From Bryobacter aggregatus MPL3 (GTDB taxonomy: Bacteria; Acidobacteriota; Terriglobia; Bryobacterales; Bryobacteraceae), in contig NZ_JNIF01000004.1 of the NCBI RefSeq assembly GCF_000702445.1, forward strand, positions 186,001-250,000: DNA of 64,000 bases, read 5' to 3'. A program made the translations under genes and the position numbers. Of the stretch, positions 1-64,000 are shown one piece after another (the first letter of the stretch is position 1; each line of letters begins with the position of its first letter). The notes under the pieces are model-generated. The model had not been told where the DNA came from. It was given only the letters and a program-made list of their open reading frames with translations, and did no database searches.

Positions 1-187
1 CGGTATACTGCTCCAGAATCTCGCGAACTTCATCATTGAGCTTGTCCTCGACCTCAAGGTCGGCAATGATGACATCGGCGATCTGGGTGGCAAGGGCCGC
101 TGGATTCGCGGTGTCAATGAAACTTGGATTCAGGCGACTGACTAAGCGGCGTGACAGGTATCCGACGAACTCTTTTGCGATGAGCAT
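1..187 (-). CDS. DUF507 family protein, N-terminal part (continues beyond window)
   Basis: Reading the minus strand from the ATG at 187 gives MLIAKEFVGYLSRRLVSRLN and continues open to the window edge, ending ...EVREILEQYT. The GYLSRRLV segment and the later NDEVREILEQ segment are typical of DUF507, a small cytoplasmic protein family of unknown function found in Acidobacteria, Deltaproteobacteria and Aquificae. The start lies 11 bp after the stop of the fur-like gene, so the two are probably co-transcribed. Only about 62 residues are visible, roughly two thirds of the usual ~90. The family call rests on pattern recognition; the function is unknown. Confidence 0.75.
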   Translation of the reverse strand, partial: MLIAKEFVGYLSRRLVSRLNPSFIDTANPAALATQIADVIIADLEVEDKLNDEVREILEQYT

Positions 188-198
188 GTATGGTCTGT

Positions 199-621
199 TT
201 ACAGTGTATTCGACACGCAGAGGTCGCAGTGTCCATACAGCACCACCTCATGCGTCGTCACCTGAAAACCAGACGGCAGATGCGGCTTCACCTGAATCGG
301 ACAACCTGGTACTTCATATACTTTTTTGCACGACTGGCAGTGAAAGTGATGATGATGCGCTTTGCCCGCCACTTCATAGCGGGATGGTTCCCCAGGCAGA
401 TCCACCGCAGTCAGCCAACCCTCTTCCACTAATGCCTTGATGTTGCGGTACACGGTCGCGATGCCGAGGCCTTTGGTATGGGAAGACGCATTTTCCAGCA
501 CTTCTTGCGGCCCCAATGGCCGGTCGATCAACGAGAAGACTTCACGGATTGCGGCCTTCTGGCGGGTATTTCGTTGCGTTCCGGGCTTCGTGATCATCGC
601 TCTGTCGTGAGCGTAGCACAT
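199..621 (-). CDS. Fur family transcriptional regulator
   Basis: A 140-residue protein of normal Fur-family length. An N-terminal winged helix (about 15-90, with GIATVYRNIKALVEEGW as the recognition region) is followed by the metal-binding dimerisation half with a HHHHFHC stretch and two CxxC pairs (CQSC and CDLC) that would hold structural zinc. These features fit Fur/PerR/Zur proteins, which repress metal-uptake or peroxide-response genes. The subtype cannot be told from sequence alone. The ATG at 621 has an AGAGG about 8 bp upstream; an internal ATG at 597 is an alternative start. It is divergent from the MarR gene, and the intergenic stretch around 655-675 is AT-rich, which could hold the operator. 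Confidence 0.9.
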   Translation of the reverse strand: MCYAHDRAMITKPGTQRNTRQKAAIREVFSLIDRPLGPQEVLENASSHTKGLGIATVYRNIKALVEEGWLTAVDLPGEPSRYEVAGKAHHHHFHCQSCKKVYEVPGCPIQVKPHLPSGFQVTTHEVVLYGHCDLCVSNTL

Positions 622-790
622 CTCGGGAATCCTCTTGCATGGAGCCAGAAGGGCTCATTTTCATTATTAGTGAATCTGATTGCGGCTGCGTTTTGAGCTC
701 GCTGGGAATCGGTTACCTTGATTTTTATACCGGCTCTCCATAAGAAATTTGGATAGACAGCGGGGAGAACTTCGCGCGAGACTCAGGGAA

Positions 791-1270
791 ATGGTTGCGA
801 AGTCGGACGTCGAAACCGTCCTCGAATGCTACGTAAGAATCTACTTCGCTTGCCACACCCGGCAGGTGGGCGATGGCAAGAGCAAGAAGGGAATCGATAT
901 CAGCACGCACCAGGCCAAAGTTCTCGAATATCTGGATGCGAACGATGGAATGACCGTCCTCGATCTCGCCCGCAACATTGGCGTTGCGCCCTCCACAATG
1001 TCCCTCACCCTCGACCGTCTGGAGCGTGGCAGCTTTGTCCGCCGCCAGAAAGACCCGAGTGATGGGCGCCGAACCCTGATCTATCTCACCTCCGATGGCG
1101 ATCGCATCAAACGCAAACAAAAAGTTCTTGAACCTGATCTCATTGCCGCCATGCTCGGCAAACTGCCTACTGCCAAGCGGAAAGAGGCGATGGCTGGACT
1201 TCGTTCCCTGATGGACGCTGCAACCGAACTGGTGGGAAGCGAAATGTTCAGAGAACTAGTCCGGCGCTAA
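791..1270 (+). CDS. MarR family transcriptional regulator
   Basis: A winged-helix regulator of about 159 residues. The core shows the MarR pattern: a helix ending in the LEYLDAND segment, the HTH helix LARNIGVAPSTMSLTLDRLE, and the wing RRQKDPSDGRRTLIYLT with the characteristic DxRR signature. MarR proteins are dimeric repressors that respond to small phenolic or oxidative ligands; the ligand and targets are not evident here. The start is uncertain: an in-frame TTG at 749 would add 14 residues, but neither start has a clear ribosome-binding site. It is divergent from the fur-like gene. Confidence 0.85.
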   Translation: MVAKSDVETVLECYVRIYFACHTRQVGDGKSKKGIDISTHQAKVLEYLDANDGMTVLDLARNIGVAPSTMSLTLDRLERGSFVRRQKDPSDGRRTLIYLTSDGDRIKRKQKVLEPDLIAAMLGKLPTAKRKEAMAGLRSLMDAATELVGSEMFRELVRR

Positions 1271-1328
1271 CGCCACAACCGGGGCTCTGCAGATCCAGAG
1301 CCCCGGTCTATCGATCAACTCAGCCTGT

Positions 1329-1880
1329 TCACGAGGAATGACGCGGCAGGTTCTTCAATGCCTTTTCCGCAATCTTGTCAATCTTCTTGTCGGACACGAG
1401 GTCCGGCATATGACTCGCGCGGTCGCTTGCGTAACCACGCCAGATCAAGTCGCCCGTATGTGCATCGACCATGTCGACGATGAGGCTACCGGCGATATAG
1501 TTCACCGTAAAAACGTTTCCGCCATAGAATCCGCCGCCATAGAATCCGCGGCGAAAACCGCCGCCCCACGGGCCAAAGCCGCCAGTTTGAATGATTTCGC
1601 GCTGGTTGTGGGCTGCGATGTGATAACTCAGGTAGACGTCCGGTTGATCATTATTCATCGTCCAACCCTGTTTCATCAGTTGATCGCTAAAAGCACGGCG
1701 TACCCGATTGGAGACGAGTGAATTATCAACCACGCCATTGGTCTTCTTTGCGTCCTGCCAGGAAAAAGTACGGTAGCGATCCCAGCTTACGCTTCTGTCC
1801 ATATCTGTTTTCACGGTCTGACTGAAGCCAATTGAGGCGATCAGCAAACCTAAGGTGACGACCGAATGAATGGTTTTCAT
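1329..1880 (-). CDS. DUF4136 domain-containing secreted protein
   Basis: A 183-residue protein with an N-terminal signal peptide (MKTIHSVVTLGLLIASIGFS) and a DUF4136-like body: a SWDRYRTFSW segment, DQLMKQGW, DVYLSYHIA and a late IVDMVDAHTGDLIWRGYA motif. A glycine-rich stretch (GGFGPWGGGFRRGFYGGG, residues about 100-118) sits in a loop. The family consists of periplasmic or outer-membrane-associated proteins of unknown function, common in Acidobacteria and Bacteroidetes. There is no lipobox cysteine at the cleavage site. The gene is transcribed alone, divergently from the downstream hydrolase. Confidence 0.85.
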   Translation of the reverse strand: MKTIHSVVTLGLLIASIGFSQTVKTDMDRSVSWDRYRTFSWQDAKKTNGVVDNSLVSNRVRRAFSDQLMKQGWTMNNDQPDVYLSYHIAAHNQREIIQTGGFGPWGGGFRRGFYGGGFYGGNVFTVNYIAGSLIVDMVDAHTGDLIWRGYASDRASHMPDLVSDKKIDKIAEKALKNLPRHSS

Positions 1881-1944
1881 TGGAGTTGCCCCTTTCTGTT
1901 CCTACTAGTTAGACCGATCTCAGGCGCTCCAGGTTGCGCTTTCC

Positions 1945-3855
1945 TTGGGTAGGATAGTCAGCAGAGAAACCAACCCTGTGCCATGCCTCCTAATCTTCCT
2001 CCTCTGTGCTCCGGTACTGCTGGCTCAGTCCTCTGAGGCCTATGCGCTGCAGTTTCAAAACTGGCTGACGGTCCAAGCCGAAAAGCAGTGGACAGCTCGC
2101 GATCGAGCGATCGCCAACCTCACGACGAAAGCGGCGATCCAGGCTCGTAGCAAAGAGGTGCGGGAAACGGCGCTCGAACTGATTGGCGGTCTCCCGGCTG
2201 TGAAAACGCCGTTGCAGGCGCAGATCACCGGAGCTTTCGCCCGTGAGGGCTACCGTGTCGAGAAGATCCGTTTTGAGAGCCAGCCGGGTTTCGTCGTCAC
2301 AGCGAATCTCTATCTCCCCACCAACTCTCCTGGACCACATCCCGCCGTGCTGGGCGTCGCCGGCCATTCTGATACAGGCAAGGCCTACCCCACCTACCAG
2401 ACTGCCTACATTGCCTTTGCCAAGCGCGGCATCGCGGTGCTGGCCTACGACCCTCCGGGCCAGGGAGAACGTCTCGAGTTTCTCGATCCGGCCACCGGAA
2501 AGTCGCGGGCGGGCGTTGGAGTCGGCGAACATCTGATGGCTGGCGTCCCGGCTCTCCTGACCGGGCAAACCCTCGCTCGCCATTTCATCTGGGATGGTAT
2601 CCGTGCGGTGGACTATCTACTCACTCGTCCCGAGATCGATCCCAAGCGCATTGCCGTTGCTGGCAACTCCGGCGGCGGCACTCAGGCTGCCTACCTGTCG
2701 GCCTTTGAACCCCGCCTGGCCACAGCCATCTCTTCCTGCTATATGACCCGCTGGCGGGAACTGTGGGTGGGCCCCGGCCCGCAAGACGCCGAACAGATCT
2801 GGCCGGGCTTCCTCGCGCGCGGTCTCGATTTCGGCGACTTCGCTCTTGCGCAGGCCCCACGGCCCTATCTGATGACGATTGCCACTCGCGACTACTTTCC
2901 GGCCGCCGGCGCCCATGCCACCTTCCGCGAGATGCAACGCCTCTTCGACATCCTTGGGGGCGGGGACAAGCTCGGGCTCTTTGAGTATGACGACACGCAT
3001 GGCTGGTCCCGGCCTCGTCGCGAAGCGGCCGCGAACTGGTTGGACAATCTCTTTCTCGACCAGAAAGCTGCCCGTCCCGAACCGGAAATCGTTCCCGAGC
3101 CGGAGAACGCACTCTGGGTCACGCAGAACGGCCAACTCGCAGAGTCGGAAACTGTGCAATCCCTCACAAAGAAACAGGCGAAGCTCTTGGCCGATCAGCG
3201 TCCTAAGCTTACACACACGGCACTCGAAACGGCGATCGGATGGCGCGGCGTCACTGGCAGCAAGTCCAAACTCCTCCGTACCGAACAGAAAGGTTCCTAC
3301 CGAATCGAACATCTGGAACTGTTGGTCGAGGGTGAAGTTGCCATTCCCGCACACGATTATCTCCCCCAAGCCCCGACCGCCACTTGGGTCGTCGCTGGTT
3401 GGAGTGACACTGAAATCGAAAATCTGGTGGGGCAGGGAACCCGTGTTCTTGCCCTGTCTCCACGAGGATCGGGCGCCGGGTACAGAAAAGCTGGTGCGAG
3501 CGGCTACAACCAGTCCTACCAGACGGCGGCCCGCGCCTGGCTAATTGGACGCAATCTGCTGGAGATGCAGGCTGCTGACTTCCTTTCCGCTCTCCTTTAT
3601 CTTGAAAGAAGCGGGAGCCGTCGCGCCAAACTGGCCGCTTCGGGAAATCTTGCCGCTGCGGCGACGGTTGCCTTTGCTCTCGAACCAAAATTCCAAGAGC
3701 TGGTCACCCGGTCGCCCTTCCATAGTTATCAGGAGCTCATCGCCGCGCCCACCCACGAAGGAATCGAGAATACGATTGTTCCGGGCGCGCTGAAGACCTT
3801 TGATCTCCCCGACGTCCGGCAATTGGCGCAGCCCCGGCCGGTGACCGACCGCTAA
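1945..3855 (+). CDS. secreted alpha/beta hydrolase, acetylxylan-esterase-like
   Basis: A 636-residue protein with a hydrophobic signal segment (CLLIFLLCAPVLLAQ) followed by an alpha/beta-hydrolase domain. The nucleophile elbow is GNSGGG (about residues 241-246), preceded by an oxyanion-type PAVLGVAGHSD strand and followed by a likely catalytic His in DDTHGWSRP. The arrangement resembles the acetylxylan esterase / dienelactone hydrolase-like families, so it probably deacylates polysaccharide or ester substrates in the periplasm. The last 250 residues look like a second degenerate hydrolase half (ASGNLAAAAT). The start is uncertain: TTG at 1945 is used here and GTG at 1978 would also leave a signal peptide. 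Confidence 0.75.
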   Translation: MGRIVSRETNPVPCLLIFLLCAPVLLAQSSEAYALQFQNWLTVQAEKQWTARDRAIANLTTKAAIQARSKEVRETALELIGGLPAVKTPLQAQITGAFAREGYRVEKIRFESQPGFVVTANLYLPTNSPGPHPAVLGVAGHSDTGKAYPTYQTAYIAFAKRGIAVLAYDPPGQGERLEFLDPATGKSRAGVGVGEHLMAGVPALLTGQTLARHFIWDGIRAVDYLLTRPEIDPKRIAVAGNSGGGTQAAYLSAFEPRLATAISSCYMTRWRELWVGPGPQDAEQIWPGFLARGLDFGDFALAQAPRPYLMTIATRDYFPAAGAHATFREMQRLFDILGGGDKLGLFEYDDTHGWSRPRREAAANWLDNLFLDQKAARPEPEIVPEPENALWVTQNGQLAESETVQSLTKKQAKLLADQRPKLTHTALETAIGWRGVTGSKSKLLRTEQKGSYRIEHLELLVEGEVAIPAHDYLPQAPTATWVVAGWSDTEIENLVGQGTRVLALSPRGSGAGYRKAGASGYNQSYQTAARAWLIGRNLLEMQAADFLSALLYLERSGSRRAKLAASGNLAAAATVAFALEPKFQELVTRSPFHSYQELIAAPTHEGIENTIVPGALKTFDLPDVRQLAQPRPVTDR

Positions 3856-3909
3856 AGCCTACAAAAATGGGGATTTTTTGCAGAGAAGTACGGCCAAACT
3901 GTCGCTGCT

Positions 3910-3938
3910 TTGACACAGCGTGCAGCTCAGGCTAGACT
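3910..3938 (+). promoter_or_regulatory. sigma70-type promoter for rplM-rpsI
   Basis: Perfect -35 box TTGACA at 3910-3915, 17-bp spacer, and -10 box TAGACT at 3933-3938. It lies about 40 bp upstream of the rplM start and is the natural promoter for the ribosomal-protein genes. Confidence 0.75.
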
Positions 3939-3977
3939 GGTAAAGTTGACTATTTTTAGAGGGAGACCCGAAACGTT

Positions 3978-4421
3978 ATGAAAACTCACGTTCCCTCCGG
4001 AAAAGACGTCAGTCGTAAGTGGCACATCATCGATGCGGAAGGGGCCACCCTTGGCCGCCTGGCTACCAAAGCCGCTCGCATCCTGATGGGCAAGCACAAA
4101 ACGACCTACACGCCTTATCTGGACATGGGCGATCACGTGATCGTCATTAATGCAGGCAAAGTGCGCCTCACCGGTAACAAGACCGAGCAAAAGGTTTACT
4201 ACTACCACACTGGTTATCCAGGTGGCTTGAAGGCAACCGGAGCGCGCGACATGAAGCAGAACAAACCCGCTCGTATGATTGAACTGGCTGTTAAAGGCAT
4301 GCTGCCGAAAAACACCCTGGGCAAGCACATGGGCAAGAAGCTGAAAGTGTACGCCAACGACCGCCATCCGCATCAGGCACAGAAGCCCGAGCCGACGGTA
4401 CCTGTTAGCGAGAAGATTTAA
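3978..4421 (+). CDS. rplM: 50S ribosomal protein L13
   Basis: A 147-residue protein of standard L13 length. Typical segments are [19 protein letters not shown] near the N-terminus, the [16 protein letters not shown] strand, [12 protein letters not shown], and [22 protein letters not shown]13 is an early assembly protein of the 50S subunit and contacts 23S rRNA. It is followed after 12 bp by rpsI, the conserved rplM-rpsI pair. It is the first gene after a near-consensus promoter. Confidence 0.98.
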
Positions 4422-4433
4422 GGAAGGAATTTC

Positions 4434-4833
<400 letters not shown>

Positions 4834-4885
4834 TGCCGAGCTCCGTACAAATTAGAGATCGTCTTAACCAAGCAAAGGACTTGTC

Positions 4886-5800
4886 ATGCCTTCGATTTCC
4901 ATGAAAGAACTGCTCGAAGCAGGCGTTCACTTCGGGCACCAGACAAAGCGCTGGAATCCAAAGATGAAAGAGTACATCTTTGGCGAACGCAACGGTATTT
5001 ACATCATTGACCTGCAGAAGACCTTAAAGCTCTTCAAAGACGGCATGCGCTTCGTAGGCGAAATGGCCGCTCAGGGCAAAAACATCCTCTTCGTCGGCAC
5101 CAAGCGTCAGGCCCAGGAAGCTATCGCTGAAGAAGCTGCACGTTGCGGCATGTACTACATCAACAACCGCTGGCTCGGTGGCTTGCTCACCAATTTCACC
5201 ACCGTCAAGGGTTCGATCAAGCGTCTCCGCGAGCTCGAAACCATGTCGACGGAAGGAACTTGGGGCAGCCGTTCGAAGAAGGAAATTTCCCGCCTCGAGC
5301 GCGAGCGCAAGCACCTCTCGCAGAACCTTGCCGGTATCAAGGACATGCCCGGTCTCCCGGATATGATCTTTGTCGTCGACTCCTCTAAGGAATCGATCGC
5401 CGTTAAGGAAGCACGTCGTCTCAGCATTCCCGTTGTCGGTGTCGTCGACACCAACTGCGATCCGGATGAAGTCGATTACGTGATTCCGGGCAACGATGAC
5501 GCTCTGCGCGCCATCAAGCTCTTCACTTCGAAGATCGCTGACGCCGTCATCGAAGGCCGTGCTCTCGCCACCGAGCATGACTTCCAGACTGCTGCTCAGC
5601 ACCTGGTCACCGAAGAAGAAAGCACCACTTCAATCGACATGAGCAACTATGCTCAGTACGTCGATCCGAAGTACAGCGAAGAGCTGATGAGCGAAACGCT
5701 GATCAACGACATTGACCTCCCGTCGATGTCTCTCCCCAAGAAGGCCCCCGAGAGCGAAGAAGCTCCTGTCGCTGAACCCGTCGCTGCCAAAGCGGAATAG
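4886..5800 (+). CDS. rpsB: 30S ribosomal protein S2
   Basis: A 304-residue S2 protein. It shows the hallmark N-terminus [20 protein letters not shown], the [13 protein letters not shown] segment, and [19 protein letters not shown] with [14 protein letters not shown]. It is longer than the usual 230-260 residues because of an acidic, alanine-rich C-terminal tail (about residues 265-304), which is common in Acidobacteria. It binds the 30S subunit late in assembly. It sits in the usual rpsB-tsf-pyrH-frr order. Confidence 0.98.
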
Positions 5801-5832
5801 TTTAGCCGCGGACAACTAGTCTCGGTAATGAG

Positions 5833-5852
5833 GAGCCGAAGCAATTCGGCTC
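5833..5852 (+). terminator. hairpin between rpsB and tsf, possible attenuator
   Basis: An 8-bp perfect stem (GAGCCGAA paired with TTCGGCTC) closed by a GCAA tetraloop, followed by TTTGG. The short T tract suggests partial termination or an RNA-processing signal between rpsB and tsf rather than a full stop. Confidence 0.5.
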
Positions 5853-5894
5853 TTTGGCTTCTAAGAAATCCACGAAAGGGACAGGTGTAACTAT

Positions 5895-6797
5895 ATGGCG
5901 GAAGTAACCGCTCAACTCGTTAAGCAACTTCGCGAGCGCACCGGCGCTGGGATGATGGAATGCAAGAATGCGCTCGTGGAAGCGAACGGAAATTTGGATG
6001 AGGCGGAAGTAATCCTGCGCAAGCGCGGAGCTGCTGCCGCTGCCAAGAAATCGACCCGTTCGGCCAAGCAGGGCTTGATCGCAATCGAAATTGCTCCGGA
6101 TGCAAAGTCGGCCGTGATCGTGGAAGTCAATTGTGAATCGGATTTCGTCGCCCGTACAGACGACTTCCAGTCGCTCGCAGCGGATATCGCTTCGCAGGTT
6201 GCCGCCTCTCAGGCCGAAACCGTTGAAGCCCTCCTTGCAGAGCCCTTCGTCAAGGACTCCGCCACCACCGTCGGCGACTACATCAAGACCAAGATCGCCA
6301 AGGTCGGCGAAAACATCGTCGTCCAGCGCTTTGAACGTCTGGCAATCGATAGCGGTGCGATCACCAGCTACACCCATCCGGGCAGCCAGTTGGCGGTAGC
6401 GATTGTATTGAAGACCAACGGGGAAGCCACTCACGAAGAATTCCTCGCTCTCGGCAAGGACCTCGCCATGCAAGTGGCCGCGGCCGATCCGAAGTATGTG
6501 CGTCGCGATCAGGTGGATCAAGCGCACTTGGCCAAGGAAGCCGACATTGCCCGCGACCGCGCGCGCAACGAAGGCAAGCCGGACAAGATCCTCGATAAGA
6601 TCGTTGAAGGCCGTCTTTCGAAGTTCTATGAGGAAGTTTGTCTCATCGAACAGCCTTTCATCAAGGACAACTCTCTGACCGTTACAGAGTTGGTCAAGCA
6701 GAAGGGTTCTGTGGTGGGTGGGGCGATTGAAGTTGCTCACTTCGTTCGCTTCAAAGTCGGCGAAACTCAGTCTGGCGAAGAAGCGGCAGCGGAATAG
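5895..6797 (+). CDS. tsf: elongation factor Ts
   Basis: A 300-residue protein with the EF-Ts N-terminal UBA-like domain ([29 protein letters not shown]) and the core motif [16 protein letters not shown] in the form [18 protein letters not shown]-Ts exchanges nucleotide on EF-Tu. The C-terminal dimer region and [16 protein letters not shown] are also typical. The gene follows rpsB after a hairpin and precedes pyrH by five bases. Confidence 0.97.
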
Positions 6798-6802
6798 TTA
6801 CG

Positions 6803-7519
6803 ATGCCAAGCTACCGGCGTATCGTCTTGAAACTTTCGGGCGAGGTCATGGCCGGGCCCCAAGGCTTTGGCATTGATAACGACACCGTAAACGCTTTTGC
6901 TCAAGAGATCTCCGAGGTACACAAGACAGGCGTTGAAATTGGACTGGTAGTCGGCGGTGGAAACATCTTCCGGGGTGTGAACGCCGCCGCTAAGTCCATG
7001 GATCGGGTGGCAGCAGACCATATGGGGATGCTGTCTACGGTCATCAATGGTCTGGCCCTTCAGGATGCTCTCGAGCGTGCCGGTTCGCCCACGCGGTTGA
7101 TGACGGCCATCCAAATGCCCTCTGTGGCAGAGCCGTATATCCGCCGCCGTGCGATCCGCCATCTCGAAAAAGGCCGTATCGTTCTCTTTGCCGCTGGCAC
7201 CTCCAACCCCTTCTTCTCTACCGATTCCGCTGCTGCGCTCCGTGCTCTTGAAATCCACGCCCAAGTCCTGGCGAAGGCCACGAAGGTCGATGGAGTCTAT
7301 GATAAAGACCCAATGAAGCACGATGATGCGGTGCGGTATTCCACAATTTCCTACACCGAGGTTCTCTCCAAAGGGCTGCGCATCCTCGATGCGTCTGCCG
7401 TCGCCATGTGTCGCGATAATGGTCTTCCGATCTCGGTGTTCAATTCCAACATCCGTGGCAATATAATGCGAATGGCTCTTGGAGAGCAAATCGGAACTCT
7501 GATTCACGAAGTCAAATGA
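6803..7519 (+). CDS. pyrH: uridylate kinase (UMP kinase)
   Basis: A 238-residue amino-acid-kinase-fold protein. Signatures are [13 protein letters not shown] at the N-terminus, the VGGGNIFRG glycine-rich loop, [20 protein letters not shown], and [14 protein letters not shown] near the phosphate-binding region. The enzyme phosphorylates UMP to UDP for pyrimidine synthesis and is normally allosterically regulated by GTP and UTP. Its stop codon overlaps the frr start by four bases, implying translational coupling. Confidence 0.97.
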
Positions 7520-8094
7520 GCGAAACATTTACAACTACCAAACAGATTGAGACCAGTGCGAAAACCCGGATGGAGAAGGCACTCGCCGATCTCGCGCATT
7601 CGATGAGCACGGTCCGCACCGGACGCGCCAATGCGAACATGCTCGAAGGTGTTCGTGTCGATTACTTCGGCACGCCAACGCCGGTCAATCAGGTCGGCAC
7701 GGTAAGCGTTCCTGAAGCAGGCTTGATCACGATCGCCCCCTGGGATTCCTCAATGATCGGGCCGATCGAGAAGGCCATTCGCAACGCCGAGCTCGGCGTC
7801 AATCCGTCCAACGATGGCAAGCTGATTCGTCTGCCGATTCCGCCGTTGAACGAAGAGCGGCGCAAGGAGCTGGCGAAGAAGCTTCATGGTATGGCCGAAG
7901 ATCATCGTGTTGCGTTGCGCAATATCCGCCGCGATTCGAACGATCAGGTCAAGAAGCTGCTCAAGGATAAGGCGATCAGCGAAGACGATGAAAAGCGCTC
8001 GCTCGACGAGATCCAGAAGCTGACCGATGCTTCGATCAAGAAGCTGGATGAGGCCGCGAAATCCAAGGAAAAAGAAATCATGGAAATCCGTTAA
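7516..8094 (+). CDS. frr: ribosome recycling factor
   Basis: A 192-residue protein (family about 185). It has the three-helix-bundle sequence pattern: [21 protein letters not shown] at the start, then [43 protein letters not shown], and [12 protein letters not shown]. It splits post-termination ribosomes together with EF-G. It is the last gene of the rpsB-tsf-pyrH-frr operon and is followed by a strong terminator. Confidence 0.97.
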
Positions 8095-8117
8095 ACAGCG
8101 CTTCTTAAGATGGAAAA

Positions 8118-8152
8118 GGGCGGCGGAACCCATGGGTTCCTGCCGCCCTTTT
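8118..8152 (+). terminator. intrinsic terminator after frr, probably bidirectional
   Basis: A 14-bp stem built from GGGCGGC plus GGAACCC pairing with GGGTTCC and GCCGCCC (one bulged T), flanked by AAAA on the left and TTTT on the right. It can serve frr on the plus strand and possibly the converging rfb operon on the minus strand. The rest of the 8095-8319 gap shows nothing else. Confidence 0.85.
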
Positions 8153-8319
8153 AATTTGATGAACTCGACAGAAAGGCTTCCGCAACTTCTCGCCAAAGTC
8201 ACTGCAGAAGCCCTCTGAGCATCCGATCCGCAATGTTTTCCACGCGAATCGTATGAGTTCCAATATAAGACTACATTGGTCCTATCGTCAATAGATTCTG
8301 CAAATAATTTGCAGCTGGC

Positions 8320-9330
8320 TTAGCGTTGGGTGTAATTGCGCTCGTAGTAATCGCGATAGCTGCCGCTTTTCACGCGCGCGACCCAATCGCGATTCTGCAC
8401 ATACCATTCGATGGTGGACTGCAGCCCAAGTTCAAAATCCATCTCGGCGCGCCACCCGGTTGTCTTCTCCAGCTTCTCGCTGGTGATCGCATAGCGGCGA
8501 TCGTGTCCCGGACGGTCCTTCACCGTTTTCATTAACGATTCCGGCTTGCCCGTGATCTTCAGAATCCGGTGCACCACCTCAAGATTGGCCAGAGCCCGGC
8601 TGCCGCCGACGTTATACACTTCACCTGGCTCACCCTTGGCCAGCACGGCATGGATCGCCCGGCAGTGGTCATCAACATAAAGCCAGTCCCGCACTTGCAT
8701 TCCATCGCCATAGATCGGCAGTGCCTGATCCTCGAGTGCATTGGAGATCATCAGCGGAATCAGCTTCTCAGGAAACTGGTAAGGCCCGTAGTTGTTCGAG
8801 GCACGTGTCACCATCACTGGAAAGCCAAAGGTCTTGGCGTAGCTCAGGGCCAGCAGGTCGCTGCCTGCTTTGGAGGAAGAGTAAGGGCTTGATGCGATGA
8901 GAGGATAGCTCTCATCGGCGTCCAGAGGCTCAGGAATGCTCCCGTAGACCTCGTCCGTTGAAACATGCACATAACGGCCAATCCGATGCCTCTTGGCCGC
9001 TTCCAGTATCTGGAAGCTCCCCATGAAATTTGTCGACACGACGGGTTCGGGCGAAAGGATACTGCGGTCGACATGGCTCTCGGCGGCAAAGTGCACCACG
9101 GCGTCCGGACGATGTTCCACAAAGGCGGCATCTACCGCTGCGGCATCGCAGACATCGGCTCGTACAAAGCGGTAGCGCGGATTGCCTTCGATCGTCTTCA
9201 GATTCTCGAGATTGCCCGCATAGGTCAGCTTATCGAGGTTGACGACGCTGAACTCCGGGTGCGCATCCATCGTCAAGCGGATAAACGCCGATCCGATGAA
9301 TCCGGCTCCCCCAGTCACAAGAATTTTCAT
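8320..9330 (-). CDS. rfbB: dTDP-glucose 4,6-dehydratase
   Basis: A 336-residue extended SDR enzyme. The N-terminal Rossmann motif is TGGAGFIGSAFIR; the substrate/NAD region has HFAAESHVDRSI, and the catalytic motif is SPYSSSKAGSD with YxxxK. STDEVYGSI and RASNNYGPYQFPEKLIP are classical RmlB segments. It converts dTDP-glucose to dTDP-4-keto-6-deoxyglucose, for cell-surface rhamnose or other 6-deoxysugars. It is the last gene of the rfbA-rfbC-rfbB operon, with 4-bp overlaps. Confidence 0.96.
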   Translation of the reverse strand: MKILVTGGAGFIGSAFIRLTMDAHPEFSVVNLDKLTYAGNLENLKTIEGNPRYRFVRADVCDAAAVDAAFVEHRPDAVVHFAAESHVDRSILSPEPVVSTNFMGSFQILEAAKRHRIGRYVHVSTDEVYGSIPEPLDADESYPLIASSPYSSSKAGSDLLALSYAKTFGFPVMVTRASNNYGPYQFPEKLIPLMISNALEDQALPIYGDGMQVRDWLYVDDHCRAIHAVLAKGEPGEVYNVGGSRALANLEVVHRILKITGKPESLMKTVKDRPGHDRRYAITSEKLEKTTGWRAEMDFELGLQSTIEWYVQNRDWVARVKSGSYRDYYERNYTQR

Positions 9331-9881
9331 TTGAATTGGGTTTCCCAGTCGTAGGCGATCGAAGAGTGGTTATAAACGATCCGGCCTTCGTCCGCTGGAT
9401 TGTACTGGCGATCGGTCACATAGACCAGCATGCCGTTTTCGGGGCTCACCACCTTATAGCCGTGCCCGACGCCCGGTGGAATGATGATCTGCAGCGGCTT
9501 CAACCCGCCGCAGTAGATCGTATTCTTCATCCGGAAGGTCGGCGAGTCTTCCCGCAGATCAACCAGCCCCACTTGAAAGACTCCCATCACCGGCACCCAG
9601 AAGTCCGTCTGGTGCCGATGATAGTGGAATGCCTTAATCGTGCCTGGATAGCTCAGCGCGGCAGACACCTGTGTGGTTGCCGCGGGGAACTGCGACACCA
9701 GTCCTTGCCCAATGCGGGCCACCTCGAGGAAGTAGCCGCGGTCATCAGGAAAAATCGGATAAGGGGAGATTTCTACACCAGCAATGACGCCCTTGTCAGT
9801 GGTGGCGCGCACGATGGCGCCGATGCCTGGGGTGTTTGCTTCCGCCCACAATTCCGGCATCAGGATTTTCGGTTCACTCAT
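9327..9881 (-). CDS. rfbC: dTDP-4-dehydrorhamnose 3,5-epimerase family protein (cupin)
   Basis: A 184-residue cupin-type sugar epimerase. DDRGYFLEVAR, the HYHRHQTDFW strand, PPGVGHGYKVVS and the late YVTDRQYNPADE follow the RmlC layout. The usual RG[LI]H catalytic-histidine motif reads KAFHYH, so this belongs to a divergent branch and could make a different 6-deoxysugar from rhamnose. It overlaps both rfbA and rfbB by four bases, so the three genes are translationally coupled. No rfbD reductase gene is present in the window. Confidence 0.85.
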   Translation of the reverse strand: MSEPKILMPELWAEANTPGIGAIVRATTDKGVIAGVEISPYPIFPDDRGYFLEVARIGQGLVSQFPAATTQVSAALSYPGTIKAFHYHRHQTDFWVPVMGVFQVGLVDLREDSPTFRMKNTIYCGGLKPLQIIIPPGVGHGYKVVSPENGMLVYVTDRQYNPADEGRIVYNHSSIAYDWETQFK

Positions 9882-10603
9882 TGTTTGTTTTGGGTTTGCG
9901 CGACGAGATTAGCCGCACGAAGGAGCGACTCAAAGGTGCCAGCGTCGGTCCACCAGCCATCGAGAAAGTCGTAGGTCATCGTGCCTTCGCGAATATAGAA
10001 GTTGTTGACGTCGGTGATTTCCAGCTCGTTGCGATCGCTCGGAATCAGGCGGTTCACCTTGTCAAACACGCTGCCGTCGTACATATAGATTCCGGTGACG
10101 GCGTAGTTCGATTTCGGGCGCACTGGTTTCTCTTCGATGCCGACAATCTTGTCGCCACGCATCTCGGCCACGCCAAAGCGTTCGGCGTCCTGCACCTCTT
10201 TCAGCAGGATCTTGGCGCCCTTCTCCTGCTTGCGAAACGCATCGGCGGCGGCGCGAATGTCCTTCTCGATGATGTTATCGCCGAGAATCACGCAGATCTT
10301 GTCGCCATCGGCAAAGTGCTCAGCCAGGCTGAGCGCATCGGCAATCCCGCCTTCGCCATCTTGGTAGGCATAGTTCAGGTGTTTCAATCCGAAGTCTTTT
10401 CCGTTGCCTAAAAGGCGCAGAAAATCTCCGGAACTCCGTCCACCTGTAACCACCATGATCTCGTCGATGCCCGCTGCCACCAGCGTTTGCACCGGGTAGT
10501 AGATCATCGGCTTGTCATAGATGGGCATCAGGTGCTTGTTGGTGACTTTGGTGAGCGGGAACAATCGGCTGCCCGTGCCGCCCGCTAATACGACGCCCTT
10601 CAT
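9878..10603 (-). CDS. rfbA: glucose-1-phosphate thymidylyltransferase
   Basis: A 241-residue nucleotidyltransferase with the N-terminal GGTGSRLFPLT loop, KPMIYYPVQTL, a GDNIIEKDI metal site and IEEKPVRPKSNYAV. It makes dTDP-glucose from glucose-1-phosphate and dTTP. It is about 50 residues shorter than classical RmlA at the C-terminus, where the regulatory domain normally sits; such short forms are known. It is the first gene of the operon and lies only 19 bp from the divergent lipase-like gene. Confidence 0.93.
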   Translation of the reverse strand: MKGVVLAGGTGSRLFPLTKVTNKHLMPIYDKPMIYYPVQTLVAAGIDEIMVVTGGRSSGDFLRLLGNGKDFGLKHLNYAYQDGEGGIADALSLAEHFADGDKICVILGDNIIEKDIRAAADAFRKQEKGAKILLKEVQDAERFGVAEMRGDKIVGIEEKPVRPKSNYAVTGIYMYDGSVFDKVNRLIPSDRNELEITDVNNFYIREGTMTYDFLDGWWTDAGTFESLLRAANLVAQTQNKQ

Positions 10604-10622
10604 TTCCGTTCCATTATAAGGG

Positions 10623-12335
10623 ATGCCCTTTCTGCTCTTACTGCTCGTTTCGATTTCTCTTCACGGACAGTCCATCCTCTCTGTCTCCCCCTCAGGCAAT
10701 GGCGCCGGTTTGGAGCCACTCATTCGTGTCCAGTTTTCTGGTCCGATCGATCCCAACACGCTGCGGGATCGCATCTCGATCGAATGGGGAGAACCCCAGC
10801 AGACCGCCGGCTTTAGTACCTACCCCACTGGCTACCGGATGCCGATTAATCAGGTGGCTTGGGATCCGGCAACGAACACGGCCTACGTGAAACCAGACGA
10901 AGCACTCGAGCACGATCGCAATTACACCGTACACATATCGAACTTCCTCACGGACCATGTCACCCACTTCCACACAAAGAATGTTACGTCGACGATCCTG
11001 GCTCGGGATCTTGGTCCTGCCGGTTCGCTGCGCCCGCTCTCGAATGGAATCATCGATCTCAACGAAGTGCAGTCCATCTCGCTCCTCAACCAGACCAGTG
11101 CTGATGAGAAGGCCACGCTCTCCGAGACTGCCTTCCCGGTGCCGCCTGCATTTCTGAGTACGCTCGGGCTCCGGCGCATGGCCTTCTTCCGCTATGAGAG
11201 TCCCCGGGGAGACACCGTAGATGTCCATGCCTGGATTCCCAATTCCCCTGCGCCGCGGGGAGGTTATCCGGTTGTTTTGGTGGGACACGGACTGACGGAC
11301 CATCGCTTTTCCGGACCCACCATCATTGCTTCTTCCGTGATTGCCAAATCTGTCGTCCTGTCGATCAATGCTGTTGGCCATGGTTATGGGCCTGCTTCGA
11401 AGATCCGTTTTGACACAAAGAGTGGCGAAACGATTCTTCTCCCTGCTGCGGGGCGGGGAATCGACCTCAATCACGATCAGGTGATCGCTCCCGGCGAAGG
11501 CTGCATCGTGATGACAGGGGAGCTGCCGGACTTCATCGATCGCTGCTTGCGCGAGACCGCGCTCGACTATCGAAAGCTGGTGCGCGAGATCCAACAGGGC
11601 ATCGACCTTGATGGGGACGGCACGAGCGATCTCGACCCGAACAAGATTCAATACATTGGCCAGTCCCTCGGTGCGATGTACGGGACGATCTTGCTCGCCA
11701 TCGAGCCTGGCATTGAAGCCGGAGTTCTCAATGTCGGGGGCGGCAGCACGATTGAGACGGCCCGCACCAGCACAGTCTTACGCCCCTTGTTGCAACAGTA
11801 TGTTGCCGCGGTTGCTCCTGCTCTTGCCGATCTTCCCGATCCTCTGACGGCCCGCTACCAACCCGCACAGTTGCTCACGGACCCCAGGAGTGGCCCCTAT
11901 CTCGAACTCCTCGATCGCCTTTCCACCGCTGGAACCGAAGCCGCGCCCGCCTCCTTTGCGCCCTTCCTCAAGCAGGCCACGCTCTATGGCAATCCGATCA
12001 AACGTGTTCTCTTCCAGTACGCGTTGGGAGATCAGTACGTAGCGAATTCTGCCAATGGTCAGCTCATCCGCGCGGCCTTTGAATATGATCTGGTCTCGCT
12101 CTACCGGCATGATCTTGCGAAGAAAGCGATTCCTTCTCTTCCCGGCGATCCGCACATCTTCCTGGTAGGTTTTGCTGATTTCTCGCAGCCTGGTTCCTTG
12201 TTGATCGCTTTAGCCAGCCTTGCCCAGGCAGGCGCGTTTCTGGATTCTGGCTTGCGTGAGGTTCCGGATGTCAATGCCATTGTGCGAGGCTACTTCGGCA
12301 CGAATCTATTTGAAGTTCCGTCTTTCATCCCATAA
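10623..12335 (+). CDS. secreted lipase-like alpha/beta hydrolase with Ig-like N-terminus
   Basis: A 570-residue protein with a short signal peptide (MPFLLLLLVSISLHGQ). An N-terminal Big_5-like region (SPSGNGAGLEPLIRVQFSGPID) leads into an alpha/beta-hydrolase: VVLVGHGLTDHRF as oxyanion strand and GQSLGAMYG as the nucleophile elbow. Two acidic DxDxD-like loops (DLNHDQ and DLDGDGTSDLD) could bind calcium. It resembles extracellular lipases of the bacterial virulence-factor-lipase type. Substrate unknown. Confidence 0.7.
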   Translation: MPFLLLLLVSISLHGQSILSVSPSGNGAGLEPLIRVQFSGPIDPNTLRDRISIEWGEPQQTAGFSTYPTGYRMPINQVAWDPATNTAYVKPDEALEHDRNYTVHISNFLTDHVTHFHTKNVTSTILARDLGPAGSLRPLSNGIIDLNEVQSISLLNQTSADEKATLSETAFPVPPAFLSTLGLRRMAFFRYESPRGDTVDVHAWIPNSPAPRGGYPVVLVGHGLTDHRFSGPTIIASSVIAKSVVLSINAVGHGYGPASKIRFDTKSGETILLPAAGRGIDLNHDQVIAPGEGCIVMTGELPDFIDRCLRETALDYRKLVREIQQGIDLDGDGTSDLDPNKIQYIGQSLGAMYGTILLAIEPGIEAGVLNVGGGSTIETARTSTVLRPLLQQYVAAVAPALADLPDPLTARYQPAQLLTDPRSGPYLELLDRLSTAGTEAAPASFAPFLKQATLYGNPIKRVLFQYALGDQYVANSANGQLIRAAFEYDLVSLYRHDLAKKAIPSLPGDPHIFLVGFADFSQPGSLLIALASLAQAGAFLDSGLREVPDVNAIVRGYFGTNLFEVPSFIP

Positions 12336-12362
12336 GATCGACGGAGAAAAGGACGGAACCAC

Positions 12363-12821
12363 ATGCTTCACATCCGGGAACTCTTCTCTTTTGGGTTGTT
12401 GCTAGCCGCAATTGGATTCTTTGCCTCACACTGGCAGGAGCTACCCAATCGGGTTCCAATTCATTACGGCATCTCAGGAGAGCCAGATCGATGGAGTAGT
12501 AAAGACTCGCTCTGGATTCTCCCGGTCGTTACGCTCGGTGCCTATCTGCTCCTCACGCTTTCGATTCGCTTTCCCTTCCTGATCAACTTGCCTTCTGGGG
12601 TCGACCGCGAGCAACCGGAAGTGAAAGCCATCCTGCCATCGATGATGGGCGTGTTGAAGCTTGCCTTGATGATGATTTTGGGCTACTTGATCTGGGCGTC
12701 CGTTCAGACAGCGATGGGACAAGCAAATGGACTCGGCCGGGCTTTCCTGCCCGTCTCTCTGCTCCTGATTGCCGTCCCAATCCTCTACTATTGGCGCCTA
12801 CTCAAGCCCTATCGGAAATAG
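12363..12821 (+). CDS. DUF1648 domain membrane protein
   Basis: A 152-residue integral membrane protein with four predicted hydrophobic segments. The DUF1648 signature LPNRVPIHYGISGEPDRW follows the first segment. The family occurs beside regulators and in SdpI-like immunity proteins, but its function is generally unknown. Its last 20 bases overlap the end of the converging gene at 12802-13170. Confidence 0.8.
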   Translation: MLHIRELFSFGLLLAAIGFFASHWQELPNRVPIHYGISGEPDRWSSKDSLWILPVVTLGAYLLLTLSIRFPFLINLPSGVDREQPEVKAILPSMMGVLKLALMMILGYLIWASVQTAMGQANGLGRAFLPVSLLLIAVPILYYWRLLKPYRK

Positions 12822-13170
12822 CGGCAATGAGCAAAACGCCAACTGCATAGGCCGTGAGATCAAACATACTGAAGCTTGTTCCCACGGCGCGTCCGATGAG
12901 TTGCCAACCCAAAGCCGGACTCTGAACCCAAGCAGCTGGAAGACCAGTCAACTGAAAGCACTCGATTGCAGTCATCAGACTCATGGAGCAGAGTGCATTG
13001 GGCCAGACGCCCAGGCGGAAGCAAGCGCCCAGCAGCAGAAACACCATCGCTGCATAGAGCGCATCTCCAAGATACTTATCCCAAAGCACCCAACCGATTG
13101 GCATCACGCGCGAGAACAGACCGAGAGCAACAACCCCCAGGATCCATCCCAACTTCAGCCTTTGAGCCAA
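12802..13170 (-). CDS. DUF2809 family membrane protein
   Basis: A 122-residue protein with about four membrane segments. The pattern LFSRVMPIGWVLWDKYLGDALYAAMVF matches DUF2809, a small membrane family of unknown function. It overlaps the preceding plus-strand gene tail-to-tail by 20 bp and the upstream esterase start region by 16 bp, so it is probably expressed with the esterase gene 13155-14294. Confidence 0.75.
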   Translation of the reverse strand: MAQRLKLGWILGVVALGLFSRVMPIGWVLWDKYLGDALYAAMVFLLLGACFRLGVWPNALCSMSLMTAIECFQLTGLPAAWVQSPALGWQLIGRAVGTSFSMFDLTAYAVGVLLIAAISDRA

Positions 13171-14294
13171 CGGTCGAACCAGGCAAAGGCGTCCTTCTGC
13201 ATCGGGGCATCAAACTTGTGAGGCCCATCGTAGAAGTTCGCCTTGTAGTGATCCGATGCACCTGCCTTCCGGTAGACCTCGCGAAGAATGCGATCGGCGT
13301 GTTCCATCTCCGAAAGTGTGAAGAGCTCGTCCTGGCGGTTGTTGAGCACCAGAATCGGATTCGGCGCCCCGAGTCCTAGGATCTCCGGGTAGTCGAGTTC
13401 TTTGGGGAGGCCAGGTACATAACACATCCAGGTATGCGTATAGCTTTTCTGCAGAACGTAGTCGGCCCAGGTTGTCATCATGCCGGCGCAGCACGAGCAA
13501 CGAATCCGCTCGTCTGCTCCAGTCAGCATGACAGTGCGCAGCCCTCCGCCTGAGAGGCCAGCGCAACCCAGCCGCGTCGCATCCACATCGGGTCGCGAGG
13601 CGAGATAGTCCAGCGCCCGCTGATCATCAGAGACAAAGACTCCAGGCCACGTCATACCCGCGCTGAACAAACTCTTGGCAATCAGATGCTCGTGAGCTCC
13701 GGCGAATTGATTGTATTTCTGGATCTCTTCAGGGGACTCTGGATTCTCCTCCACAAGATTGTTTCGGATCTTGCCGGGAAGATCCGCGAGCCGCATCCGC
13801 CGGCTTCCGAACGTAAAGGTATCGTGCACCAGCACAACATAGCCACGGCGTGCGAGTTCATTCGCCCAAGCCAGACCGCCATAGTAATGATTCTGATGCT
13901 GGATCATCAAGGGATGCGGGTCCTTCGACATCCGCGTAATCTTACGCAGGCCGAAATACTTATTGCCGCCATGATCATGAAGCGCAACCACGCCCGGAAG
14001 CTTACCAGTGGCTTTGGCAGGCTTTAAGATAAGCGCTTCCGTCGGCGGGCCATAGGGCAACTGCCAGTGCAGATGTTCGATCGCGAGCCCGTCGAACTCA
14101 AGGCGGTGCTGCACCACGGCGATAGGAGGCGGCGATGCTGCGGGCCCTAAAAGCAGCTCGCGATAGCGAGCCCGCGCCACTGGCCTCCACGACTCGACAT
14201 TCTGAAAGATAGGCTGACGGAAAGAGAGCCGTGGTGGATCGGGCAGCGATGCGGCTGCCCAGTCTCCGTATGCGCCAAGCATATTGAGTGTCAT
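13155..14294 (-). CDS. alpha/beta hydrolase, dienelactone-hydrolase / acetylxylan-esterase-like
   Basis: A 379-residue protein without an obvious signal peptide. The hydrolase core has PGVVALHDHGGNKYFG (oxyanion hole), GLSGGG as nucleophile elbow (about residue 243), LVLNNRQDELFT as acid region and YDGPHKFDAP with the likely catalytic His. The overall pattern is the same as in the abhydrolase-7-type secreted esterases found in multiple copies in Solibacter relatives. It is followed by the DUF2809 gene with a 16-bp overlap. Confidence 0.8.
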   Translation of the reverse strand: MTLNMLGAYGDWAAASLPDPPRLSFRQPIFQNVESWRPVARARYRELLLGPAASPPPIAVVQHRLEFDGLAIEHLHWQLPYGPPTEALILKPAKATGKLPGVVALHDHGGNKYFGLRKITRMSKDPHPLMIQHQNHYYGGLAWANELARRGYVVLVHDTFTFGSRRMRLADLPGKIRNNLVEENPESPEEIQKYNQFAGAHEHLIAKSLFSAGMTWPGVFVSDDQRALDYLASRPDVDATRLGCAGLSGGGLRTVMLTGADERIRCSCCAGMMTTWADYVLQKSYTHTWMCYVPGLPKELDYPEILGLGAPNPILVLNNRQDELFTLSEMEHADRILREVYRKAGASDHYKANFYDGPHKFDAPMQKDAFAWFDRWLKG

Positions 14295-14299
14295 GATCT

Positions 14300-15172
14300 T
14301 TAGTCGTCGCTAAAGATACTACCAATCGCACCCAACGGATTGCCTTGGTCGCCACCCGACGCGGATCGTGAGCCGCCGAGTTCGCGGCGCATCTTCTCGA
14401 GAGTCATCGATTGGATGATCGCCCGTCCAGGGCCTGTCAGTGTGGCGAGGAACAATCCCTCGCCGCCAAAGATGGCGGTCTTGATCCCACCAGCCAACTG
14501 AATGTCATAGTTCACGCTTTCTTCAAACGCGACAATGCAGCCGGTGTCCACCTGCAGCGTCTCACCCGGCCCCAGTTGGAAGTCGACAAAGTCGCCGCCC
14601 CCGTGAATAAAGGCCAGGCCCGGTCCAGTTAATTTCTCAAGAATAAAACCTTCTCCGCCAAAGAAGCCCGAGCCTAGTTTCTTGACGAGTGCGATGTTCA
14701 GTTGGACGGTGGTCTGCGCGCAGACGAAGCTTTCCCGCTGCACCAGAATCGATTCCCCTGCTTTCAGGTCGAAGGCTTGCACCTTCCCCGGATAGCTGCC
14801 GGCGAAGCCTACTTCTCCGTTGCCATTCGAGCGGAAGTAGGTCATGAACAGACTTTCGCCCATCAGCTTGCGTTTGACCGCGCCCCAGATCTTCGAGCCG
14901 ATGCTGTTGCCTTGCATCTTGGTTTCCCAATGCACATTCGCAGTTTTGTAGACCATTCTGCCGGCCTCCGCGTAAAGCTCCTGACCGGACTTCAGATGGC
15001 ATCGAATCACCTGGAGGTTGTCGCCTTGAATCGCATAGTTGAGGGGCTCCTGAGAGAAGCTCCCGGGTGTGCTAAAGCTGGTAGGAATTGGTCCCGCCAT
15101 CGCGTTCCCGCATTTCGGGCAAAATCTCGCCGCATCCTCAATTTGTGCTCCGCAGTTTGTACAAAAGGCCAT
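14300..15172 (-). CDS. zinc-ribbon plus AIM24 (TIGR00266) family protein
   Basis: A 290-residue protein. Residues 4-22 form a zinc ribbon (CTNCGAQ...CPKCGN). Residues about 45-270 match the AIM24/TIGR00266 beta-helix family: CHLKSGQELYAEAGRMVY, GSKIWGAVKRKLMGESLFMTYF and repeated GGEGLFLATLTGPG motifs. The family is widespread and of unknown function, perhaps trimeric and membrane-associated. Its start is only 5 bp from the start of the divergent gene at 15178. Confidence 0.9.
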   Translation of the reverse strand: MAFCTNCGAQIEDAARFCPKCGNAMAGPIPTSFSTPGSFSQEPLNYAIQGDNLQVIRCHLKSGQELYAEAGRMVYKTANVHWETKMQGNSIGSKIWGAVKRKLMGESLFMTYFRSNGNGEVGFAGSYPGKVQAFDLKAGESILVQRESFVCAQTTVQLNIALVKKLGSGFFGGEGFILEKLTGPGLAFIHGGGDFVDFQLGPGETLQVDTGCIVAFEESVNYDIQLAGGIKTAIFGGEGLFLATLTGPGRAIIQSMTLEKMRRELGGSRSASGGDQGNPLGAIGSIFSDD

Positions 15173-15177
15173 ACAGA

Positions 15178-18132
15178 ATGAATCCTACTAGAAGTACGTT
15201 GCAGCTGGCTTTAAAAGTTCCCCTCTTGTGTGCTCTGCTTGCCAGTGCTCTGTCCGGCAGAAGTTCTAAAGACATCTGCGGTACTTATCCGGAGCGGGCA
15301 AAGGAAGAACTGCTCCGCGCCAAGCTCAATGTCGAGCGCCGTCAACTCGAGTCTGCCCTTCGCAAGATGACAGGGTTTGCGGCGACGGCTGAGCCGCGAG
15401 GCGCCGCGCGAGACATTGGCAATATTGCTGTTCTCGAGGAAGACGCTGGAATCATCAGCCGACGCAATCTGTTCAACCTGAATCAGATGCGATTGCGATT
15501 CATTCCATCTGCCGCCAGCTATCGCGTTGAGATGGCCGCGTCTGATTACAACGAGCAGGAACAGGTGCAAGGCCAGGTCCTGCAGGCGATGGACGACGAT
15601 GACACCCGTCTCTTGGACCTCAACTTTTCCTTTCCCTACTTCGGGAAGAGCTACACAAGCGTCTTTGTGAATACGGATGGAAATCTGAGCTTCCTCGAAG
15701 GGGATGCCACCTCACGCGACCGTGGCTTGGGCCGGCTTCTCAGCGGCCTCCCTCGTATTGCTGCGCTCTTTGCGGATCTCGATGTCTCTCGTGCGGGCTC
15801 CATCAGTGTCTATCGTGCTGCCGACCGTTTCGTTGTCACCTGGTTTGCGGTTCCTGAGTATGCTGATTTCGGCATCGGGCCGCAAAACACCTTCCAGCTT
15901 CGCTTGTTCGCCAATGGCAGCATCGAGATTGCATACCAGGACATTCGTTCCACCGCAGCAGTTGTCGGCATTTCAAGCGGGGTCCTGGGGCAATCGAATG
16001 TGGTGAGTCTCAGTGCTTCTTCCGGTCTCAGTTTTACGGGTTCGATTGCGGAACGTTTCACGGCGCTGGAAGAGCTGGATACCGTCTCGGCGGCGCAACG
16101 GTTCTATGAGACCCACGAAGACTCCTACGATTACCTCGTCTTCTATAACGCGCTCGGCATCAATGCTGGCTCTGGCGTGGTTGCTTATGAAGTCACAACT
16201 CGCAACCACCGCACAGGCTATGGCGACCTGCTGGTGGATGTGGGGGCCGACTATGGCAGCCCAAGCCGCCTGCAGGCCATTCTCAACATGGGACCGCTCT
16301 CACAATATCCAACCGACCCCAATGGGATTCTGCCGGCGCGGTTCAGTTCGAGAGACACGCCCGTGACGGTCTTAGCTCATGAAGCGGGCCATCTTTTCCT
16401 TGCCTTTGCGAGTGTGCGCGACCCCAACAATCCCTCCTCCTTCCCCATGCTGGGGCGTCAGTCCGCGCATTGGAGCTTCACCTTCAACAGCGAAGCAAGT
16501 CTTCTCGAAGGAGAACGCATTCTGGACAAAGGTCCCGGCGTCTCGCCCCGTTTTGAAACCATTGCGGTGACCGAACAATACTCTCCTTTGGACCAATACT
16601 TGATGGGCTTCCGTCCGAAACAAGAAGTGCCCCCTCTGTTTTATGTGGCGAACTCTGGAATCAGCACGATTGTGCCCCCGGCCCCCCAGGTTGGCCGTAG
16701 TTTTGATGGTGTTCGTCGCGATGTGAGTGTCGATGAGGTCATTGCCGAAGTTGGCCGCCGCACTCCAGACGATACTGTGAGTCAGCGCAAATTCCGCTTT
16801 GGCTTTGTCCTCATTGTTCCCCAAGGCTTTACCATCGATGCCTCCTGGCTCACACAACTCGAAAACTACCGCAGCCACTTTGAGAACTTCTACGCAAAAG
16901 CCTCGGGGCAGCGCGCCACTGCGGACGCTTCTTTGAAGAAGAGCGTTCAAATGAGTCTTTGGCCGGCTGCTGGCGTGGTGCTGGGCCAAACGAGCAAAGC
17001 CAGAATCCGGCTTGCGGCAGCCGCAGACACGGCGCGTCTTTTCACGTTGCGCTCTCGCAGTGGTCTTGTGGGAATTCCGGCATCCCTCTCGATCGCAGCG
17101 GGCCAAACAGAGGCCGAGTTTGCGGTCCAAGGGCTTGCGGAGGGAGTCGACATCATGGATGCAGTGCCTGCGGATGCAAACTACGAAGCGACCGAGGCGC
17201 GGGTCCAGATTCTGGCCGCCGCCAAAGATCTAACGCTCGAAGTAGTGAGCGGAGACGCGCAGATCGCAAGCACAGGGCCTCTGCCGGAACCCATTGTTCT
17301 GAAGCTGACTGACCTCAACCGGCTCCCCTATCCAGGCGTCCAAGTGGTGGCGAAGCTGGAGGGTGCTGGCAGCGTAGAGCCTGCCACGGCGATCACCGAC
17401 GTAGAGGGTGTGGTTCGCTTCCGCTGGACTCCTGCGGCTCCTCCTCGTAACAGGCTCCAGTTCACGCTCGACGGTGTGGCGAGCTCAGAGCTTTCCGCCA
17501 CCGTCACCGCGCTGGGGAAGCCTTTCTTGCTGAGTACGGCTGTGGGCAATGCTGCTTCCTTTGCGGCGGGCCTCACTCCTCGAAGCCTTCAGACGATATT
17601 TGGCGCGAACCTCGCGGGAGGGGCGACGGTTGTTGCTCCTTTTCCATGGCCGGGCCGGATCAACGATGTTGAGGTGTTGGTGAATGGCCGTCCTCAGCCG
17701 CTGATCTATGTCAGCGATAGTCAGATCAACTTCTACCTTGCGGATGCGATCAGTGGTACTGATGCTGGCCTCACCGTCAACACTGCGCTCGGTTCGAGTG
17801 GGGAACTGCGAGTGCCGCTTGCAGAGTTGCAGCCTGGCATCTTTTTCAATCCCAGTACGGGGGAGGGAGCCATCCGCAAAGGCACAGGGTATCTCGAGAT
17901 CTATGCAACCGGACTCGGTCCTGTCGAGCCCCGCGAAGGGCTGCAGTATGTCACCTCTCCTGTGGAAGTTACGATCAACGGCGCGAAGGTGGAAGTATTC
18001 TATGCGGGACTGGCGCCCGGCTATGTCGGCCTCTATCAAGTCAATGCCGTGCTTCCCGCCGCAGCGGCAATGGGCGCGAAGGTGCAGCTTCAGGTTCGAG
18101 GTATTCCAAGCAATGAGGTGAAGCTGCCCTAA
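15178..18132 (+). CDS. secreted zinc-protease-like protein with Solibacter TIGR03437 C-terminal domain
   Basis: A 984-residue secreted protein. The ATG at 15178 is preferred because it places a signal-like hydrophobic stretch (LKVPLLCALLASALSG) at the N-terminus; 30 further in-frame residues upstream overlap the neighbouring gene. A zinc-protease-like HEAGH motif is at residues 401-405. Ig-like segments follow. The last ~200 residues (NAASFAAGLTPRSLQTIFGANL ... IYATGLGPVEP ... VNAVLPAA) match TIGR03437, a domain characteristic of Solibacter-type Acidobacteria. Probably an extracellular protein; activity unknown. Confidence 0.8.
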   Translation: MNPTRSTLQLALKVPLLCALLASALSGRSSKDICGTYPERAKEELLRAKLNVERRQLESALRKMTGFAATAEPRGAARDIGNIAVLEEDAGIISRRNLFNLNQMRLRFIPSAASYRVEMAASDYNEQEQVQGQVLQAMDDDDTRLLDLNFSFPYFGKSYTSVFVNTDGNLSFLEGDATSRDRGLGRLLSGLPRIAALFADLDVSRAGSISVYRAADRFVVTWFAVPEYADFGIGPQNTFQLRLFANGSIEIAYQDIRSTAAVVGISSGVLGQSNVVSLSASSGLSFTGSIAERFTALEELDTVSAAQRFYETHEDSYDYLVFYNALGINAGSGVVAYEVTTRNHRTGYGDLLVDVGADYGSPSRLQAILNMGPLSQYPTDPNGILPARFSSRDTPVTVLAHEAGHLFLAFASVRDPNNPSSFPMLGRQSAHWSFTFNSEASLLEGERILDKGPGVSPRFETIAVTEQYSPLDQYLMGFRPKQEVPPLFYVANSGISTIVPPAPQVGRSFDGVRRDVSVDEVIAEVGRRTPDDTVSQRKFRFGFVLIVPQGFTIDASWLTQLENYRSHFENFYAKASGQRATADASLKKSVQMSLWPAAGVVLGQTSKARIRLAAAADTARLFTLRSRSGLVGIPASLSIAAGQTEAEFAVQGLAEGVDIMDAVPADANYEATEARVQILAAAKDLTLEVVSGDAQIASTGPLPEPIVLKLTDLNRLPYPGVQVVAKLEGAGSVEPATAITDVEGVVRFRWTPAAPPRNRLQFTLDGVASSELSATVTALGKPFLLSTAVGNAASFAAGLTPRSLQTIFGANLAGGATVVAPFPWPGRINDVEVLVNGRPQPLIYVSDSQINFYLADAISGTDAGLTVNTALGSSGELRVPLAELQPGIFFNPSTGEGAIRKGTGYLEIYATGLGPVEPREGLQYVTSPVEVTINGAKVEVFYAGLAPGYVGLYQVNAVLPAAAAMGAKVQLQVRGIPSNEVKLP

Positions 18133-18344
18133 GAGACTGTCACTACTTTGAGATGTTTTCGGCTGGCCTCATCGCCCGAAGCCCGCAAGCAATATCGATC
18201 GGATGTGAGCGATGCAGAATGAGTCTTCGGTTGATGGGCGCAGCGGAGCTTGGATCTGCGAGAGGGATGCAACGGGCTTCGCTGCATCGTGAGGTCCGAA
18301 TCGGGTACATAGCTAACACTTTTGGCTGGGGGGCGAAGCGCCTG

Positions 18345-18980
18345 ATGGCCCGGAAAGAGACCCGTGTGAAGGAACAGCGAGAAGAGTTCATCGCGGATTG
18401 GTTGAAGCAGCAGTGAAATGTAAGGGAGCCTTGCGAGCGGTACGGGATCGCTCCGAAGACAGGCTATCAGTGGATAGAGCGGTTTCGGGAAGGCGGCAAG
18501 CCGCGGCTGGTGGACCGGTTCAGGGCGAGGCTCGAGCAGAGCGCAAAGACGAGTGCCGCGCTCCGGAGCACTCGAAGCGGCGGCGGGGACAACCGCAGGC
18601 CATCGGCTGCGCCGATGGGGCATGTAGCTCAAGCGAACCAGCTTTGGTGCACAGATCTGAAGGGATGGGATCGCTGCGGCAACGGCGAGACGTGTTTTCC
18701 ATTGACCGTAGATGATGGGCGGAGCCGCTATCTTCTCTGTTTGACGGTGTGACCGCGAACGACAACACATGAGTGGCCGAAGCCATATTATGAGCGAGTA
18801 TGGCTTGTCGGAGGCGATGCGCCACGACAATGGACCACTCTTCATTACGCCCACGTTGGGCGGGCTTGGACCGCAGGCCGCGTGGCTGCAGGAACTGGGG
18901 ATCCAGATCGAGAGGATACGGCCTGGCAAGCCGCAGGACAACGGCCGGCTGGAGCGCTTATATGGAACCATCCAAAGCCG
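18345..18980 (+). pseudogene. decayed IS481-family transposase
   Basis: Fragments of an IS481-type DDE transposase in order but broken. The N-terminal ARKETRVKEQREEF is followed by a stop at 18417, then RYGIAPKTGYQWIERFREGG in the same frame, then a deletion, then ANQLWCTDLKGWDRCGNGET with PLTVDDGRSRYLLCL, and finally in another frame YGLSEAMRHDNGPLF...ERIRPGKPQDNGRLERL. The first catalytic Asp (CTDLKGW), second Asp (RHDNG) and Glu (NGRLERL) regions are all still recognisable. The stop, the frame change and the missing middle section show that it is inactive. The 18133-18344 stretch upstream holds no gene I can support. Confidence 0.8.
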
Positions 18981-19019
18981 AGGAGTAGGACCGTGCCCCA
19001 GTCGGTGTGTTGGCCGAGA

Positions 19020-19260
19020 GCATGTCGCTCGGACCAAACCGCAGTCGAGGCCGCTCAGCAACAGGGCATCGAACTGGAAGTCGTCAAGTTGCCGGAGTCC
19101 AAGAAGGGCTGTGCTCTGTTACTGCAGCGCTGAGTAGTCGAACGGAGTTGCGGCAGGCCCCGTTTCCGCCGTCTTGTGCGTGACTTGGAACGCCTTCCCC
19201 AAACGCACCTTCCTTTCGGGAGGCTGCTGGATGGTGCCAATCCCAGACGCGTATGGGGCT
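19020..19260 (+). pseudogene. IS5-family transposase C-terminal remnant
   Basis: The plus-strand reading ends GIELEVVKLPESKKGCALLL, an in-frame TGA (19131), then VVERSCGRPRFRRLVRDLER. This resembles the conserved C-terminus of IS5-type transposases (KGFVLLPRRWVVERSFAW...RFRRLxRDYE). It directly abuts the IS481 remnant and is truncated at its 5' side. Confidence 0.6.
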
Positions 19261-19329
19261 CTGTCACTTGTATTAGCAGCCACAAGGTGAGAGCGCTGAG
19301 GCAAGGAGAGGGCTTGTCCATGCGGCGGA

Positions 19330-19364
19330 GCTTCCTGAGGTTGTTCCGTCTCAGGAAGCGTTTT
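19330..19364 (+). terminator. hairpin with T run, terminator-like
   Basis: A perfect 10-bp stem (GCTTCCTGAG with CTCAGGAAGC), 10-base loop, then GTTTTG. It sits between the IS remnants and the 3' end of the converging matrixin gene. Confidence 0.5.
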
Positions 19365-19395
19365 GTATGCGGTTCAGAGTGGGTCAGTCCGCCCC

Positions 19396-21945
19396 TTACC
19401 GATTGCGGAGAGGCATGAGCAGGGGCGACGAGGTGCGTCCCTCAATGGATACCGAGAGATTGTAATTCCCATCGGAAAGACCGCGGGGGATCGTTACTGT
19501 CGTTTGGAACACGTTCGCTGCGATGCGGTTCACCTTGGCGGTGTAGAGCTGGGTCTCACCCAGATTGACGGCGACCTGATTGCCCCGCAAGGTTGCTTCC
19601 GGCAACAGTGTAGGTTCGGTGAAGGTGAGTGTCAGGGTATCGCCGCCATTCGCCGGACGGCCGGTATCGATCGCATAAAAATCCGGTCCTTCCATGCGCT
19701 GGATGGTGGGGGCGCCGCCGGAGATGGCAACCAATACTGTATTCACCGTTTCTCCGTCAATGAGAATGCGCAGCAGCGCCAAACCGGCGTTCATCGTTGC
19801 TGGAATTTGCAGGCTCACGCGGCCACTGCCGGCTGCCAGTACCGGGATCGCCTGGTCATTGAGGAAGGCGCTGGCATGAGCACTTGCTGCCTCTAAGCCT
19901 GCAACGCTCACGATCGCATTGGAGCCTGGATAGACAAAAGGTTGTCCGTTTTCAGCCGTCCACTGGGGATCCGGCTGCAGCGCGGCCTTGCCGAAGTTTC
20001 CTGTTCCCGTTTGCACGCTGATGGCATTGACTTGGCGCAAATGATTGAGGCCGGTTTGTACGGTGGCAGTGAAGGTGCCAGGGCTTGCATGTGCTCCCGT
20101 CACCACACTGACCCAAAGCTTTGTTGCGGACACGACGCGCAGAGCGCGGACTTGAATGTCACTCGAGCCAAATCCAACGGAAACGTGTCCGTCCTGGAAA
20201 TGCGCTCCGGGGGCTTCAATCTCAATCACAGACTCACTGCCAATCTTTACCGTTGACGGATTCAATGAGAATGAATTCGCATCGCTATCGGCGTATGGCA
20301 ATTGAGAGGGGGCGTTGGGATTGAGGAACAGGGAGCTCTGGCCATCGGAGTTCAGTACAATCACGCGACCGACATGGCCAGTCGGGGCGGATGGCGGTAC
20401 GAAGGTAATTGCTTTGCCGGATTCGTCAACGGAACGAATGGTGGCGGCTTCGCCATCGATCAAGACGCGCGAACTGCTGTTGAACCCGGAACCACTCAGT
20501 GTCGCCAGACGCTTGTCTTCTCCTGCTGCACTCACCCAACTGACATTTGCGACCTCTGGCGCCTGCCGTGCCGCCACTTGAATTGCTGACGGAAGCACCC
20601 AGGCTTCGGTGCCATTATCGAGCACAAGATGACGTTCGCCCTCACTGAGAAAGCCCGAGAGGAAGAGATCGAAAATGATGTAGTTGTTGCTGAAGCCGCG
20701 CACGGAATTGATGGCGGGTGACCCGCCTAAAATCATGGATCGCAGGCCAGCGATGGGTTTCGAGTCTGCGGTGACAAAGCCATAGCCACTGGCGACAAAC
20801 AAGGGGTTCACCACCAGCGGGGTGATGAAGGCCGGGCGAATCGCAATCGAGTTATTGAAGTAGCTATAGGTGGTCGGATAAAAGAGCGTGGTTGGCGTGG
20901 TGCGGCGGTTCACTGCGAAATTAATACCTGCCACCAACTGTCCAGCGGCGACATTGATGGTCTGCGCTCCTTGCGGGTCACGGGTGCCGGGAAAAAACTG
21001 CAGGTCGAAAAGATTGTTTGCCGGAATCTGGTTATTTTCCGGATCGCGCGGCGGAATGACATCACCCGGAGTGGCCTGGCCGCTGACCGGTGGCGGAATG
21101 GCATGTGTGTAAATCAGGTAGGGTCCGGCAGGAACGCCCTGGATGCGATAAGTGCCATCGGGGTTGGTTAGCGTGTTGACGGCCGTCCCGTTCAAAGACA
21201 ACACCACGACGCTGGCAAGGTTGACACCCACGCCGTTCTGTGTCACGCGTCCCGTTACGGTGCCAAACAGGCTGGTGAAGTTCTTCGAAGGATAGAGCGT
21301 CGAAATTCCAGCAATGTCATCGGCCGCAATGGGTTTGGAGCGCGTGGTGGCCCGGGTCATTTGGGTAGACATCGCCGCGGAGGAGAAGCTGTGCTGCAGA
21401 CCGAGAGCGTGCCCGAACTCATGGACCGCATTGAGGAAAAAGGCTTCGGAGTAGCTGGGCAATGCCTGATTCATGACATTGCTCAGGTCTTTGCGGAAAA
21501 CAATCAAGGAGCGGAGAATCGGCGTGAAGGGCTCGGTGCTGGTGGTCGTCTCTGCCTTAACAGTTGGCCCAGCGTACGAAATGATTCCCGGCGGAACCTC
21601 GTCGAAGATGATGTCAATGCCAGGGGCGCTTTGCGGGGTGGCGGCAGCGGTGGCGTAGCCACCAAAGTTGAGCCGCAACTCACTGGTGGATACGTCGCTC
21701 CAGGTGCGGCTGGCGAGCAGTAACTGGCTCATCAACGCAGTCTGGTTGTCTCCGTCGGCGAGCTTCTCTAAACCATCGGAAATGATGAAGAAGGGAACGG
21801 TTTTGTTGACGAGCGCATTGAGATCAAATTTCTCGTAGATCGGTTGCTGGTAACCGGTTTGGTTCGAGTAGCGGACGAAATGATAGTTGGCGGTTGCAGT
21901 TGCGGCGAGCAATGCAATCAGGGGGAGCGAACGGGTGAACTTCAT
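19396..21945 (-). CDS. secreted matrixin-type zinc metalloprotease with Ig-like repeats
   Basis: An 849-residue protein with a signal peptide (LPLIALLAATATA). The metzincin motif HEFGHALGLQH begins at residue 175, followed by AAMSTQMTR and the ADDIAGISTLYP segment, as in M10 matrixins. A carboxypeptidase-regulatory-like domain (about 228-290, GRVTQNGVGVNLASVVV ... DGTYRIQGVPAG) and several IPT/TIG-like repeats make up the rest. It probably degrades or binds extracellular protein. Its start overlaps the stop of the upstream gene 21942-22463 by four bases. Confidence 0.85.
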   Translation of the reverse strand: MKFTRSLPLIALLAATATANYHFVRYSNQTGYQQPIYEKFDLNALVNKTVPFFIISDGLEKLADGDNQTALMSQLLLASRTWSDVSTSELRLNFGGYATAAATPQSAPGIDIIFDEVPPGIISYAGPTVKAETTTSTEPFTPILRSLIVFRKDLSNVMNQALPSYSEAFFLNAVHEFGHALGLQHSFSSAAMSTQMTRATTRSKPIAADDIAGISTLYPSKNFTSLFGTVTGRVTQNGVGVNLASVVVLSLNGTAVNTLTNPDGTYRIQGVPAGPYLIYTHAIPPPVSGQATPGDVIPPRDPENNQIPANNLFDLQFFPGTRDPQGAQTINVAAGQLVAGINFAVNRRTTPTTLFYPTTYSYFNNSIAIRPAFITPLVVNPLFVASGYGFVTADSKPIAGLRSMILGGSPAINSVRGFSNNYIIFDLFLSGFLSEGERHLVLDNGTEAWVLPSAIQVAARQAPEVANVSWVSAAGEDKRLATLSGSGFNSSSRVLIDGEAATIRSVDESGKAITFVPPSAPTGHVGRVIVLNSDGQSSLFLNPNAPSQLPYADSDANSFSLNPSTVKIGSESVIEIEAPGAHFQDGHVSVGFGSSDIQVRALRVVSATKLWVSVVTGAHASPGTFTATVQTGLNHLRQVNAISVQTGTGNFGKAALQPDPQWTAENGQPFVYPGSNAIVSVAGLEAASAHASAFLNDQAIPVLAAGSGRVSLQIPATMNAGLALLRILIDGETVNTVLVAISGGAPTIQRMEGPDFYAIDTGRPANGGDTLTLTFTEPTLLPEATLRGNQVAVNLGETQLYTAKVNRIAANVFQTTVTIPRGLSDGNYNLSVSIEGRTSSPLLMPLRNR

Positions 21946-22463
21946 CGCGTCCTCGGTCCTAGCTTTGCCGTGATCTCGGACAGTTTCATGCGGATGCCAT
22001 GGTCCTCCACCCGTTGTCCGCGAGCGTTCAACATCCGCTCATGACTCGCTGTACGGTTGGCGACCAACTCGCCGTTTGCATCCTTGGTGACTCCAAGAAG
22101 GCCCTGGCTCAGTCCCATGATCTGCTTCAGACCTGATTTTCCTTGCCAGAGAAAGAGAAGGTATTCCGTATTGCGCTCGAGGCTGGGCGTCCCTTCAATG
22201 CTCTGCCGGTACCCCGAGGCGACACCACCCGGAATGGCCACCTGGACTTTTGCTGTCCCGCTTCCCTTCAACCGCTCTTTCACGTTGACTTCGCAGACGG
22301 TCCAGATGACAGGAGGGCGATAGAGGTAATTGCAATAGTTGACGGTGCCGCGAACAATCTCAGTGGACTCGTTGATCAAACGGTCGGTCGAGAGTTGCTC
22401 GAGCGTCGCTGCGCCGCAAATCATTGCAGCCAGCAGGGGGAGTGTGGATCGGCGAAACAGCAT
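21942..22463 (-). CDS. hypothetical secreted protein paired with matrixin protease
   Basis: A 173-residue protein with a signal peptide (TLPLLAAMICGAATLEQL). I do not recognise a named domain. Visible features are the early LSTDRLINESTEIVRGTV segment, two Cys residues in NYCNYLYRPPVIWTVCEV, and a beta-rich body with VQVAIPGGVASG and YLLFLWQG. It is translationally coupled (ATGA overlap) to the matrixin protease, so it may be a chaperone, inhibitor or partner of that protease. That role is inferred from position only. Confidence 0.75.
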   Translation of the reverse strand: MLFRRSTLPLLAAMICGAATLEQLSTDRLINESTEIVRGTVNYCNYLYRPPVIWTVCEVNVKERLKGSGTAKVQVAIPGGVASGYRQSIEGTPSLERNTEYLLFLWQGKSGLKQIMGLSQGLLGVTKDANGELVANRTASHERMLNARGQRVEDHGIRMKLSEITAKLGPRTR

Positions 22464-22613
22464 TGTCTTTCCGCAAGCTTCCGGAGCACGTGAGCTTCCG
22501 AAGTACAGTGTTGATTCTAAAGCATTTGTTCTGGCTGAGCAACTTTTTGGTGTGGCGGCGCGACACAGAATGCCCCACTCGCTTGTCTCAAGTCGGGGTA
22601 TGGTGAGAGGAAC

Positions 22614-24158
22614 ATGAGGATCTTATCGGCTCTTCTTCTGCTTGTTCTGAGCGTTTGGGGGCAGAGCATTACTGTGGACCGGCTGGGGCGGACGACACCT
22701 CGGAGCAGCCTGTTGTCCTTTCTCAAAAGCGCGAGAGACGGCAACTACAACAAGGCCATCCACTACATTCAATTTAGTAAGCAAGAGACTGAAAAAGAAA
22801 AGCTTGAGATTGCAAGGCAGCTCCTTTTTGTACTCGACCGGGGCTTTGTGGGCAACCTCGACTCCGTCAGTGCGAAACCGGAGGGGGCGGCCGATGATGG
22901 GCTTCCTGGCGATCGCGAGACGGTCGGCGCGGTGGTGGGCGCGGATCAGTCGAGCGAAGTCCAGATGGTACGGGTGATGGAGAATGGGCAGCAGGTCTGG
23001 TTGTTGAGCAGTGAGACGGCGGAGATGGCGCCGCAGCTTTTTCCGGAGTTTGGATTTCCTTTGGTTGAAAAGTATCTTCCGAAGGCCATGCTCGACATTC
23101 ACATTCTGTCGATGCCGTTGTGGGTGCTGGTGGCGATCCTGGCTGCCTTTCCCGTGGCCATGGCGATGGCCTGGGGAATTGCCTGGCTTTTCCTACGGCT
23201 GATTCCGAAGAAATGGGAAGTGGCGAAGAGGCCGAGCTTCCCCGTCGTCCTCTTCATTGGCCTTTTGCTGCACAGCATTGTTTCGCAATTTCTGGGCCTT
23301 CCGTTGCTGTACCGGGTCTGGTACACCCGGGTCATTATTGTTCTTTGGCTGGCGGCTTGGGTCTGGGCGATCTTCAGCATCATTGGCCATCTGGATCTTC
23401 GGGTGCGCGGCTATCTGTTGCGCAATCATTTGAGTTCCACGCAAGCGATGCTGCAGTTGGGACGCCGGCTGCTCCAGATTTTTGTCATCCTCGGCGCGAT
23501 TCTCATTGGGCTGCGGAGCTTCGGGTTTGACATCACCGCCGCCCTTGCCGGTCTGGGAATCGGCGGCATTGCGATTGCTTTTGCGGCGCAGAAAACGCTT
23601 GAGAATGTTTTTGGTGGCCTCTCGCTCCTGAGCGACCAAAGCATCCGTGTCGGCGACAGCTGCCAGTTTGGTGCGGTGTCTGCGACGGTGGAAGACATTG
23701 GTCTCCGCGCGACCCGCTTCCGGACGGTGCAGCGCAGTGTCCTTTATATTCCGAACGGACAACTGGCGGCGATGAATATCGAAAATCTTGGCCAGCGCGA
23801 TCGCATCCTGTTCCGCCATACGATCGGAATCAAGTATGGTCTTTCTCCGGAAGGCCTTTTCCATCTTCTGGAAGACATGCGGTCTCTGCTCGAGAAGGAT
23901 GAGCGGATTGCACCGGACGGGCGCCGGGTCCGCTTCTTAAAATTGGCGGACTCTTCGCTTGACATCGAGATGTTTGCCTATGTTCTGACCAAGGACTTCC
24001 AGCTCTTTCTCCAAATTCAGGAAGAGATCCTCCTTCATGTGATGGAAATCGTGAGGGAACATGGCACAGACTTCGCCTTTCCCTCGCAGACCTTATATGT
24101 GGAGCAGGCCAATCTACCCATTCCCCGGTCGCAGGATCCACCGGCTCCTACGGCTTGA
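22614..24158 (+). CDS. MscS-family mechanosensitive ion channel with periplasmic N-terminus
   Basis: A 514-residue protein. It has an N-terminal signal peptide, an extracytoplasmic region of about 150 residues, then four or five membrane segments. The last is the pore helix (AALAGLGIGGIAIAFAAQKTLENVFGG), followed by the beta domain SIRVGDSCQFGAVSATVEDIGLRATRFRT. This is the MscS core; the family releases solutes during hypo-osmotic shock. The N-terminal extension is longer than in E. coli MscS. The 3' end overlaps the converging S9 peptidase gene by 11 bp. Confidence 0.92.
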   Translation: MRILSALLLLVLSVWGQSITVDRLGRTTPRSSLLSFLKSARDGNYNKAIHYIQFSKQETEKEKLEIARQLLFVLDRGFVGNLDSVSAKPEGAADDGLPGDRETVGAVVGADQSSEVQMVRVMENGQQVWLLSSETAEMAPQLFPEFGFPLVEKYLPKAMLDIHILSMPLWVLVAILAAFPVAMAMAWGIAWLFLRLIPKKWEVAKRPSFPVVLFIGLLLHSIVSQFLGLPLLYRVWYTRVIIVLWLAAWVWAIFSIIGHLDLRVRGYLLRNHLSSTQAMLQLGRRLLQIFVILGAILIGLRSFGFDITAALAGLGIGGIAIAFAAQKTLENVFGGLSLLSDQSIRVGDSCQFGAVSATVEDIGLRATRFRTVQRSVLYIPNGQLAAMNIENLGQRDRILFRHTIGIKYGLSPEGLFHLLEDMRSLLEKDERIAPDGRRVRFLKLADSSLDIEMFAYVLTKDFQLFLQIQEEILLHVMEIVREHGTDFAFPSQTLYVEQANLPIPRSQDPPAPTA

Positions 24159-26451
24159 GATTCTTCTCAAAGAGACGGAAGATCCGCTTGTACTCATCGG
24201 ACCAGGACGTGGGTTCGAGGAAGGCGTGGTCTTCCACCGGATAAGAGGCCAGTTCCCAGTTTTCTTTTCCGAGCTCGATGAGCTTTTGCGCGAGACGGAC
24301 ACTGTCCTGGTAGTGAACGTTGACATCCACCATGCCGTGGCAAATGAGCAGGGCACCTTTTAACCCCTGGGCGTGATAGATGGGTGAACTTTTGCGATAG
24401 GCTTCCGGATCCTTCTGTGGCTCGTTCAGGATATTCGCGGTATAGCCGTGGTTGTAATGGGCCCAGTCGGTGACGGGGCGTAATGCCGCTCCGGCGGCAA
24501 AGGTGTCGGGAGCGGTGAAGAGCCCCATCAGTGTAAGGAAGCCACCGTAGCTGCCGCCGTAGATTCCAATCTTTTTCGCATGAACCCCTTGGGTGGAGAC
24601 CAGCCAGTTCACGGCGTCGAGGTGGTCCTCCAGATCCTTGCCTCCCATGAAACGGTAGATGCCGGTACGCCAATCCCGGCCGTAGCCGGCGCTCGCCCGG
24701 TAGTCGATTTCGAGAACCAGATAGCCGGCTTCCATCAGGATGTGGTGGAACATGTACTCGCGGAAATAATTTGGACTCCACCACTTGTGGACGTCCTGGG
24801 TGTAGCCGGCACCATGGACGAAGAGGACCGCGGGCGAGTTCGCTTTCCATTTCGCCGGTTTGAAGATGCGGGCCGGAATCTTCTTTCCATCGCGCGCGGG
24901 AATTTCGAGCAGCGGTGTTTCGAGCCACTGGCGCGACAGGAAGTCCGGTGAGGGCGAGGTGGTCAGTTGTTTGCCGTCGACGTAGAGTTCGTCGGGTTTT
25001 GTGGTGTAGCTGTAGATGTCGGCCATCCCTTTTTCGTCTGGCGCGAGAGTGACCTGGTGGCGGCCCACAGCGTTGGTCAGTTTGACCTTTTTTCCGCTGG
25101 CCCAGTCCAGGGAATAGAAGTGGTGCTCGTAGGGGCTGCCTTCATTGGTGGTGAGGAAGAAGGTTTTTTTGTCGCGGGAGAGATTGAGGTCGAGCACTTC
25201 GTAGTTGCCGGAGGTGAGCGGTTTCAAGTCCCCGCCGGCGAAGGGTTGAGTGTAGAGGTGCGAATATCCGGTGCGTTCGCTTTGGTAGTAGATGGTTTCG
25301 TCGTCTGCAAGAAAACCCATCCGCGCACTGCCACCAAAGCCGACGATGCCAGGGCCACCGATCCAGGCGTCATCGTGATCCTGGCTGAGGATGCGGGCTT
25401 TTGCCGCAGGAATGTCGAGTGCCATGCGCCAGAGATCTTTGTTGTCGGTGGAACGGAGCAGAAAGAGACACTTTTGTGCGTTGTCACTGCAGACGATTCC
25501 CGCAGGGGAGACAGTCTTGGGTTTCTCTCCCAGCCCGAGATCGACATTCCGGACTTCGCCTGTCGCCGTATTGATGATGGCGATCCGGGAGCGGGACTGG
25601 AGATCGCCGACAAAACTGCGGGAGTCCAGATCTTCCGTATAACCGGATTCCGTTACATAGTTGGGTACGATGGCTTCCTTGGCTCCTTCGGGACGTTCGG
25701 TGAAGATGGCGATGACGAACTTGCGATCTCCACTGAGGCGGAGGCTGGATGCGAAATTACGCGGGGCGAGGTAGTGCGGCTTGCGTGGATTCTCGCGGCG
25801 CTGGCGGGCCCGGTTTTCTTCCCGGAGTGCGGCCCGTTCTTTGATGATGGCGAGCAGATCCTTTTCTTCCTGTTTGAGAAAGTCCCTGGAACTGAGTTCC
25901 TTCTTCGGATCGAGCTTAGGCTCCTCTTCGTCGTTTGCGGGCTTGCCGCTGCGGATGTCGGTGAGTTGCTCGACACTGCCGTCTGACAGGGAGTGGACAA
26001 AGAGGTTGCCCGCGCGTTGGTAGGAGATCGCTTTGCCATCGGGGAGGAAGCGCGGTTGCATTTCGATGTCCGTGGTGGCGGTCAGCCGCTTCGCCTGGTC
26101 GAGGGTGAAGTCATAGAGCCAGACGTCGCCGGAGTGGATGTAGACGCAACGCTGGTGCGCCAGGTCGGAATCGCAAGTGACCGGAGGGGCGAGCCGGGCT
26201 TCTTCCTCGCTGAGTTTGCCCAGATTGCTGCCATCGCGATTCACTGTATAGGTGTCGAGGGGAGAGCGGATGGCGTCGGTGTAGCGCTTCCATTGGAAGT
26301 AGAGCTTCTTGCCATCGCCCGACCAGCGAACTCCGCCGGGCGTGTAACCGCTGAAGCGCGGGCCTTGCATGACGGTTTCGATCGTGAGCTTTTGTGGCTG
26401 TCCCAGCAGGCAGGTTGTGAGGGCAAGCCAGGCCAAGGTGCGGAGTTTCAT
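24148..26451 (-). CDS. S9 family prolyl-oligopeptidase-type peptidase (DPP IV-like)
   Basis: A 767-residue secreted peptidase with an N-terminal signal peptide and a beta-propeller (residues about 30-500) preceding the C-terminal alpha/beta-hydrolase domain. The nucleophile is Ser634 in GGSYGG; the Asp lies in HGMVDVNVHY and the His in VEDHAF near residue 742. It probably releases dipeptides or cleaves after proline in oligopeptides. A charged insert (about 190-225, EEPKLDPKKELSSRDFLKQE) sits in the propeller, as in several acidobacterial homologues. Divergent from the aminotransferase gene. Confidence 0.92.
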   Translation of the reverse strand: MKLRTLAWLALTTCLLGQPQKLTIETVMQGPRFSGYTPGGVRWSGDGKKLYFQWKRYTDAIRSPLDTYTVNRDGSNLGKLSEEEARLAPPVTCDSDLAHQRCVYIHSGDVWLYDFTLDQAKRLTATTDIEMQPRFLPDGKAISYQRAGNLFVHSLSDGSVEQLTDIRSGKPANDEEEPKLDPKKELSSRDFLKQEEKDLLAIIKERAALREENRARQRRENPRKPHYLAPRNFASSLRLSGDRKFVIAIFTERPEGAKEAIVPNYVTESGYTEDLDSRSFVGDLQSRSRIAIINTATGEVRNVDLGLGEKPKTVSPAGIVCSDNAQKCLFLLRSTDNKDLWRMALDIPAAKARILSQDHDDAWIGGPGIVGFGGSARMGFLADDETIYYQSERTGYSHLYTQPFAGGDLKPLTSGNYEVLDLNLSRDKKTFFLTTNEGSPYEHHFYSLDWASGKKVKLTNAVGRHQVTLAPDEKGMADIYSYTTKPDELYVDGKQLTTSPSPDFLSRQWLETPLLEIPARDGKKIPARIFKPAKWKANSPAVLFVHGAGYTQDVHKWWSPNYFREYMFHHILMEAGYLVLEIDYRASAGYGRDWRTGIYRFMGGKDLEDHLDAVNWLVSTQGVHAKKIGIYGGSYGGFLTLMGLFTAPDTFAAGAALRPVTDWAHYNHGYTANILNEPQKDPEAYRKSSPIYHAQGLKGALLICHGMVDVNVHYQDSVRLAQKLIELGKENWELASYPVEDHAFLEPTSWSDEYKRIFRLFEKNLKP

Positions 26452-26489
26452 GGTTGAGATTTATGGTACCCGGATTGACGTTTTCTACA

Positions 26490-27683
26490 ATGGAAGGAAT
26501 GTCTTTATCGAACGAAGAGTTTTACCGCATCGCGAAACTGCCGCCCTATGTATTTGCCGTTGTCAATGAGATGAAGGCAAACCTGAGGGCAGCACAACAC
26601 GATGTGGTGGACTTTGGGATGGGGAATCCAGATGGCGCGACACCGCGGCCAATCGTCAACAAGCTGGTAGAAGCCGCACGCAACCCGAGGAATCATCGCT
26701 ACAGCATGTCCAAGGGCATTCCACGTTTGCGCGAAGCCATTGTGGAACGCTATGACCGCAAGTGGGGCGTGAAGCTTGACCCCAACAAGGAAGCCATTGC
26801 GACCATTGGCGCCAAAGAAGGTTTGGCCCATCTGATGTTTGCCGTGGTGGGACCGGGCGACGTGGTGGCGCTGCCAAACCCCTGCTATCCGATCCACCAG
26901 TACGGTGTGACGATGGCCGAAGGCACACCTTGCATTTTGCCGATGAATACGCCGGATGAGTTTCTGAACCGGCTGGAAGATGTCTATCGCAAGGAAGTGA
27001 AGAAGCCGAAAGCCGTGTTGATCAGCTTTCCGCACAATCCGACCACTCATACGGTGGAGCTCGATTTCTTCCGCCACGTTTTGAATCTGGCTGCGAAGCA
27101 TGGATCGATGGTGATCCACGACTTTGCCTATGCGGACCTCGGTTTTGATGGCTGGCAGCCGCCGAGCATTCTGCAGATCGATGGCGCCAAGGAGCATGCC
27201 GTTGAGATCTTCTCGATGACCAAGAGCTACAACATGGCCGGTTGGCGTGTGGGCTTTGTGTTGGGCAACCAGAAGATGATCAACGCTCTGGGGCGGATCA
27301 AGAGTTATCTGGACTACGGGAATTTCCAGCCCGTGCAGATTGCCTCGATCATCGCCTTGCGTGAGTGCGAAGAAGAGACGCAGAAGATTTGCAACATCTA
27401 TCAGAAGCGGCGCGATCTTCTGGTGAACGGCCTGAACCGCGCAGGCTGGGCGGTGGAGAAGCCCAAGGGCAGCATGTTCCTTTGGGCGCCGATTCCCGAA
27501 CGCTTCAAGGCCATGGGGTCACTGGAGTTTTCCAAGCAACTGTTGGAGAAAGCGCTAGTGGCAGTGGCTCCGGGCATTGGCTTTGGCCCGCTCGGCGAAG
27601 GTTATGTCCGCTTTGCATTCATTGAGAACAATCATCGGATGCGGCAGGCCTTGCAGGGGATCAAGCATTTCCTAAATAGCTAA
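26490..27683 (+). CDS. alaC: alanine transaminase, AlaC type
   Basis: A PLP-dependent class I aminotransferase of about 397 residues from the ATG at 26490. It matches E. coli AlaC closely in pattern: RIAKLPPYVFAVVNEMK, DFGMGNPDGATP, TIGAKEGLAHLM, NPCYPIHQYG, FPHNPTTHTVELDFF, and the PLP-lysine motif SMTKSYNMAGWRVGF (Lys245). It converts pyruvate and glutamate to alanine and 2-oxoglutarate, or a related keto-acid reaction. A TTG at 26454 gives a longer reading but overlaps the divergent promoter region. The stop overlaps the next ATG by one base. Confidence 0.88.
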   Translation: MEGMSLSNEEFYRIAKLPPYVFAVVNEMKANLRAAQHDVVDFGMGNPDGATPRPIVNKLVEAARNPRNHRYSMSKGIPRLREAIVERYDRKWGVKLDPNKEAIATIGAKEGLAHLMFAVVGPGDVVALPNPCYPIHQYGVTMAEGTPCILPMNTPDEFLNRLEDVYRKEVKKPKAVLISFPHNPTTHTVELDFFRHVLNLAAKHGSMVIHDFAYADLGFDGWQPPSILQIDGAKEHAVEIFSMTKSYNMAGWRVGFVLGNQKMINALGRIKSYLDYGNFQPVQIASIIALRECEEETQKICNIYQKRRDLLVNGLNRAGWAVEKPKGSMFLWAPIPERFKAMGSLEFSKQLLEKALVAVAPGIGFGPLGEGYVRFAFIENNHRMRQALQGIKHFLNS

Positions 27684-28621
27684 TGCGCCTGCCGGAGCCC
27701 ATCCCGCTCACTCAAATCGATGTGGCTCAGATGACCGGGCTACTCGATGAGGAGACCCAGCGCTATCAGGAATGGTATCGCTGGGATTTTCGGGCGACTG
27801 CCGAACTGGTGAAGCAACTGGTGGCGACGCGCTCTTTGGGTGGGATGGCGTTGGTGGATGGCGGCCGGGTGGTGGGGTATTCGTACTTTGTGATTGATGA
27901 TACGAAGGCACTGATTGGCGATGCCTATGTGTGCGATGTGTGGGCGAGCGCAGCCAGTGAGCGCTTGCTGCTGGCGACGACTCTGGAGGCGGTGCGGGAG
28001 TTTTCGCAAGTGCGGCGTCTCGAATCACAACCGATGATGCTGCGCTATGCGTACTCCCACCCGAAGGCTGTGCGGCACGAACGGATGTTTCTCGAGGTGC
28101 CGCTCGCCGAGGTGCGTTGGCCAAATGGAGTGCAGGAGCCGGCGGGATACAGAATCGAGAACTGGGCGTGGCGGGCGGAAGAAGACGCGGCTCAATTGTT
28201 ATACCGGGCCTACCGGGGACACATGGATTCCGAGATCAACGATCAGTATCGGGCTCCGGGCAAGTCACGGTCCTATCTGGCGAATCTGATTCGCTATCCG
28301 GTGTGTGGGGACTTTTGTCCGGCCGCTTCGTTTACGGTCACGGAGAAAGAAAACGGACAAACAGTGGGGATGGTATTGACGACTGTGTCTGAACAGGTGG
28401 GGCACATTGCGCAGCTTTGTGTGGAGTCTAGCGCGCGGGGCAGGGGATTAGGGCGCTTATTGCTGTGGGCGGCACTGGCAAAGTTCAGTGAATTGGGTTG
28501 TGAGTATTCGACCTTGACGGTGACGGCGGCGAATGAAGTGGCGATTCGACTGTATAACTCCGCTGGCTATGTCGAGCGGAGCCGGGTGGCCGCCTATGTC
28601 TGGCCTGGTTGGCCGTTTTGA
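27683..28621 (+). CDS. GNAT family N-acetyltransferase
   Basis: A 312-residue protein with two GNAT-like halves. The C-terminal half carries the acetyl-CoA motif: HIAQLCVESSARGRGLGRLLL with the RGxGLG pyrophosphate loop, then ANEVAIRLYNSAGY. The N-terminal half (GGRVVGYSYFVID) looks like a degenerate GNAT domain. Its start codon overlaps the alaC stop, so the two genes are co-translated. Substrate unknown. Confidence 0.85.
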   Translation: MRLPEPIPLTQIDVAQMTGLLDEETQRYQEWYRWDFRATAELVKQLVATRSLGGMALVDGGRVVGYSYFVIDDTKALIGDAYVCDVWASAASERLLLATTLEAVREFSQVRRLESQPMMLRYAYSHPKAVRHERMFLEVPLAEVRWPNGVQEPAGYRIENWAWRAEEDAAQLLYRAYRGHMDSEINDQYRAPGKSRSYLANLIRYPVCGDFCPAASFTVTEKENGQTVGMVLTTVSEQVGHIAQLCVESSARGRGLGRLLLWAALAKFSELGCEYSTLTVTAANEVAIRLYNSAGYVERSRVAAYVWPGWPF

Positions 28622-28675
28622 CAAAGGGCGGACTGCGATCGCTTTTCAGTGACGCAGCCCGCCAGGAGAAGCGCG

Positions 28676-29104
28676 TTACTGCTCGCGCAAGAGGTATTTC
28701 GGTTTCTCGATGGACGAGTTGCGGACCGCGATCCCGACTTTGACTGCAGTGAGTCCGAAGTTCGCGTAGGTGAGCGGCTTGGCGAAGGCGGGGGCGCGGT
28801 TGACGAGGATGGTTTGGCTGGCGAGGATGCCGCCGACGATGCCGAGCTTGATGCCCATTCCTTTGGCGCCGAAGGTGCCATTGCTGGAGCGGAGCATGGG
28901 GTTGGATTCCATTTTTCCCCAGGAGGACTGGACATCGGCGAAGGAGGCGGCGGTGAGCGCAACGGCGCTCCAGATCCAACGCTTCTGGGCTTTTTGCTGG
29001 ATGCGGGCTTCTTCTTGAAGGTTGCGGGGATGCTCGATGACGTCGGCGAAGCTCAGGCTGGCGGTGAGGGAAGCAAACAGGGATAGCACCATGATTTTGC
29101 GCAT
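28676..29104 (-). CDS. hypothetical membrane protein
   Basis: A 142-residue protein of unknown family. It has an N-terminal signal peptide (MVLSLFASLTASLSFADV) and two or three further hydrophobic stretches (WIWSAVALTAASFADV, IKLGIVGGILASQTILV). Codon use is like that of its neighbours and there is an AGGAGA upstream of the start. It lies alone between the converging GNAT gene and the divergent amidohydrolase. The 197-bp gap 29105-29301 shows only promoter-like AT-rich spots. Confidence 0.65.
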   Translation of the reverse strand: MRKIMVLSLFASLTASLSFADVIEHPRNLQEEARIQQKAQKRWIWSAVALTAASFADVQSSWGKMESNPMLRSSNGTFGAKGMGIKLGIVGGILASQTILVNRAPAFAKPLTYANFGLTAVKVGIAVRNSSIEKPKYLLREQ

Positions 29105-29301
29105 TGGATTCGGTCTCCTTTTTCTTTGTGAGCCGCCCGGTGTTTGTGGCGTTGGGCTCAGGCTCGATTCCCATCTTGGGCGTCCGTGAGAAATGGATCT
29201 TGAACCTTTCTGGGCCCTTGTACCGGCCTGAAGCTCGTTGCCCGTTGGGGATACTCCTGTGGGCCCTTAGTCCTAACTGGCCATAGGTACACTATCTACT
29301 T

Positions 29302-30813
29302 ATGACTCGCAGGTATGGTTGGTTCGGAATGCTTGGATTTGCCTTGATTTTGAATGGGCAGACGGCCTTAACCCCTTCGGAGAGCGGGGCTCGCCAGGGC
29401 CGGATTTGGATCACTCATGCCACTGTGATTGACGGGAGCGGCACACCGGCGAATGGACCGAGAACGATTCTGATCGAAGGGAATCGAATCGCCTCGGTGT
29501 CGCCGGCTGCGCCGCGCCCGGCGAATGGCGACAGAGTGATTGATGCCACGGGGAAGTATGTGATGCCAGGCTTGATCAATGCGCACGGCCACGTACAAGA
29601 GGAACGCGCGGGCTGGCCGATGCGGCAGGAGTACCAGTTCCAGATCTGGTTGGCCGCGGGGATCACGTCGGTGCGAGATTTAGGTTCGAATTTCGAGAAA
29701 TCAAAGATCTGGCGGGAGAAGAGCGCGGCGAACACTGTGGCGGCGCCACGCTTGTTTCTGTGGCCGGTGTTTGGAATGAATCCAAATCCGTCCGCCGAAA
29801 ATGAAGCCGCGATCCGGACTCGTTTGCAAAGCCTGAAAAGCAGCGGGGCGGACGGGATGAAGTTCTTTGAAATCTCGGAATGGACGATGAGGATTATGCA
29901 GGACGAGGCGCACAAGCTGGGTCTGCGGACGGCTCATCATACGGCGGTGGCGGAGACGAACACCTGGACGGACATTAAATACGGAACCACGACGATTGAG
30001 CATTGGTACGGGATTCCGGATGCGGCGCTGAAGGATGGCGTGCAGAACTTCCCGGCGAACTTCAACCACCAGTACGAAGTGGACCGTTTCCGCTATGCGG
30101 GACATCTGTTCCGGCAGGCGGACCCGGAAAAACTGCACCAGGTACTAGAGGCTATGGTGAAGGCTGGTGTGGCCTGGGATCCGACTTTGAATATCTATGA
30201 GGCCGCGCGCGATTTATTGCGCTACCAGAACCAACCGTTCTTCCCGGAGTATTTGCATCCGGCGCTGGAGAAGTTCTTTGCGCCTGATCCGACGAATCAT
30301 GGCAGCTTCTTTTTAAACTGGACGAGCGCGGATGAAGCGGAGTGGCGGAACAACTACCGGCTCTGGATGGCTGCGGTGCGTGAGTTCGGCCGTTTGGGTG
30401 GGACGATCGGAGTGGGAGAAGATGCAGGCTATATCTATAACCTGTTTGGGTTTGGTCTGATTCGTGGGATGGAGTTACTGCAAGAGGCGGGCTTCCATCC
30501 GCTGCAAGTGATTACGCAGGCGACGGTGAACAATGCAAAGATTCTGGGGAAGGATACGGAAATCGGGTATGTGCGGGCGGGGTATCTGGCGGATCTCTTG
30601 GTGATTGACGGCAATCCGTTGGCGGATTTTCGGATCCTCTATCCGAAGACGACGGGAGTGCCGCAAAGCGGGAAGATCGAATGGACGATCAAGGATGGCG
30701 TGCCGTTCCACGCGCCAACGCTGGCCGGAAATGCAAGAAAGATCGTGCAGGAAGACCGGAAGGATCCAGGGACACGGCAGACGGTCTCGCGTGGGGGCGA
30801 AGAGGCGCACTAG
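29302..30813 (+). CDS. secreted amidohydrolase family protein
   Basis: A 503-residue protein with a signal peptide and an amidohydrolase TIM-barrel. The metal-site strand reads VMPGLINAHGHV, giving an HxH motif. TAHHTAV and the later TIEHWYG supply two further histidine-bearing positions, and GVGEDAGY the likely Asp. The C-terminal beta sandwich (ADLLVIDGNPLADFRIL) is typical of imidazolonepropionase- or Xaa-Pro-dipeptidase-like amidohydrolases. The N-terminal HATVIDGSGTPANGPRTILIEGNRI also fits. Substrate not predictable. Confidence 0.88.
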   Translation: MTRRYGWFGMLGFALILNGQTALTPSESGARQGRIWITHATVIDGSGTPANGPRTILIEGNRIASVSPAAPRPANGDRVIDATGKYVMPGLINAHGHVQEERAGWPMRQEYQFQIWLAAGITSVRDLGSNFEKSKIWREKSAANTVAAPRLFLWPVFGMNPNPSAENEAAIRTRLQSLKSSGADGMKFFEISEWTMRIMQDEAHKLGLRTAHHTAVAETNTWTDIKYGTTTIEHWYGIPDAALKDGVQNFPANFNHQYEVDRFRYAGHLFRQADPEKLHQVLEAMVKAGVAWDPTLNIYEAARDLLRYQNQPFFPEYLHPALEKFFAPDPTNHGSFFLNWTSADEAEWRNNYRLWMAAVREFGRLGGTIGVGEDAGYIYNLFGFGLIRGMELLQEAGFHPLQVITQATVNNAKILGKDTEIGYVRAGYLADLLVIDGNPLADFRILYPKTTGVPQSGKIEWTIKDGVPFHAPTLAGNARKIVQEDRKDPGTRQTVSRGGEEAH

Positions 30814-30892
30814 CGCCTCTATACCCCGTCAATCTATCGTGGCCTACTGAAGTTTGCCGGGAGGGATTCCGATTGCGTACTCAGGTAGATGA

Positions 30893-31420
30893 ATGGCTAA
30901 AGGCGTTGCAAAAAACACACTGGGCGCAGCCCTCGATCTGATCCAGACGCAGATGACCGAATTGCGGCAGACGGAAGCCTTGGAGGCGCAGATCCACGAG
31001 ATGGTGGTGGGAAAACGGCATCGGCTGGATGTGCTGATGGGCGAGTTTTTGGCGCTGGCTGCAGGAATGGCCGAGGGGGGCGAGCGTGTGCCGATGGCGT
31101 CTCCTCCGAGTGTGCCCTCGCGAGATGGAACGAGTCCGACTGGAGCGGTTCCGGTGAATGTTGCGCCGACTCCGCCTCCAGTGATTTCTGCGCAGCCCCC
31201 CCGTGCGGAGCATGATAGCCGGCCTTTGCCGCTTACGACGCTTCCTCCAGGGGGAGCGCCAAAGGATTTATTGCATGCCAATGGGAATCGCAATGGTAAT
31301 GCGGCCAGTTCTGCCACCCCACCTCCTTCGGCGCAACAGGTGCTGGATAGTTTGAACCGGTTGATGAGCGGGTTAAAAGAAATTTCAGGGAAGCCAGGGA
31401 GTTTGTCGCAGGCCTCGTGA
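30893..31420 (+). CDS. hypothetical protein, helical N-terminus and proline-rich tail
   Basis: A 175-residue protein of unknown family. Residues 1-65 look helical (ALDLIQTQMTELRQTEALEAQI); 66-145 are proline- and asparagine-rich and probably disordered; the last 30 residues form another helix (VLDSLNRLMSGLKEI). A long open frame exists on the opposite strand too (30844-31536), so the coding strand is not certain. I prefer the plus strand because its predicted protein has plausible helices and an AGGTAG ahead of the ATG. Confidence 0.5.
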   Translation: MAKGVAKNTLGAALDLIQTQMTELRQTEALEAQIHEMVVGKRHRLDVLMGEFLALAAGMAEGGERVPMASPPSVPSRDGTSPTGAVPVNVAPTPPPVISAQPPRAEHDSRPLPLTTLPPGGAPKDLLHANGNRNGNAASSATPPPSAQQVLDSLNRLMSGLKEISGKPGSLSQAS

Positions 31421-31575
31421 GGCGGGCTGCCGTGTCCGATTCGCCGCCGCGATCGACGAACCGGAGGACGCATTGGCAGCGCCGAGATGCTGTGGATGCC
31501 GTCCGGTTTCGGATGTAAAGACAAGCAAGATTTCAAAGAACATTAGGGCCTATGGGCCAAGGGATGGAGATAGGC

Positions 31576-32370
31576 TTAGTTGCGGTCCGGCTGCTGTTTC
31601 TGGAGCGAAGAATAGATGGCGTCGACGGCACGGGTGGCTTCGTGCCGAATCCGCTCATTCCGTTCTTCCGGACTGAGTGTGGAGGCCGGATCTCCAAAGC
31701 GGTCGAGGATGCGTTCGGCAAAGCGTTCGAAGAGAAGCTGCTTCTCCAACTTCACCTGAGCGAGCAACTGCGGGGTCACGACCGGGAGTCCGGCCAAGGA
31801 TGGGTTGTGATCGGGAAGTGGAGGTTGATCTTCAATGGCTTCGATTTCTGTTTTCTCATTGCGGCGAGCTTTCTCTTCCTGAATGGCGCGGATGGTGCGA
31901 TTGATCTTGTTGGGGAGCCGTTCCAATTCACGGAGGATGAGCGGAAGCAGGGGCGCGGGGTTCGTCACAATCGTCCGGTCTTCTGCGTTCATTGCAACAT
32001 TCAACAGGTGTTCCATTTGCAGGAAGCGGAGCTCGAAGTGGATGAGGTGGTGGACGAGGATGTTTTCGATGGGAGTGACAGGTTCATACTGTTGCAGCAG
32101 ATTATCGACGACGGCCAGACAGAGATCGGTGTTGTGAATGTAGTTTTCGAAGTTGGCGAGGCTGAAGAGGCCATGTTTGAGAGAGTTGGAGGCAGACCTC
32201 GCTTTGCCGGCAGGAGTGCGAGGGCCGGTGGACTTTTTCGCATTGGCGCGGTTGGCGGCGAGACGAGCGGGGGAGCAGGGTTTGTGAGTGGCGGTTGGGT
32301 CCGTCGGGGTGGACGGATCGGGAACTTTCGCTGATTTCGAAGGATCGTTTTCCATGGCCGAAAGTATCAT
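31576..32370 (-). CDS. hypothetical protein with STGPRTPAGKARS motif (acidobacterial family)
   Basis: A 264-residue protein. Its N-terminal part contains NRANAKKSTGPRTPAGKARS followed by NSLKHGLFS, a signature seen in a large acidobacterial and planctomycetal family of unknown function, often near mobile elements. The rest is helical and charged, with a LEKQLLFERFAERILDRFGD stretch. An in-frame ATG at 32355 is an alternative start. No enzyme motif is visible. It lies immediately upstream of, and divergent from, the CRISPR locus. Confidence 0.8.
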   Translation of the reverse strand: MILSAMENDPSKSAKVPDPSTPTDPTATHKPCSPARLAANRANAKKSTGPRTPAGKARSASNSLKHGLFSLANFENYIHNTDLCLAVVDNLLQQYEPVTPIENILVHHLIHFELRFLQMEHLLNVAMNAEDRTIVTNPAPLLPLILRELERLPNKINRTIRAIQEEKARRNEKTEIEAIEDQPPLPDHNPSLAGLPVVTPQLLAQVKLEKQLLFERFAERILDRFGDPASTLSPEERNERIRHEATRAVDAIYSSLQKQQPDRN

Positions 32371-32520
32371 TGCGGATGCAGTAGCTACCGGACATCATTG
32401 CCTAGGTATTGAAAATAAAAGAAAAATAGATTTTCAATTTCAGTGACCGACTTGCAATGGTGGTGATTGTGGCCTTGCTTTCCTAAACCATCGTTGAGCG
32501 CAAGGAGGGTCTCTCTGGGC

Positions 32521-32526
32521 TAGTAT
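32521..32526 (+). promoter_or_regulatory. -10 box of the CRISPR-like RNA
   Basis: TAGTAT, ending six bases before the pseudo-repeat at 32533, so transcription should start at or near the pseudo-repeat. The array leader has TATACT at the same distance from the first true repeat, and both are preceded by CTGGG. No good -35 lies 17 bp upstream; TTGAGC at 32494-32499 is 21 bp away. Confidence 0.55.
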
Positions 32527-32532
32527 GGAACT

Positions 32533-32728
32533 GTCTGGCGAAAGCCAGTGGATTGAAACCGCTTGTTAGTGCTACGTGAATTAGCGGCGTCAGAATTTCC
32601 AAACGGGAGCCCTTTAGGGGCTGCCCAACTGGCGCCTATATTATGCTGAACCTCCTAGGTTCAGCGTACTGACATAAGGCGACGGAAATTGGCTGGATGG
32701 TAAACGGACCTGCGTGGTCCATTTTTTT
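32533..32728 (+). ncRNA. CRISPR-like guide RNA (CreR/CreA type) upstream of the cas operon
   Basis: Bases 32533-32559 are a diverged CRISPR repeat: GTC at the 5' end and GTGGATTGAAAC at the 3' end are identical to the array repeat. The stem between them is different (CTGGC and GCCAG around a GAAA tetraloop instead of CGCGCCC and GGGCGCG around CTCGC), so the fold is kept while the bases changed. Bases from 32560 form a spacer-like segment that matches 32742-32762 on the minus strand next to a TTC PAM. Hairpins follow at 32605-32626 (GGGAGCCC/GGGCTGCCC) and 32645-32665 (perfect 9 bp), and the unit ends at a terminator. In known CreR/CreA RNAs such a guide directs Cascade to repress, not cut, a promoter. 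The function here is inferred. Confidence 0.75.
32706..32728 (+). terminator. intrinsic terminator of the CRISPR-like RNA
   Basis: Stem GGACC/GGTCC with loop TGCGT, then A and seven T residues. It would give a transcript of about 195 nt from 32533. Confidence 0.65.
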
Positions 32729-32765
32729 ATCTCAGAAATTTTTCAGTTAGTACTAAAAAGCGGAA
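32729..32765 (-). promoter_or_regulatory. predicted Cascade target of the CRISPR-like RNA (protospacer plus TTC PAM)
   Basis: On the minus strand the PAM TTC (complement of 32763-32765) is followed by CGCTTTTTAGTACTAACTGA. The guide segment from 32560 reads CGCTTGTTAGTGCTACGTGA. Positions 1-5, 7-11, 13-15 and 18-21 match; positions 6, 12, 16 and 17 do not. Positions 6 and 12 are ones that flip out and do not pair in type I R-loops. The site ends 8 bp before the -35 box of the promoter at 32774-32802. The core TTAGTACTAA (32747-32756) is also a perfect palindrome, so a protein operator cannot be excluded. Confidence 0.7.
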
Positions 32766-32773
32766 GATTGTTC

Positions 32774-32802
32774 TTGCAGTCAGCAAGAATCGAGCGCATT
32801 AT
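32774..32802 (+). promoter_or_regulatory. promoter upstream of the 171-aa gene and cas operon
   Basis: -35 box TTGCAG (32774-32779), 17-bp spacer, -10 box CATTAT (32797-32802). It lies about 80 bp before the start at 32886 and next to the predicted Cascade target. Confidence 0.6.
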
Positions 32803-32885
32803 TCCCTCAGGGACTCATTTGAGCTGGTTGCTCTCCTCGCTGGTGATCAACTCCCTTCAAAAGAAAATTCAACAAGGAGTTGAAT

Positions 32886-33401
32886 ATGCGCTCTAAAATA
32901 TTTTCGATTCGTGTTCGTGCTGAGCACGAGTATGTTCCTCAGTGTGGAGTCGATTGGCCCGGAGAGATGGCGGGGCCAGTACTCGGCTTTCATGCCGCTA
33001 AGGAGATGCTGAACTCGATTTTGTATATTCCAGCCATCGAGTGGAAGATTGAGAATGTCTATCCTCTATCCCGTCGACAGGATTTCGAGTTGCGCATTCC
33101 TGGGACTGACAAGCGAAGGCATTGGGTACTTGAGCAGGTGATTTCCAGGGATGAAATCCCCCGTGATCACGATGCAATGCACCGCAGTCCCTTGAGCTTG
33201 AGAAATGTCGACTTCGCCATCTTCGCGCATTTCGCCAGCACAGGTTGTTGGGGCGACGGGGATAGTATCCGAAAACTTGAAGAAATCTTTGAATGGCGGG
33301 TCAGTCATGGGCATTACATCTCAAAGCCCAGTATCCAGCTTGAGCTCCCTGCGTACATTGATTGGTATGAAGGCTTGCCCGCGCCACTGAGAGTTGACTA
33401 G
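32886..33401 (+). CDS. unknown 171-residue protein between CRISPR-like RNA and cas3
   Basis: A soluble protein with no signal peptide or membrane segment. I do not recognise its family. The start MRSKIFSIRVRAEHEY is fixed by an AAGGAG seven bases upstream. Visible patches are CGVDWPGEMAGPVLGFHAAKE, an IEWKIENVYPLSRRQDFELRIPG beta-rich stretch, HWVLEQVISRDEIPRDHD and LPAYIDWYEGLPAPL at the end. It is the first gene after the promoter adjacent to the predicted Cascade target. It could be a Cascade-repressed toxin of a CreTA-like addiction unit, a cas accessory protein, or a bystander. Nothing in the sequence decides among these. Confidence 0.7.
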   Translation: MRSKIFSIRVRAEHEYVPQCGVDWPGEMAGPVLGFHAAKEMLNSILYIPAIEWKIENVYPLSRRQDFELRIPGTDKRRHWVLEQVISRDEIPRDHDAMHRSPLSLRNVDFAIFAHFASTGCWGDGDSIRKLEEIFEWRVSHGHYISKPSIQLELPAYIDWYEGLPAPLRVD

Positions 33402-33703
33402 CAGATGAAATCAATGAGAAAACGGGGCCACTCGGCTCAGATTGAGTCTTCAGCGCGAGTGCACTTGCTCCCTGAACTTGTGGCCGGTCACTTCAATATT
33501 TCACTCCGAACGTAAAGCCAATAGATGCATTGGTGTTTCACGGCAATATCATTTGGCCCCAGCCGTTTCTGCGTGTCTTCAGTGAGGAAATCCAAGATTG
33601 TAAATTTGATAGGCAAAAAGGATGCAGATGAAGCCAGGTTTGGGATAGGATCGTTGTCTGTCTGAATGGAATTGAGCTGTTAGTTCTTATCGAAGGGACT
33701 CAA
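33402..33703 (+). other. 302-bp gap before cas3 with a short coding-like remnant
   Basis: No complete gene. A plus-strand frame of about 46 codons from 33475 (after a TGA) includes VFHGNIIWPQPFLRVFSEEI and stops at about 33630; it reads like the tail of a protein but has no start signal. A weak promoter candidate (TTGTCT at 33654-33659) precedes cas3. A GAAGGGA ribosome-binding site at 33692-33698 serves the cas3 TTG start. Confidence 0.4.
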
Positions 33704-36172
33704 TTGAAGCAAGAGTTTATCGCGCATAGACGAAAGTGTGATCAGAAAGAACAAAGCGTTGGAGAGCATCTGCTCAACGTGTCACGGTTGTCAGCAAAGT
33801 ACTCCGGGAAAATTGGGTTAGCGGAGCTGGGAGAACTCATTGGGCTCCTCCACGATCTTGGAAAGTACAGTGCCGAGTTCCAAGCTTATTTAAGATCTGC
33901 GGAAGGATTGATTGATCCTGACGCAGATGACTATGTGAATGCGAGCCTAATGAAGGGGAAAGTAGATCATTCGACTGCCGGCGCTCAATATTTGTGGGCG
34001 CGCCTCTCCAGACAAAGCGGTTTGAGTCCCTTTATTGCTCAATTGGCCTCGCTTTGTATCGTGTCTCATCATTCCGGGCTGATTGACTGCCTTGCGGCAG
34101 GCGGGGAGCGCTTTGGCGAGAACGTGCTTTCTCGCCGTATGGACAAGAGTGACTTCAAGACCCATCTCAATGAGGTCAATGTCTCGGCAGATACCGAGAT
34201 CCTTTCGCGAGTGGATGAGTTGTTGTCGATGGAGTCTTTGATCGAAGGCGTACGAAGTATTGGAGTCTCGATCGCCCAGAAGAACCATCAGTTTCCAATT
34301 GGAGCGCAACAACATTATGGGCTTCTTGTACGGATGCTCTTTAGTTGTTTGATCGATGCCGATCGAACGGATACGGCGGATTTTGAGAAGACAGGTGGAG
34401 CCATGCTTCGCCAGCATGGGGAATATTCACAATGGGGTGAATTGTTGCTTCGACTGGAAGCGAAAATTGGCGGACTGGAGAATCGGCGGCCCATTGACGC
34501 GCTACGTCAAGAGATCTCGATGCAGTGCCAGGCGGCGGCAAGTCGCCCGAAAGGGACTTACACTCTTACCGTTCCCACTGGCGGAGGAAAGACACTCGCC
34601 AGTCTCCGCTTCGCGCTGGAGCATGCTGCGGCCAGGAATCTAGATCGCATCATTTACGTCATCCCGTACACATCGATCATCGATCAGAATGCGAATGTCG
34701 CGCGGGAGGCGTTGGAAATAAATGCTGAGGAGCGAGGTCGCATTGTTCTCGAGTGCCATAGTAATCTTCTTCCTGAGGCGCAGACATGGCAAGAGAAGAT
34801 CCTCAGTGAGAATTGGGACGCACCCGTAATTTATACGACGATGGTGCAGTTCCTCGAGGTTCTGTTCAGCGGTGGAACTCGAGGGGCGCGGCGCATGCAT
34901 CAGCTGGCGCGGTCCGTTCTGATTTTTGACGAGATCCAGACCCTGCCACTGCGCTGTGTTCATCTTTTTAATAACGCTCTGAATTTTCTTACGGAACAGT
35001 GTGATAGCACTGTCGTGTTGTGTACGGCGACACAGCCACTTCTGCATCAAGTGTGCGAGAAAAGAGGCGCGATTCGACTTGCTCCGGATTCCGAGATCGT
35101 TGCGAATCCGGGAGAGGTTTTTGACCAGTTAAAGCGTGTGAGTGTGGAGGATCTCCGACGTCCGGAAGGGTGGAGCTATCCAGAGGTGGGCCGCCGGGCG
35201 GTGGAGGAATGTCTCCAAAACGGCAACTGCCTCGTGATCGTGAACACAAAGGAGGCGGCGCGACAAGTCTATCGTGCCTGTGACGAACTGCATCCTGAAG
35301 AACGAGTTCACCTCAGCACAGATATGTGTCCCGCTCATCGTAAAGAGAAACTCAAGATCGTGCTGGATCGAGTCAAAAATAAGCAGCGCGTGGTCTGCGT
35401 CAGTACACAGCTTATTGAAGCGGGAGTCGATGTCGATTTTCGGATTGTGATTCGTTCCTTGGCTGGGCTCGATTCCATTGCTCAGGCAGCCGGGCGGTGC
35501 AATCGAAATGGGGATCCAGCGCCGGGCAGGGTATTGGTGATGAATCTCAAGGAGGAGAAGCTCTCTATGCTTCCAGAATTAATTCTGGCGCAGAAGGAGG
35601 GCGCCCGACTGCTAGCAGACTTTGCTGCGAATCCAACCCGATACCGTGACAACTTATCCGGACCCGAAGCGATGGCGGACTACTACCGGAATTACTTTTT
35701 TGCGAGGAAAGAGGAGATGAGTTATGTGATTGGGAGGAAGGAACTCGGTCACGACGATACCTTGTTGAATCTATACTCCGAGAATAAGCACGCCTGGGAG
35801 AAGCTTGCTGGGAAGGGCAGCTACGATACAAGACTGCATTTTCGACAGGGGTTTCAGAGTGGCGGTACTGCTTTCCGAGTGATTGATAGCCCCACGCGTG
35901 GAATTGTCGTCCCGTATGGGGATGAGGGGAAGAAGATCATCGGGGAGCTGTGTGCGGCGTTTGAGGTAAAGAAGCAATTCTCAATTCTGCGCCGGGCGCA
36001 GCAGTTCAGTGTGAATGTCTTCCCGCATGTTCTCGAGAAGTTGAACCAGGCTGGCAATTTGTATCAAGTCCAGCCGGAGGTGCCGATTCTCTATCTCGGA
36101 GAAGGCCACTACAGCGAAGATTATGGATTGTCGGTGGAGCAAGTAGAAGAAATGGAGTTGATGAATGTCTAG
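33704..36172 (+). CDS. cas3: CRISPR-associated helicase/nuclease Cas3 (type I-C)
   Basis: An 822-residue Cas3 with HD nuclease then SF2 helicase. The N-terminal HD domain has [11 protein letters not shown] and the metal motif HDLGK (His50). The helicase has Walker A VPTGGGKT (about 290-297) and the DExx box DEIQ (Asp409), then TATQPLL and the motif VI region [10 protein letters not shown]. Cas3 is recruited by Cascade to unwind and degrade target DNA. The TTG start is supported by GAAGGGA upstream. Its stop overlaps the cas5 start by 8 bp. It is the first gene of a complete I-C operon. Confidence 0.96.
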
Positions 36173-36893
36173 CCCAGTGCGAAATAGCATTGAGTTCAAA
36201 TTAACGGGACGCTACGCCTTGTTCACGGACCCCCTGACCAGGCTTGGCGGAGAAAAGTGCTCGTACCATGTTCCGACTTATGAGGCCCTGAAGGGGGTCG
36301 CTAAGTCTATCTATTGGAAGCCGAGCCTGATCTGGATCATTGATGAGCTTCGTGTGATGAAGCGAATCCGGACGCAGACAAAAGGCACAAAGCCGATGGA
36401 GTTTGGCGGCGGCAATAGCCTGGCGATCTATACCTTCCTGGCAGATGTCGAGTACCAGGTTCGTGCTCATTTCGAATGGAATGAGCATCGACCGGAACTG
36501 GCAAGCGACCGCGTGGAAGGCAAGCACTTCTCAATTGTCCGGAGGATGCTGGAGCGTGGCGGGAGGCAGGACATTTTCCTGGGTACTCGCGATTGCCAGG
36601 GCTATGTCGAGCCATGTGAGTTCGGTTCTGGTCCGAGCCCTCTCGATGGAGATGGCCGGCTCTCGTTCGGACTGATGTTTCACGGGTTTGATTACCCGGA
36701 TGAGACTGGCGAGAAGCACCTCAGCGCAAGATTCTGGCGTCAGGAAATAGTGAACGGTGTGATTTCGTTCCCACGTCCAGAAGCCTGTGAGATGCGCAAA
36801 GTCATTCGTCCCATGAGCGTGAAGCCGTTTGGGATTGGCAAAGCCGTGAAGAGTGTTGAGGTCGAGTATGCCCAATTGGAGGATCTTCGATGA
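36165..36893 (+). CDS. cas5c: type I-C CRISPR-associated protein Cas5c
   Basis: A 242-residue Cas5d/Cas5c protein of normal length. Typical segments are [24 protein letters not shown] at the N-terminus and [19 protein letters not shown], with [10 protein letters not shown] and [10 protein letters not shown] further on. In type I-C systems, which lack Cas6, this protein cuts the pre-crRNA at the repeat stem and keeps the 5' handle (about the last 11 bases of the repeat). That is why the conserved TGGATTGAAAC of the pseudo-repeat at 32549-32559 matters. It overlaps cas8c by four bases. Confidence 0.95.
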
Positions 36894-38815
36894 GCTGGAT
36901 GCAGCGACTCTTTGAAACCTACGAGCGGTGTGCGGGGAGAGAGGCAGATGGGCTGGATCGATTGATGCCCATCAGCCATACGAATCAGCAGGCTCAGATT
37001 GAGGTCACGCTCGATCAGCGCGGCGCCTTTCGAGGCGCATCGGTTCTTTCGGACAAGGATAAAGCCACGACGCTGATCCCGTGTACCGAAGAGTCTGGTG
37101 GGCGGGCTGGTAGTAAGCCGGTGAATCATCCTCTTTGCGACAAGTTGCAATATGTTGCGGGAGACTTTGTCGAGTTTGGGGGAGAAGTGACGTCGGGTTT
37201 TGCTTCCGACGCGTCAGCACCGCATCGGGAGTTTTTGAGATCCCTCCGAGGTTGGGCGAACTCAGATTATGCCCATCCAAAGTTGGATGCGATTCTGCGG
37301 TATGTGGAAAGGGGCTCGGTCGTTGCCGATCTCGTTCAAGCGGGAATCCTGCCGGTGGATGAGAATCGTCTTGTTCTGAAGAGCTGGACTGGTGAAAGAG
37401 AGGAAGCCCCGCCGATCTTCAAGGCGATTCAGAATACACAAGCACCTGAGGATGCATTTGTCCGTTGGAGGATCGAAGATGATCGTACCCCGATTGCCAA
37501 CACGTGGGATGATTCCGAGTTGATTGCTTCCTGGGTTTCCTACTACAAGGAGATCCAGACCAAACGTGGCATCTGTATGGTGACGGGCAAGGAGAGCACA
37601 CTCGCGGTGCAGCACCCGGCCAAGCTGCGGCATGGTGGGGACAAAGCAAAGTTGATCTCTTCCAACGATACGAGTGGATATACCTTTCGTGGACGATTTC
37701 TCGAGGCAGATGAGGCCGCCACCGTCGGGTTTGAGGTGACGCAAAAGGCTCATAACGCGCTGCGCTGGTTAGTCAAGAATCAAAGCTACCGTAGCGGTGA
37801 CTTTGTGGTGGCGAGCTGGGCGGTGACCGGCAAGGTTCTCCCAAATCCGTGCTACGACACGATGGATCTGTTCCTCCATGTTCCCGAGGAACAGGTGCGT
37901 ACTGAGGTTTCTTCCGATACGGCGCAAGAGTTTGGCCTCAGGCTTGCGCGAGCGATCGCGGGGTATGGATCTACGCTGGATCCGGGGGAAGAGATCGTTG
38001 TGATGGCTATTGACTCTGCTACGCCAGGGCGGATGGGCATCCCTTTCTATCGAGAGTTACGTGGTTCGGAGTTCTTGGAGCGAGTCAAGCAATGGCATAG
38101 CCAGTATGCCTGGTCTCAAAACTTTGGGAAGAACTCAAAGTTTGTCGGCGCACCTGCCCCGCGTGACATTGCTGAGGCTGCTTACGGCCGCCGTTTGGAT
38201 GACAAGCTTCGGAAGGCGACGCTCGAACGTCTGTTGCCGTGCATCGTGGATGCTCGGCTCTTGCCTCGCGATCTTGTCCTGTCGACAGTCCATCGGGCTA
38301 CCAACAGGGTAGGACTGGAGCGATGGGAGTGGGAAAAGGTTTTAGGAATAGCGTGTTCGCTCTGGCGAGGACACTACATCGATAGGAGATACCAGATGGC
38401 ACTAGAAGAAGATCGAAGGAGTCGCGACTATCTGTTTGGACGGCTTCTCGCGATTGCCGACGACATTGAGAGCTACGCGCTGTGGGCCGCGAAGGAGGAG
38501 AGAAGCACTACCGCAGCTCGCTTGACGCAGCGTTTTGCAGATCGTCCTTTGTCGACATGGCGAACGATCGAAATGGGTATACGTCCTTATGCTGCAAAGC
38601 TTCGTTCGGGAGAGAAGAAATGGCGGGACCGAATTTTTGCTCGCGAGAAGCTTCTCGACGTCGTTGTTTCGATGTTCAATCCCGAAGATTTTACAAGTGA
38701 AGCGCGTTTAAGTGGAGAATTCCTGCTGGGCTATCACTGCCAGCGGCAGGCCCTTCGCCCATCTGCGAGCCCCAATGACACGAAAGATACAGATGTAACA
38801 GGAGAAGAGAAATAA
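36890..38815 (+). CDS. cas8c: type I-C CRISPR-associated protein Cas8c (Csd1)
   Basis: A 641-residue Csd1-family large subunit. Recognisable parts are [14 protein letters not shown] at the start, [30 protein letters not shown] (the VTG..HP.I region), [16 protein letters not shown] and the [12 protein letters not shown] area. Cas8c recognises the PAM and supports the R-loop in Cascade; in I-C systems an internal start can also give a Cas11-like small subunit. The ATGA overlap with cas5c shows coupling. Two bases separate it from cas7c. Confidence 0.95.
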
Positions 38816-38817
38816 TC

Positions 38818-39657
38818 ATGAGCACCTTACAGCACAAAATTGATTTCGCGCTGGTACTGCGGGTGAAGAACGCAAACCCGAATGGCGATCCGTTGAACGG
38901 CAACCGGCCGCGTACTGATTATGAGGGACTTGGAGAGATCACCGATGTCTGTCTGAAGCGCAAGTTGCGCGACCGGCTACAAGAGGCTGGTGAAGCCATC
39001 TTCGTGCAATCGGACGACCGGAAGATTGATGGTGAGCCTAGTCTCCGAGAGCGAGCACGGTCAGAGACGAATGGTTTAGGTCAGAAAGCTTTTAGCAAAT
39101 GGAAAAAAGAGGATACGGCGAAGGCTGCTTGTGAAAAATGGTTTGATGTCAGAGCTTTCGGCCAGGTATTTGCCTTTGGCAAAGATGGTGATGCGAGCGG
39201 TGTTTCGATTCCGGTTCGTGGTCCTGTGACGATTCAATCGGCATTCAGCAAAGAACCCGTGAGTGTGACGAGTACGCAGATCACAAAGAGCGTCAGCGGC
39301 GAAGGCGATGGATCGAAGAGAGGATCAGACACGATGGGTATGAAGCATCGTGTGGATTCCGGAATCTACGAGTGCTACGGGAGTATCAATCCACAGTTGG
39401 CGGAGCGCACCGGTTTTAGCGACGCAGATGCGGAACGATTGAAATCGATTCTCCCGAAGCTGTTTGAGAATGATGCCTCATCGGCCCGGCCTGAGGGGAG
39501 CATGGAAGTCCTGAAGCTGATCTGGTGGAAGCATGGGAGCAAGTCTGGGCAGTATTCTTCGGCAAAGGTCCATCGCTCTCTTCAGGTTGGAAAGGATGGC
39601 GGGATTGAAATCGCCGAGCTTGCCGGATTAGAACCGGACGTGATTGACGGCTTCTAG
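38818..39657 (+). CDS. cas7c: type I-C CRISPR-associated protein Cas7c (Csd2)
   Basis: A 279-residue Cas7/Csd2 backbone protein. It has IDFALVLRVKNANPNGDPLNGN at the N-terminus, the FDVRAFGQVFAF strand, IPVRGPVTIQSAFS, and the VDSGIYECYGSINP segment. Several copies form the helical Cascade backbone along the guide, with a thumb that displaces every sixth guide base. This periodicity is the reason mismatches at positions 6 and 12 of the predicted target should be tolerated. Confidence 0.96.
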   Translation: MSTLQHKIDFALVLRVKNANPNGDPLNGNRPRTDYEGLGEITDVCLKRKLRDRLQEAGEAIFVQSDDRKIDGEPSLRERARSETNGLGQKAFSKWKKEDTAKAACEKWFDVRAFGQVFAFGKDGDASGVSIPVRGPVTIQSAFSKEPVSVTSTQITKSVSGEGDGSKRGSDTMGMKHRVDSGIYECYGSINPQLAERTGFSDADAERLKSILPKLFENDASSARPEGSMEVLKLIWWKHGSKSGQYSSAKVHRSLQVGKDGGIEIAELAGLEPDVIDGF

Positions 39658-39665
39658 CGAGGACA

Positions 39666-40307
39666 GTGATGTATTCAGAGGAAGAACTCTTACCCCTTTC
39701 CGGAATTCAGCACTTTCTCTTCTGTCCCCGGCAGTGGGCGCTGATTCATGTGGAGCAGCAGTGGGCAGAGAATCGCCTGACGGTGGAGGGGCGAGTTCTT
39801 CATGACAAAGTGGACGAGGGGAAACCCGAATCAAGAGATGGTTATCGCATCGAGCGCAGCATTCCGCTGCGCTCGTTTGCGTTAGGACTGACCGGTAAGG
39901 CGGATGTCGTCGAGTATCCTCTCGATCGCAGTTCGGCGTTAGTTCCTGTCGAGTATAAGCGGGGCAAAGAGAAGAATCACGATGCCGATGTGGTGCAGCT
40001 TTGCGCCCAAGCCTTGTGTCTCGAAGAGATGACCGGAACCTCGATTCCCAGTGGAGCAATCTTTTATGGCGAGCCTCGGCGCCGTCTGCCTGTTGTGTTT
40101 GACGAGGAACTCCGCCAGACGACCCAGCAGGCGGCAGCGGATATGCACCGGCTGTTTCGCCTGGGCGAGACACCGCGTCCGGTGTTTGAGAAGAAGTGCA
40201 AGAACTGTTCTCTGCTGGAAATCTGTGAACCGAAGCGGATGGGCCGCAGCGGCATGGGTAAGGAATGGGAATCGATGCTGCACCAGTGTCTGAGCGAGAG
40301 GCTATGA
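39666..40307 (+). CDS. cas4: CRISPR-associated exonuclease Cas4
   Basis: A 213-residue Cas4 with GIQHFLFCPRQWALIHVEQ (first Fe-S cysteine), the RecB-like nuclease core GKADVVEYP ... PVEYKRGK, and the C-terminal cluster CKNCSLLEIC. It trims prespacers and helps select PAM-bearing ones together with Cas1-Cas2. Its TGA stop overlaps the cas1 ATG at 40304. Confidence 0.95.
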   Translation: MMYSEEELLPLSGIQHFLFCPRQWALIHVEQQWAENRLTVEGRVLHDKVDEGKPESRDGYRIERSIPLRSFALGLTGKADVVEYPLDRSSALVPVEYKRGKEKNHDADVVQLCAQALCLEEMTGTSIPSGAIFYGEPRRRLPVVFDEELRQTTQQAAADMHRLFRLGETPRPVFEKKCKNCSLLEICEPKRMGRSGMGKEWESMLHQCLSERL

Positions 40308-41335
40308 AGAAACTGCTGAACACGCTGTTTATCACGCGCCAGGGCGTCTATCTTGCCAAAGAGGGCGAGACGATTCAGGTGAAGGAAGCCGATGAGACGT
40401 TGTTGCGCGTTCCTGTTCATACCTTGCAAGGGGTGGTGTGCTTTGGGCGGGTGAATGCCTCGGCGTCGTTGATGGGATTCTGCGGGGAGCGCGGTGTTTT
40501 GATGAGCTTCTTTACGGAGTGGGGCGAGTTCCTTTGCCGGGTCCAAGGTCCGGTGTCGGGGAATGTCCTGCTGCGCCGGAGACAGTATCGAGTAGCCGAT
40601 GATGTGGAGGGCTGTCAGGCTGTGGTGCGGACGATTGTCTGTGCGAAGGTCGCCAATTGCCGACAGGTGCTGATGCGGGCGATTCGGGAAGAATATGACG
40701 ACTCAGAGAGCTTGAGTCGGCAAGTGGTGGTGCTGAAGAGTGTGCTGGAACGGGCGGCGCGTCCGGGGCAGAGCGTGGATGTGCTGCGTGGTTTGGAAGG
40801 CGAGGCGGGGAAAGCTTACTTTGGCTGTTTTCAGAGTCTGATTGGGGAGGGACGAGAAGAGTTTGCGTTCCAGGGGCGAAGCCGCAGGCCACCGCTGGAC
40901 CGGGTGAATGCGATGTTGTCTTTTGTCTATACGCTGCTGGTGCACGATGTCACGAGTGCGCTCGAGGGAGTGGGGCTCGACCCGGCTTGTGGCTTTCTCC
41001 ATAAGGATCGGCCCGGCCGTCCGAGTCTGGCGCTGGATTTGATGGAAGAGTTGCGACCGGTGATTGCGGACCGGCTGGTGTTGAGTTTGATCAATCGACA
41101 ACAGGTGCGGACGAGGCATTTTCGCGAGTCCGAAGGGGGCGCTGTATTGCTGAACGAAGAGGGCCGAAAGGAGGTTCTGACGGCCTGGCAGAAGAGGAAG
41201 CAGGAAGAGTTTCTGCATCCGATGCTGGAGGAGCGAGTCGCTGTGGGGTTGCTGCCTCATGTGCAAGCGATGTTTTTGGCTCGCTATTTACGTGGAGATT
41301 CCGAGATGTATCCGGCGCTGCTCTGGAAGGGGTGA
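40304..41335 (+). CDS. cas1: type I-C CRISPR-associated endonuclease Cas1
   Basis: A 343-residue Cas1 starting MKKLLNTLFITRQGVYLAKEG. The ATG at 40304 overlapping the cas4 stop is preferred over a longer reading. The C-terminal helical integrase domain has EGEAGKAYFGCF (catalytic Glu), GLDPACGFLHKDRPGRPSLALDLMEELRP (catalytic His and Asp region) and LINRQQVRTRHF. It integrates new spacers with Cas2. Confidence 0.97.
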   Translation: MKKLLNTLFITRQGVYLAKEGETIQVKEADETLLRVPVHTLQGVVCFGRVNASASLMGFCGERGVLMSFFTEWGEFLCRVQGPVSGNVLLRRRQYRVADDVEGCQAVVRTIVCAKVANCRQVLMRAIREEYDDSESLSRQVVVLKSVLERAARPGQSVDVLRGLEGEAGKAYFGCFQSLIGEGREEFAFQGRSRRPPLDRVNAMLSFVYTLLVHDVTSALEGVGLDPACGFLHKDRPGRPSLALDLMEELRPVIADRLVLSLINRQQVRTRHFRESEGGAVLLNEEGRKEVLTAWQKRKQEEFLHPMLEERVAVGLLPHVQAMFLARYLRGDSEMYPALLWKG

Positions 41336-41341
41336 ATCGGG

Positions 41342-41632
41342 ATGCTGGTGCTAGTAACCTATGATGTTTCGACCGAAACGTCCGCGGGACGAAAGCGTCT
41401 GCGGCGAGTGGCGAAGCATTGCCAGAATTTCGGGCAGCGGGTGCAGAACAGCGTGTTCGAGTGTCTGGTGGATCCGGGGCAGTATGCCGATTTGCGTGCG
41501 AAGCTGCTCGATGAAGTGGATCTGGATGAGGACAGTTTGCGGTTTTACTTTTTGGGAGCAGAGTGGAAGCGGCGGGTGGAGCATCACGGGGCGAAGGTTG
41601 CGTACGATCCGGAAGGTCCGCTGATTATTTGA
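41342..41632 (+). CDS. cas2: CRISPR-associated protein Cas2
   Basis: A 96-residue Cas2 with the ferredoxin-like fold signatures LVLVTYDVSTETSAGRKRLR, the NFGQRVQNSVFECLVD strand and DSLRFYFLGAEWKRRVEHHG. It bridges Cas1 dimers in the spacer-integration complex. It is the last cas gene, seven bases after cas1, and directly precedes the leader. Confidence 0.97.
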   Translation: MLVLVTYDVSTETSAGRKRLRRVAKHCQNFGQRVQNSVFECLVDPGQYADLRAKLLDEVDLDEDSLRFYFLGAEWKRRVEHHGAKVAYDPEGPLII

Positions 41633-41814
41633 TCTTGCGCGGACGGGAAGCGGGTGCTGTGACACGGGGAGGTCCGCGCGCCGTGTATCTGATTGATTTG
41701 ATTGGTTTTTGCGGGATGGGGATTGTCTTTGTGTCTTCTGGCGCACTGGGCGTCAGACAGGTGCGCGGAAATGTGCGGCTAAACACCTGAGATGACTGGG
41801 GTTATACTGGGGTG
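41633..41814 (+). promoter_or_regulatory. CRISPR leader with array promoter
   Basis: The 182 bp between cas2 and the first repeat. A promoter (TAAACA at 41780-41785, 17-bp spacer, TATACT at 41803-41808) would start transcription at the first repeat. The leader-end bases CTGGGG just before the -10 recur as CTGGG ahead of the -10 of the CRISPR-like RNA. Confidence 0.75.
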
Positions 41815-44800
41815 GTCGCGCCCCTCGCGGGCGCGTGGATTGAAACAGATGGCGCTCGACCTTGATGGTGCGGGCCCGTGGTCGCGCCCCTCGCGGGCGC
41901 GTGGATTGAAACGAGGTAGCTCGAATCTTAGTGCGTTTATCGGCGGGTCGCGCCCCTCGCGGGCGCGTGGATTGAAACGCGGGACGAACTCAGTGCGAAG
42001 CCGCTCGAAGCCGTCGCGCCCCTCGCGGGCGCGTGGATTGAAACCTATCTGCAAGCGAAGCAGAGATCGCACTGGGAGTCGCGCCCCTCGCGGGCGCGTG
42101 GATTGAAACACATGTCCGGGTTGTAGCCGTTGATGATGGCGTGTCGCGCCCCTCGCGGGCGCGTGGATTGAAACACCGCCAGAATGGACAATCCCCCAGG
42201 CCGGCACGTCGCGCCCCTCGCGGGCGCGTGGATTGAAACAGTATCTTGCTGCGAAGCCGGTTATCGCGGGAAGTCGCGCCCCTCGCGGGCGCGTGGATTG
42301 AAACCCAACGCACAGCGCAGTCTTGGGGATCATCACGTCGCGCCCCTCGCGGGCGCGTGGATTGAAACTCACCCGTAGGATCACTAGTACTGTTGCTTTT
42401 TAGTCGCGCCCCTCGCGGGCGCGTGGATTGAAACGTGTTTCGTGCGGGAGCAATAATTCATGACGCCTGTCGCGCCCCTCGCGGGCGCGTGGATTGAAAC
42501 CTTCGCGCGGCTTTATGCATCGCCGGATCAAGGCGTCGCGCCCCTCGCGGGCGCGTGGATTGAAACGTGACCGATGGCGAGAAGAGTTCGAAGCGAAAAC
42601 GTCGCGCCCCTCGCGGGCGCGTGGATTGAAACCAATAGCGGGTCTCACCCTTACCCCACTCGTGTTCGTCGCGCCCCTCGCGGGCGCGTGGATTGAAACT
42701 CGCCCTTGACCGCAGCCAGGCGGAGCGCTGTTGTCGCGCCCCTCGCGGGCGCGTGGATTGAAACACATCACGTTGTCTCTCGACCGGGCGGCGGGGAGTC
42801 GCGCCCCTCGCGGGCGCGTGGATTGAAACGATTACGCCGCGACTGTAGACACTTCACCACATGTCGCGCCCCTCGCGGGCGCGTGGATTGAAACCACCGT
42901 GCCATTCAGCTTGACGCCCCACGGCTCGGTCGCGCCCCTCGCGGGCGCGTGGATTGAAACGAGTTCTTGCGGTTTGTGCCCCAGGTCATTTCGGGTCGCG
43001 CCCCTCGCGGGCGCGTGGATTGAAACGGCTACGCCAGCGCTGCTGAGCCCCAGACTGCAGTCGCGCCCCTCGCGGGCGCGTGGATTGAAACGGCGACGAT
43101 AACCTCTGACGAAAGCCCCGCATTGTCGCGCCCCTCGCGGGCGCGTGGATTGAAACTACGGACGAGAAGAAGACAAAGGGCGTCCCGCCAGTCGCGCCCC
43201 TCGCGGGCGCGTGGATTGAAACTCGAAGGTGTCAACGTCAAGATCGACAATCTCGGTCGCGCCCCTCGCGGGCGCGTGGATTGAAACGTTGGTCTCAGTG
43301 TTGTAGATGTACAGTTTCATGTCGCGCCCCTCGCGGGCGCGTGGATTGAAACAGCTTTGAATCGCCAGGCGCTCGGGAAGTCTTTGTCGCGCCCCTCGCG
43401 GGCGCGTGGATTGAAACATCGGCATGCCTTGCTCGATGATTCGGTCGCCGCGTCGCGCCCCTCGCGGGCGCGTGGATTGAAACGGTCGACAACAGTAAGA
43501 TCGACAACCTTGCTGTCGTCGCGCCCCTCGCGGGCGCGTGGATTGAAACGCGTAAGTGGCTACTGAGTAAACTCAAGCCCGAGTCGCGCCCCTCGCGGGC
43601 GCGTGGATTGAAACTGCCCGTTGTAAGTTCGATCCAGCACGTCGCAGTCGCGCCCCTCGCGGGCGCGTGGATTGAAACTTCGCGACAGGTTTCAGCTTTG
43701 AATCGCCAGGCGTCGCGCCCCTCGCGGGCGCGTGGATTGAAACAGATCGTGCTGGTTTGCGACCTCTGCGATGAACGTCGCGCCCCTCGCGGGCGCGTGG
43801 ATTGAAACACGTACAGACTACCTGAACTCCCTCCGCAACAAGGTCGCGCCCCTCGCGGGCGCGTGGATTGAAACCTCGAAGGAATTGCCGACTTTGCAGA
43901 AGGCATCGCGTCGCGCCCCTCGCGGGCGCGTGGATTGAAACATCTCATCCATGTAGCCGGGTGCAGGCCGCTCGTCGCGCCCCTCGCGGGCGCGTGGATT
44001 GAAACAATCAGAACGCTTCGTCTGGCTACGTCATCCGCGTCGCGCCCCTCGCGGGCGCGTGGATTGAAACAAGTTTCGAATGCTCCTCAACTTTTGGGTA
44101 CGGCGTCGCGCCCCTCGCGGGCGCGTGGATTGAAACTAGGTGGCACTGGTGAGATCAACACTACGCCCGGTCGCGCCCCTCGCGGGCGCGTGGATTGAAA
44201 CAAAAACGTCGTGTTGCCGATGCAGCAGTACTCAGTCGCGCCCCTCGCGGGCGCGTGGATTGAAACACAACAGTGCCAGTGCCACTGGCAACGCGGAAGC
44301 GTCGCGCCCCTCGCGGGCGCGTGGATTGAAACTTGCAATCTAGGAATCCTCTTTTTCAGATTTCTGTCGCGCCCCTCGCGGGCGCGTGGATTGAAACTAC
44401 GAATCGTTGCTTTCCCACGGCCTGAATATGTGTCGCGCCCCTCGCGGGCGCGTGGATTGAAACTCGGTGCACCATGAGGTGTCGCCGCCCATCTTGACGT
44501 CGCGCCCCTCGCGGGCGCGTGGATTGAAACTTTAACCGCGTGGCGGAGCATTTGTTGGCGCAAGTCGCGCCCCTCGCGGGCGCGTGGATTGAAACAAGAC
44601 TAGCGCGAGAATCAAAATGTTTATCAAAGGTCGCGCCCCTCGCGGGCGCGTGGATTGAAACTCGTGTGTTGGTCATGAATCAACAATACACGCTGTCGCG
44701 CCCCTCGCGGGCGCGTGGATTGAAACCATTGATCCGCGTTGAAAAGTTGATTCACTTCAGTCGCGCCCCTCGCGGGCGCGTGGATTGAAACTCGGTCGCC

Positions 44801-46163
44801 GCCAGCGCCGAGTAACGCTGCATATGTCGCGCCCCTCGCGGGCGCGTGGATTGAAACGAGAATCAACCGATCACTCTTATCGTGGTGATAGTCGCGCCCC
44901 TCGCGGGCGCGTGGATTGAAACCGCATAAACTATTTTCGTGAGAGTTGCATTTTGTCGCGCCCCTCGCGGGCGCGTGGATTGAAACTTGGAAGATCTTTT
45001 ATGAAAAATCTCCCAGTGGTCGCGCCCCTCGCGGGCGCGTGGATTGAAACTGGGATATTCCTGATCAGTAGTAACGCCGCTAGGTCGCGCCCCTCGCGGG
45101 CGCGTGGATTGAAACTTTCCCAGTGCCGCAGAACCCGATTATTGCCGGACGTCGCGCCCCTCGCGGGCGCGTGGATTGAAACTTTTTTAATTTATCCCAA
45201 TCAATCGATCTGGCCCGTCGCGCCCCTCGCGGGCGCGTGGATTGAAACCAGAAGAATTCCCGCGTCGACGAGACCACGAATCACGTCGCGCCCCTCGCGG
45301 GCGCGTGGATTGAAACCCATCGCAATCGATCAAAGAATACGAAAAATGGGTCGCGCCCCTCGCGGGCGCGTGGATTGAAACCGGCCGCCGGCAACTGAAG
45401 AAGGCGCCATGAACGTCGCGCCCCTCGCGGGCGCGTGGATTGAAACTGGTCCTGAAGCGGTTTGCTTTTGCTCGGCTGGAGTCGCGCCCCTCGCGGGCGC
45501 GTGGATTGAAACCGGTGCCATCGAGCGCGCCATTATTATGGCCGGGTCGCGCCCCTCGCGGGCGCGTGGATTGAAACGGCTGTCAAACTCCTCACAAAAC
45601 ATTGGCAATTTGTCGCGCCCCTCGCGGGCGCGTGGATTGAAACGAGAAGGTTGCGACGGCCACTGTAAACCTACCCGAGTCGCGCCCCTCGCGGGCGCGT
45701 GGATTGAAACATGCGCTCATTAATCAAATGCGCGCGGACGACAGTCGCGCCCCTCGCGGGCGCGTGGATTGAAACACGCTCAGATAGAGACGGATGAGTA
45801 TTGTACCCTGTCGCGCCCCTCGCGGGCGCGTGGATTGAAACCACCGCCTCCGGCTGCACGAACGGCAGCACCTCGTCGCGCCCCTCGCGGGCGCGTGGAT
45901 TGAAACGCGGGCCGCCGCGAACGCCGCTTGAGTGTCAAAGGTCGCGCCCCTCGCGGGCGCGTGGATTGAAACGCAAACGCAGCGGTTGGGACAAATCGTA
46001 AATCAGTCGCGCCCCTCGCGGGCGCGTGGATTGAAACTCGCTGTGCTCCCCGCCGTGACTAAGCCGGATGGGTCGCGCCCCTCGCGGGCGCGTGGAGTGA
46101 AACTTAGTGCTACCTATGTAGGTAAAAGAGCTGTTGCGTCACGCCCCTCGCGGGCGTGGATGG
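41815..46163 (+). CRISPR. type I-C CRISPR array, 67 repeats and 66 spacers
   Basis: 32-bp repeats beginning GTCGCGCCCC and ending GTGGATTGAAAC, with spacers of 32-36 bp. The repeat folds into a 7-bp stem (CGCGCCC with GGGCGCG). By reading, repeats 1-65 are identical. Repeat 66 (46072-46103) has one change (GGAGTGAAAC), and repeat 67 (46138 onward) is degenerate: GTCACG at its start, two bases lost from the stem and a broken 3' end. This marks the trailer and, with the leader at cas2, fixes the orientation. The long, uniform array indicates an active system. Confidence 0.98.
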
Positions 46164-46287
46164 AGGGCCAGCGAAACCCAGTCACAAGCAGAAGAATTTT
46201 ATTTTTCATTTATTTTGAATGAGTTGTGGGTCATTTGTGTAGAGATATTCCGGGTGGGTTCTCCACGATTCCTATCTTGGTACCGTC

Positions 46288-47148
46288 ATGAATGATTCCC
46301 ATTGGCTTCGAGGCGGACACCGGAAACTGGTGAATGCCCTCCTGTTTGAATCTCCGGTGGAGACGGTTCGTACCCTGACTGCCGCCTCCTCTCCCCATAC
46401 GGCTCCTCCTTCCATCCTGGAGGTGGTGCGCCACCATTTCTCCTTCGATCCCGATGCCATGCAGGAGCAAGTTTTACTCCGTGGCGGGAAACGCCTTTTG
46501 CTTTGCTGCACCCGGCAATGGGGCAAGTCGACAACTGCTGCCGCTCTTGCCGCCTATCGTGCCTTGACCGACCCGGAATCCTTAATCCTTGCCGTCTCCC
46601 CGACGCTGCGGCAGACCGGAGAATTGATTACGAAGGTCCGTCAGTTTCTCGAAAAGGCCGGTTGTGTGCTCCAAGGTGGCCAGCTTTCCTTTCAGATTGG
46701 CAATGGCGCTCGTGTTCTTGGGCTTCCGGGGAAGGGGTCACATGTCCGCGGTTTCAGTGCTCCCTCGCTGATCGTGATCGATGAGGCGGCGCAAGTGGAA
46801 GATCTTCTTTACAAGTCGATTCGCCCGATGTTGGCTGCTGGGGATGGGGATCTTGCTTTGTTGTCAACGCCGTTTGGCGAACGTGGATTCTTCTGGAAGG
46901 AGTGGGCGAAAGGACCGGAGGATTGGACCCGGATCGAAGTGAAGGCGACGGATTGCCCGCGCATTCGACCGGAGTTTCTCGCGGTGGAACGGCGGGTCCA
47001 GGGCGAGGAATGGTTTGCACAGGAATACCTTTGCAGTTTTATTGGAATGGAGAACCAAGCCTATCGCACGGAGTGGCTGGCGCGGGCGAAGGCGGAGGGA
47101 CTCCGTTATCGCGAGCTTGATTTCCAACTGAAGGGGCGTCTGCGGTGA
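46288..47148 (+). CDS. terminase large subunit, ATPase half
   Basis: A 286-residue protein with the packaging-ATPase core: Walker A-like CCTRQWGKST (Lys80), AVSPTLRQTGELI, Walker B LIVIDEAAQ (Asp165-Glu166) and the coupling motif LLSTPFGERGFF. The family translocates phage DNA into procapsids. The nuclease half is the next gene, overlapping by four bases (GTGA). No portal, capsid or small-terminase gene is present, so this is an isolated module. It starts 125 bp after the last CRISPR repeat; the gap is AT-rich and otherwise empty. Confidence 0.85.
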   Translation: MNDSHWLRGGHRKLVNALLFESPVETVRTLTAASSPHTAPPSILEVVRHHFSFDPDAMQEQVLLRGGKRLLLCCTRQWGKSTTAAALAAYRALTDPESLILAVSPTLRQTGELITKVRQFLEKAGCVLQGGQLSFQIGNGARVLGLPGKGSHVRGFSAPSLIVIDEAAQVEDLLYKSIRPMLAAGDGDLALLSTPFGERGFFWKEWAKGPEDWTRIEVKATDCPRIRPEFLAVERRVQGEEWFAQEYLCSFIGMENQAYRTEWLARAKAEGLRYRELDFQLKGRLR

Positions 47149-47804
47149 ATGCGGTGCTGCGCAGTTTCCATCTTGGGGTCGACCTCGGGAAACTGCGCGA
47201 CCACTCGGCTTTTGTTGTGGTGGAGCAGCGTGTGGAGAGTTGCGGGTTTCGTGACCCGGTCAGCTTCGAGATGCGTCTGCGGCGCGTGCTTGTGGTGCGG
47301 CTGGTGGAACGCGTGCGGTTGGGTACGGGTTATGAACAGGTGATGGATGAGATGGAGCGGCTGACGCAGTGTGAGGAGTTTCGCGGCTCGAATGTGACGA
47401 CCGCTTTTGACGCGACAGGGATCGGCATGGTGGTGGAAGAGGGATTGCGCCGGCGGCGGCTGCAGGGGGAATTGTATCCGGTGGTGATCCATGGCGGGCT
47501 GGCGGGGAGTTACCGGAACGGGCAGTATCCGACACCCCGGACGGAATTGTTGCTTGGCGTGCAACGGGCTTTTGAAGTGGAGGGATTGGTGGTCGCCGCA
47601 GGCGTGGTGGGGTGGGAAGCGCTGGTGGAGGAGTTGCAGGGGATGCGGCAGTTGCCGAGCTTGCGAGGGCCCTCCTTTGTGAGTGAGGGAAAGCATGACG
47701 ATCTGGTGTTTGCGCTGGCCTTGGCGTTGTTTGGCACGAGGATGCGCGTGTTGCCGACTACCGGGGCGCGGGTGCGGGCCCGCCGCGAGGTGGACACGAT
47801 CTAG
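47145..47804 (+). CDS. terminase large subunit, nuclease half
   Basis: A 219-residue protein with an RNase H-like nuclease pattern: FHLGVDLGKLRDHSAFVVVE (first Asp), TTAFDATGIG (second Asp) and GKHDDLVFALALAL (third Asp). This is the C-terminal headful-nuclease domain of TerL, here on its own GTG-started gene coupled to the ATPase half. In most phages both domains are one polypeptide. All three acidic residues remain, so it has not visibly decayed. Confidence 0.75.
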   Translation: MNAVLRSFHLGVDLGKLRDHSAFVVVEQRVESCGFRDPVSFEMRLRRVLVVRLVERVRLGTGYEQVMDEMERLTQCEEFRGSNVTTAFDATGIGMVVEEGLRRRRLQGELYPVVIHGGLAGSYRNGQYPTPRTELLLGVQRAFEVEGLVVAAGVVGWEALVEELQGMRQLPSLRGPSFVSEGKHDDLVFALALALFGTRMRVLPTTGARVRARREVDTI

Positions 47805-47818
47805 AGGCCTGCCGCGCT

Positions 47819-49084
47819 TTACCGGATTGCCGAGACACGCCAGACGGTGTTGGAGGCATCGTCGGTAACGATGAGTGCGCCGTCTTTGGCGACCGTCACC
47901 CCGACCGGGCGGCCCCAAACGTTCCCGTCCGGCAGGACGAAACCGGTGAGGAAGTCTTCGTAAGCGCCACTTGCCTTGCCGTCTTTGACCGGGACGTGCA
48001 CGACGCTGTAACCGGTGCGGATGGCACGATTCCAGGAACCGTGCTGGGCGGCGAAGATGTGCCCTTTGTACTCCTCAGGGAATTGGTTCCCTTCATAAAA
48101 GGTGAGTTGCAGGGAGGCGTGGTGCGGCTGGAGGAGAACATCAGGCACGATGACTTTCGATTTCAGCTCGGGATGCTTTCCAGCGTGACGCGGGTCCTGA
48201 TTGCCGCCAATGTAGTACCAGGGCCAGCCGTAGAAGCCGCCATCCTCGACGTGGGTGATGTAATCGGGGACGAGGTTGTCGCCGAGGGCGTCGCGCTCAT
48301 TGACGGAGGTCCAGAGTTGGCCGGTGGCGGGGTCGATGGCGAGGCCGACCGGGTTCCGGATGCCTTTGGCGAAGACACGGCGGCCTGTGCCGTCGGGGTT
48401 GGCCACTAGTATCGCTGCGCGGTCGTTCTCGGCCCGATTCTGGTCGGTGTCGTCGGCGTTACTGAGCGAGCCGACACTGACAAAGAGGTGCTGGCCGTCT
48501 TGGGAGAAGACGATGTCGCGCGTCCAGTGTCCGCCGCCACGGAGACGGCCTCCCCCGGGGATGTTGGCGAGGATCATTTGAGGCTTGGCGTTTGACCGGG
48601 TGGCAGCAGGATGGTAGGGGATGCGGACGACGGAATCGGTATTGGCGATATAGAGGAAATTTGGGTTGGGGCCGAGCGGGTAGAACGCGATGCCAAAGGG
48701 TTGGCTGAGGCCGGAGATATAGGTTTCGACCGGCTTGCCCGGCCGGAGAATCTTGATGCGGCCGGCTTCGCTTTCGACGATGAAGAGGTCCCCGTTGGGC
48801 GCGGTGCGGATGAGGCGGGGCCGGTCGAGTCCGGTGGCGATCGCTTCGACCTTGAAGCCTGCCTTGGCTTGCGGCCAGGCATTTTTCGGGCGATCGATCA
48901 GGCGGGGACCGTTGTCGACGGAACTGGTGCTGTAGGGCTTGGGAAGGTCTGCGGGCGTAATCCTGTGCCAGACTCCGGGCTTCTCGGTGCGGTAGTCTCC
49001 GAAGGTTGCTGGCGAGTTGGCTGTCTGGGCGAGCAGCGGGGCGGTGAGGAGCCAGAGGGCAAATTTGGACGGACGCATCTTCAT
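47819..49084 (-). CDS. secreted PQQ-type sugar (L-sorbosone) dehydrogenase-like protein
   Basis: About 421 residues from the ATG at 49084, which gives a signal peptide (KFALWLLTAPLLAQTA); a longer frame upstream is unlikely. The beta-propeller has FKVEAIATGLDRPRLIRTAPNGD, GLSQPFGIAFYP, GGHWTRDIVFSQDG and GIRNPVGLAIDPATGQLW, all typical of the soluble glucose/sorbosone dehydrogenase (GSDH) fold that uses PQQ in the periplasm. The oxidised sugar is unknown. Confidence 0.88.
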   Translation of the reverse strand: MKMRPSKFALWLLTAPLLAQTANSPATFGDYRTEKPGVWHRITPADLPKPYSTSSVDNGPRLIDRPKNAWPQAKAGFKVEAIATGLDRPRLIRTAPNGDLFIVESEAGRIKILRPGKPVETYISGLSQPFGIAFYPLGPNPNFLYIANTDSVVRIPYHPAATRSNAKPQMILANIPGGGRLRGGGHWTRDIVFSQDGQHLFVSVGSLSNADDTDQNRAENDRAAILVANPDGTGRRVFAKGIRNPVGLAIDPATGQLWTSVNERDALGDNLVPDYITHVEDGGFYGWPWYYIGGNQDPRHAGKHPELKSKVIVPDVLLQPHHASLQLTFYEGNQFPEEYKGHIFAAQHGSWNRAIRTGYSVVHVPVKDGKASGAYEDFLTGFVLPDGNVWGRPVGVTVAKDGALIVTDDASNTVWRVSAIR

Positions 49085-49170
49085 TCTTAGAGAGGAGAAC
49101 CTCCATTTTGTTGCAAGTGTTGTCAGCATGGCAGGTTTTTAGTAGCCTGAGAATCGCTGGATTTTCAGCT

Positions 49171-49296
49171 ATGGATCAAGAATCGACAGTCCGGGCCGTT
49201 GCAGGACTCACCGCTTTGCTGCTGGTTGCTATTCTCATCATGCGCCGCAAGGGCGGTAAGAAGCCGACGAATAGAAAAGACGATATCTCAGAATGA
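49171..49296 (+). CDS. 41-residue single-pass membrane protein
   Basis: Starts MDQESTVRAVAGLTALLLVA, with one membrane helix (about residues 10-25) and a basic tail RRKGGKKPTNRK. Its stop overlaps the SET gene start by four bases (ATGA), which argues that it is a real, translated gene although very short. Function unknown; it may anchor or regulate the SET protein. Confidence 0.55.
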   Translation: MDQESTVRAVAGLTALLLVAILIMRRKGGKKPTNRKDDISE

Positions 49297-49751
49297 AGGC
49301 AAAAGGAATCGGAGCCGCGCCGCAGATCGCGAAAGAATTCTGCAAGTTCCGGCTTGAGGTGCGGCCGAGCAAGATCCATCGCTGGGGTGTGTTTGCCCTG
49401 GAGGCGATTCCCAAGGGCCGCAAAGTGATGGAGTACACCGGAAAACTGGTGAGCCGCAAGGAAGGGAAGCGGCGTGCGGAATCCAACCAGATCCATTGCC
49501 TGTTTACAGTAGACCCCTATTGGTATATCGATGGCGCTGAAGGGGGAAGTGGCGCGGAGTTTGTGAACCACTGCTGTGAACCGAGTCTCGAATCACGGGT
49601 GGAGAAGCGGCAGGTCTTCTACTTTGCGCTGCGCGATATCCAGGCCGGTGAGGAACTAAGCCTCGATTATCACTTTGGGAAGAACCAGGAACGGGTGGTT
49701 TGCGGGTGCGGGTCGCCAAAGTGCCGGGGCACGATCAATTTGCTGGAGTAG
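49293..49751 (+). CDS. SET domain-containing protein (lysine methyltransferase-like)
   Basis: A 152-residue protein consisting of a SET domain: HRWGVFALEAIPKGRKVMEYTG at the start, FVNHCCEPSLESRV (the NHxCxPN-like motif), and AGEELSLDYHF (the GEELxxDY motif). A post-SET zinc cluster CGCGSPKCRG follows. It probably methylates lysine in a protein using S-adenosylmethionine. In bacteria such proteins are scattered and mostly of unknown target. It is coupled to the small membrane gene upstream. The 139-bp gap after it is empty. Confidence 0.9.
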   Translation: MKAKGIGAAPQIAKEFCKFRLEVRPSKIHRWGVFALEAIPKGRKVMEYTGKLVSRKEGKRRAESNQIHCLFTVDPYWYIDGAEGGSGAEFVNHCCEPSLESRVEKRQVFYFALRDIQAGEELSLDYHFGKNQERVVCGCGSPKCRGTINLLE

Positions 49752-49890
49752 GGGAAGCTGGATTTGAGATCACGGGCATGGCGGGTTGTTGCCGTTTTGC
49801 CCGGTACCCCGACTGGCCCCGCACCGGTGAGACGGGCGAGGCCGTTTGCTTGGGGCTGCTTATTCTGTGGAATCTGTTCCTGGTGAGTTG

Positions 49891-51183
49891 TTAAGACCGC
49901 CAGATGGGAGGGAGCCGGTCGCTGGCTGCCGACCAGTGGGGAAGTGAAGTCGTCTGCTCGAGAACGAGCACACGATTGTATTTGGCCAGACGCTCCGAAC
50001 GGGTGATCGAGCCGACCTTCAATTGCGCCATTCCCGAGGCGATCGCCAGATCGGTGAGGAATGTGTCTTCCGTCTCTCCGCTGCGGGCGCTGATGACGGC
50101 CCGCCAGTTGCTCGCCCGCGCTTTGTCGATGACGGCAAAGGTTTCGGTGAGGGTTCCGATCTGGTTCATCTTGACGAGCACCGCGTTGGCGGCCTTGCTG
50201 GCGATGGCGCGCTGCAGCCGTTCGGGGTTGGTGGTGAGGAAGTCGTCGCCGATGATCTGTGCGTGTTCACCTAAGCGGTGTGTGAGTTCGGGCCATTCCG
50301 ACCAGGCATTCTGTTCGAGACCGTCTTCAATCGAGACCACCGGGTACTTGCGGCACCAGCCTGCCAGGAGATCGATGAAGTCGCGGGCTGGCATGCTGCG
50401 GCCTTCTGAACGGAGGGCGTATTCCCCGCCGGCAAAAAAGTGCGAGGCGGCGACGTCGAGGGCGATTGAGACCTGTGACCCGGGCGCAAGTCCGCTTTTC
50501 TCGATCGCTTCGGTGAGAATGGCAAGCGCCTGCTCATTGGTGGCGAGTCGTGGTCCCCAGCCGCCTTCGTCCGCTACTCCTGTGAAGTAAGCTCCTTTTT
50601 CCTCTAGCAGTTCCCTGGTTTTTCTATGGATCTTCGTGATCCACTCCATCGCCTCTGCAAAGCTGCCGGCGGCGTGAGGAATGGCGAGAAAATCCTGGAA
50701 TTCCATGGCGCGGGCGGCATGCAGGCCTCCGCTCAGGATGTTGACCATCGGGAGTGGTAGGACGGCCTTGCGATTGCCGGCGAGGTGGCTCCAGAGCGGT
50801 ACTTTCCGGCTGTGCGCGGCGGCGCGGGCGGTGGCGCAGGAGATGGCAAGGATCGCATTCGCCCCGAGGCGGGATTTGTTCGGGGTACCGTCGAGATCGA
50901 TCATCAACTGGTCGATGGTGGCCTGGTCAAAGACGCTCTTCCCCTCGAGGGCAGGAGCGAGGATCGTTTCGATATTGTGGCAGGCCTTGCGGACACCGAG
51001 TCCGTTATAGCGTTGAGGATCGCCGTCGCGCAGCTCGTGGGCCTCGCTCGCACCGGTGGAGGCGCCAGACGGGACCTGGGCGCTAGCGCTGAGTCCGCTG
51101 CTGAGGGTGAGATGGGCTTCGACGGTGGGGCGGCCCCGGCTATCGAGGACTTCAAAGGCTTGGATGGAGGAAATCTTATTCAT
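49891..51183 (-). CDS. eno: enolase, divergent active site
   Basis: A 430-residue enolase-fold protein starting MNKISSIQAFEVLDSRGRPT. It keeps the GGLHA histidine loop, VADEGGWGPRLATNEQAL, SIEDGLEQNAWSEW, IGDDFLTTNPERL, KMNQIGTLTET and the C-terminal LKVGSITRSERLAKYNR lysine. Two residues differ from canonical enolase: the usual QEF glutamate is Asp164 (FQDFL), and the usual SHRSGETED histidine is Ala366 (SARSGETED). It may be a slow or specialised enolase. The gene overlaps the phosphotransferase gene by eight bases. Confidence 0.85.
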   Translation of the reverse strand: MNKISSIQAFEVLDSRGRPTVEAHLTLSSGLSASAQVPSGASTGASEAHELRDGDPQRYNGLGVRKACHNIETILAPALEGKSVFDQATIDQLMIDLDGTPNKSRLGANAILAISCATARAAAHSRKVPLWSHLAGNRKAVLPLPMVNILSGGLHAARAMEFQDFLAIPHAAGSFAEAMEWITKIHRKTRELLEEKGAYFTGVADEGGWGPRLATNEQALAILTEAIEKSGLAPGSQVSIALDVAASHFFAGGEYALRSEGRSMPARDFIDLLAGWCRKYPVVSIEDGLEQNAWSEWPELTHRLGEHAQIIGDDFLTTNPERLQRAIASKAANAVLVKMNQIGTLTETFAVIDKARASNWRAVISARSGETEDTFLTDLAIASGMAQLKVGSITRSERLAKYNRVLVLEQTTSLPHWSAASDRLPPIWRS

Positions 51184-52150
51184 GAAAGGAATCTGCTTGC
51201 ATTTCGAAAACTTCGGCGATGGTGGGCGGCGGGTGTTGGATGAGGTCGCGGGCAAAGCGGCGGGCCTGGTCGCGCTCGTGGGGGCGCAAGTATTCGGCTG
51301 GGCTTTTGCCGTCGATGCGGGCGAGGTGGAGGCAGCCGAGATGCCGTAGGGTGGCGGCCTCGATCCAATCGGATTGGCTTCGTTTGAGTTCGTTGAAATA
51401 GGTGAGGGCGGCCTGGGCGTAGAGGGGACGGGCGAGCGAGTTGTGCCAGCACTTCAGCAGGAAGTGGTTGAGCAGGAAGGCGACATCAAAGCTGGGGTCG
51501 CCCCAGTGCATGACCTCATAGTCGATGGAGAAAAGCTGATTGCCGGGGTTGACGAGGAAGTTTTTGGGTGACCAGTCGCCGTGAGTGAGGCCACGCAACT
51601 CGTTACGACTCTGGTGGATAGCTGCCTCAAATTGAGGAGAAAGATCAGGATGGGCGCGCGCAGTGGCCCGGTAATAGGGATCGAGGCGGAGCTGATCGAA
51701 GAGGTCGAGGCCGGTGAATTGCGATTCGAGATGGGGGACTTCGAAGAAGACTTTCTGTAGTTGCGCCGCCTGGAGGGCGAGGCTGGTGTCGACTTGTCCG
51801 GCGAGGAGAAGCTGCTTCCAGGTGGGCGCGCTCTCGTCGGCGGCCGACATCGCGAAGAGGTAATGGGGCCGGTCTTCAAAGAGGAGGGTAGGGAGGCTAC
51901 CGGGAGGCGCGAGAGGTTGGAGGAAGGTGAGGGCGTCGATCTCACGGAAAATCCGGGCGCGATCACTGAACCAATCCTGTTGGACACGGAGCTTGGCGAG
52001 CGACTGCTTGAGGACGAGGTCCGGTTGGCCCGGGGATTGGGCCCGGAAAACCATGTTGGAGACTCCACCGGTGAGCTCTCGGACCTCAAATGCGGTGTGG
52101 AAGCGGGCTGTCAGATAGGCAGCAGCAGAGAGCTGGTTCAGTTCTGGCAA
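51176..52150 (-). CDS. phosphotransferase, aminoglycoside/choline-kinase-like
   Basis: A 324-residue kinase-like protein. The catalytic loop reads LTHGDWSPKNFLV (HGDxxxxN) and the metal motif IDYEVMHWGDPSFDVAF (D..E..GDP). A glycine-rich N-terminal strand (LTGGVSNMVF) fits. The family phosphorylates small alcohols or sugars such as choline, homoserine or methylthioribose. It precedes the divergent enolase in an overlapping operon, suggesting a shared pathway; the substrate is unknown. Confidence 0.85.
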   Translation of the reverse strand: MPELNQLSAAAYLTARFHTAFEVRELTGGVSNMVFRAQSPGQPDLVLKQSLAKLRVQQDWFSDRARIFREIDALTFLQPLAPPGSLPTLLFEDRPHYLFAMSAADESAPTWKQLLLAGQVDTSLALQAAQLQKVFFEVPHLESQFTGLDLFDQLRLDPYYRATARAHPDLSPQFEAAIHQSRNELRGLTHGDWSPKNFLVNPGNQLFSIDYEVMHWGDPSFDVAFLLNHFLLKCWHNSLARPLYAQAALTYFNELKRSQSDWIEAATLRHLGCLHLARIDGKSPAEYLRPHERDQARRFARDLIQHPPPTIAEVFEMQADSFHE

Positions 52151-52172
52151 CCCTCCATTGTATGCGCTGTGT

Positions 52173-53390
52173 TCAATGCGAGGTGCGTGAGAAGAGATTC
52201 AACAGGCCCGACCAGGCAGAACTGCTCTTGCGGGGCTTGGCGGGCTCGGGACGGCCCCCCAGTTTTTCCGCAAGAACCGACAGACCTTTGCCAAAGGGAG
52301 AGCTGACCGGGACAGGTTTGCCCTCGATCATGGCCCGCTGGACACTATCGAAGTCGCTGGGCAGAAGTTGGAAGACTTCACAACGGATGGCAGTTTCCAC
52401 CACTTCTTTGCTCAGACCGACGTCGCGGCTGTAGCGATTGACGATCAGTTTCACCTTGCCGCGATCGACCCGGTTCTGGTCCAGATAGTTCAACACGCGC
52501 TGCGTGGCCTGGAGGGCGGGGAGTTCGTTGGTGGAGACGAGAAGGATCTCGTCGGCATGGCGGAGGGTGGAGAGATTCCAGGCGCCGTAGGGGGAGCCAA
52601 TGTCGATGATGCTGGTGTCATAGTGCCAACGGGCGTAGTCGAGGATGCCGGCGGCATCCCGGATGTCATGAATCCCTTCGACGGAGCTGTCCGGGGAAAG
52701 CATGACGTCAATGCCTTGCGTGGGGACGATGAGGCTCTTCCAGACATCGGGATCGAGGGCCTGGTGGAGCGTCACTGCATCCATAAAGCTGAACTGGCTC
52801 TTCAACTTCAGAAGAAAACTGATTGTTCCGGTGAGGGGGTCCAGATCGGCCAGGAGCATCTTGCTTGCGCGGCGTTTCCAGTGGAAGGTCAGGCCACTGG
52901 CCACCGTGGAGGCTCCGCAGGCGCCCTTGGCGGGAACGACGGCAATGATGCGTCCGGCTTTTCCATTGCCCTTGGCGGTGGGATTCTTGGCGACCAGGCG
53001 GCCGAGAACCTGTTCGAGTTGCTCGCTGGAGAAGGGATGGATGAGGAACTCGGCTGCTCCAGCGCGGAGGCAGGAGAGGATCAGGTCGGTGTCATTGCTG
53101 GGGATCAAGGCGACGACAGGGGTTTTGGCGTGCATGGTGGCGATCTCGCGGATGAGATCGAGTCCGCGATCGGGATCGCTCGCGACGTCGGCGAGGCAGA
53201 GATCGGGGGCCTGCACGTTGAGGACTTCCAGGAGCCCGGCGGAAGGAGGATAAACAGGAATCTCCAAAACTTGCGACTGTGGCATGTTTCCGCTCAAGAG
53301 CTGTTGGAGGTCCTTCGTGATGCCCTGGGAAGGGGAGATGACCAGGTATTTCCAATTGCCGGCACTTTGAAAGCTGTCGTTAAGACTCAT
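52173..53390 (-). CDS. CpaE/TadZ-like pilus-assembly ATPase
   Basis: A 405-residue protein. Residues about 15-130 form an atypical receiver domain (LVISPSQGITKDLQQLL, LCLADVASDPDRGLDLI). Residues 145-380 form a ParA/MinD-type ATPase with the deviant Walker A PAKGACGASTVASGL and DLDPLTGTISFLL. This is the layout of CpaE/TadZ, which places the Flp/Tad pilus apparatus at the pole. No other tad gene lies nearby. It is divergent from the LuxR gene. Confidence 0.82.
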   Translation of the reverse strand: MSLNDSFQSAGNWKYLVISPSQGITKDLQQLLSGNMPQSQVLEIPVYPPSAGLLEVLNVQAPDLCLADVASDPDRGLDLIREIATMHAKTPVVALIPSNDTDLILSCLRAGAAEFLIHPFSSEQLEQVLGRLVAKNPTAKGNGKAGRIIAVVPAKGACGASTVASGLTFHWKRRASKMLLADLDPLTGTISFLLKLKSQFSFMDAVTLHQALDPDVWKSLIVPTQGIDVMLSPDSSVEGIHDIRDAAGILDYARWHYDTSIIDIGSPYGAWNLSTLRHADEILLVSTNELPALQATQRVLNYLDQNRVDRGKVKLIVNRYSRDVGLSKEVVETAIRCEVFQLLPSDFDSVQRAMIEGKPVPVSSPFGKGLSVLAEKLGGRPEPAKPRKSSSAWSGLLNLFSRTSH

Positions 53391-53588
53391 TTAATTACTG
53401 TATTCGAATGATGCTAAAAGACTTATCCGTCGACATGAATTGAGCGGAAAGTTCAATCCGGGGAGCAGAGACAAGTCTATGTACCTTAGCTATCGTCGCC
53501 AGACCTTAAAAACATGAGAGAAAAAACACTCGAAAGATTTACTAAAACGTTTGCACCGGTGGCCGATAAGCTTTCCCGAGTCGAGATA

Positions 53589-53659
53589 TTCCCCTACACC
53601 AATGGGGAAGGCTAGACCCAATACCAAGGCCATGCTAGCCCGGACGCCCTGCAAAGGGC
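53589..53659 (+). other. three-hairpin structured leader upstream of LuxR gene
   Basis: Consecutive stems TTCCCC/GGGGAA (53589-53609), GGCTAG/CTAGCC (53610-53640) and GCCCT-GCAA-AGGGC (53646-53659). They end 30-40 bp before the start of the regulator. No known riboswitch core is recognised. The rest of the 53391-53688 gap shows no gene. Confidence 0.4.
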
Positions 53660-53688
53660 AAAGGTATAGAAGGCGTTGATTTGAAAGG

Positions 53689-54501
53689 TTGAATCCCACC
53701 GTGACCGATCACAATCCAATCGATCCCACCTACCCCACATCCCCCGTCCCCGCGACCGTATTACTGTGTGAAACACAATCCCTCACGGTTGAGGGTGTGC
53801 GTTCCGTTCTGAACGCAACGAGCGACCTCCGTGTTAGCGGAGCTTGCGAAAGCCTGGCGCTCTGCCGGGAGATCTCCCGCCGGCAACGTCCGGACATTGT
53901 ATTGATCGACAAAGCTCTTGGGATCCAGGCGATCATGGACTGGATTCAGGACCTGAAACTGGCTGAGCAGGATCTGGACCTTCTGCTGTCGCGAAATCCG
54001 AGCTATGCCGCCAGTTTTCTGCCCACGGATGCGCCGATCAATGGCCGGCTGAAGCCGCTGACCCGCACCGTGGTTTGGGGGGTGTCGATGACGGAAGCGG
54101 AGGCCTTGCGGTTCTTGCAAGCTGGAGCCAAGGGCATCCTGCGCAAGACGACTTCTCCATCAAATTTATTGAACTGTGTGCGTACGGTGATGAATGGGAA
54201 GAACTGGATGGAAGATAGCGTTTTCCGGGATCAGCCGCGCGAGGATCGCTATCCGCGTTCGGAGCTGACGCCGCGCGAGACCCAGGTGATGGATCTGGTG
54301 GAGCATGGACTGAAGAACCGCGAGATCGCCCGGGAACTGGGAATCCGGCCAGGTACAGTCAAGATTCACCTGAAGCACATTTTTGAGAAGACGGGTGTGC
54401 GGGGGCGCTACGGTTTGGCGTTGACGGGATTGCGCCAGAAGGGCGTGCTGTCGGTGGATAAAAGCGGGGAGTCCATGACGGGCCGCAGCGCCTCGGTCTA
54501 A
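53689..54501 (+). CDS. LuxR/NarL-family response regulator
   Basis: A 270-residue regulator. The receiver-like domain (about 20-165) keeps PDIVLIDKALG with the phospho-acceptor Asp, but a segment of about 35 residues (LLLSRNPSYAASFLPTDAP and after) is inserted before the WGVSMTEAEALRFLQAGAKGILRK strand. The C-terminal HTH (about 195-255) is of LuxR type: LTPRETQVMDLVEHGLKNREIARELGI...VKIHLKHIFEK. TTG 53689 is used as start; GTG 53701 is an alternative. It may control the nearby CpaE-like or secreted-protein genes. Confidence 0.85.
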   Translation: MNPTVTDHNPIDPTYPTSPVPATVLLCETQSLTVEGVRSVLNATSDLRVSGACESLALCREISRRQRPDIVLIDKALGIQAIMDWIQDLKLAEQDLDLLLSRNPSYAASFLPTDAPINGRLKPLTRTVVWGVSMTEAEALRFLQAGAKGILRKTTSPSNLLNCVRTVMNGKNWMEDSVFRDQPREDRYPRSELTPRETQVMDLVEHGLKNREIARELGIRPGTVKIHLKHIFEKTGVRGRYGLALTGLRQKGVLSVDKSGESMTGRSASV

Positions 54502-54560
54502 GTCTTTCCGGCCCTTTGTTCGCGGGAGGTTGCGCGAGATCCACGTGTTAGACTCGGGAT

Positions 54561-56270
54561 GTGTTCTCACACATTTCGCGGACTTTTCCCTGGATTTTGC
54601 GATCCCTCCCGCTCTTTGCAGTTCTCCTGATTCCCGACTCCCTGCGAGCACAGCCGAAGGCGGTACAGATTCTCGATGAAGAGATGAATCGCAACTTCGC
54701 ACAGTTGAAAAAAGCCGATCCACCGGCCTACTTCCTCTCTTATGAAATGCAGGAGCAAGAGGCGCAGTCTGTTACAGCTACGCTTGGAACGCTGCAAGGA
54801 TCGAATGCGAGCCAATCGCGAAATGTCGACATTTCGGTGCGTGTCGGAGACGCCAAGCTCGATAACTACCGGCAGATTCGTGGCGATCGTCCGCAGTTTG
54901 CGGGAGCGGTCTCGCTGCCGCTTGACGATGAAGCAAACGCTTTGCGCCGCCGCTTGTGGCTGGAGACCGACCGGGTATACCGTGCCGGGGCACAGCGCCT
55001 GATCAATATCAAAACCAATCAGCAGATGAAGTTGGAAGGCGATGACAAGTCTGGGGACTTCTCGCCGGTACCTGTTGTTGTGAAGTATGAAACGGTGGGA
55101 CCGCTGAAGTTTGACACCCGGCTTTGGCAGGAACGTGCTCGCAAGTGGAGCCAGTATTTTGCGGATAAGCCGGAAGTTCTTGCGAGTTCTGTTGTGGTGG
55201 TAGGGCAGCGGGAACTGAAGACTTTTGTCAATACAGATGGAACGAAGCTGCAGTACGGCCGCCTGTTTGCGCGCATCATTATCAGTGCCCGCGGGAAGGC
55301 TGGCGATGGGATGAACCTTTCGGCGAGTGAGACGTTTGAGGCGGAAGATCCGAGCCGTCTGCCGGATGAGAAGCTTGTGCAGCAGGCGGTGGAGAAGGTG
55401 CATAAGAAGTTGGCTGCTTTGTTGAAGGCGCCTTTAGCGGAGCCTTTCACAGGACCGGCGATTCTGTCCGGCAAAGCAGCTGGCGTTTTCTTCCACGAGA
55501 TTTTCGGACATCGCATTGAAGGACACCGCCAGAAGGATGAGACTGAAGGGCAGACCTTCACGAAGATGGTTGGGCAGAAGATTCTGCCGGACTTCCTGAG
55601 CGTGAAGATGGACCCGACGCTGCATCAATTGGCGGGGGTCGATTTGTACGGTTGGTATGACTATGACGACGAAGGCGTGAAGGCCCGGCCAGTGAGTGTG
55701 GTGAAGAGCGGGATTCTCGAAAACTTCCTGATGTCGCGCTCGCCGATCAATGGCTTCCCGGAATCGAATGGACATGGACGGAAGCAACTGGGCGCAGAGG
55801 TCGTATCGCGGCAATCGAATCTGGTGGTGGAAAGTTCGAAGTCTGTGACAAACGCGGCGTTGCGCAATGAACTGATTGCGGAGATCAAGAAGCAGAACAA
55901 GCCTTATGGTTTGTACTTCGAGGAGGTTTCGAGCGGTTTCACCGTGACGAGCCGCCGCGGGCTGCAGGGTTTTCAGGTGGCGCCGGTGATGGTGTATAAA
56001 GTCTTCGCCGATGGCAGGCCGGATCAGTTGATTCGGGGTTCGGATATCGTGGGTACGCCGCTGACGAGCTTTGCGAAGATTGCGATGACGTCGAATGACA
56101 CGACGGTATTCAATGGATATTGTGGCGCTGAGTCTGGGCAGGTGCCGGTGTCGGCGTCCGCGCCGGCGCTGCTGGTGACGGAGATAGAGGTGTCACTCCG
56201 GGAGCGTTCGCAAGAGCGGCCGCCCTTTCTGGAGCGGCCGAAGGCTTCGACGATTTCGGGGGTGCTCTAA
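54561..56270 (+). CDS. TldD/PmbA family metallopeptidase
   Basis: A 569-residue secreted TldD-like protein with a GTG start and a signal peptide (LRSLPLFAVLLIPDSLRA). The zinc motif HEIFGHRIEGHR begins at His312. Flanking motifs are GPAILSGKAAGVFFHE, DLYGWYDYDDEGV and EVVSRQSNLVVESS. TldD-TldE complexes unfold and cleave peptides such as microcin precursors; the exported form here suggests a periplasmic role. The stop overlaps the next start by one base. Confidence 0.9.
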   Translation: MFSHISRTFPWILRSLPLFAVLLIPDSLRAQPKAVQILDEEMNRNFAQLKKADPPAYFLSYEMQEQEAQSVTATLGTLQGSNASQSRNVDISVRVGDAKLDNYRQIRGDRPQFAGAVSLPLDDEANALRRRLWLETDRVYRAGAQRLINIKTNQQMKLEGDDKSGDFSPVPVVVKYETVGPLKFDTRLWQERARKWSQYFADKPEVLASSVVVVGQRELKTFVNTDGTKLQYGRLFARIIISARGKAGDGMNLSASETFEAEDPSRLPDEKLVQQAVEKVHKKLAALLKAPLAEPFTGPAILSGKAAGVFFHEIFGHRIEGHRQKDETEGQTFTKMVGQKILPDFLSVKMDPTLHQLAGVDLYGWYDYDDEGVKARPVSVVKSGILENFLMSRSPINGFPESNGHGRKQLGAEVVSRQSNLVVESSKSVTNAALRNELIAEIKKQNKPYGLYFEEVSSGFTVTSRRGLQGFQVAPVMVYKVFADGRPDQLIRGSDIVGTPLTSFAKIAMTSNDTTVFNGYCGAESGQVPVSASAPALLVTEIEVSLRERSQERPPFLERPKASTISGVL

Positions 56271-57106
56271 TGCAGCGTCGTGAATTTGGATTGCTCCTTC
56301 CTGGCGCCCTGCTGGCCCAGCAACGCGGAGGCATTGCTGTTTCAGATCCGATTCTGAAAGCAATGCAGGACGAGATGGCGCGGGCCAAGCCAATGGCGGT
56401 GGTGGGCGGCCAGCCCCTGTACTTTATGGAATGCGCGTTGGACGACGCGAAATCTTATCGCGTGTCCGCCAGCCTGGGCGCGTTGTTTAGTGCACAGGGC
56501 TCGGCGTTCCGTGTACCCCGTGTCGCGGTTCGAGTGGGAGATTTGAAGTTTGACAACACGAATTACGTGTTCTCAGAGATCTTCATGGGCACTCGTTTCG
56601 ACCCGGAACAATTTCCTCTCGACAATAATATTCCGGCGATGCGTCAGATCTTCTGGCTTGCGCTCGATCGTGCTTACAAGACAGCAATTGAGGCCGTCGG
56701 GCGGAAGCGAGCGGCCTTGCGCAACGTGACGCAGGCCGAGGTGTTGCCTGACTTCTCAGAAGCTCCTCCCACCAAACTTGTGGAAGCGATTCCGAACTGG
56801 AGTATCGACGAAGAAGGTTGGAAGGCACGCATTACGAAGTTGTCCAAGGTGTTTGCCTCTTATCCCGAGGCGTTCACATCGTCGGTGGATTTTGAGTCCT
56901 CGCGGGACATTTATTACTACACGAACACGGATGGCACGGAGATTCGCTCGACCGAATTGTTGTCGGTGGTTCGTGTGCGCGCCGCCGGGCAGGCTGCGGA
57001 CGGAATGCGGGTGCGGGATCATGCCACCTTTGTTGCCACCGAGGCCATGAAGTTGAGCTCCGAGGCTGACATGGAACGCGGGCGCGCCAAGTGGGCGAGA
57101 ATCTGA
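56270..57106 (+). CDS. TldD/PmbA-like protein, N-terminal part (frameshifted)
   Basis: A 278-residue reading starting MQRREFGLLLPGALLAQQ with a short signal-like sequence. Its body parallels residues 30-290 of the preceding gene (YFMECALDDAKSYRVSASLG, TRFDPEQFPLDNNIPAMRQIFWLALDRAYK, YPEAFTSSVDFESSRDIYYYTNTDGTEIR). It runs into a stop at 57106 just where the homologue continues; the sequence that should follow is in another frame (see the gene at 57091). Either a real frameshift or a sequencing error lies at about 57085-57106. Confidence 0.75.
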   Translation: MQRREFGLLLPGALLAQQRGGIAVSDPILKAMQDEMARAKPMAVVGGQPLYFMECALDDAKSYRVSASLGALFSAQGSAFRVPRVAVRVGDLKFDNTNYVFSEIFMGTRFDPEQFPLDNNIPAMRQIFWLALDRAYKTAIEAVGRKRAALRNVTQAEVLPDFSEAPPTKLVEAIPNWSIDEEGWKARITKLSKVFASYPEAFTSSVDFESSRDIYYYTNTDGTEIRSTELLSVVRVRAAGQAADGMRVRDHATFVATEAMKLSSEADMERGRAKWARI

Positions 57107-58014
57107 GGGCCATGACGAATGCACCGGTGGGAGAATCGTACTCTGGCCCGGTCCTGTTTGAAGCGGAAGCCGCAGCGCAGATGTTTGCGGACATTATTGG
57201 GTCGCAAGCGGGTGCGTTTCGAAAGCCCGTTGGCGAGCCAAGCCGGCCGCTCAATATTTCGCCTGGCGAATTTGATGGCCGTCTGAACTCGCGGGTGTTG
57301 CCGTCGTCCTTTACGGTGGTGGATGATCCGACGCAGAAAGAGTACAAGGGCAAGCCCTTACTCGGATCTTTTTCCGCGGACCTGGAGGGCGTAAAACCCG
57401 TGCCGGTGGTCCTGGTGGAGAAGGGAAATTTGAAGGGTTATCTGTCGACCCGCATTCCGACCCGGGATTCCAAAGGGTCGAATGGGCATGCGCGTCTCCC
57501 CGGTTCCTTCGGCGGCTATCTGGCATCGTCCAGCAATCTTTTTGTGAAGAGCGAGGAGGCGGTCTCGCCTGCCGAGTTGCGGACCAAGTTTCTGGACATG
57601 CTGAAGCAGCGGAGCAAACCCTATGGGATGCTGATCCGGAAGATGGATTTCCCCTCGACGGCATCCTTCGATGAGTTGCGGCAACAACTGAGTGGGGCGA
57701 GTGGCCGGCCGGCTCCCATCCCGCTGCTTGCTTACCGGGTCTATCCCGATGGCCGTGAGGAGTTGGTGCGCGGCCTGCGATTCCGTGGATTGAATCTGCG
57801 CGCGTTGAAAGATATTGTGGCTGCGGGAAGCGACGAGGTGCAGTTCGACTTCTTGGGGAACGCCGCGCCATTTGCAGTGGTGGGCGGTGGGAATTACATC
57901 TTTGGTTGTTCCACCATTGCGCCGAGCGTGTTGTTTGAGGATCTCGAACTGGAGCGTCCGCAAGTGGAATTGCCGAAGCTGCCTGTGGTGCCGCCTCCCG
58001 CATTGACGGCCTGA
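57091..58014 (+). CDS. TldD/PmbA-like protein, C-terminal part lacking the zinc motif
   Basis: A 307-residue continuation from a GTG at 57091, starting MGENLRAMTNAPVGESYSGP, which is the expected next segment of a TldD protein. The HExxxH site is replaced by AQMFADIIGSQAGAFRKP, so there is no zinc ligand. Later parts (PVVLVEKGNLKGYLSTRIP, LLAYRVYPDGREELVRG) are intact. It may be a TldE-like inactive partner of the preceding TldD. Whether the two readings are joined by frameshifting cannot be told here. Confidence 0.75.
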   Translation: MGENLRAMTNAPVGESYSGPVLFEAEAAAQMFADIIGSQAGAFRKPVGEPSRPLNISPGEFDGRLNSRVLPSSFTVVDDPTQKEYKGKPLLGSFSADLEGVKPVPVVLVEKGNLKGYLSTRIPTRDSKGSNGHARLPGSFGGYLASSSNLFVKSEEAVSPAELRTKFLDMLKQRSKPYGMLIRKMDFPSTASFDELRQQLSGASGRPAPIPLLAYRVYPDGREELVRGLRFRGLNLRALKDIVAAGSDEVQFDFLGNAAPFAVVGGGNYIFGCSTIAPSVLFEDLELERPQVELPKLPVVPPPALTA

Positions 58015-58031
58015 GGCTTGGGACGTACCGG

Positions 58032-60413
58032 TTGAAGATTCTATCGAGAGCGATCTTTCGTGAGATCACCTCGAGCGCCATGCTCGGGGTGTTGCTCTTT
58101 ACTTTTGTTCTGTTCCTGTATCGTCTGGGCAGCGGCAAGTTGTTTGAGTTAGTGCTACGGAATTCTACGGACTGGCAGACGGCTGTGTATCTGTTTGTCC
58201 TGGTGGTGCCACCAACTTCGCCGTTCACGATTCCTGTGGGTGTTCTGGTGGGGGTCCTGATCGGACTCAGCCGGATGTCGAGCGATAACGAAATCACCGC
58301 ACTGCGAGCCACTGGCTCGCCCGCCCGGCGGGTGCTTTCTCCGGTGCTGATGTTCGGGCTGATCGGGTTTATTCTCACTGCGATCTCGACGATGTGGTTG
58401 ACACCCTGGTCCTATCGCGAGACGACCCGGCTGATGAATCGTGCGCTTGCCGCACAGGTGACCGCAGAGATCCAGCCACGTGTTTTTGAGGAGGGTTTCC
58501 CCAACACGATTCTGTATGTGGGCGACGTGATCGCCGGGCCAACCGTGAAGTGGCGCAAAATCTTCATGGCGGACATTCGTACCGCGGCGCAGAGGAATTC
58601 GACGGGACGCGAGTTATCGGACGAACCGAAGATTTTGCTGGCGGAAGAAGCCCTGGCCGTCTCGGATGTGAAGAATAATCGCATCCAGCTCTCGATGAAG
58701 AATGAGACTTCCTACGAGATCGGCAAGGATGGGACTCAGGATTCGCGCAACTATGCGCCTTCGTTTGAACTTGGGTTGCAGGCGAAGGAACCGAATGAGT
58801 ACCGGCGCTCCAATAACTTCCTCGAAATGGACACGGTGCCGCTGTACCGCTTTGTGAAGACGCATCCGCGGGCGGAGACAGTGGACGCGCGGCTTGAGTT
58901 GAATCAGCGGATCGCGCTCCCGCTCGCCTGTCTGTTGTTGGCTTTGGCTGGGGTGCCGCTTGGGGTATCGCGCCGCAAGTCAGGCAAGAGTACTGCCTTT
59001 GTCGTCTCGGTGATGTTGGCCCTGCTGTATTACACCAGCATGATCAGTTTGCAGCAGATGGCCCGGCGAGGAACGCTCTCGGCGGAACTGGCGACCTGGG
59101 GACCGAACCTGATTTTCGTGCTGCTCTCGATTGTCTTATTGGCCAGACTGGAGCGACCTGGCGATGTTGATTTTGTGGGCGTTCTTCAGTCGAGCTTTGA
59201 GCGTGTGTGGACCCGGCTGAGGAGCCGGAAGGGGACGAGCAGTCCAGAGAGGTCGGCTGTTCTAGCGTTGGAGAGCGGGTTTTACCGGGTGGTCCGCGTG
59301 CCGGGGATTCCGATGGTGAGCATGATCATGGATGCCTATGTGCTGCGGGCGTTTGTGTTCTACCTCTTCTTGTTGCTCTTTAGCTTTGTGATGATGACGG
59401 AAGTCTTCACCTTCTTTGAGCTTTTGGGGGACATCATCCGCAACAATATCAGCAGCGCGAAGATCTCGGCCTATCTGTTTTTCCTGGCGCCGAAGCTGAT
59501 TTATGACATGACGCCGGTGAGTATTCTGGTGGCCGTTCTGGCGACCTTTGGTGTCTTGTCTAAATCCAATGAGGTGACGGCGTTTAAGGCGAGTGGCGTG
59601 AGTCTGCACCGCTTGGCCCTGCCGGTGGTGCTGGCGAGCCTTGTGTTTAGTGCAGCCTTATTTGCGTTCGACTACTACTATGTCCCCGAGGCGAATCGTA
59701 AGCAGGATGCATTGCGCAATGAGATCAAGGGCAAGGCGGCGCAGACTTATGTGCAGCCGGATCGCAAGTTTATCTTCGGCGAAGGATGCCGCATTTTCTA
59801 TTACAAGTTCCTCGATCCTGTCCAGAAGGTGATGGCCAATCCTCGCGTCTATGAACTCGACTGCAACAGCTACCGGATGACGCGGATGATTGCTGCGGAA
59901 CGCGCTCGCTGGGAACCCAGATTGAAGCGCTGGGTCTTTCAGAGTGGATATCGACGGGATTATGCCGGCTACGGGGTGAAGGAGTTCGATCCGTTTCCGG
60001 ATTCGACACGGACTTTTTCAGAGTTGACAGAGACTCCGGATTATTTCCTCCAGGAATTGATCCAGGACAAGCAGATGAACTTCCATCAGTTGTCGAGTTA
60101 TGTGCAAACACTGCAGCAGAGTGGATTGGACACGACGAGATTGCAGGTCCAGTTCCATAAGAAGTTTGCGGTGCCGCTGTCCGCTTTTGTGATGGCACTG
60201 TTGAGTGTGCCTTTTGCGTTCCTTACAGGGAATCGTGGGGCGATGGCGGGAGTAGGCGTGAGCCTGGCAATTGCGATTGCATATTGGAGTGTGGCTTCGA
60301 TTATTGAACAGGTGGGGAATGTCGGGCAATTGCCGGCGGCACTCGCGGCCTGGAGTCCAAACGCGCTATTCTCGCTGGTTGGCGTTTGGTTGTTGGTTAG
60401 ACTTCGTACTTAG
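58032..60413 (+). CDS. fused LptF-LptG permease (YjgP/YjgQ family)
   Basis: A 793-residue protein of two YjgP/YjgQ units. The first (1-~385) starts with KILSRAIFREITSSAMLGVLLFTFVLF and ends after QQMARRGTLSAELATWGPNLIFVLLSIVL. The second (~425-793) starts with YVLRAFVFYLFLLLFSFVMM and ends in AALAAWSPNALFSLVGVWLLV. Each has the usual six membrane helices and a periplasmic jellyroll between helices 3 and 4. LptF and LptG extract lipopolysaccharide with LptB; normally they are two genes. The TTG start has no strong ribosome-binding site. Confidence 0.88.
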   Translation: MKILSRAIFREITSSAMLGVLLFTFVLFLYRLGSGKLFELVLRNSTDWQTAVYLFVLVVPPTSPFTIPVGVLVGVLIGLSRMSSDNEITALRATGSPARRVLSPVLMFGLIGFILTAISTMWLTPWSYRETTRLMNRALAAQVTAEIQPRVFEEGFPNTILYVGDVIAGPTVKWRKIFMADIRTAAQRNSTGRELSDEPKILLAEEALAVSDVKNNRIQLSMKNETSYEIGKDGTQDSRNYAPSFELGLQAKEPNEYRRSNNFLEMDTVPLYRFVKTHPRAETVDARLELNQRIALPLACLLLALAGVPLGVSRRKSGKSTAFVVSVMLALLYYTSMISLQQMARRGTLSAELATWGPNLIFVLLSIVLLARLERPGDVDFVGVLQSSFERVWTRLRSRKGTSSPERSAVLALESGFYRVVRVPGIPMVSMIMDAYVLRAFVFYLFLLLFSFVMMTEVFTFFELLGDIIRNNISSAKISAYLFFLAPKLIYDMTPVSILVAVLATFGVLSKSNEVTAFKASGVSLHRLALPVVLASLVFSAALFAFDYYYVPEANRKQDALRNEIKGKAAQTYVQPDRKFIFGEGCRIFYYKFLDPVQKVMANPRVYELDCNSYRMTRMIAAERARWEPRLKRWVFQSGYRRDYAGYGVKEFDPFPDSTRTFSELTETPDYFLQELIQDKQMNFHQLSSYVQTLQQSGLDTTRLQVQFHKKFAVPLSAFVMALLSVPFAFLTGNRGAMAGVGVSLAIAIAYWSVASIIEQVGNVGQLPAALAAWSPNALFSLVGVWLLVRLRT

Positions 60414-60428
60414 GGTTTTTCGATTTTC

Positions 60429-61100
60429 ATGGGCAAAGCCTCTACATTTATCGTTACGGTTTCGGGTTTGATTGGCAGCGGCAAGACCAGTGTCTGCCGC
60501 GAGCTTTCGTCTTTGACGGGCTGGAGAGTGGTGTCGGCTGGCACCATTTTGCGCAAGATGGCGGAAGACCGTGGCGTGTCGTTGATTGAACTGAATCAGA
60601 TTGCCAAGCACGATGACTCGATCGATAAGTTTATTGACGCGCAGTTGATTGCGCTTGGAGATTCGGCGGAGCCGCTGATTGTGGATTCCCGTCTGGCTTG
60701 GCACTTTATTCCGTCTGCGTATAAGGTTCATCTGGTGGTGGATCCTGTGATCGCGGGGGAACGTGTTTTTGGTGCGGCGCGGAGCGACGAGAGCTATGCA
60801 ACAGCAGAAGAAGCTTATCGCGCCAATGCGCAGCGTCAAGCAATCGAAAACGATCGCTTTGAACATCACTACAACATCCATTGTGATGATTGGAATAACT
60901 ATAGCCTGATCCTCGACTCGTCTACGCTGACGCCTGGAAAGCTTGCGGCGATCATGCTGGAAGCGGTGCAGGCGCCTGATCAGATGCCACGTTGTTTACT
61001 TTCGGAACGGCTGGTGCAGCCCCACGAGAATGAAGAGCGAGTATTTGGTCTCTTTGCGCGCGCACTGCCGGAATCGGCAGTTTCTGAATCGCACGGGTGA
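60429..61100 (+). CDS. cytidylate-kinase-like P-loop NTPase
   Basis: A 223-residue P-loop kinase. Walker A is GLIGSGKT (about residues 14-21), followed by WRVVSAGTILRKMAEDRGVSL and LIVDSRLAWHFIP, resembling CMP-kinase-like proteins of the AAA_18/Cytidylate_kin2 group. The LID region NAQRQAIENDRFEHHYNIHCDDWNNYSLILDSS also fits. It may phosphorylate CMP or another nucleotide. Transcribed with the LptFG gene, 15 bp downstream. Confidence 0.8.
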   Translation: MGKASTFIVTVSGLIGSGKTSVCRELSSLTGWRVVSAGTILRKMAEDRGVSLIELNQIAKHDDSIDKFIDAQLIALGDSAEPLIVDSRLAWHFIPSAYKVHLVVDPVIAGERVFGAARSDESYATAEEAYRANAQRQAIENDRFEHHYNIHCDDWNNYSLILDSSTLTPGKLAAIMLEAVQAPDQMPRCLLSERLVQPHENEERVFGLFARALPESAVSESHG

Positions 61101-61241
61101 AGATGGCACGTCTTTAATCCGAAATGATTGAGTTACGATAATCTTCTTAGAAGGGATCAGGGAGTCTCCCGGCTTGATCTACGTGCGTTCTCATACAATA
61201 AATGCTTACCTCTTTTTGCTGTAATTGATACACTGACGGCG

Positions 61242-61505
61242 ATGACACTCTCCCCAGAGATACTCGCTGCAGCACTTGAAGGCCTTGAGGTCCAACGCAC
61301 TAGAGTTATCCATCAGATCGCTAGCGTGCGTGCCTTATTAAAGGGTTCTCGAATTGCTGATGCCCATGAAGATGCAGAGCCTGGCGCTCCGAAGAAGCAA
61401 CGTAAGAAGCGCCGGAAACTCAGCCCTGAGGCGCGTCAGAGGATGGCGGAAGCGCAACAGAAGCGTCGAGCGCGGGATCGGAAATCTACGAAGAAGGCAG
61501 GCTGA
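61242..61505 (+). CDS. small basic protein, widespread in Acidobacteria
   Basis: From the ATG at 61242 it encodes 87 residues: a helical N-terminus (LSPEILAAALEGLEVQRTRVI), then a lysine/arginine-rich tail (KKQRKKRRKLSPEARQRMAE). Acidobacterial genomes carry many similar proteins with the KLSPEARxRIAEAQ motif. It may bind nucleic acid; the function is unknown. A longer TTG-started reading from 61128 looks less likely. Confidence 0.7.
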   Translation: MTLSPEILAAALEGLEVQRTRVIHQIASVRALLKGSRIADAHEDAEPGAPKKQRKKRRKLSPEARQRMAEAQQKRRARDRKSTKKAG

Positions 61506-61519
61506 TTCACTTGTTTTCA

Positions 61520-61577
61520 GGGATCGTGGTTGGCGGATGAGCTACCCGGTCCCACACAATCGCTCTTATTGTGTTTT
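61520..61577 (+). repeat. REP-like palindromic repeat, copy A
   Basis: Begins GGGATCGTGGTTGGCGGATG and contains the hairpin CACAAT-CGCTCTT-ATTGTG (61555-61573). It aligns over about 55 bp with copy B at 63715-63776, with few differences. It starts 15 bp after the stop of the small basic protein gene. Confidence 0.65.
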
Positions 61578-61766
61578 GTTGGGGGATCGCTCCAGATTGC
61601 GGACGGGACAGACTCACGTGTCCTACCAAGCGTTTTTTGAGATGAGCTCGAATCATCGAGCCTGATGCGCACACCATGGAATGAACGATCAGGAGTTTTA
61701 TTCAAGTAGAGATCGCTTAGCCTCTTTTGGCCTCTTACAACGCTGTAGCAAATTAGAAACCTCAGA

Positions 61767-62090
61767 ATGCTGACTTACTGTCTGATGGCCAACCAGATGC
61801 ATCTGGTTGGTGTTTACGTGATGCCATTTCCGTTACGATCTACCGGAGTTCAATGCCGTCTCGATCGTTGCCCGAGGCTCAGTTCGGGTTTTCCTGAGAC
61901 CACTTGCGCCCTTCCCACTGGAAGCAACTTGGCCCCGCCAATGATCCTCAAGATTCCGCTCTTTTGTTCGAATTGTACAGACGGTCTCTGGAGGACGCTT
62001 ACGAGAAGAGTGAACTTCTATCTGGACCTTCTGACATCGCTGCTGTCGCCGATGAGACGGTTGGCCTGTCTACGAACTCTCTCTCTAATT
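61767..62090 (+). pseudogene. RAYT / IS200-like (Y1) transposase remnant
   Basis: The reading LTYCLMANQMHLVGVYVMP resembles the conserved AYCLMPNHVHLLV segment around the HUH motif of REP-associated tyrosine transposases, with NHVH changed to NQMH. The following sequence is out of frame and has no catalytic tyrosine region I can see, so the gene is dead. Two REP-like repeats occur nearby. The 62091-62372 stretch holds nothing else I can support. Confidence 0.5.
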
Positions 62091-62372
62091 GACGTGACTC
62101 GCGGTCTTTTTTATATAGGCGGTTCCGCCGATCACTAGCAGATTCATATTCTGTGTTGGAGCGCGGGTCCTTTGTTTCACCTGCGTACCGTTGTTGGATT
62201 AAGAGTTCAGATCATAGCCGTTGATGGAGAACTGACCGGCGCCTTCGGCATTGTGGTCTCCGGCTGCACGGGTGGAGGATGTCGAATTTTTTACTGCTGC
62301 CTTTTGTGTGCTACTAAACTGTCCGCCAGGCAAGAAAGTAATCTCACAAACTCGTAGCGCGGCTGTCCCTAA

Positions 62373-63635
62373 GAACTTGTTGAAAAATACCCCTCTACCG
62401 CGAATATGATGGTATCTGGATGAGGATGTATTGAATCATTGCTCAAAATTGAACCTGCCCGCGCTCCCGCGATAGGCCGAAAACCATTGATTTTGGGCCA
62501 TTTTCCGTCATTTAGGCACACTGCTCCTGCAGGGTTTTGACTCGAAGCAGATTGTAAGCTGCGGCTGTATAAGTGACCAGCCATCCGACCTTATCGATTC
62601 CCCGCAGCTTGATCTTTTTCAGTCCGCCCGTTTGCTTCATCCATCCGAAGGCCTTCTCTACAAGCCACCTCTTGCTGAGGCTCATGCGATACCCTTCATG
62701 CCTTGTCGTACGCTGATCAATGGCGCTTCTGCGATTCTTGTTGTTCTGCGCCACATGTGGGGTCACTCCCAACTCGCGCACTGTTTTGACAAAGTCCTTG
62801 CGGTCATAAGCTTTGTCGGCCCCCAGCGTTATGCGTTTGCCGGGCCGCGCTATTTTGGCCGCCATCAATAAGGCGGCATCGGCTTCGCCATGACCATCGG
62901 CTTGCGTGCTCATCACCTCACGGATCAAACCATTGCGGTTCTCGATCACAATGTGGCCGAGGTAGCTGAGCTTGGCTTCCTGCCCATTCCCCTTCTTGTA
63001 CAAGCGGGCATCTGGATCTGTCTTGGACTCGTGCGTTTCATTGCTGCGCTTCTCGCCGTGGAACTGCTTGCCATCTTTGGGGCCTTCGCCATCTTTTCGT
63101 TGAAATCTCTTCTGTCCTGCCCAGGCTTCGATCAGCGTTCCATCCACCGTGAAGTGCTCATCGGACATGAATCCAGAGGCCAACTCATTGACCCGGCTAA
63201 AGAACTTCTGCGCGACCTCTTCATTCAACAGCCGCTCCCGGTTCTTGCTGAATACGGCGTGGTTCCAAACCGGCTCATCGATCTCAAGCCCAATGAACCA
63301 ACGGAACAACAGGTTGTAGTCCAACTGCTCCATTAGCAAGCGCTCGCTGCGCACCGAGTAGAAGATTTGCAACAACAACGCTCTGAGCTGACGCTCGGGC
63401 GGAATCGAAGGACGCCCCACTCGCGAATACATCTGCTCAAACTCTCCATCCATGCTCTTGAGCAACCCGTCTACCAGTTGCCGTACTTTCCTCAGTGGAT
63501 GGTCCTCTGCGATCCGATCTTCAAGGTTCACGTAGCTGATCAGGGTTCTTTGTTGCTGGTCGGTTCCGCGCATAAAACATAGATGCTCTAAAATATTTCA
63601 GCGTCACATCCAGCGGCGAGTTTTTCAACAAGTTC
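62373..63635 (+). mobile_element. IS5-family insertion sequence, complete (1263 bp)
   Basis: Terminal inverted repeats of at least 15 bp (GAACTTGTTGAAAAA at 62373-62387, complement at 63621-63635). Flanking target duplication CTAA at 62369-62372 and 63636-63639 fits the YTAR pattern of the IS5 group. It contains one full transposase gene on the minus strand. Confidence 0.9.
62512..63573 (-). CDS. IS5-family transposase
   Basis: A 353-residue DDE transposase. It has the N-terminal DUF772-like domain (DHPLRKVRQLVDGLL, RPSIPPERQLRALLLQIFYSVRSERLLMEQL). The catalytic Asp residues are in HFTVDGTLIEAWAG and GADKAYDRKDF, and the Glu lies in KRWLVEKAFGWMKQ. The gene is full length with a normal start and no stops, so the element may be active. 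It fills most of the IS. Confidence 0.93.
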   Translation of the reverse strand: MRGTDQQQRTLISYVNLEDRIAEDHPLRKVRQLVDGLLKSMDGEFEQMYSRVGRPSIPPERQLRALLLQIFYSVRSERLLMEQLDYNLLFRWFIGLEIDEPVWNHAVFSKNRERLLNEEVAQKFFSRVNELASGFMSDEHFTVDGTLIEAWAGQKRFQRKDGEGPKDGKQFHGEKRSNETHESKTDPDARLYKKGNGQEAKLSYLGHIVIENRNGLIREVMSTQADGHGEADAALLMAAKIARPGKRITLGADKAYDRKDFVKTVRELGVTPHVAQNNKNRRSAIDQRTTRHEGYRMSLSKRWLVEKAFGWMKQTGGLKKIKLRGIDKVGWLVTYTAAAYNLLRVKTLQEQCA

Positions 63636-63714
63636 CTAAACTCCCACTGCCAGTGACGGCCTTGTAGATGCCCGTTGGCGCATGTCGTAGCGGCTGCAGC
63701 GGCCGCATCGTTTC

Positions 63715-63776
63715 GGGGATCGTTGGTTGGCGGATGCGCTTATCCGCTCCCGCACAATCGCCCCAATTGTGTTCTT
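63715..63776 (+). repeat. REP-like palindromic repeat, copy B
   Basis: Two hairpins: GCGGAT/ATCCGC (63730-63747) and CACAAT/ATTGTG (63753-63771). It aligns with copy A at 61520-61577. Confidence 0.65.
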
Positions 63777-63839
63777 ACTTGCAGGGATTCTTCTTGTTTC
63801 CAACGCCAGCGGCATACTTGTTTTCAGAACCTGGCTCTG

Positions 63840-64000
63840 TTGGATTGCATTCATCGCTCGCTAGAAAAGATCATTTGGAATCCCCATCAACCTGTAGTGA
63901 GTGGCGAGCATCTGGTGCTGTGGCACATTTACAAGGAAGAGCCTGTTCTGTGCGTGCGCTCAAACGAGACGATTCCGGCGTCGATTGCCATGACCTTTCC
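63840..64000 (+). CDS. partial unknown reading frame at window edge
   Basis: An open frame from a TTG at 63840 reads LDCIHRSLEKIIWNPHQPVV and continues through LVLWHIYKEEPVLCV to the window end. It looks protein-like but no family is recognised and no ribosome-binding site is clear. The frame also stays open some distance upstream, so it may be a remnant. Confidence 0.35.
   Translation, partial: MDCIHRSLEKIIWNPHQPVVSGEHLVLWHIYKEEPVLCVRSNETIPASIAMTF

Follow-up and report, generated by a model that had tools for sequence, protein, structure and literature searches.

A candidate CreR-like guide RNA aimed at its own type I-C cas locus in Bryobacter aggregatus MPL3

The window analysed in this work (the whole stretch of 64,000 nucleotides from contig NZ_JNIF01000004.1) harbors a complete type I-C operon (cas3, cas5c, cas8c, cas7, cas4, cas1, and cas2), preceded by a solitary CRISPR-like repeat whose following bases match, beside a TTC PAM, a second site upstream of the same genes. 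This self-targeting, crRNA-like element is real and not the outcome of chance, and it most likely acts as a regulator of the CreR type, here in a type I-C locus. The handle, the stem, the PAM, the pairing, the uniqueness of the match, and the homology of an adjoining gene to cas5c can be read directly in the DNA; on this basis, we consider it reasonably probable that the stretch 32533-32728 encodes a CreR/CreA-like RNA through which the recruited type I-C Cascade would repress the locus. The self-control of cas genes by a crRNA-like RNA is a known kind of regulation, which is probably represented here in a type I-C form.

The solitary repeat and the putative RNA

Moving toward cas3 from its 5' side, one first meets the solitary diverged repeat and then a structured stretch that closes with a terminator-like site; the target and a gene of 171 codons follow, and the last 300 bp before cas3 form a gap. 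The features of the locus are the following (positions of the window):

32533-32559, plus strand: psiR, diverged solitary CRISPR repeat with GTC, a 5-bp stem (CTGGC/GCCAG), a GAAA loop, and the 12-base handle GTGGATTGAAAC
32560-32585, plus strand: psiS, the guide, about 26 nt up to the next stable hairpin, which begins at guide position 27 (pairing)
32586-32636, plus strand: tail hairpin 1 (folding; no Rfam match of note)
32642-32668, plus strand: tail hairpin 2 (folding)
32706-32728, plus strand: terminator-like hairpin with T-run, end of the putative RNA
32742-32762, minus strand: protospacer-like target, 17/21 matches to the guide
32763-32765, minus strand: TTC PAM of the target (guide-target alignment)
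32771-32789, no strand assigned: inverted repeat TTCTTGC-agtca-GCAAGAA, between the target and cas5L (sequence read directly)
32774-32802, plus strand: weak promoter-like pair TTGCAG/17 nt/CATTAT, the best-scoring one, 8 bp past the PAM (promoter matrix)
32886-33401, plus strand: cas5L, truncated and diverged Cas5c homologue of 171 aa, with AAGGAG in front (homology searches)
33704-36172, plus strand: cas3 (start as in the list of open reading frames)
36165-36893, plus strand: operon cas5c, of a Cas5c branch other than that of cas5L (family and profile matches)
36890-38815, plus strand: cas8c (family matches)
38818-39657, plus strand: cas7 (family matches)
39666-41632, plus strand: cas4, cas1, and cas2 (family matches)
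41815-46037, plus strand: CRISPR array, 65 exact-handle repeats and then two degenerate repeats (repeat search)

The array repeat is GTCGCGCCCCTCGCGGGCGCGTGGATTGAAAC, the same in all the 65 array copies with an exact handle, and the pseudo-repeat reads GTC-TGGC-GAAA-GCCA-GTGGATTGAAAC. The bases of its stem are unlike those of the array repeat and pair perfectly, the 27-mer folding into a single 5-bp hairpin (-8.3 kcal/mol, z -3.1); hence, sequence and fold both agree with an earlier reading of the letters (the sequence-only reading), according to which GTC and the 12-base handle are kept on a changed stem. Across the whole genome, 98 exact copies of the handle are present: 65 belong to this array, 31 to a second one, one to the pseudo-repeat, and one lies on C3. 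The second array (L106), located elsewhere in the 5.75-Mb genome, has 31 copies of a slightly different repeat and one spacer in common with the array of the window. The copy on C3 has a GTC 8 bases ahead of the handle; it sits inside an oxidoreductase gene (pyridine-nucleotide type, a frame of 325 codons), and the corresponding 27-mer does not fold into a stable stem (z -0.1).

As regards a second repeat (psiR2) of the element itself, no other exact handle was found nearby, and none with one mismatch plus a stem in 32371-33703, which speaks against the CreR/CreA reading; in the available excerpts of the literature, creA is described with one or two repeats, so that psiR2 is not required. The 148-nt tail (32581-32728) folds better than each of its 200 shuffles (200/200, z -4.0), the Rfam search of the RNA region returning two weak and irrelevant matches only, and this structured tail may do the work of a second repeat by setting the 3' terminus of the RNA. 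In longer folds (54 and 199 nt), other pairs partly displace the repeat stem, which is a point against a simple processing. As for the proposed terminator of the RNA, a hairpin with a T-run is present at 32706-32728, but about 1.5 such sites are expected per shuffle of the region, versus the one found.

The guide and its target

The base-level alignment confirmed the match described from the letters: the guide, starting at 32560, pairs with the minus strand at 32762-32742, next to the TTC PAM, at positions 1-5, 7-11, 13-15, and 18-21, with mismatches at 6, 12, 16, and 17; beyond position 21, the matches are scattered. Type I Cascade leaves guide positions 6 and 12 unpaired, and the odds of two mismatches in 1-15 landing exactly on these two positions are 1/105 (~1%). 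The target is the best of the 2,553 TTC sites of the 64-kb window, the runner-up having 8 mismatches in 21. When the PAM and positions 1-15 (6 and 12 free) were used as a pattern, the 5.75-Mb genome yielded one site with zero mismatches and three others with two mismatches each, one of which is the guide itself; the reversed control pattern yielded 15 sites at two or fewer mismatches, so that two-mismatch sites represent background. A further comparison was made with the 62 TTC sites in 32371-33703, upstream of cas3, by scoring the 18 non-sixth positions and the unbroken run. The guide reached 16/18 with a run of 13, versus a maximum of 14 and a run of 9 for 20,000 random 24-mers of the window, and of 11 and 7 for the 65 array spacers. 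The guide-target pair is also the sole inverted match of at least 16/21 in 32371-33703, a local hairpin and its own shifts aside. The alternative of a simple RNA-RNA stem formed by guide and target was rejected, as the PAM and the mismatches at 6 and 12 favor Cascade and a terminator-like site lies in between. Overall, the reading of the element as a guide RNA is well supported by the PAM, the pairing pattern, and the genome-wide uniqueness, and the element resembles the tested I-F CreA.

The sequence-only reading also placed the target in the promoter of its own locus. The site does lie upstream of the locus genes, but the nearest of them is cas5L (about 120 bp downstream), the called cas3 start being 942 bp away, and no consensus promoter was found at the target or for the RNA (0 found, 1.3 expected by chance); given these distances, we can only infer which promoter is hit and whether the target belongs to a "cas promoter". 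The inverted repeat at 32771-32789 might serve as an operator or fold into a hairpin of the leader. The search for terminator-like sites gave none between cas5L and cas3, and the 300-bp gap ahead of cas3, in which a promoter matrix picks out weak candidates, could contain a promoter.

According to the model we propose, an RNA would be transcribed from 32533-32728, and the operon Cas5c would bind and cut its pseudo-repeat. The product would start with the usual 5' handle, carry a guide of some 26 nt, and end in the structured tail where a second repeat would otherwise stand. Cascade loaded with this RNA might occupy the TTC-flanked site 32742-32765 via 17 pairs, 13 of which fall within positions 1-15, and the bound complex would block the RNA polymerase without Cas3 cutting. 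As a consequence, cas5L would be repressed, and also the whole cas operon if transcription crosses the 300-bp gap; competition for Cascade from ordinary crRNAs would lift the repression. If this model is right, one repeat plus a structured tail serves as a two-repeat mini-array.

The cas5L gene and the alternative scenarios

The gene at 32886-33401, initially regarded as an intervening unknown gene, turned out to be a truncated and diverged homologue of cas5c. Its product matches Cas5c in PADLOC (E=1.5e-9) and the solved I-C Cas5 chains in the PDB (E=1.2e-6), and no family match besides Cas5c was found. With a profile built from six Cas5c it scores 47 bits, and with one of 84 operon-type Cas5c 5 bits, which makes a recent duplication of the operon cas5c an unlikely origin for the gene; its identity is about 26-32% to the Cas5c proteins matched and about 20% to the operon Cas5c. 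About 60 C-terminal residues are missing, RRNEV, PYLGCREF, and other Cas5c motifs are worn, and no C-terminal Cas5 remnants were found 3' of the gene. The mean pLDDT of two structure predictions was only 31 and 35. The frame is open and preceded by the ribosome site AAGGAG; such an open frame despite the divergence suggests that the gene has been kept. The GC content of cas5L (51%) is similar to that of cas3 (52%), the two upstream genes having 57% each, and on this likeness the segment may have come in together. In Pfam, three of the six upstream neighbors scanned are of metabolic or peptidase types and three have no match.

No close relatives of cas5L were found in the genome collections, in the viral collections, or, at a strict limit, in plasmids. 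The seven plasmid matches consist of six annotated Cas5c and one unannotated protein; phage records and viral contigs gave no match to cas5L, and a Cas5c-led scan of the viral contigs gave three Cas5c-like stretches. In a set of 396 genomes of the phylum, four besides its own contain five cas5L matches, with open frames of 235-283 aa, that we read, from their sequences, as ordinary Cas5c. The Cas5c profile has at most one match in each of the other surveyed loci, several of which are short contigs.

The position of the target, directly 5' of cas5L, leads to the alternative that survives best, although we regard it as rather unlikely: Cascade and the RNA would keep cas5L off and, upon the loss of Cascade or its inhibition by an anti-CRISPR, the Cas5 fragment would be produced and act as an alternative subunit, a decoy, or a toxin. 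The kept function suggested by the intact frame and ribosome site at about 26-32% identity fits this idea, and both of its components have precedents in the excerpts available to us: in CrePA, a crRNA-like RNA represses a protein gene (PMC12737573), and AcrIB3, a Cas5 mimic, takes the place of Cas5 and thereby blocks Cascade (PMC13131331). Yet AcrIB3 shares 38% identity with the Cas5 whose place it takes, compared with the ~20% of cas5L to the operon Cas5c, no family other than Cas5c is recognized in the latter, and cas5L and cas3 might simply be co-transcribed. We would give a similarly low chance to the corresponding evolutionary scenario, in which the I-C locus acquired a Cas5c from elsewhere, trimmed it to what may be a decoy or an alternative subunit, and placed it under its own crRNA-like guide, giving a Cascade-sensing circuit with a Cas5 mimic as its output. 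If this were true, Cascade would silence its own antagonist or spare part, and a Cascade-disabling anti-CRISPR would turn the Cas5 mimic on. We know of no earlier case of a Cas-subunit homologue adjoining such a target, and, if our interpretation is right, the presence of cas5L beside it offers a direct test of whether subunit mimics are domesticated under Cascade control.

It is less probable still that the whole region is evolutionary debris, in which a solitary repeat and the remains of a cas5c were left behind ahead of a newer operon and no longer serve any function. The presence of one repeat only, the lack of a DNA relative in the 256 other genomes of the order, and the shortening and worn motifs of cas5L are what would be expected in this case, but a guide match of this quality next to a PAM is not expected by chance, the stem has remained intact though its bases have changed, and the cas5L frame is open.

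An anti-CRISPR cassette derived from a mobile element, made up of a Racr-type repeat mimic and a Cas5 mimic that sequester Cas proteins and lower the Cascade activity, appears very improbable. Excerpts of the literature do report that an I-C Racr beside an Acr gene inhibits I-C (PMC10651486) and that a Cas5 homologue can act as an Acr (PMC13131331); nevertheless, cas5L has no match in the phage records or the viral contigs, its plasmid matches are nearly all annotated Cas5c, and the guide-target match would be left unexplained. Lastly, the idea that the target governs a small toxic RNA encoded in 32766-32885, rather than a protein or the operon, reproduces the RNA type and target layout of creTA as excerpted from PMC10097628, but the sole ribosome site seen there by eye is that of cas5L and no separate small gene was identified, which makes it the least credible of all.

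Recurrence of pseudo-repeats and comparison with known systems

Returning to the repression of the locus by a CreR-like RNA, the occurrence of similar elements was checked in other genomes. The search for cas8c in 257 genomes of the order revealed nine with a match (that of the window included, and one of them weak), from which eight loci were taken. No DNA match to the interval was found in the other 256 genomes, so that covariation offers no support, and no relatives of the RNA were found. The loci with DNA ahead of cas3 are L011, L014, L015, L016 (less than 400 bp), and L018; L012, L013, and L017 stop inside the operon. In those five, a handle search allowing up to two mismatches and inspected by eye revealed no element of the type GTC-stem-GTGGATTGAAAC upstream of cas3; in L014, a two-mismatch handle is located about 500 bp upstream, with GTC and stem missing at the expected place. 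L018 represents a different I-C-like system within the same order. On its minus strand, near 8410, it carries a solitary repeat with the handle of its own array, GAGGATTGAAAC, 176 bp upstream of cas3.

A cas3-led genome scan, from which the best 80 of 521 relatives were kept, allowed the scoring of pseudo-repeats in 76 I-C-like loci (L027, L049, L061, and L082, having less than 150 bp of upstream DNA, were dropped). Matches with stem and handle were seven in 102,259 upstream bases versus one in 325,478 control bases. In five of the 76 loci (L031, L051, L062, L066, and L097, titled Sulfuritalea, Bacillota, Bacillus, Desulfosarcina, and Acidobacteria), a pseudo-repeat lies 104-190 bp ahead of the cas3 match and on its strand, and weaker matches occur in L073 (minus strand) and L083 (at -1420). 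An earlier and looser scan of 73 of the best 80 loci had given 29 with a handle-like match, many of them lacking a visible stem. Two degenerate repeats are found in L066.

The guides of the five loci have no TTC-flanked target above that of shuffled guides, which is a point against the proposed model, and those of L018, L020, L029, and L068 have no convincing target in the region near cas3, to which that search was confined. The guide-like stretch of L097 is a palindrome, ATAAAGTAGCTACTTTAT, and matches its own other strand; the only good match of this guide, with TTT, is the palindrome itself. The five pseudo-repeats may represent CreRs whose pairing is weaker, or sites at which Cas5c cuts the leader of cas3. 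The recurrence of pseudo-repeats upstream of other I-C-like cas3 genes supports, and hints at, a wider class, rather than the specific mechanism proposed for 32533-32765.

The comparison with known systems draws on excerpts of the cited papers. In Acinetobacter, the I-F CreA guide pairs at 17 of 20 nt, sparing 6, 11, and 18, and repression is lost when any of positions 13-17 is broken; archaeal CreAs need an 11-bp seed (PMC10097628), which in the present guide is intact except for position 6. The I-F CreA and the present element share 17 paired positions, a spared sixth position, and a PAM beside the target, two further positions being spared in CreA. On the other hand, the I-F CreA has two repeats and represses a toxic RNA, and it requires positions 13-17, whereas 16 and 17 are mismatched here; hence, the analogy is incomplete, and this is a point against our interpretation. 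With CrePA, the element shares a crRNA-like RNA with a target ahead of a protein gene, but the protein is a Cas5c homologue and no recognized toxin. Racrs are solitary repeat mimics, with an I-C example (PMC10651486), and psiR is likewise solitary; unlike them, it adjoins cas genes on a bacterial contig and its guide matches a genomic target. cas5L resembles AcrIB3 in being a Cas5 homologue away from the usual operon slot, and differs from it in its far lower identity to the resident Cas5 and in its missing C-terminal residues.

TTC is reported as the type I-C PAM in Xanthomonas (PMC8406640) and, with TTT, in Neisseria lactamica, and an engineered I-C Cascade devoid of Cas3 represses genes if aimed upstream of them (PMC10865793).

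CreR, too, is a crRNA-like RNA partially matching a site near its own cas genes. The suggestion that the element looks new goes too far, since excerpts of two reviews (PMC13131331 and PMC12737573) already describe autorepression by CreR in I-B, I-E, and V-A, and other I-C-like loci likewise carry pseudo-repeats ahead of cas3. No type I-C CreR was met in the literature surveyed, which does not imply its absence, and the novelty of the I-C form relative to Liu 2023 and Shmakov 2023, the papers most likely to list such cases, is uncertain. Compared with the I-B, I-E, and V-A cases as excerpted, the element described here belongs to type I-C, has a single repeat and a long structured tail, and its target lies before an extra cas5-like gene; if our interpretation is right, the self-guided control of cas genes reaches type I-C and a group of organisms far from those reported.
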